From assembly GCA_903813345.2 (NCBI GenBank), contig CAIIXF020000008.1:7574366-7638365 (forward strand): DNA of 64,000 nt, read 5' to 3'. Source of the DNA: Owenia fusiformis (Eukaryota; Annelida; Polychaeta; Sabellida; Oweniidae). Below, in pieces: positions 1 through 64,000 of the stretch. Numbering within the stretch: position 1 is the first letter of the stretch; every line of letters starts with the position of its first letter. The translations under genes were made by a program, and so were the position numbers. Below the pieces are notes generated by a model. The model saw only the letters and a list, made by a program, of their open reading frames with translations. It did not search any database and had not been told where the DNA came from.

Positions 1-45
1 GTATCAGTAGATCAATAACTATTGTTGAATTATTGATACTGATAC
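1..45. repeat. Imperfect inverted repeat at the window edge
   Basis: The first 45 bases fold back on themselves: GTATCAGTA near the start pairs with TACTGATAC at the end, extended by ATCAATAA/TTATTGAT with a small bulge. It may be the end of an inverted-repeat element continuing left of the window, or a chance hairpin. Confidence 0.4.
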
Positions 46-1559
46 AACTACAAACAAACTGGCTGGAGTCTTTGTTGGCCTTCACATAGATCTTTTTGAT
101 CTAATTTGTGCCATCATTGATGATTCTTCTTTGTAGCTTTGTATTAGTGTTCATTCTTTTAAAATGTGCTTTGATATACCTTAGCCGGTTTTAATAAAGA
201 ATTATCAAAGTAAAGTTCAAAAAAGTGATTTTCTGTTATAGGTCAATAACTCTGTTGATCATTGAGTAATTTGAAGACAAAAATCAACAAACTCTTTTTT
301 TGTGACTACTACTTCTCTCTCGCAGGATCAACCTGTCCAGTAACCTTTTGATAATAGTCTAGCGATTCTTTTCTGCGATAGAATTGTTAATTTCGTGAGT
401 GGCTAGGAGAAATCTAAATGATATAGTGATGAGACAATTTCCAGAACAGACCTATCCTTAGACAGTTATATTTACATATCAATTTCTTATTTTTAACACT
501 TCACAAGTAGAGGATGGCAAATCAATAGAGAAACATACCCTTAGGCATGACAATGAATGTTGCATGACAAGGGATGTTGCAAACCATAACTGAAAACAGT
601 GATGATTCTTATTACTTAAAACTTGCTTCAAGGTTCATGTAATACCTTTTGTATTACAAGGACGTTGATAATTGTTTTTATTAATGTCAATTCCAATTGT
701 CCTAAATGCTAAATGCAAATCAATAGCAATGTTATAATAATATGTAATATACAGGCCCGTCTGAAGGAATTCCTAGCAGTGTGCTAAAAATCTTTTCTTA
801 ATCCAGATGTTGACCCCTATTTTTCTACTTTGAAGAAGTTCCAGGGTGCTCACTAGGATTCCATTTGACCACAGTCTTAAGTTAGTGCCTGGAGGGGGGC
901 TGGGGTGTGCACCTCCCGGAAAATGTAAGCAAAATTCACCCCTCTTGGATTCATTCTCAGCGATATTTTCGCACTAGTTTACAATGAAAGAGATTCTTTA
1001 TAACTGTAAGAGATTTCTGTGTGAGAAGATGTTTAGTCAACTGAAGGGGGGGGGGGGGGGGTGTCACAGAGGCTTGTAGCTGGACTAAGTTTCAGTCCTA
1101 ATAATAAGTGACCTAATAACAAGGAAACAATCACTAACACTCACTTTCCCACCCAGGCATGAATCAGTTACAATTCAAGCCATAATAAAATGGGACATTC
1201 CATCCATACTGTACCTATTGCTATAGAATATGGATTCTTGAGGATACTAATACCCATACAAGTAGTATGAGATAAAGCATCAAAGTTTTTTAATTTATAT
1301 TATCAATCTATTGTCAAAGTAGTCTGTACCTCGTCTGTCAAAAAGCTGGATTTCTTGAAAAATTCAAATGTGCATATTAAATTCCTTAGTGTACTTACTT
1401 ATGTGAATCTCCAATGTAACATGGTGCCTCGTGTTTCAATTTTTATGATTTAAAAACTAAATTTATTCCAGGGCTAGCAGTGTCAGTACAAAAAACTAGT
1501 CTTCTTCAAGGCCCAGTGATGATTTACAAATAATATGTACAATTAGTATAAACATATAC
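46..1559. other. Unassigned non-coding DNA with a 16-G run
   Basis: No open frame with coding character and no recognised repeat was seen. A homopolymer of 16 G sits at 1046-1061. Confidence 0.5.
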
Positions 1560-2135
1560 AAATAGATATACGGACATTTCCATGAAGATACCATTATACA
1601 GAAATTTCAATATGATATTTCCCTCAAAATCCGGCATAAGGCGGCCATTTTGAATTTTTGGAGGCCCAAATCAGTAAAATGCTACAATATTTACAATCTA
1701 CTCTAAATTGCCTTTCCTTTGAGTATAATAAAGCTATACTTTGAAAACATCTCAAAATTAACACAAATTCCTGTTTTACCAATCCCCCATTTACGGCCCC
1801 TGGGGGTCAGGGTGAAAAACCCAGGATATATGTGAAATAGATAGATGTTGTTAATGTACTACAAAAATTTTAAATAATAATATTTATTATTTTGGTTTAA
1901 AATGAAAAACATAAGATTTTTGCGAAAAATTCCCGCCATTTTCAAACTGGCGGCCATCTCAAAAAAAATTTTTTGCGTAAAACTATTCACCAATATACAT
2001 CTTTCCACCAAATATGAAGAAAATCTGTCTACTAGTATTCGAGTTATCTTCCGGACCAACCGACTGACCGACCGACAGACGGACTGACGGAGGGCTTCAC
2101 TATATCCCTACAGAACTTCGTTCGTTGGGATAATA
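1560..2135. repeat. Dispersed non-coding repeat with CCGA-rich tail
   Basis: This stretch has the make-up of a widespread molluscan non-coding repeat: GGCGGCCATTTTGAA and GGCGGCCATCTC blocks, then a degenerate ACCGACTGACCGACC run near 2060-2090 and a CTATATCCCTAC end. A diverged relative with the same CTATATCCCTAC end lies near 15530-15910. The two short frames that cross it on opposite strands are by-products of repeat DNA. Confidence 0.5.
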
Positions 2136-3433
2136 ACATCGACATGTACATATCTAGGTGATATAAATTCTTTTGTTGTTAAAATTAAAAGAAATCCAAA
2201 TGTTTTTGACTAATGAGAGTTATTTCGATCATTTAATGTTTTAATCTTGTATACATCTCTTATAACGTATGTTAGGTTTTAATATTACTAAAACAAATTT
2301 TAACATAATATCAGATCCTTCTGATTCTCACATTTCTAAAAGCCCCAAATATAATCCCCAGATAAAGTAAAATGAGAGATTTGCGAATAAAGTGAAATTT
2401 AGAAGAAAGGTTTATCAATCTAAATAGAAAATATCTTCCCTGGGTAGATAATATATCAAATAGTTCATTCCTATGTAAAGGCTATCAAACATTCATTTCA
2501 TAACCATATCCTCATACAACATGTACAACGGGGCATGCTTGTCTACTTTTCACATACCAAAAGTGTCAGAAAGCATTCTTTTATTTCCTTCTTCCATCAC
2601 CCCCAATGGAAACCACCAGTTCATAGTCTGGTCATTGGTATATACCAATCTTATGGTTCATTAATAAAACTTTTTTTTAACACACTTAATCATAAAGTGT
2701 ACTCTGATATTATCAAAGGTTAGGCTCTCACTTCAAACAAGTCTAAGAAGTAGTCATTTTCAAATTATTACATATATTACATTGCAATTTCCTGGAGATA
2801 AATCATCTTTTTTCTTCACTCTGAAGACACAATCATTTGCTGATAAATCGCCATTGAATGTGGCATTTTGGGATACATTGGGTGTAAATTCCTTTGATAT
2901 ATTCATAAATCTTTTTAGGAACTTAATCATGTATCTCCTTCAAGATTTATAATTTAATCAAAAGAATTCAAACATAAAAACCTAATATATGGTTTTATAC
3001 GGCTCATTGGATTGAATCACATTCAACCAACTTCCAGTGAACTTCCCAAATTCACCCCATTCATGTCATATTAACATTACATAATTATAACAGTAAGAAT
3101 GTCATCATCATCATATCACCTTTTTATACAGTGATTGATATGTGATATTTCTAAAGCAATCTGATTTAGTTACTTTGAACTGTATGTCAAGATCATCAAA
3201 CATGAACTTTTATTGGTTTGTGCAATCATCCATGCAAGAGAACCTATAATTAAGTTAGAGAACATCTTAGAAGTGCCACTAGTTCTAATGGTTGTATTAG
3301 CGACTGAAGTCATACATCAAGGCCAAGTATACTTTATCCCAAGGTTCTTCCATGTCTTGATTCAAGACTACATTTCGCATTTTGGACAGTCGTATATTGG
3401 ATTTTGGCTATTTTCTGATATGAGGATTTAAAC
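2136..3433. other. Unassigned non-coding DNA
   Basis: AT-rich sequence without a supported gene, RNA or repeat. Short open frames at 2535-2723 and 3213-3431 show no domain, no codon bias and no splice context. Confidence 0.5.
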
Positions 3434-3822
3434 AGGTGCATATGTTAGGCAAATGCATTATCTCCAGGAAAAGCACTCATAGAGATGATAAAATAATTTC
3501 GATTTTGAAACAGGGGAGGTGCAAACAACCCACCCACATGTTTTTTCTGAAATTTTTTCATGATTTTCAACCCCTTCCACCCCTGCTTTTTCAATTTTTT
3601 GCATCAATATGTTGCGTTGTAAGACACAGTTAACCCTTTTAAGGGAATAAGTGATTCCTCAGTGGAAAACAATATTCCCCACGTTATTTTCCCATAGGGA
3701 AAACTCATGCGATCCATTGCTTTCAGCTAATTTCAGTCACCTATAATGGATATCTTTAAAACCCCAGGATGAATTACATATTCCTTTAAAGGGATTAATT
3801 GTGTGTCAAAACGCAACAGGAA
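3434..3822. mobile_element. Repeat containing a palindromic MITE (3610-3818)
   Basis: The left part (3434-3610) is a diverged relative of sequence near 11586-11760 inside the 4.4-kb block. The right part is a short inverted-repeat element: TGTTGCGTT at 3610 is matched by the complement of AACGCAACA ending at 3818, and pairing continues imperfectly for about 45 bases through ACCCTTTTAAGGGA. A shorter relative of the same palindrome occurs at about 11757-11846. No transposase is encoded. Confidence 0.55.
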
Positions 3823-4262
3823 CACATAGATACTTGAATGATGTTGATTGGACATCAGGGTACAAATAAATCATAATTTTACTGAGTGCCTTCACGAAAA
3901 GATAAGCAGCACTTTAGGCCACCTTAATAAATGTAGAATAACACACAGAATCAGATCATCCTTTAGTAAGGACCCCACCCCCAGGGCATTATATATTAAA
4001 TTGGTCGCAGGATAATTAGGTCTTTATCCTGAATCTATTCCAAATCAGGGATCAATTTCCATTTATTTCTAATTGGTTTATTATATAGAAATTATGATAT
4101 AATTCAGATGAAATATTAATAGGGCCATTATAGGATATGCAATACCATCATGCAATTCAGAGATACAACACATACCCAAGTTCAAAATATGTAATTACAT
4201 TGTAGCTACATTACTTTGTACATTCCTTCTATCTGGCATTATTTGGGACTCAATATCCCGAA

Positions 4263-4757
4263 CTAAAGCAAAAATGTAATATGATGGTTAAGTTACTATG
4301 TGGTATTCATAATTTAGAAATTAACAACCATGCTTTACCTAGAGAAAATAGGGAGTGTAAGAAATGTAATAACAACTCATTAGAAGATCTTTATCATTTT
4401 ATTATGGGTTGTAATAATTATGTTGATATCAGAAAGGTGATGATGGGAAATTTAATTAAAGAAAAATCCTGCATTTAAGAAACTTTCAAGCGAGGTTTTA
4501 TATAACATCATTTTAAGCATGGAGTTTCCTATGGAAAATTGTGATAATGTCTTGATTATTTCATTTAGGAATATCTCAATTATGTACCAAAGAGGATTTT
4601 TGGCTGATTTACCAATGTATCCATTGTTATTTTGGGTCTAAATTTGCTCATGTATACATGTATAATTCATGATATTGTAGTTGTTTAATTAGCATAAGGT
4701 ATAGAGTAATTGTCAAACTATTCTTCAGTATTGGAGGCCAAATAAATAAATAAATAT
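4263..4757 (+). pseudogene. 5'-truncated L1-like non-LTR retrotransposon fragment
   Basis: The frame at 4281-4478 encodes a cysteine/histidine cluster with spacing C-x2-C-x13-H-x4-C (CKKCNNNSLEDLYHFIMGC), typical of the extreme C-terminus of L1-type ORF2 proteins. The frame breaks at about 4462-4470 in an A-run, and the neighbouring frame then continues with compatible sequence to a stop near 4640. It is followed by a short 3' region and an AATAAATAAATAAATA tail at about 4740-4757, as expected for a target-primed insertion. Endonuclease and reverse-transcriptase domains are absent, so this is a dead 5'-truncated copy. The clade is inferred from the C-terminal motif only. Confidence 0.6.
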
Positions 4758-4879
4758 TGAAAACATTATACATGATATTACAATGTACATTGCTCACCAA
4801 TCTGTGAATGACTAATATCTTACAAAGTTTCATCAAATATTGTTCTTCTTAACTACTATAATACATCATTTTTCATATA

Positions 4880-5850
4880 CAGTAAAACCTGTATATCTGA
4901 ACACTTGGCTTATTTGAACACCTCCCAATCTGAAACTTTTTTCAGTCCCATTTTTTCCTCCAATTGACTCCCATGTTAAAAGACCTTGAAATGTGAACAC
5001 CTCCCAATTTGAACAGTGAACAGTCATATTTGAAAAATTAACCTGTCTAATCTGAACACATTTTATAAAATATCACATGTTTCATTCAAAATTGCTGTAA
5101 TATTTGAAAGTTAAGGGATGTATACACTGGCAGACAAAAGCTTGAAACTGGGGGCGAAATGGTCACAATGCTTGAAATGGTTGAAATGAAAGAAAGAAAA
5201 TGTGAAAACAGTTAGGATGAATTGATTGAAATGCTTGAAACTGCGAAACAGGCGCAAGTAGCGAAACAATAATTTCATTTTTCAAGACGTGACAATTGAA
5301 ATGCTGGAAACAGTTGAAATGAAAAACATACATGTTCGTTTTTCTTTTCAATTGTTGAGCCCATTTCCTCATGAATTGGTCGTTAGATTGAAATGCTTGA
5401 AACGGCAAAACAGGCACAGACAGCGAAACTTTAAGTTCATTTCAAAGGCGCATTGATTGAAACGATTGAAATGATGCAAACATTAAAATGTAGGGAATGA
5501 GACAAGCATTGAAACGATTGAACTGATTGAAATGATTGAAACAACTGAAACGATTGAAACGCTTTTTACAGTGTATACAGGGCTTTACACTGATTTGTCA
5601 TGATATCAAATCTTTTGGAAAACCTTGAGTGGTCTCAATCATGATGGGGCTTTCCAGCATGAGAAAATTCATTTGAATTGAACCTTCAAAGAACTGGTAT
5701 GCCATAAAGCTATTTGGTCAAAGGGACTATACATAATTATTCATTGAAAATATGTTCACATTCCTTAGCATCTCGCAAATGCAAAAACCTTGAAGTACTA
5801 ATCTGAACACTTTTAGTAGTTAAACAAACATAGGTATAAAGCATTAAGTA
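4880..5850. mobile_element. Left portion of a pogo/Tc1-type inverted-repeat element
   Basis: The sequence begins CAGTAAAACCTGTATATCTG directly after TA at 4878-4879, and is followed by GAACACCTCCCAATCTGAA-type repeats. It aligns to the complement of the complete element at 27080-27570. No matching right terminus follows; recognisable sequence fades near 5850. Ends of the form GGTTTTACTGTA recur at about 10664, 12386 and 12603. It is interrupted by the element at 5125-5574. Confidence 0.55.
5125..5574. mobile_element. Inverted-repeat element filled with a TTGAAATG-type minisatellite
   Basis: Ends are CACTGGCAGACAAAAGC on the left and GCTTTTTACAGTG on the right, flanked on both sides by TATA, consistent with a TA or TATA target duplication. 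The interior is a degenerate array of about 9-10 bp units (CTTGAAATG, ATTGAAACG). It is nested inside the pogo-type element starting at 4880. The 84-codon frame on the - strand is only the translation of the repeat (recurrent FQAFQS). Confidence 0.65.
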
Positions 5851-6112
5851 CAAATGTAATGACAAATACAAAAAAAATAGAAAGTAATACTGTAAACCAA
5901 TCCAAAAGTCAAAAGGTTCTTATGACCTCATTCATCCAGATAATCATGCATTGGATATTTGGTTTGGGCAGAATAAGATATAACAGAGACAAAATTGCAA
6001 ACATGTACCATTGACCTACCAATCCATATTCTTAACCATCTCACATATATCATTTCCTAAAAATCCAAGCATCTTATCAAATTGTGAAGTTATTCAAGAT
6101 TCAATGTGCAAG

Positions 6113-8111
6113 AATGGCAGGTGAGGTCTTCTTTTTAATGAAACAAAAAAATAAAAAAAATAAAAGAATAAATGGTGATATCCATATTTTTATAGAAAAA
6201 TGAACACATGAATAATAGTTTTTCTGCATGTTATAAAGAATGAAAATGGATATCATAATATGATAAAAAAATATTAATTTTTCTATTTCATAAAAAGCAT
6301 ACCATTCAATCAAAAAATCGTCCTCATTCCATTTCCTGCCCACATTGGTCTTTATTTCCAAATGATAGATGACAAATAGTTTTAAATATTAAAAAATGTT
6401 CAATTCAATATCAGTTCAACTCTCTTTTATAAACTGCAATATAAACATTAATACACAGTATAAGATTTCACCTGGCATTCATCTAATGTCTAATCAATGG
6501 AATATGAGCTAATTAATGAAAGGATTTAAAATATGGAAAACTAAAATTATATGAACAAATATGATACTTATGTGCTATAAAAAACGTGTCAAGCCCGGGG
6601 TGTCAAGTCTCATAATTAGGAAAGTGAAGCTCTCTTTCAAAGAAGTAAAATAAAACTATTGAAAAAGGTATAACAAGGAATTAACATGCAAACTTTCATC
6701 ACCTGCCATTTGTTACAGATGCCAAATGCTGACCGCTATCTATTAAATCGTAGATGGTCATTCAACACACACCTTACATTAATTACAAATTTATCTGAGA
6801 TACAGATTAGCTCCTGTTCAATATGAATGATCTATAATGATTTTGTATTTTTCCATTTTGCTTATGACTGTATATTTGTATATAAAACACATGTAAATAA
6901 CTGTATAGTGACCCATGTGTCGGAGAGACTGACATATATAAGAGTCAATAAAAGAATATATATATATAAATAGCTAAAACAAAGTGCCAGAAACAAGGAA
7001 AAAGAAAGAATGATCAAAAAGAAATCACACAATGTCACACTACTATACCTTACCCCTAGAAATGCATTAGATACTCTGTTTGTCTAATTGTATTGCTTAG
7101 TATATTTTTGAAAGTACCTTATCAACATCTAACAGTCATCCGATAAACCGTTAATAAGGGACAGACAAATAAAAAAAATAAGCTAATCATTACTAATAAT
7201 CCAAATGGGTTGCTCATGAACACCAAATGCAAGGTATAGTAGAGTGAATGTGCAATAAATATATAAACACAAGCAAAATAAATGTGAATTTCCTGTTTAT
7301 TCTTTATTTTTAACTATGTTCATTGGACCGTAAAGAAATAATTTCTCACAAGTTGCATCATTGATGTCTGTTAATCAAACAATGAAAGCGATATACAGTA
7401 TATCAAATCAAATATCAAATATATAGAGGTTATTTACGGGGAGGGATTCAATATGGGTTTTATTTCTGATGTAAATAAAGATTATTTCTACTTCCATCTT
7501 GTCTATTGCTTGATTGGGCATGATTTATATTTCCCTTGTTGTGTGAGTTAGGTCACTGTGGTAGTTGTCTACCCAGGGACATCATTAAATATCACTAGAA
7601 AAGACATTTTCATTGTTTTTATTTGTCTTAAGTAATAATATCAGTTTTAATTCATTCATTCAGCTCTACTCATAAATGGCGGTACCTTTTCCATTTTTGA
7701 ACAAACTAAATGTGAAATACAAAAGTTTGACAGAAGTTAAAACAATGGCGTAGCGTCATATACGCATAAAACGCTATGGCGTACTCTCAAAATTTAGAAA
7801 ACAGTTGATTTTTATATTGATTTGCCCCACACTTGAAAAATGGATAAAAATGGCAAATAATTAATTACATTCTCAATATCGATAATAGTCGGAATTTCGT
7901 ATTTCAAACGCCCCAGAACGCTTCAAATGCAATCTCATTTTCAAATTTTCTTGGGGGAGAACATCCTACACCCACCCCCAACACCCCCCCCTCAAAGCAC
8001 GTCCATTTCGCTCCCTCTCGCTCACTCGTGGCGTACACTCACAAAATACCCACGCTACGCCAATGTAAAATATATCTATTTTCTAATAAATTTTTTCTAG
8101 TAAACTATAAT
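6113..8111. repeat. 2.0-kb tandem duplication, unit 1
   Basis: This 1999-bp unit is immediately followed by a second copy with only a handful of differences (substitutions and homopolymer length changes). It holds no gene. Inside are an AGGTTATTTACGGGGAGGGA terminus related to the element at 31557-31745 (near 7427), a GTATAGTGACCC...AATAAAAG motif near 6900-6958 that recurs at 25553, and an inverted-repeat element at 7747-8061. Confidence 0.9.
7747..8061. mobile_element. Short inverted-repeat element, GGCGTAGCGT ends (unit 1)
   Basis: GGCGTAGCGT at 7747 is matched by ACGCTACGCC at 8052-8061. Internal GGCGTACTCTCAAAA and GGCGTACACTCACAAAA form a second, related subterminal pair. About 315 bp, non-coding; the superfamily was not determined. 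Confidence 0.5.
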
Positions 8112-10110
8112 AATGGCAGGTGAGGTCTTCTTTTTAATGAAACAAAAAAATAAAAAAAATAAAAAAATAAATGGTGATATCCATTTTTTTATAGAAAAAT
8201 GAACACATGAATAATAGTTTTTCTGCATGTTATAAAGAATGAAAATGGATATCATAATATGATAAAAAAATATTAATTTTTCTATTTCATAAAAAGCATA
8301 CCATTCAATCAAAAAATCGTCCTCATTCCATTTCCTGCCCACATTGGTCTTTATTTCCAAATGATAGATGACAAATAGTTTTAAATATTAAAAAATGTTC
8401 AATTCAATATCAGTTCAACTCTCTTTTATAAACTGCAATATAAACATTAATACACAGTATAAGATTTCACCTGGCATTCATCTAATGTCTAATCAATGGA
8501 ATATGAGCTAATTAATGAAAGGATTTAAAATATGGAAAACTAAAATTATATGAACAAATATGATACTTATGTGCTATAAAAAACGTGTCAAGCCCGGGGT
8601 GTCAAGTCTCATAATTAGGAAAGTGAAGCTCTCTTTCAAAGAAGTAAAATAAAACTATTGAAAAAGGTATAACAAGGAATTAACATGCAAACTTTCATCA
8701 CCTGCCATTTGTTACAGATGCCAAATGCTGACCGCTATCTATTAAATCGTAGATGGTCATTCAACACACACCTTACATTAATTACAAATTTATCTGAGAT
8801 ACAGATTAGCTCCTGTTCAATATGAATGATCTATAATGATTTTGTATTTTTCCATTTTGCTTATGACTGTATATTTGTATATAAAACACATGTAAATAAC
8901 TGTATAGTGACCCATGTGTCGGAGAGACTGACATATATAAGAGTCAATAAAAGAATATATATATATAAATAGCTAAAACAAAGTGCCAGAAACAAGGAAA
9001 AAGAAAGAATGATCAAAAAGAAATCACACAATGTCACACTACTATACCTAACCCCTAGAAATGCATTAGATACTCTGTTTGTCTAATTGTATTGCTTAGT
9101 ATATTTTTGAAAGTACCTTATCAACATCTAACAGTCATCCGATAAACCGTTAATAAGGGACAGACAAATAAAAAAATAAGCTAATCATTACTAATAAGCC
9201 AAATGGGTTGCTCATGAACACCAAATGCAAGGTATAGTAGAGTGAATGTGCAATAAATATATAAACACAAGCAAAATAAATGTGAATTTCCTGTTTATTC
9301 TTTATTTTTAACTATGTTCATTGGACCGTAAAGAAATAATTTCTCACAAGTTGCATCATTGATGTCTGTTAATCAAACAATGAAAGCGATATACAGTATA
9401 TCAAATCAAATATCAAATATATAGAGGTTATTTACGGGGAGGGATTCAATATGGGTTTTATTTCTGATGTAAATAAAGATTATTTCTACTTCCATCTTGT
9501 CTATTGCTTGATTGGGCATGATTTATATTTCCCTTGTTGTGTGAGTTAGGTCACTGTGGTAGTTGTCTACCCAGGGACATCATTAAATATCACTAGAAAA
9601 GACATTTTCATTGTTTTTATTTGTCTTAAGTAATAATATCAGTTTTAATTCATTCATTCAGCTCTACTCATAAATGGCGGTACCTTTTCCATTTTTGAAC
9701 AAACTAAATGTGAAATACAAAAGTTTGACAGAAGTTAAAACAATGGCGTAGCGTCATATACGCATAAAACGCTATGGCGTACTCTCAAAATTTAGAAAAC
9801 AGTTGATTTTTATATTGATTTGCCCCACACTTGAAAAATGGATAAAAATGGCAAATAATTAATTACATTCTCAATATCGATAATAGTCGGAATTTCGTAT
9901 TTCAAACGCCCCAGAACGCTTCAAATGCAATCTCATTTTCAAATTTTCTTGGGGGAGAACATCCTACACCCACCCCCAACACCCCCCCCCTCAAAGCACG
10001 TCCATTTCGCTCCCTCTCGCTCACTCGTGGCGTACACTCACAAAATACCCACGCTACGCCACTGTAAAATATATCTATTTTCTAATAAATTTTTTCTAGT
10101 AAACTATAAT
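8112..10110. repeat. 2.0-kb tandem duplication, unit 2
   Basis: Direct repeat of 6113-8111, head to tail, both units ending AAACTATAAT before AATGG. The near identity points to a very recent duplication or to an assembly artefact, for example collapsed or uncollapsed haplotypes. Confidence 0.9.
9745..10060. mobile_element. Short inverted-repeat element, GGCGTAGCGT ends (unit 2)
   Basis: Second copy of the element at 7747-8061, carried by the tandem duplication. A 68-codon frame starting at 9925 lies within it and is not considered a gene. Confidence 0.5.
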
Positions 10111-10319
10111 AATGGACTAGACACAGTGTAATATTGTTTCTATAAACATATGTATACAAAGACTATATTAAAAAAAGGTAATCCCAAAGTTAACGTGGGT
10201 TGATAAAATCTTTTTTTATTTAATTAAATATAAATGAATAAACACAACGAGCACACGCGTCTCGAACTTGAAGTTGAAGCCTCTGCAATTAAACTGCAGT
10301 GGCAATATTTTTTATAGAA

Positions 10320-13300
10320 ACAAGTGCGTGATACAGGGGTTGCCATTTTAGTAAAGGGTGTAAATACGTTTCTGTGCTTGATACAGGGTATATTTAATGG
10401 AAAAGGTTAAATTATGATGTTGAATTATTGGTGTCTATCATATATTTAAGAACTGCCATCTATATATGAATATAAAGTTTAAATAACTAACGTGAACAAA
10501 AGATTAATGAGATTCTGATTGTTTTGTTCTGAGAATGCTGCTGCCATCTTTGAATAAACTCTAAATTATCAATGATATAATTATAATCTATTGTGATAAC
10601 GAACACCTCCCAATCTGAATGTTTTTAACTGCACGGTGGCATTTGGATTAGACAGGTTTTACTGTATGAGTAATAGTAATACTGAAATTAAAAAAAATCT
10701 GAAGGCCTAGTCAATCTATTTTGGGAAATATTCTCAGCTATTTGAAATGAAGATCAACTTTGTAAGAAGTCTCTATAATTATTTTTTTAATTTATACAAT
10801 AACATTATACTCAACTTTAGTTCAAATTCCAATGCTCTGGCCTTGACTAATCAAAACAGTTCATTGCAATTGTTTCATCAATTATTATATTATTATATTA
10901 ATATATCATAATTATTTCACATGCAAATACTGTACTGCCACTAATATTTGATGCTGTTATCTTTCACAATTTTGAAATTTTGCGGATATCAATTTTCGCT
11001 AATTATAAATCTTTTATAATTTTATATCTATTTCTTTCACCATCATATCATTTCTCAAAAAAATTTCCAGCTTATTTGATTAAATGTTTTTAAAACCAAG
11101 AAATATGAATGAAACAGTACCTTCTTACCTTTAATTATTGCTATACCATGTACTTAAAGCCTTTACATGACACCTATCAGCTATCACCTGCTTCAAAAGC
11201 ATAGGTGATACTAAACTATTGAAATCAAGTGCTCACTTTAAATTTTTTTTATATTTTCTGTTTGGGAAAATCTGTTAGTTATCAGCTGCATTTTTGTCAG
11301 TCAAGATTTCTCTTCATCAAACCAAATCAAATCAAAGGAATGTTTAGTCAAATATCCAGTTGTTCAGGAATCGAACTCAATTCAAAGAATGATTAGTTCC
11401 ATAGTGTAAACATATACAACTTTGAACAATATTGGTATCAGCCATTATGTTACATTAAAAAAAACAGAATGTAAAACTGTAAAAGACTTTCATGTAAGCA
11501 GAAAATTTCTTGAAAGAATACTAAAGGTTTCGCAACAGAATTTAGACGGTCATATGTTGAATTGCAGAAATTTTCTGAAAATGTAAGGTGTGTATGTTAG
11601 GCCAATGCATTATCTAAAGGAAAAGTACTCATACAGATGATAAAAAAAATTGGAGATTGAGACAGGGAAGGTGCAAAGACCCCATCAACATTTTTTTTCA
11701 AAAATGTTTTCCTGATTTTCAGTTCCTTCCATTTTTTTTATAATGTTTTCACATTAATATGTTGCATTTGTAGACAAAGTTAACATACTAAAGAGAAAAT
11801 ATTTTCCTTTTAAGAGTTTATTTGTGTCTCCAAATGCAACATACTGATGCATAAAACATTTATAAAAATTGAGTAGAAGGGGAAATTATAAATTCAACGA
11901 ACATATAGGCCCACTGAGCATTTATTTTGCACAGGGCCTTTATTAGAAAGAACTCAAAATAAATGCCATTGGCTTTTATTAAGACTAAGAGGGAAATTGA
12001 AAACATTTTTCCAAGGGGACAGGCATTTATTAAGAGGGAAAATAGCTTTCCCAAGCCAGTGGGTGTTTATTTCGAGGCGTATTATCAATCGAAGAGTTGA
12101 CACATGGCCTTCATATACTCATGCAATAGTATCTATCATCTCTGATTGCACACTTCTGTTTTACCTTTCAAGCATTCGATTTGGATTTTGGAATGTCATA
12201 AAGCTATGCGGTCAAAAGTAATCTTAATACTTTTTAGTGAAAATGCATTTATATTTTTAAAATGCAGAATCTTGCGAATGCAAAATCCTCGAAATCCGAT
12301 CACCTCCACATCTGAATGTGTTTTTTCAACTGGTCATGGTGTTTTAACTGGTCATGGTGGCATTTGGATTAGACAGATATTACTGTATAAGTATTAGACA
12401 GATATTACTGTATAAGTATAATAGTATTACTGGAATTCCAAAAAATCATAACGCCTACAATGCTAGTAATATTAAGTGAAAATGCATTAATATTTTTTCA
12501 AAATCAAGAATCTTTCGGATGCAAAAACCTCGAAATCAGACGTTTAAATCTGAATGTTTTTAATTTGTAGCGGTGGCATTTGGATAAGACAGGTTTTACT
12601 GTATAAGTATAATAGACATTAATAGTATTACTGGAATTCCAAAAAATCATAAGGCCTATAGCAACAATCATGTGAACTTCAGGTCAAAATTCCAATGCTC
12701 CCTTGGCCAATCAAATCAGTTCATTGCATTTGTTTCATCAATGCTCTCAATATCATAATTATTCCACATGCAAATACTGTACTACCGGTTAATTTGCGAG
12801 TTTAAATTTCATGAATTTTGAGAAATACCAATTTTGCGGCCATTAAGTTTTGCGGATATCAAAGGTTTAACTTCCATTATTCTCTGAATCCTCAAAATTA
12901 ATTTATCTTATCTACAGTAATTACACCTACCCAATATCATATACTTTGGATAAGATTTAGGCTACAATCTCTAGATCTTAGTCAATGGCATGTTGCACCT
13001 CAGCCTTTAATTGGCGATATTCGCGACTATTAATTTTCGTGATTTTTACACAATCGTGAAAAGCACGAAACTAAATTGCACGCGAAAAATATCGGGAGTA
13101 CAGTACATTGAAACCATACACTCTTATATTCCATAAGAATTTGCAATCAAGCCTAACAAATCTATTGGCAAAATATTAGAAGGCCAGCAAATGTACACAT
13201 GCTAAAGTGATGAAACTTTAATGAATTTTAATTTTGCCTATACTGAGATGTGTTAAACTCTATTTGGGTTAGATTTATTCGGCTACACCCTCTACTTACA

Positions 13301-14738
13301 GCCTTAACATGCCCCCTATCGGCTATCACCCGCTTCAAAATCATAACAGGTTCCTTTATATCTTCCTTTATCTTCTGTTTAAGAAAAGCTGTTAGCTATC
13401 AGCTGTATTTTTGTCAATCAAGATTTCTCTTCATCTGTGAATTACCCAGCGAGAAACCAAAATGGCAATTTTGATGGAAAGACACAAAGTTCCAGTCAAA
13501 ATCTCTGAAGATTTCCGGGCAAACAATGGCAGCTCTCCCAGTTAGGTTTTAGACTGTCTTCTCATATTTTGTCAATTTTATTCAATTTCAAGTATTGTTT
13601 AGAGTTGTGCGTTCAACATATTCGAGAAGTCAATAGCTATATAAATCTGCAGATTTTGCTCGCATTTATGTAAGCTTTTCTCTTTTGACGGATACTTTGT
13701 GTCTTTCCTTGAAATCATGACAGGTGTAACTGATCTACTGAAATCAACTTCAAGTGCTTACTACTATCTCCCAATGTGAGCTACATCAGTGCTTTTTGTT
13801 GAGAAAATATGTAAGTTATTAGCCGCTTTTTTGCCGATCAGGATTTAAATTCTCTTTATCTGTCATGTACCTAGCAAGATTCAGAGATTTTGACTTGTAC
13901 GTCATGTCTTTCCGTCAAAAATTCCATTTTTGGTTTCTTGGTAAAGAGTAGCTTCTCAATGTATAATGAGAATTTGCTGTTCGGCACAGAAGCACCTTTT
14001 AATTTTTTTCGATTTTCGCAAGGAGGACACTAACACAATTTTGAAGCGGTTGATAGGGGGCTCTAAAGGCTGTTCTAACATATCAGTCACAGCCTCTGAA
14101 AGAGCTAGATCTAAGGCTCTAGCTTTACCTAGGCTAGTCTAAGTCCTATAGATCTAGTAGTCTAGGCCTAGAGTCATAGCCCAGGCATAGGCCCGTAAAA
14201 ATAAAGCTTACAGCATGTTGTGAATTTGACTCATTGAGTCAATGTTATACATGTTCCGGGCCTATGCCTAGTATAGTCCCGCAGGACGAAGAAGATAGAA
14301 TGTAAAAATCAAATTGAAAATCAAAATAATCGAACAAAAAAAAATTGAAAAAGTTGAAAATTCGATTTCGATTCAATTTGATTTTCTGCCATTATAAATG
14401 AAATACTGTACTTACCAACATGTTTCTCGGATATATATGTTGTTCTTACTTTATCTTCGCCGAAGATCGATGTTTATTTATATATAACAATCGAATAATC
14501 GACATAATTCAAACTCATCACTACGACACCTGTGCACCCAGGCTTTCGAAACCATGTAAACTGCTAAGATGACGTCATTTATATCCGGGATTGCTTTGCA
14601 AACTCCACACAACAGACTGTCCCAACTTTTCTCCTGCTTTCTCCCTATGCAATTCATACATTACTCGGAGATTACTGTCAAACGTTCCAAGTTTTACAAT
14701 TTTAGCATGTTTATTACGATCTAATTCCTGCCAGTATC
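10320..14738. repeat. 4.4-kb duplicated block, copy 1
   Basis: The whole interval is present again, in the same orientation, at 48723-53144. Shared sequence begins ACAAGTGCGTGATACAGGGG and ends CCTGCCAGTATC; flanks differ on both sides. No long open frame exists. The block is a composite of inverted-repeat elements: pogo-type ends near 10664, 12386 and 12603, a small palindrome near 11757-11846, and an inverted-repeat element at 13298-14073. An obvious target-site duplication was not seen, so either a large non-autonomous transposon or a segmental duplication is possible. Confidence 0.85.
13298..14073. mobile_element. 776-bp inverted-repeat element, ACAGCCTT ends (copy 1)
   Basis: Left end ACAGCCTTAACATGCCCCCT and right end AGGGGGCTCTAAAGGCTGT are imperfect inverted repeats, and both continue inward with GCTTCAAAA or its complement for about 45 bases. 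Internal sequence also contains imperfect repeats around an AACCAAAAATGG-like core. A partial relative of the terminus lies near 11155. No transposase is visible. Confidence 0.55.
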
Positions 14739-16200
14739 AATGAATAAATCTATTGACCAACAGATTGGAAATATGTATTCCTGCGATACCCTCATTTTGA
14801 CGAAAGAATGGTACAAATATGTCCACTATTTATCGAGATATCGTGTAGAAAAATTGAAGAAAGACATCGCTTAAGAAATTTCTATTTCTAGACTGAACTG
14901 TTCACGCTCGCAAGTGGCATCTCCATCTCCATATATGGGCAAAAAGGTGGAGTTAACAATAAGCAATGCAGGGATTGACACGATTGACACGAAGAAGTCT
15001 CGATGAATCTCGCTTAAACTCCGCCCCTTCTTCGTGAAAAATCACGTGAATTCCGGCTTTTGCTGGGACATATCCGGGCATCTCGGCTTCGATCCCAATC
15101 AGAAGTTTCAATTTTGACTGGCGCCGCATACATTATCTCAAGTCTCACCCAATATTTTTATGTATACATGTACGTTAATTACAAAAAACATCTGCTGACA
15201 AGAAGACGATTCCAATGATGTTTCTTTTATTTTTTACCATAGAGATGAATCCTGTCTAAAAAGTGGTCCAGTAAACTTTTATGGCTTTTTTCTCTCACAA
15301 ATAATATCAAATTATAACATCATGCTATGACCTTATTTAGTATGTAACATGCATTAATGTGACTGATTGTGATATCTAAGCTAAGATAGCAAAGCAAAGG
15401 GATTACAATTACTGTTGGATATCTATAAGTATCAGTCAAGATTGCTAGAAATCATTTCTCAAAATGACCACTATACTAAAAGATGAACTGCAAAAATATA
15501 AAGTGTAAATCCTTGCATGTATTTGCATACAAAATATCAACAAAACTAGTCTTCCACTATTCAAGTTATAATAAAAAAAAAAGTGAAATGTCATTCAAAA
15601 TGGAATATCCAATATTCAACAAAAATCAACAACAAATTTTTTTGCATTCAAGCATATTATAATTTAATATATAATTCTATAAGTTGTGACAAAAATTCAA
15701 CAAAGTCAACTCTAAATTGTGGCTCTTTTGAAACGTAATGACCATTTTGAAAATCAACATTTGAGCAGAACTTCCAATCTCACAGACTGATGGATGGATG
15801 GGCTGGACAAACAAACAGATGGACTGATGGCTTCTCTATATCCCTACTTAAATGTCATTTGGTGGGGTTCAAAGAGGCTCGGCAAAGAGGTAATGATACC
15901 AAAGAGAAATCAATAGATAAGTACTCAAAATGTTATTAAAGCAGAGACGTGGCCCATAGGTACTCATTTCTTATTGTGAATGTAGTGAAACCAAATGAAC
16001 AATGAAATCAAAATTGATTGATAAATCTTATAGGGTTAAAAGGTAGCCTTTAGGGAATATTGACAAGAAAAACACTTGTCATCCCATACATTCATTTTAT
16101 CATCTTCCTTCATCATTTTAGATATACATGTATGAGGTTAGATACCCTGCGTGCAGAGTCTAGTTAAACTACACTCTGCCTAGTAGAGACCATATTACAG
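14739..16200. other. Unassigned DNA with one dispersed-repeat tail
   Basis: No gene supported. A degraded dispersed repeat occupies about 15530-15910: GATGGATGGATGGGCTGG, then CTATATCCCTAC near 15837, related to 1560-2135. Confidence 0.4.
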
Positions 16201-16208
16201 TTTAGTAG

Positions 16209-16430
16209 CCCCGCCCCATGACGGGTACCAGTGACAGTATGGGTAAATCACTTTTGACCTACGCGCTGACCTTCCACTAATCAGCGAGCTTGAAGAAACA
16301 TACGGCAAATGCGATCTTATTAAATACGCGCATGTCATTGGTCAATTCCGGGCTCAACGATGACGTCAGAAGGAATGACCATATAAAGAACGTCGGTCAA
16401 ATTTGGCCGACGAACACTGATTCGCGCGGT
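16209..16430 (+). promoter_or_regulatory. Candidate RNA polymerase II promoter
   Basis: A GC box (CCCCGCCCC, 16209-16217), an inverted CCAAT box (ATTGG, 16337-16341), a full cAMP-response element (TGACGTCA, 16361-16368) and a TATA box (TATAAA, 16382-16387) occur in the order and spacing of a compact animal promoter. Initiation would be expected near 16412. A donor-like GGTGAGT follows at 16428-16434. A diverged relative of the region just downstream of the TATA box lies at 53585-53720, so this may be the promoter of a repeat family rather than of a host gene. A 60-codon frame begins at 16501 but has no recognisable features. Confidence 0.4.
16392..16411 (+). other. Hairpin GTCGGTCAAA/TTTGGCCGAC
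   Basis: A 20-base inverted repeat sits directly between the TATA box and the donor-like site. The homologous position near 53589-53608 is also an inverted repeat (GTTGTCCATA/TTTGGACGAC), with paired changes in the stem. Confidence 0.4.
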
Positions 16431-16850
16431 GAGTTCACAGGTTTATTTTAGTTTGAAAGAGTGAAGACGAAGCTCCCTTTTAAGAAGTGTAGTCAAACGA
16501 ATGCAAAGGGTAGAGGTTAGAATAGCTGAAGCTGAATTTCAGATTCACATAAATAAAATGCTTAAGAGAAGTGATGTAGTAAATGGTCACGGAGTCATGT
16601 TATTGACACTAAGAAGGTCTCAACTAATTGCGTTGACTCCAGTGTCAATTATAATCGCGATTTGCTATTCAAGTCTATTTTAAGCCACCATTGCGATACA
16701 TTAAACTAATTTAAAACTAATACACTAAACTAATTTAAACTTATGTAACTACTTAAACTACATGTATTCTGCTGAAATATGAAGGAAAAACTTAATACTC
16801 AAACTGTTCATGTCTCCATGCTAAAGCATTGCAAGGGCCAACAATTACTC

Positions 16851-17241
16851 AGATGCGAGTAGGTAGTTACCAGTTTCGCCACCAGGTGGCTGATTTGGGA
16901 GAATTAACATGGCAGGGTATTACAAAATTCCCTTAAACTTGAATATGCATCAGTTTTAGTGGTTCACTTTTCATATTATCTTTATGCATCTGATAGTTAT
17001 ACAAATTAAAATATGTCCAGTAAAAGAAAATATTATCTGCCCAACACAAGAAAAGATATTTCACTTTTTGTGGTTTTACAACATGGGCTCTATGGGGAAT
17101 CTCCCCGACCTAGAAGTCACATTTTCAAAGAAAATTAAATTTACAAAGTTGATACACTCTTTTCAAAACCACATTTCTAAATGTAATTTTACATGTAGAT
17201 TCCAAATATGACATAAATCAAGATTATTTCTACTCGCATCT
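16851..17241. mobile_element. MITE with AGATGCGAGTAG ends, copy 1
   Basis: Perfect 12-bp inverted ends AGATGCGAGTAG / CTACTCGCATCT enclose 391 bp. Copies at 26699-26926 and 30472-30888 share interior sequence in the opposite orientation, including the GCCACCTGGTGG motif. Non-coding. Confidence 0.75.
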
Positions 17242-18947
17242 GGGATATTGAGGAGTAGAGATGCACTTAAAAACTCCAATAAATCATAACAATTCATTCA
17301 ACAAAATTAATCACAATAAGATTTAGATAAACCACACAAACAACATTGTATACTTAATCAAATGATATGTAAATAAAGATATAAGTTCAACAAAATGGAA
17401 GTTATTCATTATTATAAAAATTGATTAATAGATTTAAAGTTAGAATAGCCTTATATATAATCAGATTTACATTCAACTCATTAATGCGTACAAATCAAAA
17501 AAACATAACGGCATCATTACAAAATCAATACAATATAAAACAGTCACCTAGACTTTGCAGATCTTTCTCATTTATAAAACAAATGTTCTTTTAAAGCGAT
17601 CATTCCATCATTAAGACTTGTCTAAGATAAAGGAAGATTTCAGGTCTAGCGCATAAATCTTCCTTTATGTTTATTCCTCCACTTTATATAATGATGTCCT
17701 TTGAGATTAGAAAACATCTTTGTTTAATTGAGATAACACTTTAAAGTCTAAGAGTTCTTTCTATCTAATCCCATTACACAATAATCTAAAAAAGTTGCTT
17801 TCAATCAGTGGTAACATGCTCCTAGAATATACAGTATGTGTTGAATTTTTCTGAAATTTAGACATGTAGACCATGTCGCTGGTATTCTTAATGGCGGCCC
17901 TGTTGCACTATATTATATCTGTCTCCAGTTTGACTAAAATTCAATGTTAATCTGTGGATTTTGGTTTGGCTAAAGGCTGTCTGATGGTGGGAAAGGAGAA
18001 GAACAATGTTAAAATTCTTAAAAACCTTGGTTTATTCATAACAACCAAAATTTGTCATGGTTAATCATAATAATATGTACATAAACAGGGTCATCCCATA
18101 ATATACCATTTGAGTTTTAGACAGATTCATTCAACACTTTTTGATTAATCATGAAACTAAGTGACTATTGTAAGTTTTACCATGGAAGCCTATGGTAGTC
18201 TGGCCCAACCAAAACAAATAAAAATAACAAGTGGTGACATCTATTTATTCAACTTTATTCAGATCTATAACAACTCCCTTATTTCCTTGATACATTATTT
18301 AGACTGCTTCCTTGTTAATATGATCATTAGGTTTGGAAGGTAGGGTTTGTTTTCTTACAGTTGGTTGAGCTTCTTTATTTTCCCTTTTCATATTGTACTT
18401 CATAAATAGACATTTAGCCACTGTGCCGATATAATCATGTATGAACTCTTTACATGCCTCAAAAATAATTGCCAAGCTATATTCTTATTGTGATTGGTTA
18501 ATTTCTAAGACCAGAGACGTCGTATTTATAGTTGCAAAGAACTTTCTGGATATCACAATAACTTCTCAATGTGACATTGCACACTGATCTCTAATTAATT
18601 GATTAGCTGCGATAAGTATTTATGACATAAAATAATAAAAGAACAAAAACAATGTGTTTACTTTCTCAAATTGGCCAATTTTCCACTTATAGCCAGTTTG
18701 TTTAAAACTTCCTGTCAACAGGTAGATACTGGCTTTTATAGAGAATAAAAAAATAGAAAAAACAAACTGATGAAAATGTAAATCAAAAGCATAATAAGGT
18801 ATTCCTTTCCTATTTTCAAATCAGAGCAATAGTCTCATCGGGTTATACAAAATTACATCTCTTTCTAAAATTTCTAGTAGCTTTAAATAAAGCCAGAGAG
18901 AAGACGAAACTACAAAAATGCATATATACCACATTTACTAATGCCTG
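17242..18947. other. Unassigned non-coding DNA
   Basis: AT-rich, no supported gene, RNA or repeat. Confidence 0.45.
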
Positions 18948-19075
18948 GGTCACATTTGCTTTGATCCATTCGCCGGCGCCCGGCCGATTGAGTGTTTTGT
19001 TCAATATTGTATTCAATTTTGAACAAAATACTCAATCGGACGGGTGCCGTAGTGAAAATCTGAGCAAATGTGACC
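18948..19075. mobile_element. 128-bp hairpin MITE, GGTCACATTTGCT ends
   Basis: Both ends read GGTCACATTTGCT inward and the arms pair imperfectly for about 58 bases through CCGATTGAGT and TTTTGTTCAA to a short loop. The arms are GC-rich in an AT-rich setting. Probably a small non-autonomous DNA transposon; the target duplication is not clear. Confidence 0.65.
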
Positions 19076-20541
19076 AAGTAGAAGCATTTTGAATGTGTGA
19101 AGAACCAATGAGACAAAGTCCATTTTTGAACTTAATCACATATTTCAACCTACAAATATATCATAAATAGTTTCTGATATGACAAAATATATGGTTGAAG
19201 TCAAAATGCTTTTCCAAACTTTTTTCTTGAAGTATAATTGTTATCGACAATTACAAAATGCCATTTCATTGTTTAATTATAATCCAATCATCCTGTAAAA
19301 CACTTTGAAATAGCTACAGTCAGATTCATAATTCTGGAAACAACTTTGAATCTAAAAAATAAGCAATCCAAGAAACACATTGCAACAGCATATAAAAATT
19401 TAATTGTGTGTACAAGGTCTAACTTTTGTATATCTCAAATAGGTATAATTTGCAGCAAAGCTGTGGCCTATTGTAATTTAGGGAGTTTCAGTCATGTTAT
19501 TTTTTCGAAAATTATATGGCAGCGAAGCATCAAAATATAAGAAGCCACACACATGATCGCCAAACTACAAAACAAACCAAAATATACAAATGTATATATT
19601 TACCTCTCAAAAATCCCTGAGAATCTGGGAGATGTACTGTGCATTTATTAGAGTGAATATGGTACTTAAACAACAAAATCATGGTGTCCATTTTCCAATA
19701 AAGTTAAAACTGACGTACCAGTTATCTACAAAGCTTTACGGAATAACTTTTTAAATGTATCAAAAAAAGGAAATTGTGATTAGGTATGAGGAGTTTCTTT
19801 AGCAGTCATTACAGCCTACCCTCTACCTGGAGAAGAATAATCCATCAGTAATACACCCAACAATAACCATCGAAATAGGCTTGATACCAATCAATTTAGG
19901 TACAAAATGTTACCAGATTTGATCTTCCAAGACAACCTGTTGGAAATTTGGCCAAATTAAGGTTTTGAAACAAGAGATTTCTTGGAGGAAATCCAGCAAA
20001 CAAAAGATTGAATGAATCATTTTGAAATAGAGGCCTAGTCTTGAACAAGCAACTCAGAAGGAAAGGATCATATTTAAATAGGCTGCTTTTCTAAATTACA
20101 ACCAATGTATATTAGAATTACTATGCTCAGTAATATTTTAGGTAATTTAGTACATGAATAAATTTTCTATATATTTTAATAATGTTCAATTTTTTGGGAC
20201 CACCCTGTAATTTATATGAGAAAGCACAAAGCAGAACAACACAAACCCCTATATCATACTAATAATATTAAACCAATATTAACTTATTATTTTTTATATT
20301 ATTAAAACTAAATTTAGTCAATTTCATATCAATGAGGATGCATTAGGTAAAATCAGAAAATTAGAATACAATAATTGTTATTGAAAACAAATGCAAATAA
20401 ATGAGAACAAAGGTATATAGACGAGCAATTTTCTGCACTTATCCTAGTGAGTATGTAAAGTAATGTCCCAGTTCAAAGTCAAAATCCATCAATTTATTAA
20501 CCTAAAAGCTAAAAGATAATAAAAGCTATGATGGATAAACA
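19076..20541. other. Unassigned DNA, probable 3' side of the - strand gene
   Basis: No gene seen. The part adjoining 20541 is downstream of the stop of the - strand gene; on that strand AATAAA-like signals occur within about 50 bases (GTTAATAAATTG), so its polyadenylation site may lie here. Confidence 0.35.
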
Positions 20542-21258
20542 TCATTTGGACTTGCCTTGATATTGAATCCTTAGAGTAGGCCATAAAATGGCATCAGGAT
20601 TGTGCATTGAAGCTACCTTTATCCCGGAAATATCATCATTTGTGATAGGACCCTCATCAATAACAGGCTTAATCCTTTTTGCATCCTTCATCACAACTTC
20701 GTCAAACCATAACAGTATTTGAAGCTCAGATAAATCTACAGCCTGTTGTTTTTGGAGGAGTTTGAGAAGGTCGACTGATATTCCACTTCTATTACATTCC
20801 CTGCTTGTCAAGTTCACACGCTGCCTCAAATTAAACTCATCGGAAGAATTGAAGATGAATGATGTGATATTGTCATTCTTATCAATGATTCTGACATTTA
20901 AATTAGTTTTGAAGAAGGATACTAGTTCTTTCTCATCAATAGTTCCATACAGTTTTGGAACCAATTTGTTGATGCCAAAAACAGCCTGACATTGAAGTTC
21001 CAGGATGGCTTCCTGTAAAGTCACGTCCCGATTTAAGAAATGTTTTCCACCAACACTTGTGTTGAATTCAAGTAATAAATAATTGTTCCGTTTATTGAAA
21101 TATCCTAAATTTATATTGGGAGCACTTATCAGCGCACCCTCAGTTGAGAAAACTGTTTCTTGATTAGGCGTAAAAAATACTCCATGACCATTGCAGCCAG
21201 ATAATAAAAACAGCAATATACAGCAAAACAGCAAAGTACAAAATATTGATAAAAGCAT
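20542..21258 (-). CDS. Unrecognised secreted, probably glycosylated 238-residue protein
   Basis: This is the only long uninterrupted reading frame outside repeats. Residues 1-21 are a strongly hydrophobic segment (LLFCCILLFLLSG) following Met-Leu-Leu, i.e. a signal peptide or N-terminal anchor. The mature part has at least five N-glycosylation sequons (NTS, NIT, NSS, NLT, NRS), so secretion through the ER is likely. The body is predicted to be mixed beta strand: LLLEFNTS near residue 62, AILELQCQ near 84, ILLWFDE near 182, and a final WPTLRIQYQ. That pattern loosely recalls DNRLRE or TGF-beta propeptide-like sandwich folds (LLxF ... AxLxL ... PxLxxxY), but this is speculation. The ATG context has A at -3. 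It is apparently intronless, though an unseen 5' exon or a retrocopy origin cannot be excluded. The protein family is not recognised. Confidence 0.6.
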   Translation of the reverse strand: MLLSIFCTLLFCCILLFLLSGCNGHGVFFTPNQETVFSTEGALISAPNINLGYFNKRNNYLLLEFNTSVGGKHFLNRDVTLQEAILELQCQAVFGINKLVPKLYGTIDEKELVSFFKTNLNVRIIDKNDNITSFIFNSSDEFNLRQRVNLTSRECNRSGISVDLLKLLQKQQAVDLSELQILLWFDEVVMKDAKRIKPVIDEGPITNDDISGIKVASMHNPDAILWPTLRIQYQGKSK

Positions 21259-24200
21259 AGTTTCTTACTTTTTTATCTTATTTATCTATATCCAGATTAT
21301 GTGTTGTTCTCCCAACTTCAGAACTAAGTGTCTAATTATCATACTTCAACTGCTTTGTCACTGATATCCTACTGCATTGTGCCTTTATACTCTCAAAGAC
21401 ATATGATACTCCAGCTAGCAAGCTAATCTACCGCTATACTTCTAATTTAGACTGATCCCCAGGTAGCTATGCTGCTGGCCTCAACTAGTTGACACCATTA
21501 CTTCATTAAGCCAGTATCTCCAATATATAATATATAAAATAACATGCAGATATTAAATGTTTCATTGCAAGGTTTTTGAGAGCTAATTAGAGTGAAAACA
21601 TTTAAGTAGAGTTCCATGGAAATAAAGTAAATTGGCATGTAAGGAATACAATAAATTGTCTAACAATAATCATTAATACGATTGTAATACCAGGCTTTGA
21701 AAGCAATTCTGCAAATTAGTAAACATCGCCTATAAGTAGATTAGATGGCTAGGCAGGATTCAGGGGGTAGGATAAAACAAATGTAATGATAAGATCAAAT
21801 CATCATAATTAATAATAGAGAACAAAGAAAATGCATTTTTTGATTCTTCTAATTTTCCTGCTGAAGCAAATAATCTAATAACAAATAATTTCCTGCTGAA
21901 CCAAATAGTAAATTCTTATACTAAATACTTTGCTATAATTACAAAAGGATGAAGTCATTATAAATAATATGCAAAAAATTAAACTTAGGTTATTTATATT
22001 TCAAAAACAACATTCTATTCTGGTGTGACAATCATGACTATTAACTATGTCATATTATATTTTTATAACTTGAGATTTATTATTTATTCATGCTTTTTAA
22101 ATGTATCATATTTCACAGTTTTCTTATGATCATCGCCGTGTCTATATTTGTTCTAATCAAATGATAGAGAAAACAACTAATCATTCATTTTTAAACAAAT
22201 AAAATAACCAATTTGTCAACATTTTAAATAATTTATCAAACTAAACATTAACACATTTCAAAAATAGCATTCATCATTTAGAAATCCATTTTAGGTTGTT
22301 TGGATAGAAAATTATTTGATTGCCTGTTTTTCTATTCTGTTAATGAACTTAATTGTTACCTTCACAAGATCATGACTTTGACTACTCTATTATATCAATA
22401 ATGAGAAATTGCTTGATCTAATATCAATTTGGAATTTGTTTCACTGAATAATAGTCTCTCCATAGATAAGAGAAGGCCAAATCAATCAGAATATAGGCTA
22501 GTCATTCAATTCATATTTAAACTCACATAAAAGCTTTAACATTTATTCAATTCCTACCGAAACTTATTTTAAGAATTATAGGAAATATTTTGAACCCACT
22601 TGTGTTAAAATACTGGGGAGATCACTGTAACATGAAATATGACTCATAGTTATTGCAATAAAATGGAAATATATTCAAATCATAGCAAAAATGGAGATAT
22701 TAACTCGATATTCAAGGAAGCACAGAAAAATCACCCCAATTGGCACAATTGAGCTGGAAAGGGTAAGATTTAGATCAATTTATCAAAACTGTAAGTCATC
22801 TATTATGGTCAATGGATGTAATAGTGCTCCTCATTGGTTCAGGGTAATTTTTTGTTGCAGATGCCGACTGAATGCCAACTGATGAATGTTAAACACCCTC
22901 CAAAAAAACTTGGAGACACAAAAAATCAGACCCATATAAGCCATGAATGTAATTTGCATTAATTAAAATAAAACAACGGAGTTCATTGCCCTTGTTTTAT
23001 TATTGTATGAATGAAGCTGTGTTGTAATAAATAGCTTTTTTATAATACTAACAATGTATTAATAAAATGAAAATGATAATATTAATAACCTTTAACTTGT
23101 CAATGAATAAACAAATTATGCAGGTAATTTTAACAAAATAATTCATGTGATCAGATGTGATTAGGGTATGTATGTTATTTGAGGTTATATATATCAGAGT
23201 ACACCCCTGATAACTGAAATGACTTAAAACTAAGAAGAGAGCTCAAACTTTATAAGCATTCGACAGATTGTATTTTGAAAATGTTATTTTCTGCTATCAA
23301 GATAAAATTCTATAATTTTATGCAACTTGCAACTTTTATGCAACTTTTATGCAATTCTTATTCACCTATTATTAGCTAATTAATAACTATTTTCAAATAT
23401 TTCCAATGTCATACTTTCAGGTGAACGGGTATTCATATTTTATTCTCATTAAATTTAAATAATCCTATAAATTTTCTGTGGTCATTTTAATTGTAATTTT
23501 ATATATTTTTAATTTGATAATGAACGTATGAATATTAATAATCATTAATCAACTCAATCATTTTTCGATATTTGTTGCAATGTACAAATGAAAATACTGG
23601 ATCTTTAATTCTTTGCTTCATTGTTTTGCATCCTGAGGAGGGGGTGTTTTCTTGATGTTCCTTTTCTTTCTATGTTTATTATTAATGGTCTTTCCCTTTT
23701 GGCATGTCTAGCTTCACTTCACATTTACCTCATCTATAACATACATACTGAAATCTTTCATCTATGGTTTATTGTTTGAGTTCCTCAAATACAACAGAAA
23801 TGACCCTTGAGCTTCCTGACAACATTTTATTGAGACAATAGATATTCCGTACCTGTGCTTGAACATTAAGGTTATAGGTTATAGCATGGACTTTCAAGAG
23901 AAGCCCATGGTTATAGCTTGTGTTAAAAGTTCTGATCCAGCTACATGATCTGACAATATAAAATCTTTATATATAAAACTTGTTTTAGCCATATACCAAT
24001 TGATAGGTATACAAAAAAATAGATATGCTTTGCAAAAAATGCATATTAGCTATAAACCATAGATCAAATATACTACCTTACTATTTTGTTAATATCTTTT
24101 CATGTTAAGTATATCCCATTACCCCTAACAAAAGTTGAGAACGATAGATAATATACCCTATTTTCGGCTTTCATAGTGTGAAAAATATATCACCAAGTGT

Positions 24201-24802
24201 TTCAGTGAGGTCAAGAGAAAGTTAAATCAAGAACTCTGAAATTTGCTTTTAGGAGAAAATCAGACTTTTTAGGATATTAGGATCCAAGGGAGATAGCCTA
24301 CTTTTGTCAAATATCATACCAATATTTTGTTACATCGAGAGGAAATCCTGTGCATCTTTTATTTGATCTATTCCCCAATGCCACAAGATGAATACTATTT
24401 TTCAAATGACATGGGTATACCCCAGAAGAAGAATGTAATATTTGATTATTATTTAATGTTTTATTTCTCATTCTGGAATAAGTAGAAGAGATATAAAAAA
24501 CAAGTGTAGTAAATATTCATTCATCATACATAATAAAAGGCCTAATTCTGGAAAAGGGATATCCAAAATCAAATCAACCAGTTGACCATCTTGTATTTCA
24601 AGATTATATGTTTAAATCGTAATTTTCTGTTTTACTGGTGCAGATGAAAATTGGTCAGACTGGTACAATGGTCCAATGCAATAGGAAATACTCAAATGTA
24701 GCAATTTTGATTTCATACACAGTGGAAATAGTGTTATATTAAATATTTTTAAGGTTCACATGCTACTTAACTAGTATTAGATTTTATTTATGTTTGTGTC
24801 AT
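21259..24802. other. Unassigned non-coding DNA
   Basis: Upstream of the - strand gene. Long AT-rich sequence with no supported exon, RNA or repeat; the TATAGATAAATAAGATAAAA stretch just upstream of 21258 could hold that gene's promoter but shows no clear TATA consensus. Confidence 0.4.
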
Positions 24803-26195
24803 GGCTAACCATATAACGTACAGTGACAAAATATACTGTTGTACACTTTAGATGTACAGTGTCACTATTCTAACTGATATGAAGCAAAAACGATGATGTG
24901 GGTGTGGTGTAGGTTTTAAAAATTAATCTGAGGAATACTTAAGGGATTTTTTGTTTAATTTCGTGTGTATTCGATTTGGAAGACATTTACCTTTCTAATT
25001 CTGTGAAAAGATTTTCGGGCAGTGCTCGAGTTTTTTCGTAGTAAATCTACCCACCAACAATGATCGGTTGGAAAATTATTTTTATGAGAATATGTTTCCC
25101 AAAGTTACATAATTAAGGTCGGTTGAAGATTTAATAAATATTCACGTTTTTGCTAAAATAATAAAAATAAAAAAATCATAAGTGTATGTTGTCATCTCGA
25201 TGTGCATTGTCCCACTGAATTTACATATCTGAATTCAAAGTTAACCCTTATGTAGACAACATATTTTTCATAACACTAAGGGGCAGGGGGATCAGAATCA
25301 TTTAAAACTGAAACGGAACAATCCAGTATTACTAATTCAACTTGATTGAACTATATTGAACCTCTGCACTTTGCAGATATAGCATAAACGGGATTTCGAA
25401 AGTCATCTTCGATTAGCTAGTATTGATCTCTCCATGAACTCCTTAAGATTATTAAAATTCATAACAGTGCAACATAACGCAACGTACCTGATGCCGAATC
25501 GTTAAAGAGGTTGGAAGATAACACCCCATGGTCAAATATTAATCACCATATCAACTGTATAGTGACCCATGTCATGAGAGACTGACATATATAAGAGTCA
25601 ATAAAAGAATAAACAAAAAAAAACACTTTCATAAAATAAAATAGCATTCAACAAGAGGTAAAAAATCACTTTTACCTGTTTATCTGTACCAGGGATACAT
25701 GAATATGTTCGTTGAACATCACTTGTTACTCATAAAACCCGGACAATGTACATTGGAGATGACAACGTACATTTTTGATTTTTTAAATTATACCAAATAC
25801 ATGAATATTTTTAAAACCTTCAACCATCTTAAACTGTGTAGTTTAGAGAAACATATTCTCATAAAAATAATCGACACTCTTAGATGACAGGGGAGAAAAT
25901 GATCAAAGGAAATGTGTAAAAAACACATTTTTCCAACCGACCAATTGCATGGGTAGATTAACAATGAAAAAAATCTAGCACTGCTCGAAAATCTTTTAAC
26001 GTAATTAGAAAGGTCTTCCAAATCGAATACACACGAAATCAAATATGAAATCCTTTATGTACTCCTCAAATTAATTTTTGAAAACCACAATGAAACCTAC
26101 ATCATAGTTTTCGCTTCAAATCAGTTAATAGTGACACCGTACACCTAAAGTGTACGAAGGTATATCTTGTCACTGTACGTTGTCAATGGTTAGGC
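24803..26195. mobile_element. 1.4-kb foldback element with long inverted arms
   Basis: The left arm (about 24803-25150) is matched in inverse orientation by the right arm (about 25790-26195). Shared blocks include GCTAACCAT near the tips, CGTACAGTGACAA, GTGTACAGTGTCACTATT-like sequence, CGTGTGTATTCGATTTGGAA and AGCAGTGCT. The arms have diverged by substitutions and small indels. The 84-codon - strand frame at 25788-26042 lies wholly in the right arm and is not considered a gene. The interior carries the 25553-25628 motif. Confidence 0.7.
25553..25628 (+). repeat. Dispersed motif GTATAGTGACCC...AATAAAAG, third copy
   Basis: AACTGTATAGTGACCCATG followed by GAGAGACTGACATATATAAG, AATAAAAGAAT and an A-rich tail matches segments at about 6900-6958 and 8898-8957. 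The AATAAA plus A-rich end looks like the 3' end of a retroelement, but no body is attached. Confidence 0.5.
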
Positions 26196-26698
26196 GTGTG
26201 TGTGCCACGTTTGAAAACGTTGAAAAAATGTCAATTCCCATCAGCAAAGTTCAAACAACAAGATAAAAACTAACCACAAAAATCTGTAATAACAATGAAA
26301 CTAACAATAATAAAATATATAAAATCAAATCGATGAGAATTTTCTAGTTTTATGATTATAACCATAAAATTCTAACCACATTGTCATATGAAAGACTTTA
26401 CCAAACAATTGTTTCCACGAGGCCTATCAAGCAGGTTCTGACAAAGAATCATTAATTAGTATTCTGTTTAAAATATATAATGTCTTCATCATTGTCAAGT
26501 TTTGTATTTTTCATAATGGTACACGTGCATTATGTTTCAAAGTATAAAAAAATATGTTAATGCTGGCTTTTCGTTATGTCTGAGGTCTTTGGTATAACAC
26601 GCCACTGTAATTAATTAATAATAATAATAAATCAAATATCATTGCAGGTAACTGAGACATACAAGCTGTGTCAGAAAACAACTGAATATAGATAGACT

Positions 26699-26926
26699 AG
26701 ATGCGAGTAGATGTAATCTTTGATTTCCGTCATTAATATTCAAAAATTCAGTCAAAGTGATGTCATATTTGAAATCTTCAAGTAAAAATACATCTAAAAA
26801 TATGGTTTCGAAAATTGTATATCAAAAATTAAACCACTAAAACAGATGAATATTGAGTTAAAGAAAACTTTATCGGACCCAAACGAGCCACCTGGTGGTG
26901 AAACTGGTATCTTCCTACTCACATCT
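26699..26926. mobile_element. MITE with AGATGCGAGTAG ends, copy 2 (internally deleted)
   Basis: The left end is AGATGCGAGTAG and the right end CTACTCACATCT (one change). At 228 bp it is shorter than copies 1 and 3 because the middle is missing. It carries the same GCCACCTGGTGG subterminal motif. Confidence 0.7.
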
Positions 26927-27079
26927 GTGTCATTAACTATATACAAGAATATATATCCTGAAAACAGCAGTTCTATATGGAGTAAAAATTCTAACAATTA
27001 AAATATGATTTCATAATTCAAGTTTTAATGAATCTGAAGAAAGTCCTATATATACTTTTCAAGTAATATATTTACAATA

Positions 27080-27570
27080 CAGTAAAAACCTGTCTAAACC
27101 GAACGCCATTAGGATCAGCTTAAAAGCCTTCAGATTTGGAGGTGTTCACATTTCAAGGTTTTTGCATTCGCGAGATTCCGAATTCTGGAGAAACGTGAAC
27201 ACATTCTTAGCTCATTTGACCACATAGCTTTATGGCATTTCAGAAATTTGGGAATTCAATTCCCATGAATCTATTCATGCTAGAAAGCCCTATTATAATC
27301 AAGACCATTCAAGTTTTTTAACCAAAGTTTGGATATCATAACAATATTTGAGCAATTTTGTATGAAACATGTGAAATTTTATGAAAAGTGTTCAGATTAG
27401 ACAGGTTCATTTTTTCAAACATGATGGTTCCCTGTTCAAATAGAGAGGTGTTCACATTTCAAGTTTCTTCTAACATGGGAGTCAATGGGAGGAAAAAATG
27501 GGACCAAAAGAAGTGTTCAGATTGGGAGGTGTTCGGATTAGCCAGGTGTTCAGATATACAGGTTCTACTG
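27080..27570. mobile_element. 491-bp pogo/Tc1-type MITE with TA target duplication
   Basis: The left end CAGTAAAAACCTGTCTAAAC and right end GGTTCTACTG are inverted repeats; the element is flanked by TA on both sides (27078-27079, 27571-27572), as for Tc1/mariner/pogo insertions. Subterminal GAACACCTCCCAATCTGAAC-like repeats recur. The interior aligns to the complement of the element at 4880. A 76-codon frame at 27388-27618 overlaps the right end and is not a gene. Confidence 0.7.
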
Positions 27571-28439
27571 TATATTTTTAATCACCTTAGATTTTTGCTA
27601 AGGTTTGGAAAGCATTAATGTCTCTATTTGCTTGTTCAATAACTTTTTCATTCAGGGCATCTAATCAGCTATTTTTATCTACCTTTTAGTAATGCAACAA
27701 GAGAAGAACAAATGATAAAAAACACTTCCCTCGTGGTGAAATACTATCAATATGTCTGACCCCAAGGGAAATATATCATTATTTAAGCTATTTATCATTG
27801 CCTAAGAATCATTCAATTCTATATCTCTATTTTACTGTTCCAAATATTGAACTGACATAATACCAAATAATACTTTGTAGGCAACAGAAATTTATTCCAA
27901 TAAGAATGAATCACAAATGAAAAAATGTTTAAACAAAAGAGGTATAATAGCTTCATATACAATGAAATTATTACATCATATATTGTGGTTTATTGTTGGC
28001 CGGGCATGACATCAACAAAAGATAATAAATGTAAATGCCTTTTATTTATTAGTAAAACCCTTTAATAAAAATTAAATATCATCACTTATTCAGATGACTT
28101 TCAACCTAGTATAAAGAACATTATGATAGTTTATCAATTTACATATACGTACAACTAGTATCTCTGTAGTATGTATTTTGTATTTCATTGTGTGATGTCA
28201 AATATGTATTTTGTAGCCATTGGGAGTCACAGTAATTATGGTACAAAAATGCACTGACTGTTATTTTTTCACGTGAAAGTTAATGAATAAATCGCTAAAA
28301 GAACAAGTGCAAGATATGGTAAAATCTGTAAGGTTTTCGATGATTTTTTGAACTGATAGGCTTTTTGGGTGTGAGATCTATTCAAAAAATTAGTACCGTG
28401 GGTACTGGGCTCACATGGTGTTGCTCAAAAGTGAAAATA
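27571..28439. other. Unassigned non-coding DNA
   Basis: No supported gene, RNA or repeat. Confidence 0.4.
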
Positions 28440-29870
28440 AAAAAGACGGGTATAATTTTTTGCAGATTTTTTGTGACAAAATTATTTCATACAACTACTC
28501 TTTACAAAGACATGGCTTTTTACAATGCAGGACACCTGAACTTATTTGTAAAGCTAGGAAATGGGCCAAAAGTGAATTTCCCGAGACAAAAATGGTGGCC
28601 ATTTTGAAATTAGGCGAGATTTTGAAGCAGGAGTCACAGGTTTTTTTTTTCTTTATTGATGTTGAACAAAATTATTTTAAATCGGGAATCCTATCTACAG
28701 AGGATTTAAAAAGTGTTGACAGAGGTTTAAAACTTGCCACTTTTTTGGACTGACTGAGAGACAGATGGACGAATCAATGTTAACTAAAATGGCTGAAAAT
28801 AAAAAAAAACTGATATAATATTTTGCCGATTTTTTGTAACAAAATTATTTCATACAACTACTCTTTACAGTGACATGGCTTTTTACAATGCAGGACAGCT
28901 GAAATTATTTGTAAAGCTAGGAAATGGGCCAAGAGTGAATTTCGCGAGACAAGAATGGTGACCATTTTGAAAATAGGCGAGCTTTTGAACCAAGAGTCAT
29001 AGGATAGTTTTTTGTATTGATGTTGAACAAAATTAACTTAAAACAGGAATCCTATCGACAGAGGGTTTAAGGCAAATGGTCCAAAAGTGGATTTTGCGAG
29101 ACAGATGGACAAATCAATGTTAACTAAAATGGCTGAAAATAAAAAAAATGGATATAATTTTTTGCTGATTTTTCGTAACAAAATTATTTCATACATCTAC
29201 TCTTTACATTGACATGGATTTTTACAATGTAGGACAATTGAAATTATTTGTAAAGCTAAGAAATAGGTCAAAAGTGAATTTCGCGAGACAAATATGGCGG
29301 CCATTTTGGAAATAGGCGAGCTTTTGAGCCAGGAGTCATAGGGGAGTTTTCTGAATTGATGTTGAACAGAAATAACTTAAAACAGGAATCCTATCGACAG
29401 AGGTTTTAAAACGTGCCACTGTTGTTGACGGAAAAGTGGATTTCACAAGTCAGATGGACAAATCAATGTTAACTAAAATGGCTGAAAATAAAAAAAATAG
29501 ATATAATTTTTCGCTGATTTTTTGTAACAAAATTATTTCATATATCTACTCTTTACATTGACACAGATTTTTACAATGTAGGACACCTGAAATTATTTGT
29601 AAAGCTAGGAAATGGGTCAAAAGTGAATTTCGCGAGACAAAAATGGCGGCCATTTTGAAAATAGGCGAGCTTTTGAACCAGGAGTCATAGGGGAGTTTTC
29701 TGTATTGATGTTGAACAGAAATAACTTAAAACAGGAATCCTATCGACAGAGGTTTTAAAACGTGCCACTATTGTTGACGGACAGACAGACGGACGGACGG
29801 ACAGACGGACAAGTGAGCGATTGCAAAAGCTCACCATGTGAGCTAACATGTGAGCTAAAAAGTGCAACAT
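28440..29870. repeat. Four-unit tandem array, about 340-365 bp per unit
   Basis: The marker CAAAATTATTTCATA recurs at 28477, 28840, 29179 and 29528, giving periods of 363, 339 and 349 bp. Each unit carries a GTTAACTAAAATGGCTGAAAA segment, a conserved TTTGTAAAGCTAGGAAATGG block and a GGCCATTTTGAAA block. The array ends in GACAGACAGACGGACGGACG and GCTCACCATGTGAGCT at 29777-29848, a tail typical of mollusc dispersed repeats and related to 45869-46756. The 112-codon + frame at 28415-28753 is repeat sequence. Confidence 0.85.
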
Positions 29871-30000
29871 CACCAGCTTGTAAAAGTCAATATTGTTAAT
29901 TTGGTTATTCTGTTGATTTTCTCAATATTTTGGCAAAACTGTGCCCATAATTTGTTCTGAAGATATATCTAATTATCTTATAAATCTTTATATCTTATAT

Positions 30001-31360
30001 TATATAAGCAATTATTATGAGACATCACTGATTGTCCTGAGACAATTAACCTTTGTGATATTTTCTCTCTAAAAAACTATTATTTTGAAACAATCATTAT
30101 AAGAATATTAAAATTAAAGCGGAACTTTTGAAATAATTTTTATTAGGATTCACTGTTTTATTTTATGTATGTAGTAATAAAATAGTGTTATATTGAATAT
30201 TTTTGGAACATATGCTATTTATGTGCTCAGTTTATTTTACTGTTATTTTAGATAAGAGCTTTAATCGTCCCATTGATTACACAATCGATCATCTTTTTAA
30301 CAGCACGTCTTCCCTATTTACCTTTACGTGCTTAATAATATTATTTTTTGTAACATTTTTGAACCTCTTATTGTCTATGTTTTATTTTAAAACACACTTC
30401 CTTGGTATTACTATTACCGAATAATTTTGCGTTGTTTAAGGGCAAGTAAAATATTTTGATTTGAATAGACTAGATGCGAGTAGAAATAATCTTGATTTAC
30501 ATCATCAAATATTCAAAATTCAGTCAAAGTAATGTCATATTTGAAATCTACATGTAAAAGTACATCTAGAAACATGGTTTCGAAAATTGTTTATCAACTT
30601 TGAAAATTTAATTTTTTTGAAAATGTGACTTCTAGTTCGGGTTGATTCTCCATAGACCCCATGTTACAAAAAAAGTGAAATATCTTTTCTTGTATTGGAC
30701 AGATAATATTTCCTTTTACTGGACATATTTTGATTTGCATATCTATTAGATACATAAGGGTTATATAAAAATTGAACCACTAAAACAGTTGTAATTCAAG
30801 TAAAAGGGAACTTTCTACTATACCCACCATGCTATCTGACCCGAACGAGCCACCTGGTGGTAAAACTGATGACTACCTACTCGCATCTGCGTTATTATTA
30901 CATGTATTAATTTGTCTAATTGTTATTCTTTATGTGTGTCTGGTCAGGATGACTTTAACATTTGTATGCATGCAGATAATATATTTCTAAGAATGATGTA
31001 TTTTAGTTCAAAGCATTACATCATTTAATGTCTGGCAAACATCTTTTCTTTACATTTACTTTCATAATGTATACTTTATAATTTGTTTAAGTATTTAGTA
31101 TTTATCATAGAAGATTAGACAAATACAATATTGAATAAAAACAAACTCTTAAGGTTCATGTTTATATTTACATTTTTTAAAAAATACTCCCCCATCCATG
31201 TTATTTTCTGGTTCAAAATGAAGGTGGAAGACACAGATACATCTCTTCAGTTTTTTGTGGAAATCCTTGCTGTATTTAGGGCTAAGTAAATTAAAAATGA
31301 ATTGTATGTAATCCAATGTTGATGAGAAACTTCAAATTCACGTAGCTGGTATTTTGAATG
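30001..31360. repeat. Direct duplication, unit A
   Basis: TATATAAGCAATTATTATG at the left and TGATGAGAAACTT near the right are shared, in the same order and orientation, with unit B (31747-34835). A contains the MITE at 30472-30888, which B lacks, and is uninterrupted at the positions where B carries two large insertions. No coding function is visible. Confidence 0.8.
30472..30888. mobile_element. MITE with AGATGCGAGTAG ends, copy 3
   Basis: Perfect AGATGCGAGTAG / CTACTCGCATCT ends, 417 bp, the longest copy of this family here. The paralogous site in unit B (about 32216) is empty, so insertion post-dates the A/B duplication. Confidence 0.8.
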
Positions 31361-31556
31361 CCAAAAATCGTATTGGAGCGTATTATATGAAAAAATTGTA
31401 TTGTCCCCGGGAAAAAAATCGTATTGGAGCGTATTAACCTATTTTTGGTTTCCCGGTTATTTTATCATTTTTTTATTTTTCAAACAATGAGCATTTATTA
31501 ATATAATGCTTGTATTATCCAAATGTAACATTTTAGAGGGATGTATTATGGAATAA

Positions 31557-31745
31557 ATAGGTTATATCTGGTCGGGATGGAATATTGGTTTTATTCCTCT
31601 GAAAATATGATATTGACCTTGGGCGATATAATATTGACACTCGGTCGCTGCGCTCCCTCGGTGAATATCATATTACCCTTCGGTCAATATCATATTGTCC
31701 CTCGGAATAAAACCCATATTCAATCCCTCCCAGTAAATAACCTAT
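31557..31745. mobile_element. 189-bp hairpin MITE between units A and B
   Basis: ATAGGTTATATCTGGTCGGG at the left pairs with the complement of the right end (CCCTCCCAGTAAATAACCTAT), and pairing extends through GGAATA and GGTTTTATTCC for about 45 bases. A relative of the end occurs inside the 2-kb tandem duplication (AGGTTATTTACGGGGAGGGA near 7427 and 9426). A GCTGCGCTCCCTCGG motif lies in the loop region. Confidence 0.65.
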
Positions 31746-32423
31746 ATATATAAGCAATTATTATGAGACATCACTGATTGTCCAGGAGAGAATTAACCTA
31801 TGTGATATTCTCTCTCTAAAAAAATTATAAGAATAATAAAATTATCGCTGAACTTTTGAAATAATTTTTATCGGGATTCACTTTTTTAATTTATGTATGT
31901 AGTATATTAACAAAATAGTGTTATATTGAATATTTTTTGAATGTATTGGATATTATTTGTGCGCTCAGTTTATTTTAATTTTAATCGTCCCACTGATAAC
32001 ACAATCATCTTTTTAACAGCATGTCTTCCCTATTTACCTTTAGGTGCTTAATAACAGTTAGTTTCAGACATCTAATACATGTAGATAATATTATTTTTTG
32101 AAACATTTTTGAACCTCTTATCGTCTATGTTTTATTTTAAAACACACTTCCTTGGTATGACTATTACTGAATAATTTTGCGTTGTTGGAGGGCAAGAAAA
32201 ATATTTTGATTTGAATTATTAATAATTTGTCTGATTGTTATTCTTTATGTGTGTCTGGTCAGGGTGACTTTGACATTTATATGTATGCAGATATTATATT
32301 TTCAAAAATGATGTATTTTAGTTTAAAGCATTACATCATTTAATGTATGGCAAAGATCTTTTCTTTACATTTACTTTCATAATGTCTACTTTATAATTTG
32401 TTTAAGTATTTAGTATTTATCAT

Positions 32424-32939
32424 ACACTGGTGATCCACTCGATTACGCTGGTTATCAAAATGAACCGTTTTGGTAACAAAATGTCGGAACGTCGAAGGCA
32501 CGATATTTCTTTTTTCCTTATTTCATGCGTTGTAGGCAGATTCCCCACGACATTTTTTCTAACAACGTGCATCAGTATCATATGTTTTAGAAAATGTACA
32601 TGTTTGCGAAAAAATAGCTCAGAGGACAACAAAATCGTCGATTTACTTCCTCATTTCAGTTACATAAACGGTTTTCGAAAAACAGTTAAGATCTGCACTT
32701 TTAACCCAAACCGCTTATGTAACTTAAATGAGGAAGTAAATCGACGATTCTGTTGTCTTCTGAACTATTTGTTCGCAAATATGTACACTTTCTCGTTTGT
32801 GTTAAAAAATGTCGTGGGAATTCTGCCTACAACGTGTAAAATAAGGAAACGAGAAAAATCGTACCTTCCGGATGTTCCGACATTTTGTTACCAAAACGAA
32901 CCGTTTTGGTAACCAGCGTAATCGAGTGGATCACCAGTG
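32424..32939. mobile_element. 516-bp nearly full-length palindromic element
   Basis: The left end ACACTGGTGATCCACTCGAT is repeated in inverse orientation at the right end, and the two halves remain complementary almost to the centre (about 32680). The paralogous uninterrupted site in unit A (31101-31115, TTTATCATAGAAGATT) shows where it entered; flanks TCAT (32420-32423) and TCAA (32940-32943) suggest a 3-4 bp target duplication. A 160-codon frame runs through it on the + strand, but its two halves are mirror images at DNA level, so it is not regarded as a gene. Confidence 0.85.
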
Positions 32940-33074
32940 TCAAAGAAGATTAGACAAATACAATATTGAATAGCAATAAACTCTGAAGGTTCATGTTTAT
33001 ATTTACATTTTTCAAAAAATACTCCCCCATCCATGTTATTTCCTGGTTCAAAATAAAGTATGAAGACACATATA

Positions 33075-34678
33075 CCCCAGCCTTTCAGTAGGTTCGCTTT
33101 AGGTGATATATTTAACTAGGATTTCTAGGTTCGCTTTAGGTAGTTCCCCATATACTCCATTGGTAGGTTCGCTTTAGGCGATGTTCAAATATGCTAATTA
33201 GGTCTAGGTTTACTTTAGGTGATCACCTAAAGCGAACCTATAACTACCTATAACTACCTAAACTACCTAAAGCGAACCTAGGTAGGTTCGCTTTAGGTAA
33301 TTATAGGTTTGCTCTAGGTAATTATAGGTTCACTTTAGGTGGTCACCTAAAGCGAACCTGAATCTAATTAGCATATTTGAACATCGCCTAAAGTGAACCT
33401 AAAACTACCTAAAGCGAACCTACGTAGGTTCGCATTAGGTAAATACTTCCAAGGGCTGGGTTGGCTTTAGACCACCCAGCAGCTGGATGACTTGATTTGT
33501 TGATTTGAACTGTTTATATATTTCTCACACATTTTGATGCATATATTCTCACGCAAGTACATTTATTTACAATGATGGTCCTAAGCTGGCCTATGGAGGT
33601 AGCCGGGTGTCTGGACCCTACAAACTTGTGAACTGTATAGGCTATATGTCAACTGTTTATTTATTTCTCACACATTTTGATGCTTAGTTTCTCACTCAGG
33701 TACATTTATTTAAAATTCCTCCTATTTTATAATTGCATGCTTTTATAACACTTAACCTCTTGAATACCAGCCTCTAAAAAGGGTTTGAAACCAGAGTATT
33801 GTTTATTTTTTGCCAGTTTTTTTGATATTTACATCTAAAAACACAACAGTTGATGTTTGATTTCATAAGAATAGTAAACATAGACCCATTCATTTTAAAA
33901 CATCATTTGTGAAGATTGGATAAAAATTGCCAAAGTTAGAACAGTTTTAGTGAAAAATTCTGTGACAGATATATCCGTCAATCTGGGTATTCAAGAGGTT
34001 AAAATAATATATTGATTGATCATTTGTACACTTACTTACATGTACTTTGTAAATGAGCACTGATGTGATGGTCATTTCAGCATATTTCCCCATTTTCCTG
34101 GCTATTTCCAAATTTCCTGTCTAACTGATTTTAGTTTGAATATTATACCCACAATGCATTGATACTTCCTGCTATCAGCGCCCCTAGTGGCTGTGACAGA
34201 ACTTCTGTTTTGTAGGTTTGCTTTAGGTAGCTTTAGGTAGCTTTGGGTTCGAACCTAAAACTACCTACAAGTTTGAAGTGTTTTAGGTAGATTTAAGATT
34301 TTTAGGTTCGCTTTAGGTAACTCTTGAAGAATGACTATGTTTTTTAGGTTCGCTTTGGGTTCGAACCTAAAACTACCCACAACTTTTCGATTTTTTAAGT
34401 GTTTTAGGTAGTTTTAGGTAACTCTAGATAATTTCTAAGATTTTTTGGTTCGGTTTAGGTAAATCCTGAAAAAGTATAACATTTTTAGGTTCGCCTTAGG
34501 TTCGAACCTAAAACTACCTACAAGTTTCTGATTTTTTTAAAGTGCTTTAGGTAGTTTTAGGTTCGAACCTAAAGCGAACCTACATGAAGTAGGTTCGTTT
34601 AGGTAGCCATCAAATTGTGGGATTCACTTTTAGGTTCGCTTTAGGTTCGAACCTACATCACCTACTGAAAGGCTGGGG
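33075..34678. mobile_element. 1.6-kb inverted-repeat element packed with GGTTCGCTTTAGG motifs
   Basis: The ends are CCCCAGCCTTTCAGTAGGT and ACCTACTGAAAGGCTGGGG, perfect inverted repeats. Left (33090-33440) and right (34210-34660) portions are crowded with the 13-mer GGTTCGCTTTAGG and its complement: about ten exact copies and a similar number of one-mismatch variants, often as back-to-back palindromes. The centre (33440-34200) is ordinary AT-rich sequence with an internal duplication (TTTCTCACACATTTTGATGC near 33523 and 33663). Unit A supplies the empty site near 31238. The flanks TATA/TACA allow a TA-containing target duplication. No transposase is encoded. Arrayed motifs of this kind usually bind a transposase, which is inference here. 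Confidence 0.85.
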
Positions 34679-34835
34679 TACATGTGCATCTCTTCAGTTT
34701 TTTTGTGGAAATCCTTGCTGTATTTAGGGCTAAGTAAATCAAAAATGAATTGTAGGTAATCCAATGTTGATGAGAAACTTGGAGAAGAGTTGGAAATCCA
34801 AATTCATGTAGGTGATATTTTAAATGATTTTTATC

Positions 34836-36901
34836 GATGAGACTCTTGATGAAAGCAGGAAAATATAGACAGGTCACTCATACTTTATTTTGAACCAGAA
34901 AACAGCCTTGGCAACCCTGAAACACTACAAGTGTTTATCATGCATTTACACATCATGGTAGAATGATTATTACACTTTTATGAAAATTTTTAATTTGAAC
35001 TCAATCTATCAGTTTTTGAGATATCGACAGAAAATCGAATGGAAATACCGTCCTTGAACTTGCTTTGATGACATTTCCCCAAGCTCGTAGTCCTTTTTGT
35101 GAAATGCATAACTACCTTAAGATATCAATAAGTAGGAGCTTACCTTCTAGATGAAAGTATTTTGTCTTTGTTAATAAATTGCTTGTGTATCAAAAGGCTT
35201 GACTACATCCATAAGGCATATTCTTGCTGATTACGATCTGATCTAATCTAGGAATCTTGCATCTATAAAAAAGATGAGTCAATAATAACAAACAGGTTGA
35301 ATTTGTGAGGATGACAAGAAGTTATCAAGAAGTTTTAGAGTTATTAACTTATCCTGCCATCATAATTTTCCAGAGTGGGTTTGGTACATCAATTACTAAG
35401 AGTAGTCAGAGTTACGTGTGTAGATATCAGAACAATCATATGAGTGTGCTGCACACAAAATCTAACAGGAATTCTCAGGTGGGGTTCCTTTTTTGATTAT
35501 GTTTGACGTACATTGATGTAACAAAGAACTCACAGATCACAATTTTAATTTGGGTATAGAACTGATGATTGATAAATAATATCTAAATAAAACGTTTAAT
35601 GATATTTCCTTCATAGCATTCATAATAAAGAAATTGGTGACTAAACAAGTAAATAAAGCATGGCACATAAAACATTTTTGGCTTGCTTTCCTTTAATTTC
35701 TCATCTCAATCAACTCTAAAATGTTCCATTTGGCTTCCTCAATGCTAACAGGATTCAACTATAAACTATTGATGTAACTTAAATATTTGGTAAGTGAACA
35801 CTCGACATAGTATCTCAGTACGTCTTTATGCCTTAGTCATGCTATGGAAGCCATTCAGTGTCATAGCCAATACCAATTCTACAGCTGGCACAGAATCTCT
35901 TGTATGCTGTGACATCTGGGAGGAAAATCTACAGCTGGGTGACAATAATCACCGAAGGGTGTCCCTTTGGTGATTGTAGCTAGGTTTTGACAAATATCAA
36001 GGCAGTCGCAGAAATGACAAATGCTACTACTACATGCTATAATTTCCATGGCAACCTTGCAGCCTGTTAGTTAAAACAAGTTAAACCTAGTCTCTGCGCC
36101 TTATTTCTTATCTGAGATATCTTGTGGCCCATAACATGGAGATACAGTATTAAATTGTAGTCCAATTTGGGCCAGCGGGGCCAGAGCACTTTATGTATCT
36201 GTGATGTTGCTCCTAAACAATGGGATCAAAGCAAGCATACTTACCTTATGAACACAACAATTTCATTTCACAGAAAAGTTTGACTACAGACAAAAATGGA
36301 CAATTCGAAAAATACATTTCAGAAATTGATCACATTTAACAATTATAAATGAATATTAACGCAAAATGTAATATGGAATTTTGCTAAGGGAGTGTTCAAT
36401 CAGTAGTCCCCGGATTTATTTACTGTACTTGTCTTTTTGTTCAGGTTAAAATGCCATCTATTAGACAGTAATATAAAACTAAAAGTGCTACTTTCATTCA
36501 CTGAGTGTGGCCATAGAATATATATATGACACTCTTAGTTGTTTTGGATTTGCCTTTAATGGTCCGGTTGGATTATTCTTATTGATGTAAACGTAATAAA
36601 CTCACTTTCATTGATCTTTACGGGATCAACCCAGTTGTCCGAAACCCAGTATATCAGAATGCTTTATCACTACACCCTTCTTGGTATTGTGAGATATCTG
36701 AATCAATTTCTCCTGTAACACTACCACACTCAGTTTCAATGACTTGACACATGATCAGTCATGTGACCTTGCAAAATGGACGATCTAAATTTCCAAAAAT
36801 TCTGCTAAGATCAAGACCGATATGCTGTTGCCTTCAGTGTCGTGTTTGGCGGAGTTCCACAATGTAACCTAGCAGGATGGATCACATGCTATCTACATGT
36901 A
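34836..36901. other. Unassigned non-coding DNA
   Basis: No supported gene, RNA or repeat; short frames such as 35305-35496 lack any feature. Confidence 0.4.
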
Positions 36902-37990
36902 TTGCAAGACTTACGCCTGCCACAACCATCGCCATGTTAATCAGTGTTTTTAAGTAGTGCAAGGATCCTGCCATGACCGTGGTAGTGTTATCGTGTAAGC
37001 CTGGTATAACCGTGACAGGCTGGTATAACCGTGATAATGCTGTATTATATTGCAAGGCCTGTCATGATCCTGGAAGTGTTATCGTGAAAGCCTGGCGCGA
37101 CCGTAGCCTTTAGGCTATTGTGGTTTATAAACGAATGTGGATATTAATGCAGGCCTGTCAACTGTCCCGCAATTTGCGTATTTGTCACGCATTTGCTGAA
37201 GAATTTGAAGTCACGCCAGTTATTGTTGCGTGACAGAAAATGTCACGCAATATACGCATTTTACCTGGTAATTGTCAAGCAAAAATATTTCAGTAGAAAA
37301 ATTTATAAAAAAGATCGTCTACACAGCAAAAATACGAACGACGGAAAAAAATGTACGCATTTCGTTCGGACTTTTCACGCGAATTACGTATATGTCACGC
37401 ATTCCGTTCGAAATTTTTCGTACCTAGATTCCCGTAGAAACGATAGGTTGGTTCATGATAGGTTAGGACCTAAGGCAGGGCAATTAATCGAGAGGAGATG
37501 GTCATGACCAATTTGTTTGCTTGCCATTCGTTGCAAGGTACAAAATCGGTAAAAAAAGTTGCCTAGTCCAACGATTGACATTCAAAATCAAATTATCAAT
37601 ATTCTAAGGCTACAAATATATTCGGTCTTTTACATGATATGGTCGGTCTTTTACACATTTTCTTCAAACCCTGTTTTGAGGCTACCAGTGGAAAACACCG
37701 ACCGGTCGGTGGTCGGTGGGGTCGGTCTTTTCCGAAAACCCCAGTATATTACATTGTCAAGGTCATGCCAGGCCTTGCAGTACTATATTACATTGTCACG
37801 GTCATGCCAAGCCTTGCAGAACTATATTACATTGTCACGGTCATGGCAGGCATTGCAATATAATACAGCATTGTCGCGGTTATACCAGGCTTTCACGATA
37901 ACATTACCACGGTCATGGCAGGATCCTTGCGCTAAATAACACTTGCACTGAATAACATGGTGACGGTTACGCCAGGCGTTAGTCTTGCAA
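36902..37990. mobile_element. 1.1-kb foldback whose arms are tandem arrays of an ACCGTGA motif
   Basis: TTGCAAGAC at 36902 pairs with GTCTTGCAA at 37982. The left arm (about 36902-37110) carries repeated GCCTGGTATAACCGTGA and CCTGCCATGACCGTGG units; the right arm (about 37745-37990) carries the complementary units at a period of roughly 40 bp. The interior (37110-37745) contains TGTCACGCA-type words and a GACCGGTCGGTGGTCGGTGG stretch. All open frames here, including the 126-codon one at 37559-37939, reflect repeat translation. Confidence 0.7.
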
Positions 37991-38262
37991 CAGATTGATG
38001 ACATAGAACAAACTGCTAAGTAGACACATGGTAACATTTCATTATTTCGTTATTTAACCATATGAACTGGTTCACAGAATAAAAAATTTGAGTGTAATTT
38101 TGATGGATGAGGTTTATTTTTGTTCCCCACTAAATTCATGGAGTCTACTTCTATGTTGAGTAAAAGTTACAACGAGTAGAACTGTGTAAGGTTTAAAACA
38201 TTCTAGTTTAAAAATGGTGCACTACCTTACTACCTAAATAATAGTTCCTTCGTTGACAGTAT

Positions 38263-38368
38263 CACAGAGAGCTTTTTACATATGATTTGTATCGTAAAAA
38301 TGTATATTTAATTTCTGGAGTTAAATATACATTTTTACCATACAATCATTTGTAAAAAGCTCTCTGTG
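38263..38368. mobile_element. 106-bp hairpin hAT-type MITE with 8-bp target duplication
   Basis: The ends CACAGAGAGCTTTTTACA are inverted repeats and the arms pair for about 48 bases with few mismatches. The insert is bounded by identical 8-mers GACAGTAT at 38255-38262 and 38369-38376. An 8-bp target duplication is the signature of hAT-superfamily elements. It sits about 350 bp upstream of the ACBD3 start codon. Confidence 0.9.
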
Positions 38369-38405
38369 GACAGTATAGTTTCTTTTTCTACATTTTAGAT
38401 CCTCT

Positions 38406-38460
38406 CCAATAACCGGCATTTTCAAACACGTGGACTTGTTGTTATTTTGAAAACCACGTG
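38406..38460 (+). promoter_or_regulatory. ACBD3: ACBD3 upstream region: CCAAT box and two CACGTG E-boxes
   Basis: CCAAT (38406-38410), CACGTGG (38427-38433) and CCACGTG (38454-38460) lie 255-309 bp before the ATG. The two E-boxes are in opposite orientation. Each matches six of seven positions of the mammalian Golgi apparatus stress response element (ACGTGGC), the site bound by TFE3-type bHLH-zip factors; mammalian ACBD3/GCP60 is among the genes reported as induced through it. No TATA box is evident near the ATG. Functional conservation is inference. Confidence 0.45.
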
Positions 38461-38714
38461 ATTTCCTGTTTATGAAAGTAGGTCAAAGACCTTTTCTAAT
38501 AAGCATAAAATCTGCACAGCTTATTCCTATCAATATTTTCATAAAACTATGCGTTTTTACATTTTGTTACGTCTGGTACTTTTCAAAATATTAAATCTAT
38601 CCAAAAAGCTTTGATATGTATGGGTGTAAGCTGCATTTAGTTTGTATAAGAGGTATACAATATACCAAACATATTGCTAATATTTGAAGGGGCCTCATTC
38701 CACGGTGTACAAAA

Positions 38715-38871
38715 ATGGCGACAGAAAATTTGGAGACGAAAGTAAATTCAATCGTGATTGATGAGACAAAACCAGTGGCAAACTCAACCCATGATCACAT
38801 CGAAACATTTTCCATAAGATGGGGCTTTGATCTGGAGGAATTATACAAACTAGCATTAACGTTTTATAAAG
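38715..38871 (+). CDS. ACBD3: ACBD3 coding exon 1
   Basis: 157 bases, 52 codons plus one base. The start ATG follows an A-run (AAAAATGG, A at -3, G at +4), a good context, and no upstream in-frame extension is needed. It encodes the short N-terminus and the first helix of the acyl-CoA-binding domain ([10 protein letters not shown]). The donor G|GTAAAT at 38872 is in phase 1. A foldback transposon begins only 28 bases into the intron. Confidence 0.93.
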
Positions 38872-41800
38872 GTAAATTGAAAAAAATATAAAAATAAGCA
38901 CTACAGTCGGTTTCATGGTAAAAATAGCAAGAACTTAACTTCGACATATAAGTGTTACCTGATGAATGGGACCCTCACGTGCCTTCCCAATGGTAGCTAA
39001 CGAACCCTAGTGTAACTACATCAGCTTATCTTTCCGTCCGATCAACAATAAGTACAGTTTTACAAGAAATGTAAACGAAGTGAAAATATTCCAAAAAGAT
39101 TTCCTAAAGGCATGTCATCTCCGTAAGTTATGATACGTTATATTACCGAACATGCGTGAAATGTGAACATCCAAGCATCGGGTATGACTCCACCATTGTT
39201 TTGTCGTTTTACTACTTGCCACAATCAACCTCACTGCCAGCATATCAAATAAGGCCCGTTTCCCATGAAACTTGGCCCAACTACTATCAGGCAGATGTCC
39301 TTGAAAAATCAAGTTGACATAGTTACCCAAGCCTAATAGTTGCCATGGCAACCATAGAAATGGGCTAAAAATGAGGGCAAAAAAGCACCCAAACCAACCA
39401 TAATGGCACTAATTTCAAAAATATTTCTAGATATACAAATTTTCTTAAACTTTGATATCATCTGGAACACTTCTAGACAACAAAAATGTTAAAAAATGGG
39501 GGTAGGTTTACCACTTCAATTTTTTTCTAGGCTTGGTCAAAGTAAAACTACGAAAAGGCAATAATTTTTACTTTTGAATCACCTATTATCGCCAAAATGG
39601 CTATATTTTTCAAGGTCAAGGTCGCCATGCTAAAAGTTGAATTACGGAGATAAATCTGCTCTTCAGACAATGTTTGATAGCTTTTCTTCACCACGAGACA
39701 CATCATCATTATCATCAAATTCTGAGCTGATTGGTCTTGAAAAGTCCTGTAGTTGCTCAGATCTTAATTTAAATGTATGCAATAGATATTAAACTATATC
39801 ATAGTGATAATTTAGCCAAAGTTTGTCTAGTCTCCCTTATAACTGATCTACACTATGGGCGGTCACTACCTTCTCTGAGTGGCTGTTCCAGTCTTCTATA
39901 ATTCAGTTGCTAAAGGTGTCCTGTCGAAGGGTGGTGTTACAGTGGTGTTTGTACATTTTCAGGGAGTGCCCTCTAGTGGTTGTGGTGGCCTTGGTAAAAA
40001 ATGAGCTATGCTCTTTAGTGTAAATTCCATTAATAATTTTATAAACCTGTCTCCTCGTCTACGTCTGTAGAAGAGGGAATGGAGCTTTAGCTCTTTAAGC
40101 CTCGTTTGATATGGCTTATTCTTCAAATCTGGTATTATTTGGTAGCTCTTCTCTGTATCTGTTCTATTTTCACTCCTCTTCTAAGAGTCTTGGGTGCCAT
40201 ATAATGTTGCCATAGTGTAATATAGGTCTAATCATAGATTTGTAGAGTGGCACTATGATCTCCTTGGTGTGACTAAAACTTCTCTTGATAATTCCTAATT
40301 TACTATTTGCTTTTTTTGCAGTTTGACTGATGTGTTGTTTGAATTTTAGTTCTTTGTCTATGGTGAATCCTAGGTCTTTCTGTTCTGTCACTGACTCTAT
40401 CATGGTACCATCTAGGTTGTATTGTTGGTTTACGTTTTTACCAACTTAGTGTAAAACTTTACACTTTTTTTTGATTGAACTTTAATTGCCAATCATTTGA
40501 CCAGTTAACTAGAGTGTCAATATCTTGGTGAAGGCTCTCTCGCTGTTCGGCACTGACACATTCCCCATAGAGTTTGGTGTCATCTGCGAAAATTTTGATT
40601 GAGTTTCTTATCTTGTCTGGGGCATCATTAATATAGTGTCAAGATGAAGGTTATGTATAGGGGATTGCAGAAATATAGTCATTGTATGGGCTAATTCATT
40701 CGAAAATGGCAATATGTACCCCAGAGGTGTGAGTACCGTAATCCAGCAGCAAATTCGAAAATTCAGAACAATACTTTGCACAAATGGCGTTCGTGATCAG
40801 CTATAAAACGCTTACCCCCCATGGTGTTATATACCAAAATGTACCTGTTCATATAGGACTTCGATTGATATACATTAAATTATAGGGAGTCAGGTTACTT
40901 TTTGAGATATCAGCGTCCATTTATTGTAACTCGCGTTTGCTACCATTTCCTCAATTCTGAGATGACGGGCATACGCGTAGTAAACATGCTCACGCCGGAA
41001 CTATTTTGACCTACATCGCTATTTTCGTAATTCAAATGAAAGTAGAACTCATCCTCTTTATTTTGATACCAAATAGTGGCATACTAGGTACCCAAGAAGC
41101 CAACTATGGCGTTATTTAGAACAAAACCACACATTTTTAAATGGACTATATAGTCATACCTTTTGGCGGATGGATATGGAACCTCACACCAGAACTTGAA
41201 TTTTGTGATTTTTTTCATTAATTTACCGTAGTGACACCATAACGTATCATAACTTCCGGAAATGAATGCCTTTCGGAAAATTTTGGGGAATATTTTCGCT
41301 TAGTTTACATTTCTTGTATAACTGTACTTATTGTTGATCGGACGGAAAGATAAGCTGATGTAGTTACACTAGGGTTCGTTTACTACCATTGGGAAGGCAC
41401 GTGAGGGTCCCATTCACCAGGTAACACTTATATGTCGAAGTTAAGTTCTTGCTATTTTTACCATGAAACCGACTGTAGTCTAATTTTTTTTTACACTCGA
41501 CTCTGAAATTGCAGCCCTACGTCAGGGGCCGTAAATTCGTACGTTCCTCAATCCAATCCGGATAGATTTATCTTTTGGGATAAATCTTGGATTACTAGCC
41601 CAATCCAATAAATATTTGGTGAATTCGTACGATCCGAGGATTATGAGTGAAATCCCCAAGATTTATCCAATTTCGATTTGCATTGGAATTCGGATAAATT
41701 TATCCAACAAGAAAATGCAGCAAACTCCTCGAGTCGAGGTCTCCAAGTCAAAAAAATGCCCGACCCTCTCTTATATCTGTTGATAATCCTGTTTATAACT

Positions 41801-44800
41801 GATTCAAGAGCGTTGCACTGAACGAACCTTACTTCCTGCGAAAGCTATTTGGATTTTGATATGTCTATGTCAATAATCTGCAAAAGGCTAATAAGCCCAT
41901 ATAAAGCAGATATACAATTTAACAGTGATAGAATTTTAATAGAATATAATTTAAAACCTTAACATTTAAAAATAGATCTATGGTTTACAACTCATTTTAC
42001 CTGGGGAGACTGTCAGGCTACCGCGTTGACATCACCCCTCTTTACCAGTAGTGCAGGCTTGTTGCTGTGCACTGGGGACCCTTTACATTAAAACATAGAT
42101 CTATATTAAAAACACATCTATTTAATTGCAGTTATTGACATAGGCATAGTATGATGATTTAAAACTACTTAGACTGTCACAGTCTAAGATGTCACCAGGT
42201 AGAGTGTTCCATTTAGCTATTGTCCTAGGGAAATAGCTAAATTTGTATGCATCCGTTCTAGTTGATGGTTGTATGAACTTAGAAGGATGATACAACCTGG
42301 TGTTGGTATTGATCTGTTGGCGGAAGTATGGAGGCACATCGATGGCTGCTAGGTTCTGCTTTCCTTTGTAGAAAAGGAAAACTCTAGCAGCCTCTCGACG
42401 CTCCTTCAGTGGCTCCCACTGTAGGTCTTGAAGAGCTTTGGTGACGCAGCCTGGTTCCCTTGAGTGACATTTGGTTACAAACCTGGCTGCTCTTCTCTGA
42501 ACCTGTTCCAACATATCAATATCTTTTTGTCGGTATGGATCCCATGCCGAGCTGGCATACTCTAAATTAGGCCGGACTAGTGACTTATACGCCTGAGCCT
42601 TCACTTTTTCAGGGCATTGATGGAGGTTGCGCCTGAGAAATCCAAGCACCTTATTGGCTTTGGATACAATAGTTTGAATATGTGTAGTCCAGCGTAAGTT
42701 ATTTGTGATGTCAATTCCTAGGTATGGGATGTGTGTTACCGACTTAAGGTTTTCCCCTAGCATGGTGTAATTGTGCATGATAGGGGATTTACCTTTGTGA
42801 ATATTTAGCACATAGCATTTTGATGGATGGAATTTCATTTGCCATGTTGATGCCCAGGAGACCAGTTTATCAAGATTCTCCTGTAGTGTTAATGCATCTT
42901 GCTTGCTTTCGACTGTCATGAATAAAAGGCTGTCGTCGGCAAAAAGCTTAAGTCTTGATCGAAAAAGAAGTACTCCAGCGCTCCAATACTTACACGGATT
43001 GATGATACTGATGTAAGACACAGTTAGAGACCAAAAGTAAGCCGCGGATCGACTTAATTCAATTTCAAAGGTCACTATTGATCAGCTGTTCACTTCTCCG
43101 TTTGAGAGCCATAAGTTTCAAAATCTAACATGGCTCTCGAAGTGAGTAAAACGAACCTACAGTGCTGGTATATATTAATTGATCAGTCGTTTAATTGGCA
43201 TATTTTCTTGAATTTTAACATTTAATGTCCTAAACTCCCACAAACTGCAGAAAAGTATACCCCTTAAATCATATTTACCAAATTGAGTGTCTCCAAGGCT
43301 TCACACCAGCGTATGCATAATGCATTTGTCATGAGTTTGAGCTGAAATTTCGCCAAAATGAAGTAGGCTAAGGGTAGTCTCTGCCAGGTTTGTTTATTGT
43401 TGTAAGCTTGTAAGTGCTCAGAAGCAAATAATTCACGTGCGCAAAATAATTAAGTAATCTGATTGGTCTAAACTTTGCTGCACATGCGCACAATGTGTGC
43501 CATGTTTTTTTCTAGTGATTTCGTTTCGTTTCTTGGAGTTTGCATTTCAGTGTAACTTCCGCAAAAATGGCGTAAAATGGACAAAATTAACAGGTAAAAT
43601 CACTTCGAAATTTCAAGAGAACTTTTTACCTATAATAGCATTCTTGCATATTTGTGCATTCTATCTATCAGATAAGAGTTTCAGGGGTATGTAGGCAAAT
43701 TCATTTTGGTAGGAGCACTCTGTTAAGTTTGAAAACGCACCCTGTATTATTATATATCAGCACTTTATATGCCTATTTGTATCGGTTTAGTTGCTGGTTG
43801 GGAACCATGTTTATGACGTCACAAATGATGCGAAGAATCTTTAAACCAATCAGTGAAGTCTACATTAATTGTTTGTTTAGTTGTCAATGTGGCAATACGT
43901 GTCTGAAGTCACAGGTGATTGCATCATATTCCAGTCACGCCATTTTACGACATTGCATAATTTTAGCTGATTTTGGCTTCATTTCACTTTATTTGAAAGA
44001 CTTTTAAAAATATAATAATGAGTCAGTATTTTTTCTTATAAATATTAATATTTGAAATAGAGGTCAAAGTCCGAAAATTTGATCAACTGATTGAAATCAC
44101 ATTTTAAAGAGGTGAAGAAGTGAATAATTACAGGAGCAAACGTGATCAATGGTTCGAGGTCTCCCGCAAAGTAGTCGCTACGCTCCTACTTTGCGCTGCC
44201 TTCGGCAGAGGAGACCTCGAAAAAAGTAATCTACCTCAAGAGGTAGATTGAGATTTATCCTTAGATAATCCCAGGTTTGTACCAATTTACCGATTTTTGG
44301 ATTAATCCCACAATGCATCATTACCATGGCCGAAATTTATCTGGATTGGATTATGGATCGTCCGAATTTATCGACCAGGAGAGTGCAGACCACATGCATC
44401 AGAACAGAGATACTCCCACTCAGTTTATATGTATTAAAACTAAATAATATTATTTACTAGGTTCATAGACTGAGTGAAGGGATATATCTCTGTCCCGATG
44501 CTTGTGGTGCAGACTCTCATTTTACAACAAATTTGCAAAAGCCACTATTTTAAGAAAGCTGTGTAGCTCACTTCTTTTTCAAGATGAAATACCTCTTGGT
44601 TTTGGAATCTTCATGACTAGATCTACAGTAGATCTATCAGATACCTTTCCCTCAGAGGGTGTTTTTCAAATTTCATATAGGTAGAGCTGACATCGAATGT
44701 CAGAATGGTCAATTGTCAGTGGAATGCTTTCTGCGACACCCATGTCGACGCAATGCTTCCAGATCAACATTCGGAACTCACAAATAAGTTATTTCCCTAT

Positions 44801-47800
44801 GAATAAAAAAGTATGTCATTGCCTGTAGTATGGTATACTTTAGTGAAGTTTTAGCGCCTGTTTTCAAATTCTCTTTTTTTGTGTTGATCGACTTCCTTCT
44901 CTCAAATTAGGCCTCAGGGCCTTCGAGATTCACCCTACATTTTAAATGGCTGCCCAGAAATAACAACAGAAATCATGGATTGTTTTATTTTTATGCCTAT
45001 TTATTGCTTTTTCGCCAAAGTCTGATACTTAAACATAGTTCACTTGCGAGTGAAATACAAAGCATACAAATGAGAATGACTACTGTGCATCGTATTGCTA
45101 ATTACAAGCCTAGAAACTAAAATTAGGACAGGAATTGATTGGGAATTTCTTTTATCACTGTCAACATTGTCTAAAGTTAGATTCTTGCATGATCCTTGCT
45201 TTATTTTAGCGATCTTTACCGTAATATCTCCAATAACAACACATATCATTATTGTAAAAATATGCTGTTACTTCGTTTTGATGCTGCAAATGAGGCATTT
45301 TTGGCAGGAAAAATTGCCATGCATGACGTTCCTTGGGATTTTTGACTTCTTTCATATATGGGCTCTTATTAGAATTAAATGGTCTGAAAAAGAAGAAGTT
45401 TAATCACCAAAACTACAGTGAATAATGAAGCTCTATTTTATATTTTAGAAAAGGATGGCAAAGCGATTCATCTAACATATAAAGACAAGTTAAAACTAGT
45501 TGCCTTCACGAAGCAAGTGTCTCATGGCAAGTACAGAACAGATGCATCCCCTGAAGTAGGCTTTCTTGATGTTGTCGGCAATGATAGGCGGTAAGTCAAT
45601 AGTAAACTGTCAACCATTAAATCTGACACATGAATATGTGTAAACATGAATATTGAATATATTGTAGTACGTTGGATACTTCGTGTTTGCAACCACAAAA
45701 CTATAAAGACTTGGTTTACCTTTTTGAAATATTCAATTTTCATGATTTTTTCTGTCATCACCACACTGTCTCAAGCTTTTCTGTAGCAACGGTTGGTGTT
45801 CAGTGTCTGTAACAAATAGCAGGATGTGACACTTGCTTGCTCATGTCTTATTGTTGCATATGATTTTTGGCTCACACAGTGAGCCTATGGGATTGACCAG
45901 GCGTCCGTCCGTCCGTTGGTCGGTCCGTCCGTCCGTTAAAACTGCTATTCGGATTGAGTCATATCCACATTCATTTTATGCATATCCATAATGCCTATTT
46001 GACCTATCATCGCCATTTCCCAAGTTCGCCCGGTTTCCGAGAAATTGCGGATTTTGACGTCAAAAAGTCAAATTTTCTGTAAATACTAGACACTTTGTTG
46101 AAGTAGAACTTTCAAATAACTTTTAGTAGTTGCTGTATATGCAACTTATGTCCTCTGAAGATTTCAAAGCTCCGAGAATTACAGTTTTTGGTGTTTACTC
46201 TATAAAATTTGACAAAAAGTAGGACTTAGTCATTTTCAGGAAACTTTCTCATGTATAAAGTCAATGGCAGGTTTTGTGATTGACAAGTTTCTCAAAGTTT
46301 GCCTTATACTTGATCATTTCTTGCAATGAATTACATCATTACTAGATTTAAGCTTTCCTACATTTTGCTCAATATATGTCAGCATCAAATTTTTAGATAT
46401 TTGACGTAAAAAAACAGTAAAAATAAGTTATTTTTCAACTTGCTTCAATTTGACCAAATCTTTTTTTGAAAATCATCTACAAGTTGCCAGGAGTTCAAAT
46501 CTGACATTAGTTTAGGGATTTGACCTTTACTTGATTTTTCAAATTGATTTTTGGATGTAAATTTTGGTCAGCTTAATCACAAAAGAATAAGTAAAATTTT
46601 CAAGGTCAAAGGTCATCAAACTAGGTCACACAACTTTGCTATCTAAGTTTCTCAAAGTTCGAGACTACAAATCCAAATCAAAATTTTTGTTTGAAAGTCA
46701 GGATATATGTTCCTCTGAAGGTTCCAAACTGTGTGAGCACAGGACCGTGGGTCCTTCATTTTCAAATGTCTGAAATATTTGATAAAAACGAGAGGAGATA
46801 GATTCTTGGCTCATCGTACCAATTCATCTCTTTTCAATAAAGTCACATTCAACAGGGCTCTTGCTAGACTTTTAGACTGTGGCGCTGCACCAGAGTCTAT
46901 TCAGCTCCCACCACAACCTTTTGGTAAATCATGATTGTTTCCACAGTCTAAACTTGACTGAATACACAATAATAGCATGTAAAAAGTATAAACTTCATGA
47001 TTTATCATGATTGAACGGTTATCCCACACCCTAAATACTTCCTGGAGAGCCCTGTCCAATATCTTGGAATGATGCTTAAGCTCAATCCTATACAGGTGAC
47101 AATATAACATTTGCTTTTGACACTAGCACTAACTCTAAGTGGATTTATCCTGGCAACATGACATAATCAATACTAGCATCATGATAGTCATTCATTAATA
47201 CACGGTCATTGACATTTTGCTTGTAATTCTGTATACATCATGATTATTATAGAGAGTATCCCCTTGATTAGAGCATTACAAGGAATTAAATGAGGAGATG
47301 CTTTTAGTGTGATAGGGATATCCATGATGTAATTTATTTAGAATGGGGTTATATTACACCTCATTTCAGCTATTGTTCTTTTGATTTCCAGTAATCACAT
47401 TCATGCTTTCCAAGAACATTAACTGATAATGCGTCAACGCTATTAACACTATTTGATAATTGCATTGATGATTGTCCAAGGTTGCTAATAAGTAGTTAAC
47501 AATTTCACCTTCAGATGACTCGTTCAGGTCAGATAACATGTCAGGCAATGGAAGACATGATCATGAAAAACCATCAAGGTATACAAGGATCAGAATGGAC
47601 AGACAGAAAAAGTTCCCCCAAACTTGAACAACAAAAAAATTTAGCATCTGAGAGACTGAGATCTAACTGGGAGGTCGTGGGTCCAATTCCCAACAGGGTG
47701 GAGTGATTTTTTCATATCAGCCCTTAGCCTAGTATTTGATCCTATGTTTCAAAGAAACTAACCTTCTGAGTTAAATGATTTTATAATATGAAATATGTTT

Positions 47801-50800
47801 ATAAAAGATATCATTGTCAGTTAATACAAGAAAACATGTTTCAATTTTCATGACTTTAAAACATTGAATTTATATTGAATCTACCCAACTGTGATATGCA
47901 GTATGTACAATATTGGTGAATTTGCGATACTTGTGAACATGGCATATTCAATCTACATTTCTAAGTTACTGGTGTCAGTGAATATCTGATATTCACTCGT
48001 GAATATGCGATAGGTGCGATCCCGAGTCCCAGAGCCGAATTCTAACTAAAACAAGTGAAATTAAATGATTGGAAAGGGTCTTTGAATGCTCCTTTTGCAA
48101 ATATTTGAACGAAATTGACAATTTGTACTAATGTATTGACTAAGGAAACATAAATTGAACAAAGTTGTAATATTATCATTGGCAGTTTATATTATTATTT
48201 ATTAACGGCATCATGACATAATGCTTATATATGTCTGATTGTCGGAAAGTTAAGAAAACTTTTTATTAATTTTTATGTTACTAGGGCATACTGAATATAT
48301 CAGCAATATTGTTTCGGATTTGACAATATGGGAGACCTAATATCATTACTTATTGTACACTCTGTATATTTATAAACCATTTAAGACTAAATGAAAGTAC
48401 AGTACATTATACTATATAATATCCATTCCCATTGTAAATTGGCCCATCAGTCATGCATTGAACACTGTTTGATATTGGACACCCTGTATATTTATAAACC
48501 ATTTAAGACTAAATGAAAGTACAGTACATTATATATTTATCCATTCCCATTGTAAATTGGCCCATCAGTCATGCATCGAACACTGTTTGACACTGGACAC
48601 CCTGTATATTTATTAACCATTAAGACTATTAAGTACAGTGCAATATGTTTAATTTCCATTCCCATTATAAATTGACCCTGCATTGAACACTGTTTGACAT
48701 TGATAAATAATTTAGTAATGCTACAAGTGCGTGATACAGGGGTTGCCATTTTAGTAAAGGGTGTAAATACGTTTCTGTGCTTGATACAGGGTATATTTAA
48801 TGGAAAAGGTTAAATTATGATGTTGAATTATTGGTGTCTATCATATATTTAAGAACTGCCATCTATATATGAATATAAAGTTTAAATAACTAACGTGAAC
48901 AAAAGATTAATGAATTCTGATTGTTAGGTTCTGAGAATGCTGCTGCCATCTTTGAATAAACTCTAAATTATCAATGATATAATTATAATCTATTGTGATT
49001 ACGAACACCTCCCAATCTGAATGTTTTTAACTGCACGGTGGCATTTGGATTAGACAGGTTTTACTATATGAGTAATAGTAATACTGAAATTCAAAAAAAT
49101 CTGAAGGCCTAGTCAATCTATTTTGGGAAATATTCTCAGCTATTTGAAATGAAGATCAACTTTGTAAGAAGTCTCTATAATTATTTTTTTAATTTATACA
49201 ATAACATTATACTCAACTTTAGTTCAAATTCCAATGCTCTGGCCTTGGCTAATCAAAACAGTTCATTGCAATTGTTTCATCAATTATTATATTATTATAT
49301 TAATATATCATAATTATTTCACATGCAAATACTGTACTGCCACTAATATTTGATGCTGTTATCTTTCACAATTTTGCAATTTTGAAATTTTGCGGATATC
49401 AATTTTCGCAAATTATAAATTTTTTATAATTTTGTATCTATTTCTTTCACCATCATATCATTTCTCAAAAAAATTTCCAACTTATTTGATTAAATGTTTT
49501 TAAAACCAAGAAATATGAATGAAACAGTACCTTCTTACCTTTAATTATTGCTATACCATTACATGACACCTATCAGCTATCACCTGCTTCAAAAGCATAG
49601 GTGAAACTAAACTATTGAAATCAAGTGCTCACTTTAAATTTTTTTTATATTTTCTGTTTGGGAAAATCTGTTAGTTATCAGCTGCATTTTTGTCAGTCAA
49701 GATTTCTCTTCATCAAACCAAATCAAATCCAAGGAATGTTTAGTCAAATATCCAGTTGTTCAGGAATCGAACTCAATTCAAAGAATGATTAGTTCCATAG
49801 TGTAAACATATACAACTTTGAACAATATTGGTATCAGCCATTATGTTACATTAAAAAAAAACAGAATGTAAAATACTTTCATGTAAGCAGGAAATTTCTT
49901 GAAAGAATACTAAAGGTTTCGCAACAGAATTTAGACGGTCATATGTTGAATTGCAGAAATTTTCTGAAAATGTAAGGTGTGTATGTTAGGCCAATGCATT
50001 ATCTAAAGGAAAAGTACTCATACAGATGATAAAAAAAATTGGAGATTGAGACAGGGAAGGTGCAAAGACCCCATCAACATTTTTTTTCAAAAATGTTTTC
50101 CTGATTTTCAGTTCCTTCCATTTTTTTTAATAATGTTTTCACATTAATATGTTGCATTTGTAGACAAAGTTAACATACTAAAGAGAAAATATTTTCCTTT
50201 TAAGAGTTTATTTGTGTCTCCAAATGCAACATACTGATGCATAAAACATTTATAAAAATTGAGTAGAAGGGGAAATTTTAAATTTTAAATTCAACGAACA
50301 TATAGGCCCACTGAGCATTTATTTTGCACAGGGCCTTTATTAGTAAGAACTCAAAATAAATGCCATTGGCTTTTATTAAGACTAAGAGGGAAATTGAAAA
50401 CATTTTCCCAAGGGGACAGGCATTTATTAAGAGGGAAAATAGCTTTCCCAAGCCAGTGGGTGTTTATTTCGAGGCGTATTATCAATCGAAGAGTTGACAC
50501 ATGGCCTATATATACTCATGCAATAGTATCTATCATCTCTGATTGCACACTTCTGTTTTACCTTTCAAGCATTCGATTTGGATTTTGGAATGTCATAAAG
50601 CTATGCGGTCAAAAGTAATCTTAATACTTTTTAGTGAAAATGCATTTATATTTTTAAAATGCAGAATCTTGCGAATGCAAAATCCTCGAAATCCGATCAC
50701 CTCCACATCAATGGTTTTTTTTTAACTGGTCATGGTGTTTTAACTGGTCATGGTGGCATTTGGATTAGACAGATATTACTGTATAAGTATTTGACAGATA

Positions 50801-53800
50801 TTACTGTATAAGTATAATAGTATTACTGGAATTCCAAAAAATCATAACGCCTACAATGCTAGTAATATAAAGTGAAAATGCATTAATATTTTTTCAAAAT
50901 CAAGAATCTTTCGGATGCAAAAACCTCGAAATCAGACGTTTAAATCTGAATGTTTTTAATTTGTAGCGGTGGCATTTGGATAAGACAGGTTTTACTGTAT
51001 AAGTATAATAGACATTAATAGTATTACTGGAATTCCAAAAAATCATAAGGCCTATAGCAACAATCATGTGAACTTCAGGTCAAAATTCCAATGCTCCCTT
51101 GGCCAATCAAATCAGTTCATTGCATTTGTTTCATCAATGCTCTCAATATCATAATTATTCCACATGCAAATACTGTACTACCGGTTAATTTGCGAGTTTA
51201 AATTTCATGAATTTTGAGAAATACCAATTTTGCGGCCATTAAATTTTGCGGATATCAAAGGTTTAACTTCCATTATTCTCTGAATCCTCAAAATTAATTT
51301 ATCTTATCTACAGTAATTACACCTACCCAATATCATATACTTTGGATAAGATTTACAATCTCTAGATCTTAGTCAATGGCATGTTGCACCTCAGCCTTTA
51401 ATTGGCGATATTCGCGACTATTAATTTTCGTGATTTTTAATCGCGAAAAGCACGAAACTCAATTGCACGCGAAAAATATCGGGAGTACAGTACATTGAAA
51501 CCATACACTCTTATATTTCATAAGAATTTGCAATCAAGCCTAACAAATCTATTGGCAAAATATTAGAAGGCCAGCAAATGTACACATGCTAAAGTGATGA
51601 AACTTTAATGAATTTTAATTTTGCCTATACTGAGATGTGTTAAACTCTATTTGGGTTAGATTTATTCGGCTACACCCTCTACTTACAGCCTTAACATGCC
51701 CCCTATCGGCTATCACCCGCTTCAAAATCATAACAGGTTCCTTTATATCTTCCTTTATCTTCTGTTTAAGAAATGCTGTTAGCTATCAGCTGTATTTTTG
51801 TCAATCAAGATTTCTCTTCATCTGTGAATTACCCAGCGAGAAACCAAAATGGCAATTTTGATGGAAAGACACAAAGTACCAGTCAAAATCTCTGAAGATT
51901 TCCGGGCAAACAATGGCAGCTCTCCCAGTTAGGTTTTAGACTGTCTTCTCATATTTTGTCAATTTTATTCAATTTCAAGTATTGTTTAGAGTTGTGCGTT
52001 CAACATATTCGAGAAGTCAATAGCTATAATAAATCTGCAGATTTTGCTCGCATTTATGTAAGCTTTTCTCTTTTGACGGATACTTTGTGTCTTTCCATGA
52101 AATCATGACAGGTGTAACTGATCTACTGAAATCAACTTCAAGTGCTTACTACTATCTCCCAACGTGAGCTACATCAGTGCTTTTTGTTGAGAAAATATGT
52201 AAGTTATTAGCCGCTTTTTTGCCGATCAGGATTTAAATTCTCTTTATCTGTCATGTACCTAGCAAGATTCAGAGATTTTGACTTGTACATCATGTCTTTC
52301 CGTCAAAACTTCTATTTTTGGTTTCTTGGTAAAGAGTAGCTTCTCAAGGTATAATGAGAATTTGCTGTTCGGCACAGAAGCGCCTTTTAATTTTTTTCGA
52401 TTTTCGCAAGGAGGACACTAACACAATTTTGAAGCGGTTGATAGGGGGCTCTAAAGGCTGTTCTAACATATCAGTCACAGCCTCTGAAAGAGCTAGATCT
52501 AAGGCTCTAGCTTTAGGCTAGTCTAAGTCCTATAGATCTAGTAGTCTAGGCCTAGAGTCATAGCCCAGGCATAGGCCCGTAAAAATGTTAAGAAATAAAG
52601 CTTACAGCATGTTCTATTTAAGTGAATTTGACTCATGTCAATGTTATACATGTTCCGGGCCTATGCCTAGTATAGTCCCGCAGGACGAAGAAGATAGAAT
52701 GTAAAAATCAAATTGAAAATCAAAATAGCATAGACTATCGAACGAAAAAAATTGAAAAAGTTGAAAATTCGATTTCGATTCAATTTGATTTTCTGCCATT
52801 ATAAATGAAATACTGTACTTACCAACATGTCTCTCGGATATATATGTTGTTCTTACTTTATCCTCGCCGAAGATCGATGTTTATTTATATATAACAATCG
52901 AATAATCGACATAATTCAAACTCATCACTACGACACAAAAATATATCACTTTCGAAACCATGTAAACTGCTAAGATGACGTCATTTATATCCGGGATTGC
53001 TTTGCAAACTCCACACAACAGACTGTCCCAGCTTTTCTCCTGCTTTCTCCCGATGCAATTCATACATTACTCGGAGATTACTGTCAAACGTTCCAAGTTT
53101 TACAATTTTAGCATGTTTATTACGATCTAATTCCTGCCAGTATCTAATAGGGAGTTTGCTTAATAGGGAGTCCTCTATCTAATAATTGTGGTATGCTGCA
53201 ATGATATAATATTGTTGATATTAGGCAGAAATAGAACTAGAGGCCAGTGATTAAAATAGATGGCATCGGGGCATCAGGTTTAGCTTACATTTGTTTTATG
53301 TTCACCCTATTCCCATTATATACACTCTTTGTCTCCAAGTAGTACATAGAATGGAGGAGGGAGGGGGGGGGGGCTCACCAGACTAAGGAGATATGCTAAC
53401 AAGTAAAATCTGCTCCTTCCCACATGAACTGGGCAATTTAGATAATAAACTGGCATTTGGGCCCAAATTTTTTTCATGCAAGCGTGGAAATTGTCAGAAC
53501 CCCTCTTCTCTGGGTTTCCAGGATCGTCCCTGGCATCTTGTTAGAAATAAATATGTGGTGCACAATAATTACAATTATGTCAGAGAAAGTTGTCCATATT
53601 TGGACGACAATCTCTGATTCGCTCGGTGAGTTCAGAGATTTATTGAAAACTGAAAGAGTGAAGACGAAGCATTCCCCAGAGAAGCAAAGTCGAATGAATG
53701 CAAGGGTAGATGGAAAGTGCAGCAAGTCATGTATTGGTAATTATATCAATTTAAGAAGTGAAAACAATCCTTAGTAAATGGTCCCTATAAGTCAACAAAT

Positions 53801-56800
53801 GCAGACAGTTTATTAGTAGAAGAAGCAATATGTCAGTTAAAATATGTTGTTTCGTGTAACAATTTAAATAAGAAACATTACGATGTGAATAGTTAAATAG
53901 AGCTGTCTTCCTGCAAATTGAGAATCTGTTGAGCCATCCTGACAGTGAATGTAAATTGGTAATCGCGGGTCCCCTCGGATATAATTTCACTATCTTCGCA
54001 TTTTAGAGTTTGATTATCGTAAATGAAGTTAAACCTTAAAGGATCTAAAGGTTTATAAATCAAAATTTCAAACTATACGTAAGTAGGAGAAAGTTTGGCA
54101 ATCCATCGTCATAGAAATGAATTCATAAGAATAAACATGAATGAAATGAAACTTAAATAATTGGTAATTTCCTGAGTCTTGATCCGTATTCAAGACCGAC
54201 TCTTCGTTCTCTTGATTACAAATTACATGTTTCCTTGAAACAACTATAGCTGATTTTTCACTCGTCAGTCTAAAATGCCATTTGTCACATGGCAGTTTTT
54301 GCGATCTGGATATGAAAGACTGGAATATATTCAATGAAGATAAACGACTTCAATATCTATTTTGATCAAATAGAAAGAAGAGACTGTTATAAATACAACT
54401 ATACCTTATTGTTTGATTAATGAGAAAAAGTCTACTAGATGCATATGTTGGCGAATCACTGATTGAACATTTTGTGGTTGGGATTTGTCTTGGATTTCTA
54501 GATCAGTGAAAAGGCAGTAAATTCTTGCATTGATCGCCTGCTTGGAACATACCATCAGTATTAGATAAAAGCCTGTTGACTTCTTTACGATAAAAACAAG
54601 ATTGTTTCACGAGAATATAATTCTGATATCTGCTTTCTAGCTGTACCAACCTCAGCGAGTGGTAAGACATTTTTCATTATTATGTATTTTGTGAGTAAAA
54701 TGTTTGTAAAATTGAAAAATGACAAATGGGGAAAAGCTAGTATCATGTTTTCTGGCAATGCATCGATTATGGCATATCTCGATTGGTTTTATTTGTCATT
54801 ATGTTTGATATTATCATGTCACAGTGATTTCTTAATTTGTCATTTTGATCAGGTTTATTATTATGTTGTTGCATCTTAGTACCTGTATTATGTTTTGTTT
54901 TGCATCTCTAAGTATTAGAGCTGGGTCTTAATGTCACTTTCATGGAGCTGCTTCTTTACTAGGAAATATGCATGCCATAGTCAATGATGATATAGTCAGT
55001 GTTTGAGGTACTTGGTTTGCTCCTCTGAATATGTCTGGTAGATTTGGACAACTGTAGTTATAGAGACATAACATACACGATATATGAAAAAGAAATTTGA
55101 AGTATGATAAATGTTTTTTTAGTAATATTCGCAGTTTATTGCTTTTTCTATTAAACTTTTGCAAAAGAAATTTTATTTAAAGAAAAACTTGGGACAACAA
55201 ACCTTAGATTCCATGTTATATAATAAATCAATTCATTGTAGAATGATCTTGATATGCCACTGTATCAACTATTTCAGTATATATAATGTAACATTTGTGT
55301 TTAATTATGGATTTAAGCCCTGGACTGGCATTCCTTGAAGGTGTTGCTTTCCAAAATTTAAACGGGATACGGAGCATCGAGTGTTAATTTTAGGAAACAA
55401 CATCTGGAAAGAATGGTCATTACACAATGCATGGAAGCATTGGGCTTAAATTCTTTTTACATATTGCAAACTATTTTTTACAAAATCATGTAATGGATAC
55501 GAAATCACTAAGAGAATATGTTTTCAATGAAACTTTTCACAAGGGTCAAGCTGGCAAAGTATCAATTTCAATAAGTCGAGTCCAGTCATCACCATGATAA
55601 CCATTTAATTAGTGACCTTGAGTTCGATATTGGCTATATAACAGAATGCAGTTACATGAAATAGCGTGTTCTGATTGGCTAGATTTGGACACACCTTGCC
55701 TAGCTATGTGCGAATGCGTGATCATATGACATATCTTGCTCTCTGACTTAAGATTGATTAGCATGAATGTGATATTTGGAAAACTTGCTTGATATGATAA
55801 AATCTTGAAACTGTAAAGTTCAAACTTAGCATCGACGAAAATGTAGGTGATGCACCTACCTGAGGGATAAAAAGATATAATGAAGCTGTCTGTCTGTCTG
55901 TTCATGTGCTTGACAATATATCAAATACAATTGATGCTTTATGGTCATAAGATCTCTGTTTGAGAAGAATATGGCCATTTGGTTTAAAATAGCCATTATT
56001 TCCATCTCACCCTAGTGTGCTATATTTAAGGAATAAATAATGATAGGCCATTCAATATGGTGAAATTCAGCACGAGTTGGACAGAATGTTGTACAAAGCA
56101 CGAACCGAAGGTGAGTGCATTTGTACTAACATTCTGTCCAACGAGTGCTGAATTTCACCATATTGAATGGCCTATCATTATTTATTCCGATTCAAACATA
56201 AAAATTAGTAAAAGCCGTGTCTGTGGAACGGGCATGAAGGAAGAATACACATGCTGTCCCCGGACAGAGCCCCAGATGTGCAGCTGAGATGTGACGTCAC
56301 TCAAAACAATGCAAATTGCAGATTGAATAGAGCATGGTCGTGCATCTATGGAGAATTAGAGAACGTTCTATATTGGCTATGCTGCATTCTGATTGGTTGA
56401 GAAATTCGAATAGAGCACGGTCATGTTTGAATGTGTGATCAATGACAATATACCAATACCCGATAACTTTTGATTTAGTTCAGTTTAGCTACCTCCCGTT
56501 TGAAGAGCTCTCATGGGTTCTTTCCCATTGGATTACACAGGGGTGCTTTTTTTCAATGCCGCACTGTGACTCTATTAAACATTTATGTAGAGTTTCATTT
56601 GCACAAACGATATGTATGTAGTTAAGATATATGACAAAGCTTTTTGAACTATAATCCCCAAATCTGTAGTTGAAAATGCCGTTCAATTCCAGTGACGTCA
56701 CTGATATCCCAGAAATTGCTCAGACGCCATCGAAAATATAAATAATGTTACTTTGAATCTCCGATTATCTTTCTGATTATTGAATAGATTGGATCATATA

Positions 56801-59800
56801 ACTATGCTTGAGGGCTGATGAAAGATCAAAAGCTGAGAAACGTTCAGAGTAATCGACTCGTTTGGCCGGCCAATGAAAATTTGTCCCTTCCAAAGCGATG
56901 CATCATGGGAGATATTTATGTAAATTACCACCTGAACTCTTATGAACTTCCTTCTGGGCATTCTGGGTAAATGTTTACGTGGCCTTTTTTGGACTTTTCG
57001 TCCCAAAAAGTATCTATTCTATTCAAATGTGCGATAATGTACACCCTGTGTTTTGTTTTAATTGTGCACTCAAACACATGTTGCCGAATTTGGTTCATTC
57101 AGCCTCTCATTTCAAAAATCATGCCATCATTTTACATAAATAACAAGATGAATGCTTCTATACAAATTTGTATCATGTTTTGACAACATAAAATAATTTA
57201 GAATTATTGATTATCTAAAAAACCCTTCTTGAAGTATAACCTTAATGCAGCTGTAATGTTTAATTGCAATTATCGCGAAATTGACAATCATGCGAAGTAA
57301 ACAGAAAGTCATATTGACCTTCAAAAGAGATCAGTGACACAAATCTTTTAGCAAGCCATTTCATTTGGAAATAATTGGAATGTCTCAAATGAAAACCTAA
57401 TTTTCCACATAATGAAATGTCCCTTTTGTCCTTGCTTCATTCACACAATTCCTATTAAGATTTAAGCAAACCAGGTTTTTCTACATTTCAACTTTTTTGT
57501 AGATTTCATGTGTTTTTCACAGTTTTGCCGTTTTCGCTGTTTTACATTTCATACAAGGCAATATATAATGTAGTTATTGATTTGGCTCTTGGGAATTTTA
57601 GCTTTAATCATTTGAAAGCAATATATTATTATTGAGAAAGTTTTCCTTTTTAAAATGACAATAAATAATGGTTAGAGAGACTCTTAAGGTTGTGCTAAAA
57701 TGTAAATGCCATTTATCTGGTCTTTTATGAGGCTCCATACTTGCATTTTACACCATTGAACCCATATTGCTTCATTTTAGAGAAACACCCAGTCCCTTTT
57801 GTTGTCCAAGTCATATATTTTTGACAGTAAATAAATATTAATAATATACATAGTAATCAAATACTTTATTTTGAAATTGAAGTCTTGGAGCATTCATATG
57901 TTTTTCTCTGTGCGCTTAATAAATTTTGCTCAAAGTTTGACAAACCCCATCAAAAAATGATAATGTTCATGTTGCTGAGGAGAAACAAGATGTCATAGTT
58001 TATCTTGATGGTAGGAGGATTACAAAAATCAATTATATATCTATAAAAACCTATTACATGTAGATGACGTTAGATGATGGGTGCTGGGTGTCTATAAGTG
58101 AATGCCTTGAGCAATGTCATTGTGACATGTTCGAGTTAACCATAATCATTAAAATAATGAAATATTTCTTGTCATTATAAAAAAAGATTGTGTTCCCTAT
58201 GAATTTAATCTCTTGGGACAGAGCTGTTATTTTCCAACTCTTGCAAATGAGTCTCTGAGAGAGTGAGCATAACTATCAGTAACCTCTTTTGAACTTTTTA
58301 CTCAGGGATAAAATCACTTTTTCGTTTAGATAGGAAGTAAAGTCGAAATATTATATTTTTGTTATTTATTATTTATCATTATGAATGATTGAAATAACTT
58401 GAAATAAAGTCAGCATTTCAAATTATAGAGAATGTCAAGAACATTATTTTTGCAAGAATACTATGGATGATTCTCGGTTTGGAGAACAAAGTTCATCAAT
58501 CTAAATTAGCATTATCCCTGCTTCGGACAAATTTGATTTTTTTACATAATAAAGATTTGAATGTCTTCTTTTGAATAGTCATAATTTAATTTGGGTGATA
58601 TTTCTAGATTTTTCGCAAAAAAATATTAGCGCAGTACACTGATGAACTTCTTTCCCCAAATCGAGACTTGTATTTATATTGAATCGGTCTATTTGAGCAT
58701 TATCCCATCTTCAGACCAATTTGTTATCTTTACATCTTGTAGATTTAAATGTCTTTGATTTGAAGAGAATGACAAGAAAGAAATCAATGCAGAATACAGA
58801 AGGATGAATAGAAGTCAACGAGAGTATTTTGCTATTATAAATTACACTTGGAGCTAATGTCTTGCAAAAATATAATTGGTGTACAGGGATGATGTCTGAG
58901 GCTTTTAAATGATGATGAAAATGTCACGTATAGATTCAATACTCAGTTGAATTACTTGATTCAAGGAGATTTATGTTTCTGTTTTTTCCAATACTGACTT
59001 CTTCATTTTCTTGCTTTACCCTTATAGCGTTACCCTCTGGCTATAACACGCTGGTCCACAGGTTGTTTAAAAATGTTGATTCTTGTAAGATCTTAAATGC
59101 AGTGATCGCCATAGGATTTTTTCTTAAGTTTGTGTAAAATTCTCATTTTCACTATTCAGAGCAGCAAAATTGGTCAAAATATGCCCATTTTCATAATTTT
59201 TCTCATTTTCAAGGGGGTGTAAATGGATTCTCATGTGGGTGCAAGTTTATTATCAAAATCTCAGGTGGGTGCTGCTCCAACTTGCTTTAACGCTAAGGAG
59301 ATCACTGACATGTCTCAGATATGCCTTCTATGGTCCTTTATTCAATATAAATATTCATTGTGGGATCTTCAGTTTTGCCTTGGAATGAACACAAACCTAA
59401 GATAAAAGAAAGACTCTGAGAAATCAGAATACGGCTGGATCAAAGATTCACAAAGGTAGACAAAGGGAAGACTAGTAAGGTAGATAAAGCCAAGCTTTTG
59501 CAAAGGGTAAACCAATACTATTTGTATTCCTATGGTGATTCTTATTAGCACCTCATCTCTGCTCTATGTATATTTATTATGAAAGTTCGTGATTTTTTAC
59601 AAGCTGATTCCTAACTCAATCTGGAACAGTCAAATTGCATGTCTATGTTATATTAACTTTTTAAAGAAAGCCCACACTGATGGCTATATAGTAAGCTACT
59701 GAATGTTTTAATTGATAAATTAACATTATAGAAAATATTACCAAGATTGGCATATTCATAGAATGTTTGACTGCTAATGCAGTTTAGCTTTAACCAGCTT

Positions 59801-62800
59801 AATCCCAACCTTCAATTTCCAGATTAAAATAGGATGCATTCTGATATTCATCGCAATTCTTTCTTATAACAGATACACAATTTGTAAATCCAAATGAAAG
59901 AGTTGCCATGGTAATCCAGATGAAGGAGTTGCCATGGTTATCCAGATGAAGCGATCTTTCAGGTTCAGTTTGTATTTATTTCATAAAACTCGTACTTAGA
60001 GAGGATATCCTTTGATTTATGAATGATTTGATTTTTATCCACACATGTATATGATGGCTGAGCAAAGGAAATAATGAGTGCCATTATACGATTTAAGTTG
60101 CTTTCACACAGGCAAGGGGTGTCCGATTCCAGCCAATCCAAACACAGTTTTTCATATAACTGCAGTGTAATATATAATCAATCACTGCATCCAAGGTCAT
60201 TGCTTGAATGGTTGTCAAGGTGAAATTGATGCTTTGCCAACTTGACCCTTGCAAAGAGTTTCATTGAAAATATGTTCTTTTAGTGATTTTGTATCTTACA
60301 AGTGACATAGTTTTCCAAATCACAATTTTTGGGTCATTTTATATTTTGATGATGCAATTTGGTGCTCTAGTTATTTTGCGACAAATATTGCAGTTCAAAA
60401 TAGTTTTTGATTGATAATAGCAAGAATTTTTAGTGGTGGGAATTATTTTTTATGATATCCAGATCCTACCTGGAATATTTTATGGTTGTTGAAATGAGGG
60501 TATAAATTATGATTTAAGTGAGGCTATGCAAAGATATTATGATGTAAACAGCCAGGTTGCTATGCTAATAATTACCTCATCTAATGTAATTATGTTGACA
60601 TCTGACTGAATCTAATGTTTGAAAAAACAGGGTGAATAAAATCTAAAAAGATGAGTTAGTCAAATTTGATACATGCAATATGACAAGTGTAGATCAATAT
60701 TGGAATCAGATTTATGAAGACTTATGAGGTTCTTTAGAGACATATATGAATAAAAATACAGTTGTATGATGAAATTATATTATGGATTTTGTTGTATTTT
60801 CATATAAAAAAGCATGTCTGAGTGGAACATATTTGGTACCACAGTGTTCTACTTGGGAGGTGTTCTACTTATAGAAATATAGACCGAAGAGCAGGGGTAA
60901 TATTGTCGAATACACCCCGCAGGGCTAGGCACAAATGTTTTCTGTACCCTGAACGACCAAACATGAAAACTCACCAAAATGTTTCGAATATTCATTATGG
61001 TCCGCCATTACTACGGCCCGCCGTTATGACGTCACACATTACACTTATTACCAGTCATGTTCGATTTATAGATTCATCATTAAGTCTTGGGTCTGGGACT
61101 CTGAAAAGTGTTCTACTAACAGAGGTGTTCCTTTTTAGAGCGTTCACAGTTGGGTCTTGGGACTCTGAAAAGTGTTCCACTAACAGAGGTGTTCCACTTT
61201 ACAGCTTTCACTGTACATATTGTTATATTGTTATATGTGCCTGTCACTGGTAGTAAGAAACATGCAATTGATTTTAATGTAGTGAAGTTATCCAACTATT
61301 AATATAACTGCATATGTATGTTCCTTTTTAGTTTCCTTCATTGCATATTGTACCCCTTTGGATTCATTTGTTTGGCTATATAATATAGCCTTGTACACAT
61401 AAGTTGATGAGAAACCTCTTATAAAGCACATATATGTCAGCACAATTTGTAGGGATGGGGCATCGGCAAGGAGGATTGGATTCCAGGCTTCCATCTCAAT
61501 ATTCTGCCATATATGGAGATATATGTCTTGATTTCAAAATTTGAATTCAAACAGCCACCATTTTATTCATTTCAAAATTTGAATTGCAAGTTTAGGTCTT
61601 ATTTCTAAACAAATAAATCAAAAACGCAAGACTTAGTGATCAAGATATTTGTTCGAATTATTTGGACTGATGTTTTTGAAGTTATAGTCAGTTATAATGT
61701 CAGAAAATAATGGCAGCCTGACATTTTCATTGTTGGAAAATATTGAGTTGCGTCCCTGGGAGCTAAACCTCTTTGGGAATAGAGCTGCTAAATTGTAAAA
61801 TTGTCCTTTTAAAGGTTACTTTAGAAATAAACTCTGTACACTTGATATTTGTTAAAATCATATTTTGTTGAAATTTATGTCTGCCATTATCCCTTGCCTA
61901 TCTGATCTAATATTAATTTTGTTTTTATCATATTTCATTGTCTGATATACACATTTGTTCTACAAGAATTTATAAGACATTTATGAGGGAATAGAATATA
62001 AAATGACTAATCCAGATCTCTTTAAGATAATACATGAATAAATGAATATAAGGGATTTTGCAGGAAATATATTTACCTTTAAACACTAACAGTGTATAAG
62101 GGGTATACAGTAACGTTGTCACAACAGAAGTTTACACATATTTCATATTTTGAGGTTCTGATATCATTAGACAAAATTAAGCATAGTTGGATGGCAAGAA
62201 CTTAATTCTTGGGTTGCAACTGCGGATTCAACTGTCGAATGGCACCTGATGATTCCCTGATGTTATTTTACGCTTGCCTCATTTGAATATGAACACTACC
62301 AACTCAATAAGTATTCACATTTAAATGAGTTGGCCTTAGATAGCAATCAAATTGTCACACGACAGCTGATAGTTGATACCAGCAAATGTCAGCTCGAATG
62401 TACACACCTGTATGATATTTGAGTTGAAAACCTAAGGGTCGCTTAACGTGTAGATAACCTATTATACATCCTCCTAAGCAGGTGTCCAGAATCCGTACCT
62501 CCTTCTTCCCCCTTGCTATAACCAATTTGGAAGCGCCCGATTTAACTGAATCACATGATCTAATTATGCGCAATGACTTATACATGATTTCTGTTGCAGT
62601 GTTGCGAGTTCTTAATAAGGGAAATACTAACTACTTATTGCAGGGGGTAAAAAGAAAGAATATATTCTGGATTTTAAAGCCCTGTGATTTTAGGATGCTA
62701 TTATATTAATGGTGATTCTTTTCTAATTTCAGGCAAGCTTGGCAAGAGCTGGGTGATATGTCCAGAGAGAGTGCAATGACTGAGTTTGTAAAAGTCCTCA

Positions 62801-62873
62801 ACTCCGTGTGTCCACTATTTAAACCTTATATCCAAGCTCATAAAACCGAACAAGAAGAATTAGAGAGGATACG
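38715..62873 (+). CDS. ACBD3: ACBD3 (GCP60), Golgi resident acyl-CoA-binding domain protein, 5' part
   Basis: Joined coding exons 38715-38871, 45449-45590 and 62733-62873 give 146 codons plus two bases; the gene continues past the window. Residues 35-125 form an acyl-CoA-binding domain of the ACBD3 type: [14 protein letters not shown], then [25 protein letters not shown] and MTEFVKVLN, close to the vertebrate protein throughout. Of the classic ACBP ligand residues, Lys32 is kept (K74 of TKQ), Tyr28 is replaced by Val, and Lys54 by Arg (R99), as in vertebrate ACBD3. A charged EQEELERI stretch starts the predicted coiled coil. The Q-rich and C-terminal GOLD regions, which in vertebrates bind PI4K-beta and giantin at the Golgi, are not in the window. 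The N-terminus before the domain is about 35 residues, shorter than in mammals. Introns are about 6.6 and 17.1 kb and filled with repeats. Confidence 0.93.
38900..41479. mobile_element. 2.6-kb foldback element in ACBD3 intron 1
   Basis: Left arm (38900-39145) and right arm (41235-41479) are inverted copies of about 245 bp, high in identity: ACTACAGTCGG ends, GACCCTCACGTGCCTTCCCA, TTATCTTTCCGTCCGATCAA and CTTCCG...TTATGATACGTTAT are shared. The interior holds an antisense reverse-transcriptase relic (39960-40640). An obvious target duplication was not found. It starts 28 bases after the exon 1 donor. Confidence 0.8.
39960..40640 (-). pseudogene. CR1/Jockey-type reverse transcriptase relic
   Basis: On the - strand, a frame near 40620-40500 encodes the polymerase active-site motif FADDT. 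The 40403-40170 frame continues with [13 protein letters not shown] and [13 protein letters not shown] (the conserved thumb region), and a third frame ends in [14 protein letters not shown] near 40050. At least two frameshifts (one in the A-run near 40470) and stops separate these pieces, so it is dead. 5' parts (endonuclease, palm N-terminus) are missing. Confidence 0.75.
42122..43075 (-). CDS. 5'-truncated Jockey/CR1-like reverse transcriptase, open frame
   Basis: This 317-codon frame is intact but starts inside the gene. From about residue 42 (42955 downward) it matches the C-terminal half of non-LTR retrotransposon ORF2: FADD active site at residues 45-48, then [51 protein letters not shown] and QRRAARFV. 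The first 41 residues do not fit the family and are probably flanking DNA read in frame. The endonuclease, fingers and most of the palm are missing, so it cannot be an active element. A 3' untranslated stretch follows on the - strand below 42122. It lies antisense within ACBD3 intron 1. Confidence 0.85.
   Translation of the reverse strand: MTFEIELSRSAAYFWSLTVSYISIINPCKYWSAGVLLFRSRLKLFADDSLLFMTVESKQDALTLQENLDKLVSWASTWQMKFHPSKCYVLNIHKGKSPIMHNYTMLGENLKSVTHIPYLGIDITNNLRWTTHIQTIVSKANKVLGFLRRNLHQCPEKVKAQAYKSLVRPNLEYASSAWDPYRQKDIDMLEQVQRRAARFVTKCHSREPGCVTKALQDLQWEPLKERREAARVFLFYKGKQNLAAIDVPPYFRQQINTNTRLYHPSKFIQPSTRTDAYKFSYFPRTIAKWNTLPGDILDCDSLSSFKSSYYAYVNNCN
43076..44152. other. Unassigned intron 1 sequence
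   Basis: No supported gene. Frames at 43497-43694 and 43654-44007 have no recognisable domain. Confidence 0.4.
44153..44221. repeat. Short GC-rich hairpin, TTCGAGGTCTCC ends
   Basis: TTCGAGGTCTCC at 44153 and GGAGACCTCGAA at 44210 are inverted. Inside, CGCAAAGTAG...CTACTTTGCG is a second nested stem. Very GC-rich compared with its surroundings. Confidence 0.6.
44380..45448. other. Intron 1, 3' part
   Basis: Nothing recognised apart from the acceptor region. The polypyrimidine tract CTCTATTTTATATTTTAG precedes exon 2. A 102-codon frame at 45095-45403 has no support. Confidence 0.5.
45449..45590 (+). CDS. ACBD3: ACBD3 coding exon 2
   Basis: 142 bases; completes the split codon of exon 1 (G|AA) and encodes the middle of the acyl-CoA-binding domain, from [18 protein letters not shown] through the TKQ ligand-binding segment to FLDVVGNDR. 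The acceptor is TTTTAG at 45443-45448, the donor CG|GTAAGT at 45591, phase 2. Confidence 0.95.
45869..46756. repeat. 0.9-kb mollusc-type repeat with GGCTCACACAGTGAGCC end
   Basis: It starts with GGCTCACACAGTGAGCCTAT, then a CGTCCGTCCGTCCGTTGGTC microsatellite at 45901-45938, and ends with CTGTGTGAGCACAGGACCGT near 46729-46750. The GCTCAC/GTGAGC termini and CCGT run match the tail of the array at 29777-29848. Inserted early in ACBD3 intron 2. Non-coding. Confidence 0.65.
46757..48356. other. Unassigned intron 2 sequence
   Basis: No supported exon or repeat. A tRNA B-box-like GGTCCAATTCC near 47680 may be the remnant of a tRNA-derived SINE but has no A box. Confidence 0.4.
48357..48702. repeat. 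Minisatellite, three units of about 105-120 bp
   Basis: Each unit has CTGTATATTTAT, AACCAT, AAGACTA, TTCCATTCCCATT and GAACACTGTTTGA in that order; the third is shortened by about 13 bp. The array ends about 20 bases before the second 4.4-kb block. Confidence 0.85.
48723..53144. repeat. 4.4-kb duplicated block, copy 2 (ACBD3 intron 2)
   Basis: Same orientation and order as 10320-14738, with scattered substitutions and indels. Copy 2 lacks an 18-bp segment near 49558 and differs where copy 1 has CACCTGTGCACCCAGGC near 14526. Left and right flanks are unrelated to those of copy 1. Confidence 0.85.
51685..52461. mobile_element. Inverted-repeat element, ACAGCCTT ends (copy 2)
   Basis: Second copy of the element at 13298-14073, carried by the duplicated block. 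Confidence 0.55.
53145..53580. other. Unassigned intron 2 sequence with an 11-G run
   Basis: Contains a G run at 53363-53373. Overlapping short frames on both strands have no support. Confidence 0.4.
53585..53720 (+). repeat. Diverged relative of the 16.4-kb promoter-downstream sequence
   Basis: Shares CTGATTCGC, CGGTGAGTTCA and GAAAGAGTGAAGACGAAGC, and then an AATGCAAGGGTAGA segment, in the same order as 16410-16515. It has its own hairpin at 53589-53608 and a second stem, AATCTCTGA/TCAGAGATT, around the donor-like GGTGAGT. No TATA box precedes it. Function unknown. Confidence 0.5.
53721..56029. other. Unassigned intron 2 sequence
   Basis: No supported exon, RNA or repeat. Confidence 0.4.
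56030..56188. mobile_element. 159-bp near-perfect hairpin
   Basis: GGAATAAATAATGATAGGCC at 56030 is repeated inversely at the right end, and the arms pair for about 70 bases through TTGGACAGAATGTT, leaving a loop of about 20 bases near 56109. Flanking sequence on both sides has GATTGGCTA/GATTGGTTG words, so it may be part of a larger element up to about 56470. The 76-codon frame at 56057-56287 runs through the hairpin. Confidence 0.75.
56189..60821. other. Unassigned intron 2 sequence
   Basis: AT-rich; no supported exon. Small features only: a CRE word (TGACGTCA) at 56693-56700 and a two-unit duplication GAGTTGCCATGGTAATCCAG near 59900-59946. Confidence 0.4.
60838..61215. repeat. Repeat with three GTGTTCTAC-type direct motifs
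   Basis: GTGTTCTACTTGGGAGGTGTT near 60844 is echoed at 61107 and 61169 (GTGTTC(T/C)ACTAACAGAGG), the latter two within a direct duplication of about 60 bp (GGGACTCTGAAAAGTGTTC). The right edge TTTACAGCTTTCACTGTACA resembles a pogo-type terminus. The 143-codon + frame at 60822-61253 is repeat-derived. Confidence 0.5.
61254..62732. other. Intron 2, 3' part
   Basis: Nothing recognised other than the acceptor TTCTTTTCTAATTTCAG before exon 3. Confidence 0.5.
62733..62873 (+). CDS. ACBD3: ACBD3 coding exon 3
   Basis: 141 bases; completes the split Arg codon (CG|G) and encodes the last helices of the acyl-CoA-binding domain ([20 protein letters not shown], residues 101-120) and the start of the charged region ([11 protein letters not shown]). 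The donor CG|GTAAGTA at 62874, phase 2, shows that further exons lie downstream. Confidence 0.95.
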
Positions 62874-64000
62874 GTAAGTATATTTGGTGAATCTTCCTCG
62901 TTTTGAAGTGGATGCTTAATACTTATTTGAGCTTTTGAAAATATTTTACACACTCAAAATTATGAAAGATTTTGAACAATTTTGGGAAGAATTGAACAAT
63001 TTTGGGAAGACTTGTAAAAATGAAAATATTGTGCCTACTTGAGAAAATCCTAGGGAAATGCTCCATTTTGTCTCATTTTAAATCATCTCATGGTCTGATA
63101 TGCTAAACATTCAATTTTACACATAATCAATTTCTTTAAGTGGGTGGGTGGTAAAATGCTGTATTATTATCTAGAAATTGTTTCAGTTATTTTTAGTTCA
63201 TTCAGAAAGCCTGATGAATTGTTTGAAATTCTTATCTCTCAGAATATGTCAATGTTTATCATTGATAAGTTTTTCTTTATAGCATGCTTGATGACTAAGG
63301 GCAGACACCATCTTCATAGCATCTTAAACGAATGCCTCAGTCACATTTGATCTATGGCAACCATACACACCTGTGGTAGCTTCCTAAAATTGAGATAATA
63401 TGCAGCATAGAATATGATAAGCAGTACGATGTAGATTTTTTTTATATCGATTTTGTGAAGATACGGCCGCCGTATGACCACCATAGAGCAAATGCAACTG
63501 AGGCTTCAGTACAAGCAGTGAAGGCAGTAGGGCCATTATTGATTAAATGTCTGTTTAATCATACATGTACCTGCCTGGTCATCCAAAAACCTCCCTGGTT
63601 AAACCTTCCTTTTAGGGGTTAGAGGATTTTTCTTTTTCACTTTTAGATAATTTTCCTTTTTTGATAATTTTCACTGAGTAATAAAGAAGGTCAGATTCCA
63701 AAATCAAATGCAATAAAGCAGACCGTAAGTCTAGTAGAGCAAAAAAAACGTTAATATTCAAGAATTGATAAAAACATCATGTCAGAATCATAAGGATGTC
63801 TCTCCAGTCGTAGATCATTATTAACACATTCATAAATATCTATCAGTCCGTGTTGTTGTAGCTTAATGAATGCCAATAGGGATGCATATTACAGTTACAT
63901 CCCTTTACTGTGTCTATTTGGTGATATATTGAAACATTTTTATCAGAATATATGGATCGACCCTTGTATAAAACGCCACTCCCCCCACTTACATACTTAT
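62874..64000. other. ACBD3 intron 3, incomplete
   Basis: No exon recognised before the window ends. A short direct duplication (GAACAATTTTGGGAAGA) lies at about 62973-63010. Confidence 0.5.

What the first reader, a model, noticed from the sequence alone, without database searches (positions are those of the whole stretch)
33075..34678. Transposon-like element built from a 13-bp motif in both orientations
Perfect 19-bp inverted ends enclose two zones filled with GGTTCGCTTTAGG and its complement, about ten exact copies plus a similar number of one-base variants. Many are paired as palindromes (e.g. ...CTTTAGGTGATCACCTAAAG... near 33220), and a longer stem (GGCGATGTTCAAATATGC and its complement) spans 33175-33380. 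Nothing else in the window carries the motif. The density far exceeds usual subterminal transposase sites. It could be a binding array for a transposase or host protein, a strong hairpin transcript, or an element that grows by motif amplification. The family is not recognised.
Basis: partly seen in the sequence, partly recalled or inferred. Interest (0 to 1): 0.75.

Follow-up and report, generated by a model that had tools for sequence, protein, structure and literature searches.

The report
Non-autonomous CACTA transposon with binding-site arrays
The feature is a recently active, gene-less cut-and-paste transposon of the animal CACTA (EnSpm) kind, whose two ends are packed with a short repeated DNA sequence that most likely docks the protein that moves it; a known kind of element, in a family whose mover was not found here.

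Summary
Window 33076-34677 is one of 26 copies in this 498-Mb genome with both 18-nt ends exact and facing inward. Ends read CCC...GGG. A 2-bp duplication of variable sequence flanks 21 of 26 copies (1.9 expected). Of 20 joined flanks searched, two match empty sites perfectly over 98 bp and a third at 95%. CCC ends plus a 2-bp duplication are the marks of animal 'TRC' CACTA/EnSpm transposons (PMC1636069); the Hydra element Spongebob also starts CCCAGCC (PMC4298943).

The element has no gene, so it is non-autonomous. The genome does hold CACTA transposases, nine of them identical over 581 residues, but no transposase match lies within 31 kb of the 75 family ends compared. The mover is unknown.

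The basic repeat is the half-site TAGGT: 53 in 1.6 kb; 25 of 51 same-strand neighbours lie 10 or 11 bp apart, with differing spacers. In the right zone half-sites outlast spacers between subfamilies; in the left zone not significantly. Some array size changes are 10-bp steps. The great left hairpin is much weaker in a sister subfamily. Best reading: a docking array for a TNPA-like protein, by analogy with maize. New family, known kind.

The parts
33076..34677 (.). Complete non-autonomous transposon copy, 1602 bp, CCCAGCC...GGCTGGG
   Evidence: Boundaries from other copies and from empty sites of three other copies
33076..33093 (+). Left terminal inverted repeat CCCAGCCTTTCAGTAGGT
34660..34677 (-). 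Right terminal inverted repeat (same sequence on - strand)
33073..33075 (.). Left flank TAC: this copy has AC/GT next to CCC...GGG, or TA/TA if its ends are counted as CCCC...GGGG
34678..34680 (.). Right flank GTA (see left flank)
33089..33440 (.). Left subterminal array of TAGGT half-sites (26 sites) in both orientations
34213..34664 (.). Right subterminal array of TAGGT half-sites (27 sites) in both orientations
33116..33440 (.). Long imperfect palindrome inside the left array (longest arms 33164-33250 / 33315-33401); RNA fold of 33076-33445 -208 kcal/mol, z -20
   Evidence: the outer limits are read by eye from the fold
34391..34533 (.). 143-bp array unit absent from the 7 copies of the shorter subfamily
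34220..34229 (.). 10-bp array step absent in 7 of 20 other copies aligned
33752..34002 (.). Older TTAA-flanked miniature transposon nested in the interior; no copy of the 21 aligned lacks it, and its core matches at 13 listed places outside the family
33503..33716 (+). Internal 71-nt direct repeat pair (33503-33573, 33646-33716), 87% alike

Best explanation
A non-autonomous cut-and-paste transposon of the animal TRC branch of CACTA/EnSpm. Shown: ends CCC...GGG in an 18-bp inverted repeat, 2-bp target duplication without a fixed sequence, empty sites, dispersed near-identical copies, no long reading frame inside, and subterminal arrays of about 350 and 450 bp of TAGGT half-sites, about half of whose same-strand neighbours lie 10-11 bp apart. 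Inferred: a transposase supplied in trans by another element cuts at the CCC/GGG ends, and a DNA-binding protein of the TNPA type docks on the half-site arrays and helps bring the two ends together. The arrays change size by blocks, some of them a whole helical turn.
For: 26 intact pairs of ends. 2-bp direct repeat in 21 of 26 copies against 1.88 expected from mispaired ends, 0 of 26 at 3 bp, ten different dinucleotides. Empty sites for 3 of 20 joined flanks, two of them at 100% over 98 bp, one at 95% with gaps. Mean divergence 0.7% among the 14 copies of the long subfamily. Animal TRC elements: CCC at TIR start, 2-bp direct repeat in 7 of 14 SmTRC1 copies, Aedes TIR CCCAGTCAAC (abstract and passages of PMC1636069); Hydra Spongebob TIR CCCAGCCAACATTGAC with 2-bp TSD, called a TRC element (passages of PMC4298943). 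Same genome: nine loci with one identical Transposase_21 protein; in two of them the element was read end to end, 14.46 kb in the one measured, with CCCC...GGGG ends; a 2-bp repeat next to CCCC/GGGG in 3 of 6 copies readable at both ends, 1 of 6 if CCC/GGG is taken (read by eye); own words enriched near its ends. Half-sites: 53 in the element against 1.5 per kb in the rest of the window; 25 of 51 same-strand neighbours 10 or 11 bp apart, with different spacers. Right zone against L025, L026, L052: half-sites 94-97% kept, spacers 69-72%, 0 of 279 mask shifts as good in each.
Against: No autonomous copy with these ends was found; no transposase match lies within 31 kb of the 75 family ends compared. 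5 of 26 copies, this one included, lack the 2-bp repeat at CCC/GGG. Half-site conservation is not significant in the left zone against L025, L026, L027 (23, 81 and 69 of 169 shifts as good). With L025 as reference it is weak or absent: 19 of 264 (L026), 45 of 264 (L052), 33 of 243 (L029), 112 of 229 (L028, half-sites 69% against spacers 71%), left zone 62 of 204 (L026) and 9 of 201 (L027). L025, L026 and L052 are one subfamily, so not independent; the mask was defined on one sequence, and repeats may bias the alignment. Protein binding was not tested.
Confidence: 0.82

Rival explanations
1. The arrays matter as nucleic-acid structure: the transcribed left zone folds into a hairpin with a stem of over 100 bp, feeding small RNAs or forming a cruciform used in transposition.
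For: Left zone RNA fold -208 kcal/mol, z -20.3, 0 of 100 shuffles as good; spacers as well as motifs pair. Right zone z -8.5, 0 of 100. The sister subfamily also folds beyond shuffles (0 of 100, 0 of 100 and 0 of 200).
Against: The sister subfamily shares the ends and half-sites, but its left-zone folds are far weaker (z -3.5 in L026, -5.2 in L025), and the 13-mer hardly occurs in reverse there (0 in L026, 1 in L025 at up to 2 mismatches). The palindrome looks like an inverted duplication in one lineage. No small-RNA data were available.
Confidence: 0.1
2. Another DNA-transposon superfamily with a 2-bp duplication (ISL2EU, Tc1/mariner, Mirage) is the mover.
For: No partner was found, so the transposase is not proven.
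Against: ISL2EU duplicates AT (passages of PMC4482050) and Tc1/mariner in general TA (passages of PMC10045372); here ten different dinucleotides occur. CCCAGCC ends match TRC elements. That Mirage duplicates TA is recalled, not checked.
Confidence: 0.06
3. The family is moved by one of the resident CACTA families despite different ends (cross-mobilisation), for example the one with nine loci.
For: Its nine loci encode an identical 581-residue protein; two copies compared are 99.99% alike over 8234 aligned bases; end style is similar, CCCC...GGGG.
Against: Its end zones carry other words (AAGAATA, ATTATTC); no 13-mer with up to 2 mismatches and no dense TAGGT occurs in the pieces fetched from CACTA loci, L037-L046. 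Of L039-L042 only 9-kb pieces, not both ends, were seen.
Confidence: 0.12

Closest known systems
TRC branch of CACTA/EnSpm in animals (SmTRC1; PMC1636069, abstract and passages seen)
   Same: CCC at the start of the inverted repeat; 2-bp target duplication; Transposase_21 elements with C-run ends are present in this genome
   Different: No transposase in this family; TIR sequence beyond the first bases is its own; the term 'subterminal' does not occur in that paper's main text, so arrays could not be compared
Spongebob / EnSpm-4N1_HM of Hydra (PMC4298943, passages seen)
   Same: TIR begins CCCAGCC, 2-bp duplication, assigned to TRC CACTA
   Different: TIR differs after 7 bp (CCCAGCCAACATTGAC against CCCAGCCTTTCAGTAGGT); subterminal content not compared
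Plant En/Spm with TNPA-bound subterminal repeats (PMC2613891 and PMC8195511, passages seen)
   Same: 10-20-bp subterminal motifs in direct and inverted orientation; non-autonomous copies moved by proteins given in trans
   Different: Plant ends read CACTA, with a 3-bp duplication in the soybean element described; the end sequence here is different; no TNPA-like protein identified here

Membership tests
Animal TRC-type CACTA/EnSpm | Inverted repeats that start with CCC | tested here: met
   CCC...GGG, directly inside the 2-bp duplication. The 26 copies were picked by an exact end pattern, so uniformity is by selection; the independent support is that whole-element matches stop there and the empty sites
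Animal TRC-type CACTA/EnSpm | 2-bp target duplication of variable sequence | tested here: met
   21 of 26 against 1.88 expected; empty sites for 3 of 20 joined flanks
Animal TRC-type CACTA/EnSpm | Transposase_21 (PF02992) transposase in an element with the same ends | tested here: inconclusive
   14 PF02992 matches in the genome; none of 47 transposase places is within 31 kb of 75 family ends; a non-autonomous family need not carry it, and the assembly may lack the partner
CACTA/EnSpm in general | Subterminal motif arrays in direct and inverted orientation | tested here: met
Plant CACTA (En/Spm) proper | Ends begin CACTA; 3-bp duplication | tested here: not met
   ends CCCAGCC; 0 of 26 with a 3-bp duplication
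ISL2EU | AT target duplication within AATT | tested here: not met
   AT in 4 of the 21 copies with a 2-bp repeat
Tc1/mariner | TA target duplication | tested here: not met
   TA in 3 of 21
CACTA/EnSpm in general | Accessory protein binds the subterminal motif | not testable with these tools
   needs a binding assay

The most novel reading that the evidence does not exclude
The arrays are helically phased platforms: TAGGT half-sites are placed one turn apart with varied spacers, and non-autonomous copies gain or lose whole turns (10 bp) and larger blocks, competing with one another and with the lost or unseen autonomous partner for a limiting DNA-binding protein. Array size would then be a selected trait of the parasite.
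Probability: 0.2. Interest if true: 0.5.

Novelty: new member of a known kind. Interest (0 to 1): 0.3.

Why it matters
It gives a well-bounded, recently active CACTA family of the animal type with a readable subterminal code: half-sites often one helical turn apart, kept in one zone while spacers change. The accessory-protein binding that I found described for CACTA elements is from plants. Here subfamilies with different array sizes in one genome allow a direct test of whether array length governs mobility. If the partner is really gone, it is also a case of a family that outlived its mover.

Tried and rejected
Autonomous copy among long elements: the 12-kb pair on C12 (377500-389506) is an ordinary copy split by inserted DNA, including a frame that looks like reverse transcriptase by eye; L021 and L022 are copies with inserts of about 2.0 and 1.2 kb. 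The 7 unpaired ends (L027-L033) showed no second end within the 8-kb pieces at up to 3 mismatches of 13, except one 3-mismatch hit in L033 that I judged chance; I read them as broken copies, but partners further away or more changed are not excluded. End-like hits at C3:10214901 and C7:462516 lie in two 99%-alike stretches that look like coding sequence of a retroelement by eye and hold no motif; judged chance.

Diverged family ends: (53 and 74 matches) added ten fragments, none near a transposase. Of the 13 mismatched end hits I left out 8 that I judged chance (C3:10214901, C7:462516, C7:10776218, C8:5386390, C10:614431, C10:614524, C12:249918, C12:6034695); L051, one of these, showed no motif.

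ISL2EU was considered first for its 2-bp duplication and rejected because it duplicates AT. An empty site for the window copy itself was sought with its right flank: 15 matches, only partial ones besides itself. Three of the five copies without a 2-bp repeat (window, L001, L005) have reverse-complement dinucleotides (AC/GT, TC/GA, CC/GG); with n=3 this is left unexplained.

Longer-range phasing of half-sites (counts at 21, 31, 41-42 and 51-52 bp) was not tested against a null and follows in part from repeated units, so nothing is claimed. Paper searches (listings; the 13-mer itself: 0 papers) showed me no description of this family; Repbase cannot be searched here, so the family may be recorded there.

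Full report
What is there. The window lies on contig C8 of an unnamed 498-Mb assembly of 525 contigs. I take it to be an animal by the look of genes and repeats in fetched pieces; this was not tested and the species was not determined. The element spans 33076-34677 (1602 bp). It starts CCCAGCCTTTCAGTAGGT and ends with the complement. The 13-mer GGTTCGCTTTAGG has 11 exact and 7 one-mismatch sites, all inside, with none in 100 shuffles.

Family. A search with the element gave 141 matches, 40 of 818 first-look candidates being scored. The 18-nt end occurs 59 times exactly, read as 26 inward pairs and 7 lone ends. I fetched the 25 pairs outside the window. The window copy and L001-L013 form a long subfamily (mean divergence 0.7%, range 0.3-1.3%); L014-L020 form a short one (0.97%); between them 1.58%. 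L021, L022 and the C12 copy carry inserts. L025 and L026 are an older branch: the main aligned end pieces are 77-82% like the window copy, and no interior match was found. L052 belongs with them, with one changed end base. The 13-mer occurs 269 times in the genome against 0 for the reversed control.

Boundaries and duplication. Next to CCC...GGG a 2-bp direct repeat is found in 21 of 26 copies; 1.88 are expected when ends of different copies are paired; 0 of 26 has 3 bp. The dinucleotides are AT 4, AA 4, TA 3, TT 2, GT 2, TC 2 and GG, TG, AG, CT once each. Exceptions are the window copy, L001, L005, L011 and L022. The window copy has AC/GT, or TA/TA if its ends are counted as CCCC...GGGG. One search with the joined flanks of 20 copies, one duplication removed, found empty sites: L006 at 38 places of a common repeat (100% over its 98 bp at 37 of them, 99% at one); L010 once at 100% over 98 bp; L009 once at 95% across the junction, with gaps. 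Only 40 of 4922 candidates were scored, so the other 17 are untested, not negative.

Classification. No stop-to-stop frame of 120 codons or more lies in the element. Animal CACTA elements of the TRC branch have CCC at the TIR start and a 2-bp duplication (abstract and passages of PMC1636069). Hydra Spongebob, called a TRC element, has the TIR CCCAGCCAACATTGAC and a 2-bp duplication (passages of PMC4298943); its first seven bases equal those here. ISL2EU duplicates AT and Tc1/mariner in general TA (passages), which does not fit. I therefore file the family as non-autonomous TRC-type CACTA by its ends and duplication, not by a transposase.

CACTA transposases in the same genome. PF02992 gives 14 matches, nine of them in loci with the same open 608-codon frame; the protein is identical over 581 residues in all nine. 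Two of these copies were read across both ends; the one measured is 14.46 kb with CCCCGGCG...CGCCGGGG ends. Six of the nine could be read at both ends (L037, L038 and four); one or both ends were missed at the expected place in the other three. Three of the six show a 2-bp repeat next to CCCC...GGGG (AA, CG, TC), or one of six if the end is taken as CCC...GGG; this was read by eye. Words AAGAATA and ATTATTC occur 8 and 8 times in the first 500 bp, 10 and 7 times in the last 500 bp, and 0.11 and 0.16 times per 500 bp in the middle (the words were picked by eye). Pfam confirms Transposase_21. No 13-mer with up to 2 mismatches is in L037-L046, which hold two full copies of this family and 9-kb pieces of four other loci. 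With two protein searches I compared 47 transposase places with 75 family ends: the closest pair is 31.9 kb apart, and that transposase lies in a copy of the nine-locus family with its own ends. The mover of this family was not found.

The arrays. The basic unit is TAGGT: 34 forward and 19 reverse in the element, against 1.5 per kb in the rest of the window. Of 51 neighbouring same-strand distances, 14 are 11 bp and 11 are 10 bp, with spacers TCGCTT (8), AGTTT (5), AATTA (2), AGTTA (2) and others. In L025 it is 12 of 31 and in L026 10 of 31. Opposed half-sites within 15 bp make TAGGTNNNNACCTA palindromes in all five cases. In the right zone half-sites are kept at 97%, 97% and 94% against L025, L026 and L052, spacers at 72%, 69% and 70%, and no shift of the mask does as well (0 of 279 each); the whole 13-mer is kept at 85%, 87% and 78%, so the half-site is the better unit there. 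Against L028 and L029 the gain is smaller (74% against 58%, 76% against 63%; 5 of 229 and 7 of 231 shifts as good). In the left zone it is not significant (23, 81 and 69 of 169 shifts), although the 13-mers themselves are at 94%, 96% and 89% against spacers of 73%, 77% and 76%. With L025 as reference most comparisons are not significant (19 of 264, 45 of 264, 33 of 243, 112 of 229, 62 of 204, 9 of 201). The case for constraint therefore rests mainly on the right zone and on one subfamily contrast.

Array change. Among 20 other copies aligned to the window copy, block differences of 6 bp or more in the arrays are: 10 bp missing at 34220-34229 (7 copies), 10 bp missing at 33244-33253 (4 copies), 42 bp missing (1), 8 bp and 143 bp missing (the same 7), and 100 bp added (1). 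In the middle they are 8 bp added, 11 bp missing and 8 bp added. So some array changes are a whole helical turn.

Hairpin. The left zone folds to -208 kcal/mol, z -20; the right zone z -8.5. The older branch gives z -3.5 (L026) and -5.2 (L025) on the left and -6.3 (L026) on the right; no shuffle folded as well in any of the five. Some excess folding thus goes with the motif in two orientations, while the great hairpin is a trait of one lineage.

Mechanism. In maize En/Spm, TNPA binds the subterminal repeats, TNPD is the putative transposase, and both can act in trans on defective copies (passages of PMC2613891; PMC8195511). By analogy the TAGGT pairs dock an accessory protein that helps join the ends, and a CACTA transposase cuts at CCC/GGG. 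Ends, duplication, copies and right-zone conservation are shown; protein docking, the identity of the mover and present activity are inferred.

Verdict. Real, well bounded and recently active, but a new family (as far as the searches named here show) of a known kind. Its value lies in the legible half-site code and the missing partner.

Noticed in passing
33752-34002: A TTAA-flanked miniature element with CCTCTTGAATACC inverted ends is nested in the transposon; its core matches at 13 listed places outside the family (where only 40 of 818 candidates were scored).
   Followed up: partly
33043-33063 and 34878-34898: A perfect 21-nt inverted repeat (CTGGTTCAAAATAAAGTATGA) brackets the insertion site, so the transposon may have landed in another small element; a search with the right flank gave only partial matches elsewhere.
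   Followed up: partly
12324-12419 and 50720-50815: The same pair of short tandem repeats (18-bp and 25-bp units) occurs twice, 38 kb apart, suggesting two copies of another mobile element.
   Followed up: no
28759-29781: Three tandem copies of a 349-bp unit, 90% matches.
   Followed up: no
36992-37034: A 19-bp tandem repeat unit (CGTGAAAGGCTGGTATAAC, 2.3 copies) shares GAAAGGCTGG with the transposon end; perhaps chance.
   Followed up: no
42122-43081 (-): Open frame of 319 codons with a reverse-transcriptase match below the Pfam cut-off.
   Followed up: no
L045/L043/L037 (C1:24231595-24246051): A 14.46-kb CACTA element; nine loci encode its identical protein, and two copies compared are over 99.9% alike, with tandem repeats near the left side.
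   Followed up: partly
L031:479-636: Behind a lone family end lies a palindromic stretch (TAGGAGCTTTGAAAATTTGAATTC and complement), perhaps another miniature element.
   Followed up: no
window 33074-33075 / 34678-34679; flanks of L001 and L005: Three of the five copies without a 2-bp direct repeat have reverse-complement dinucleotides at the two ends (AC/GT, TC/GA, CC/GG).
   Followed up: no
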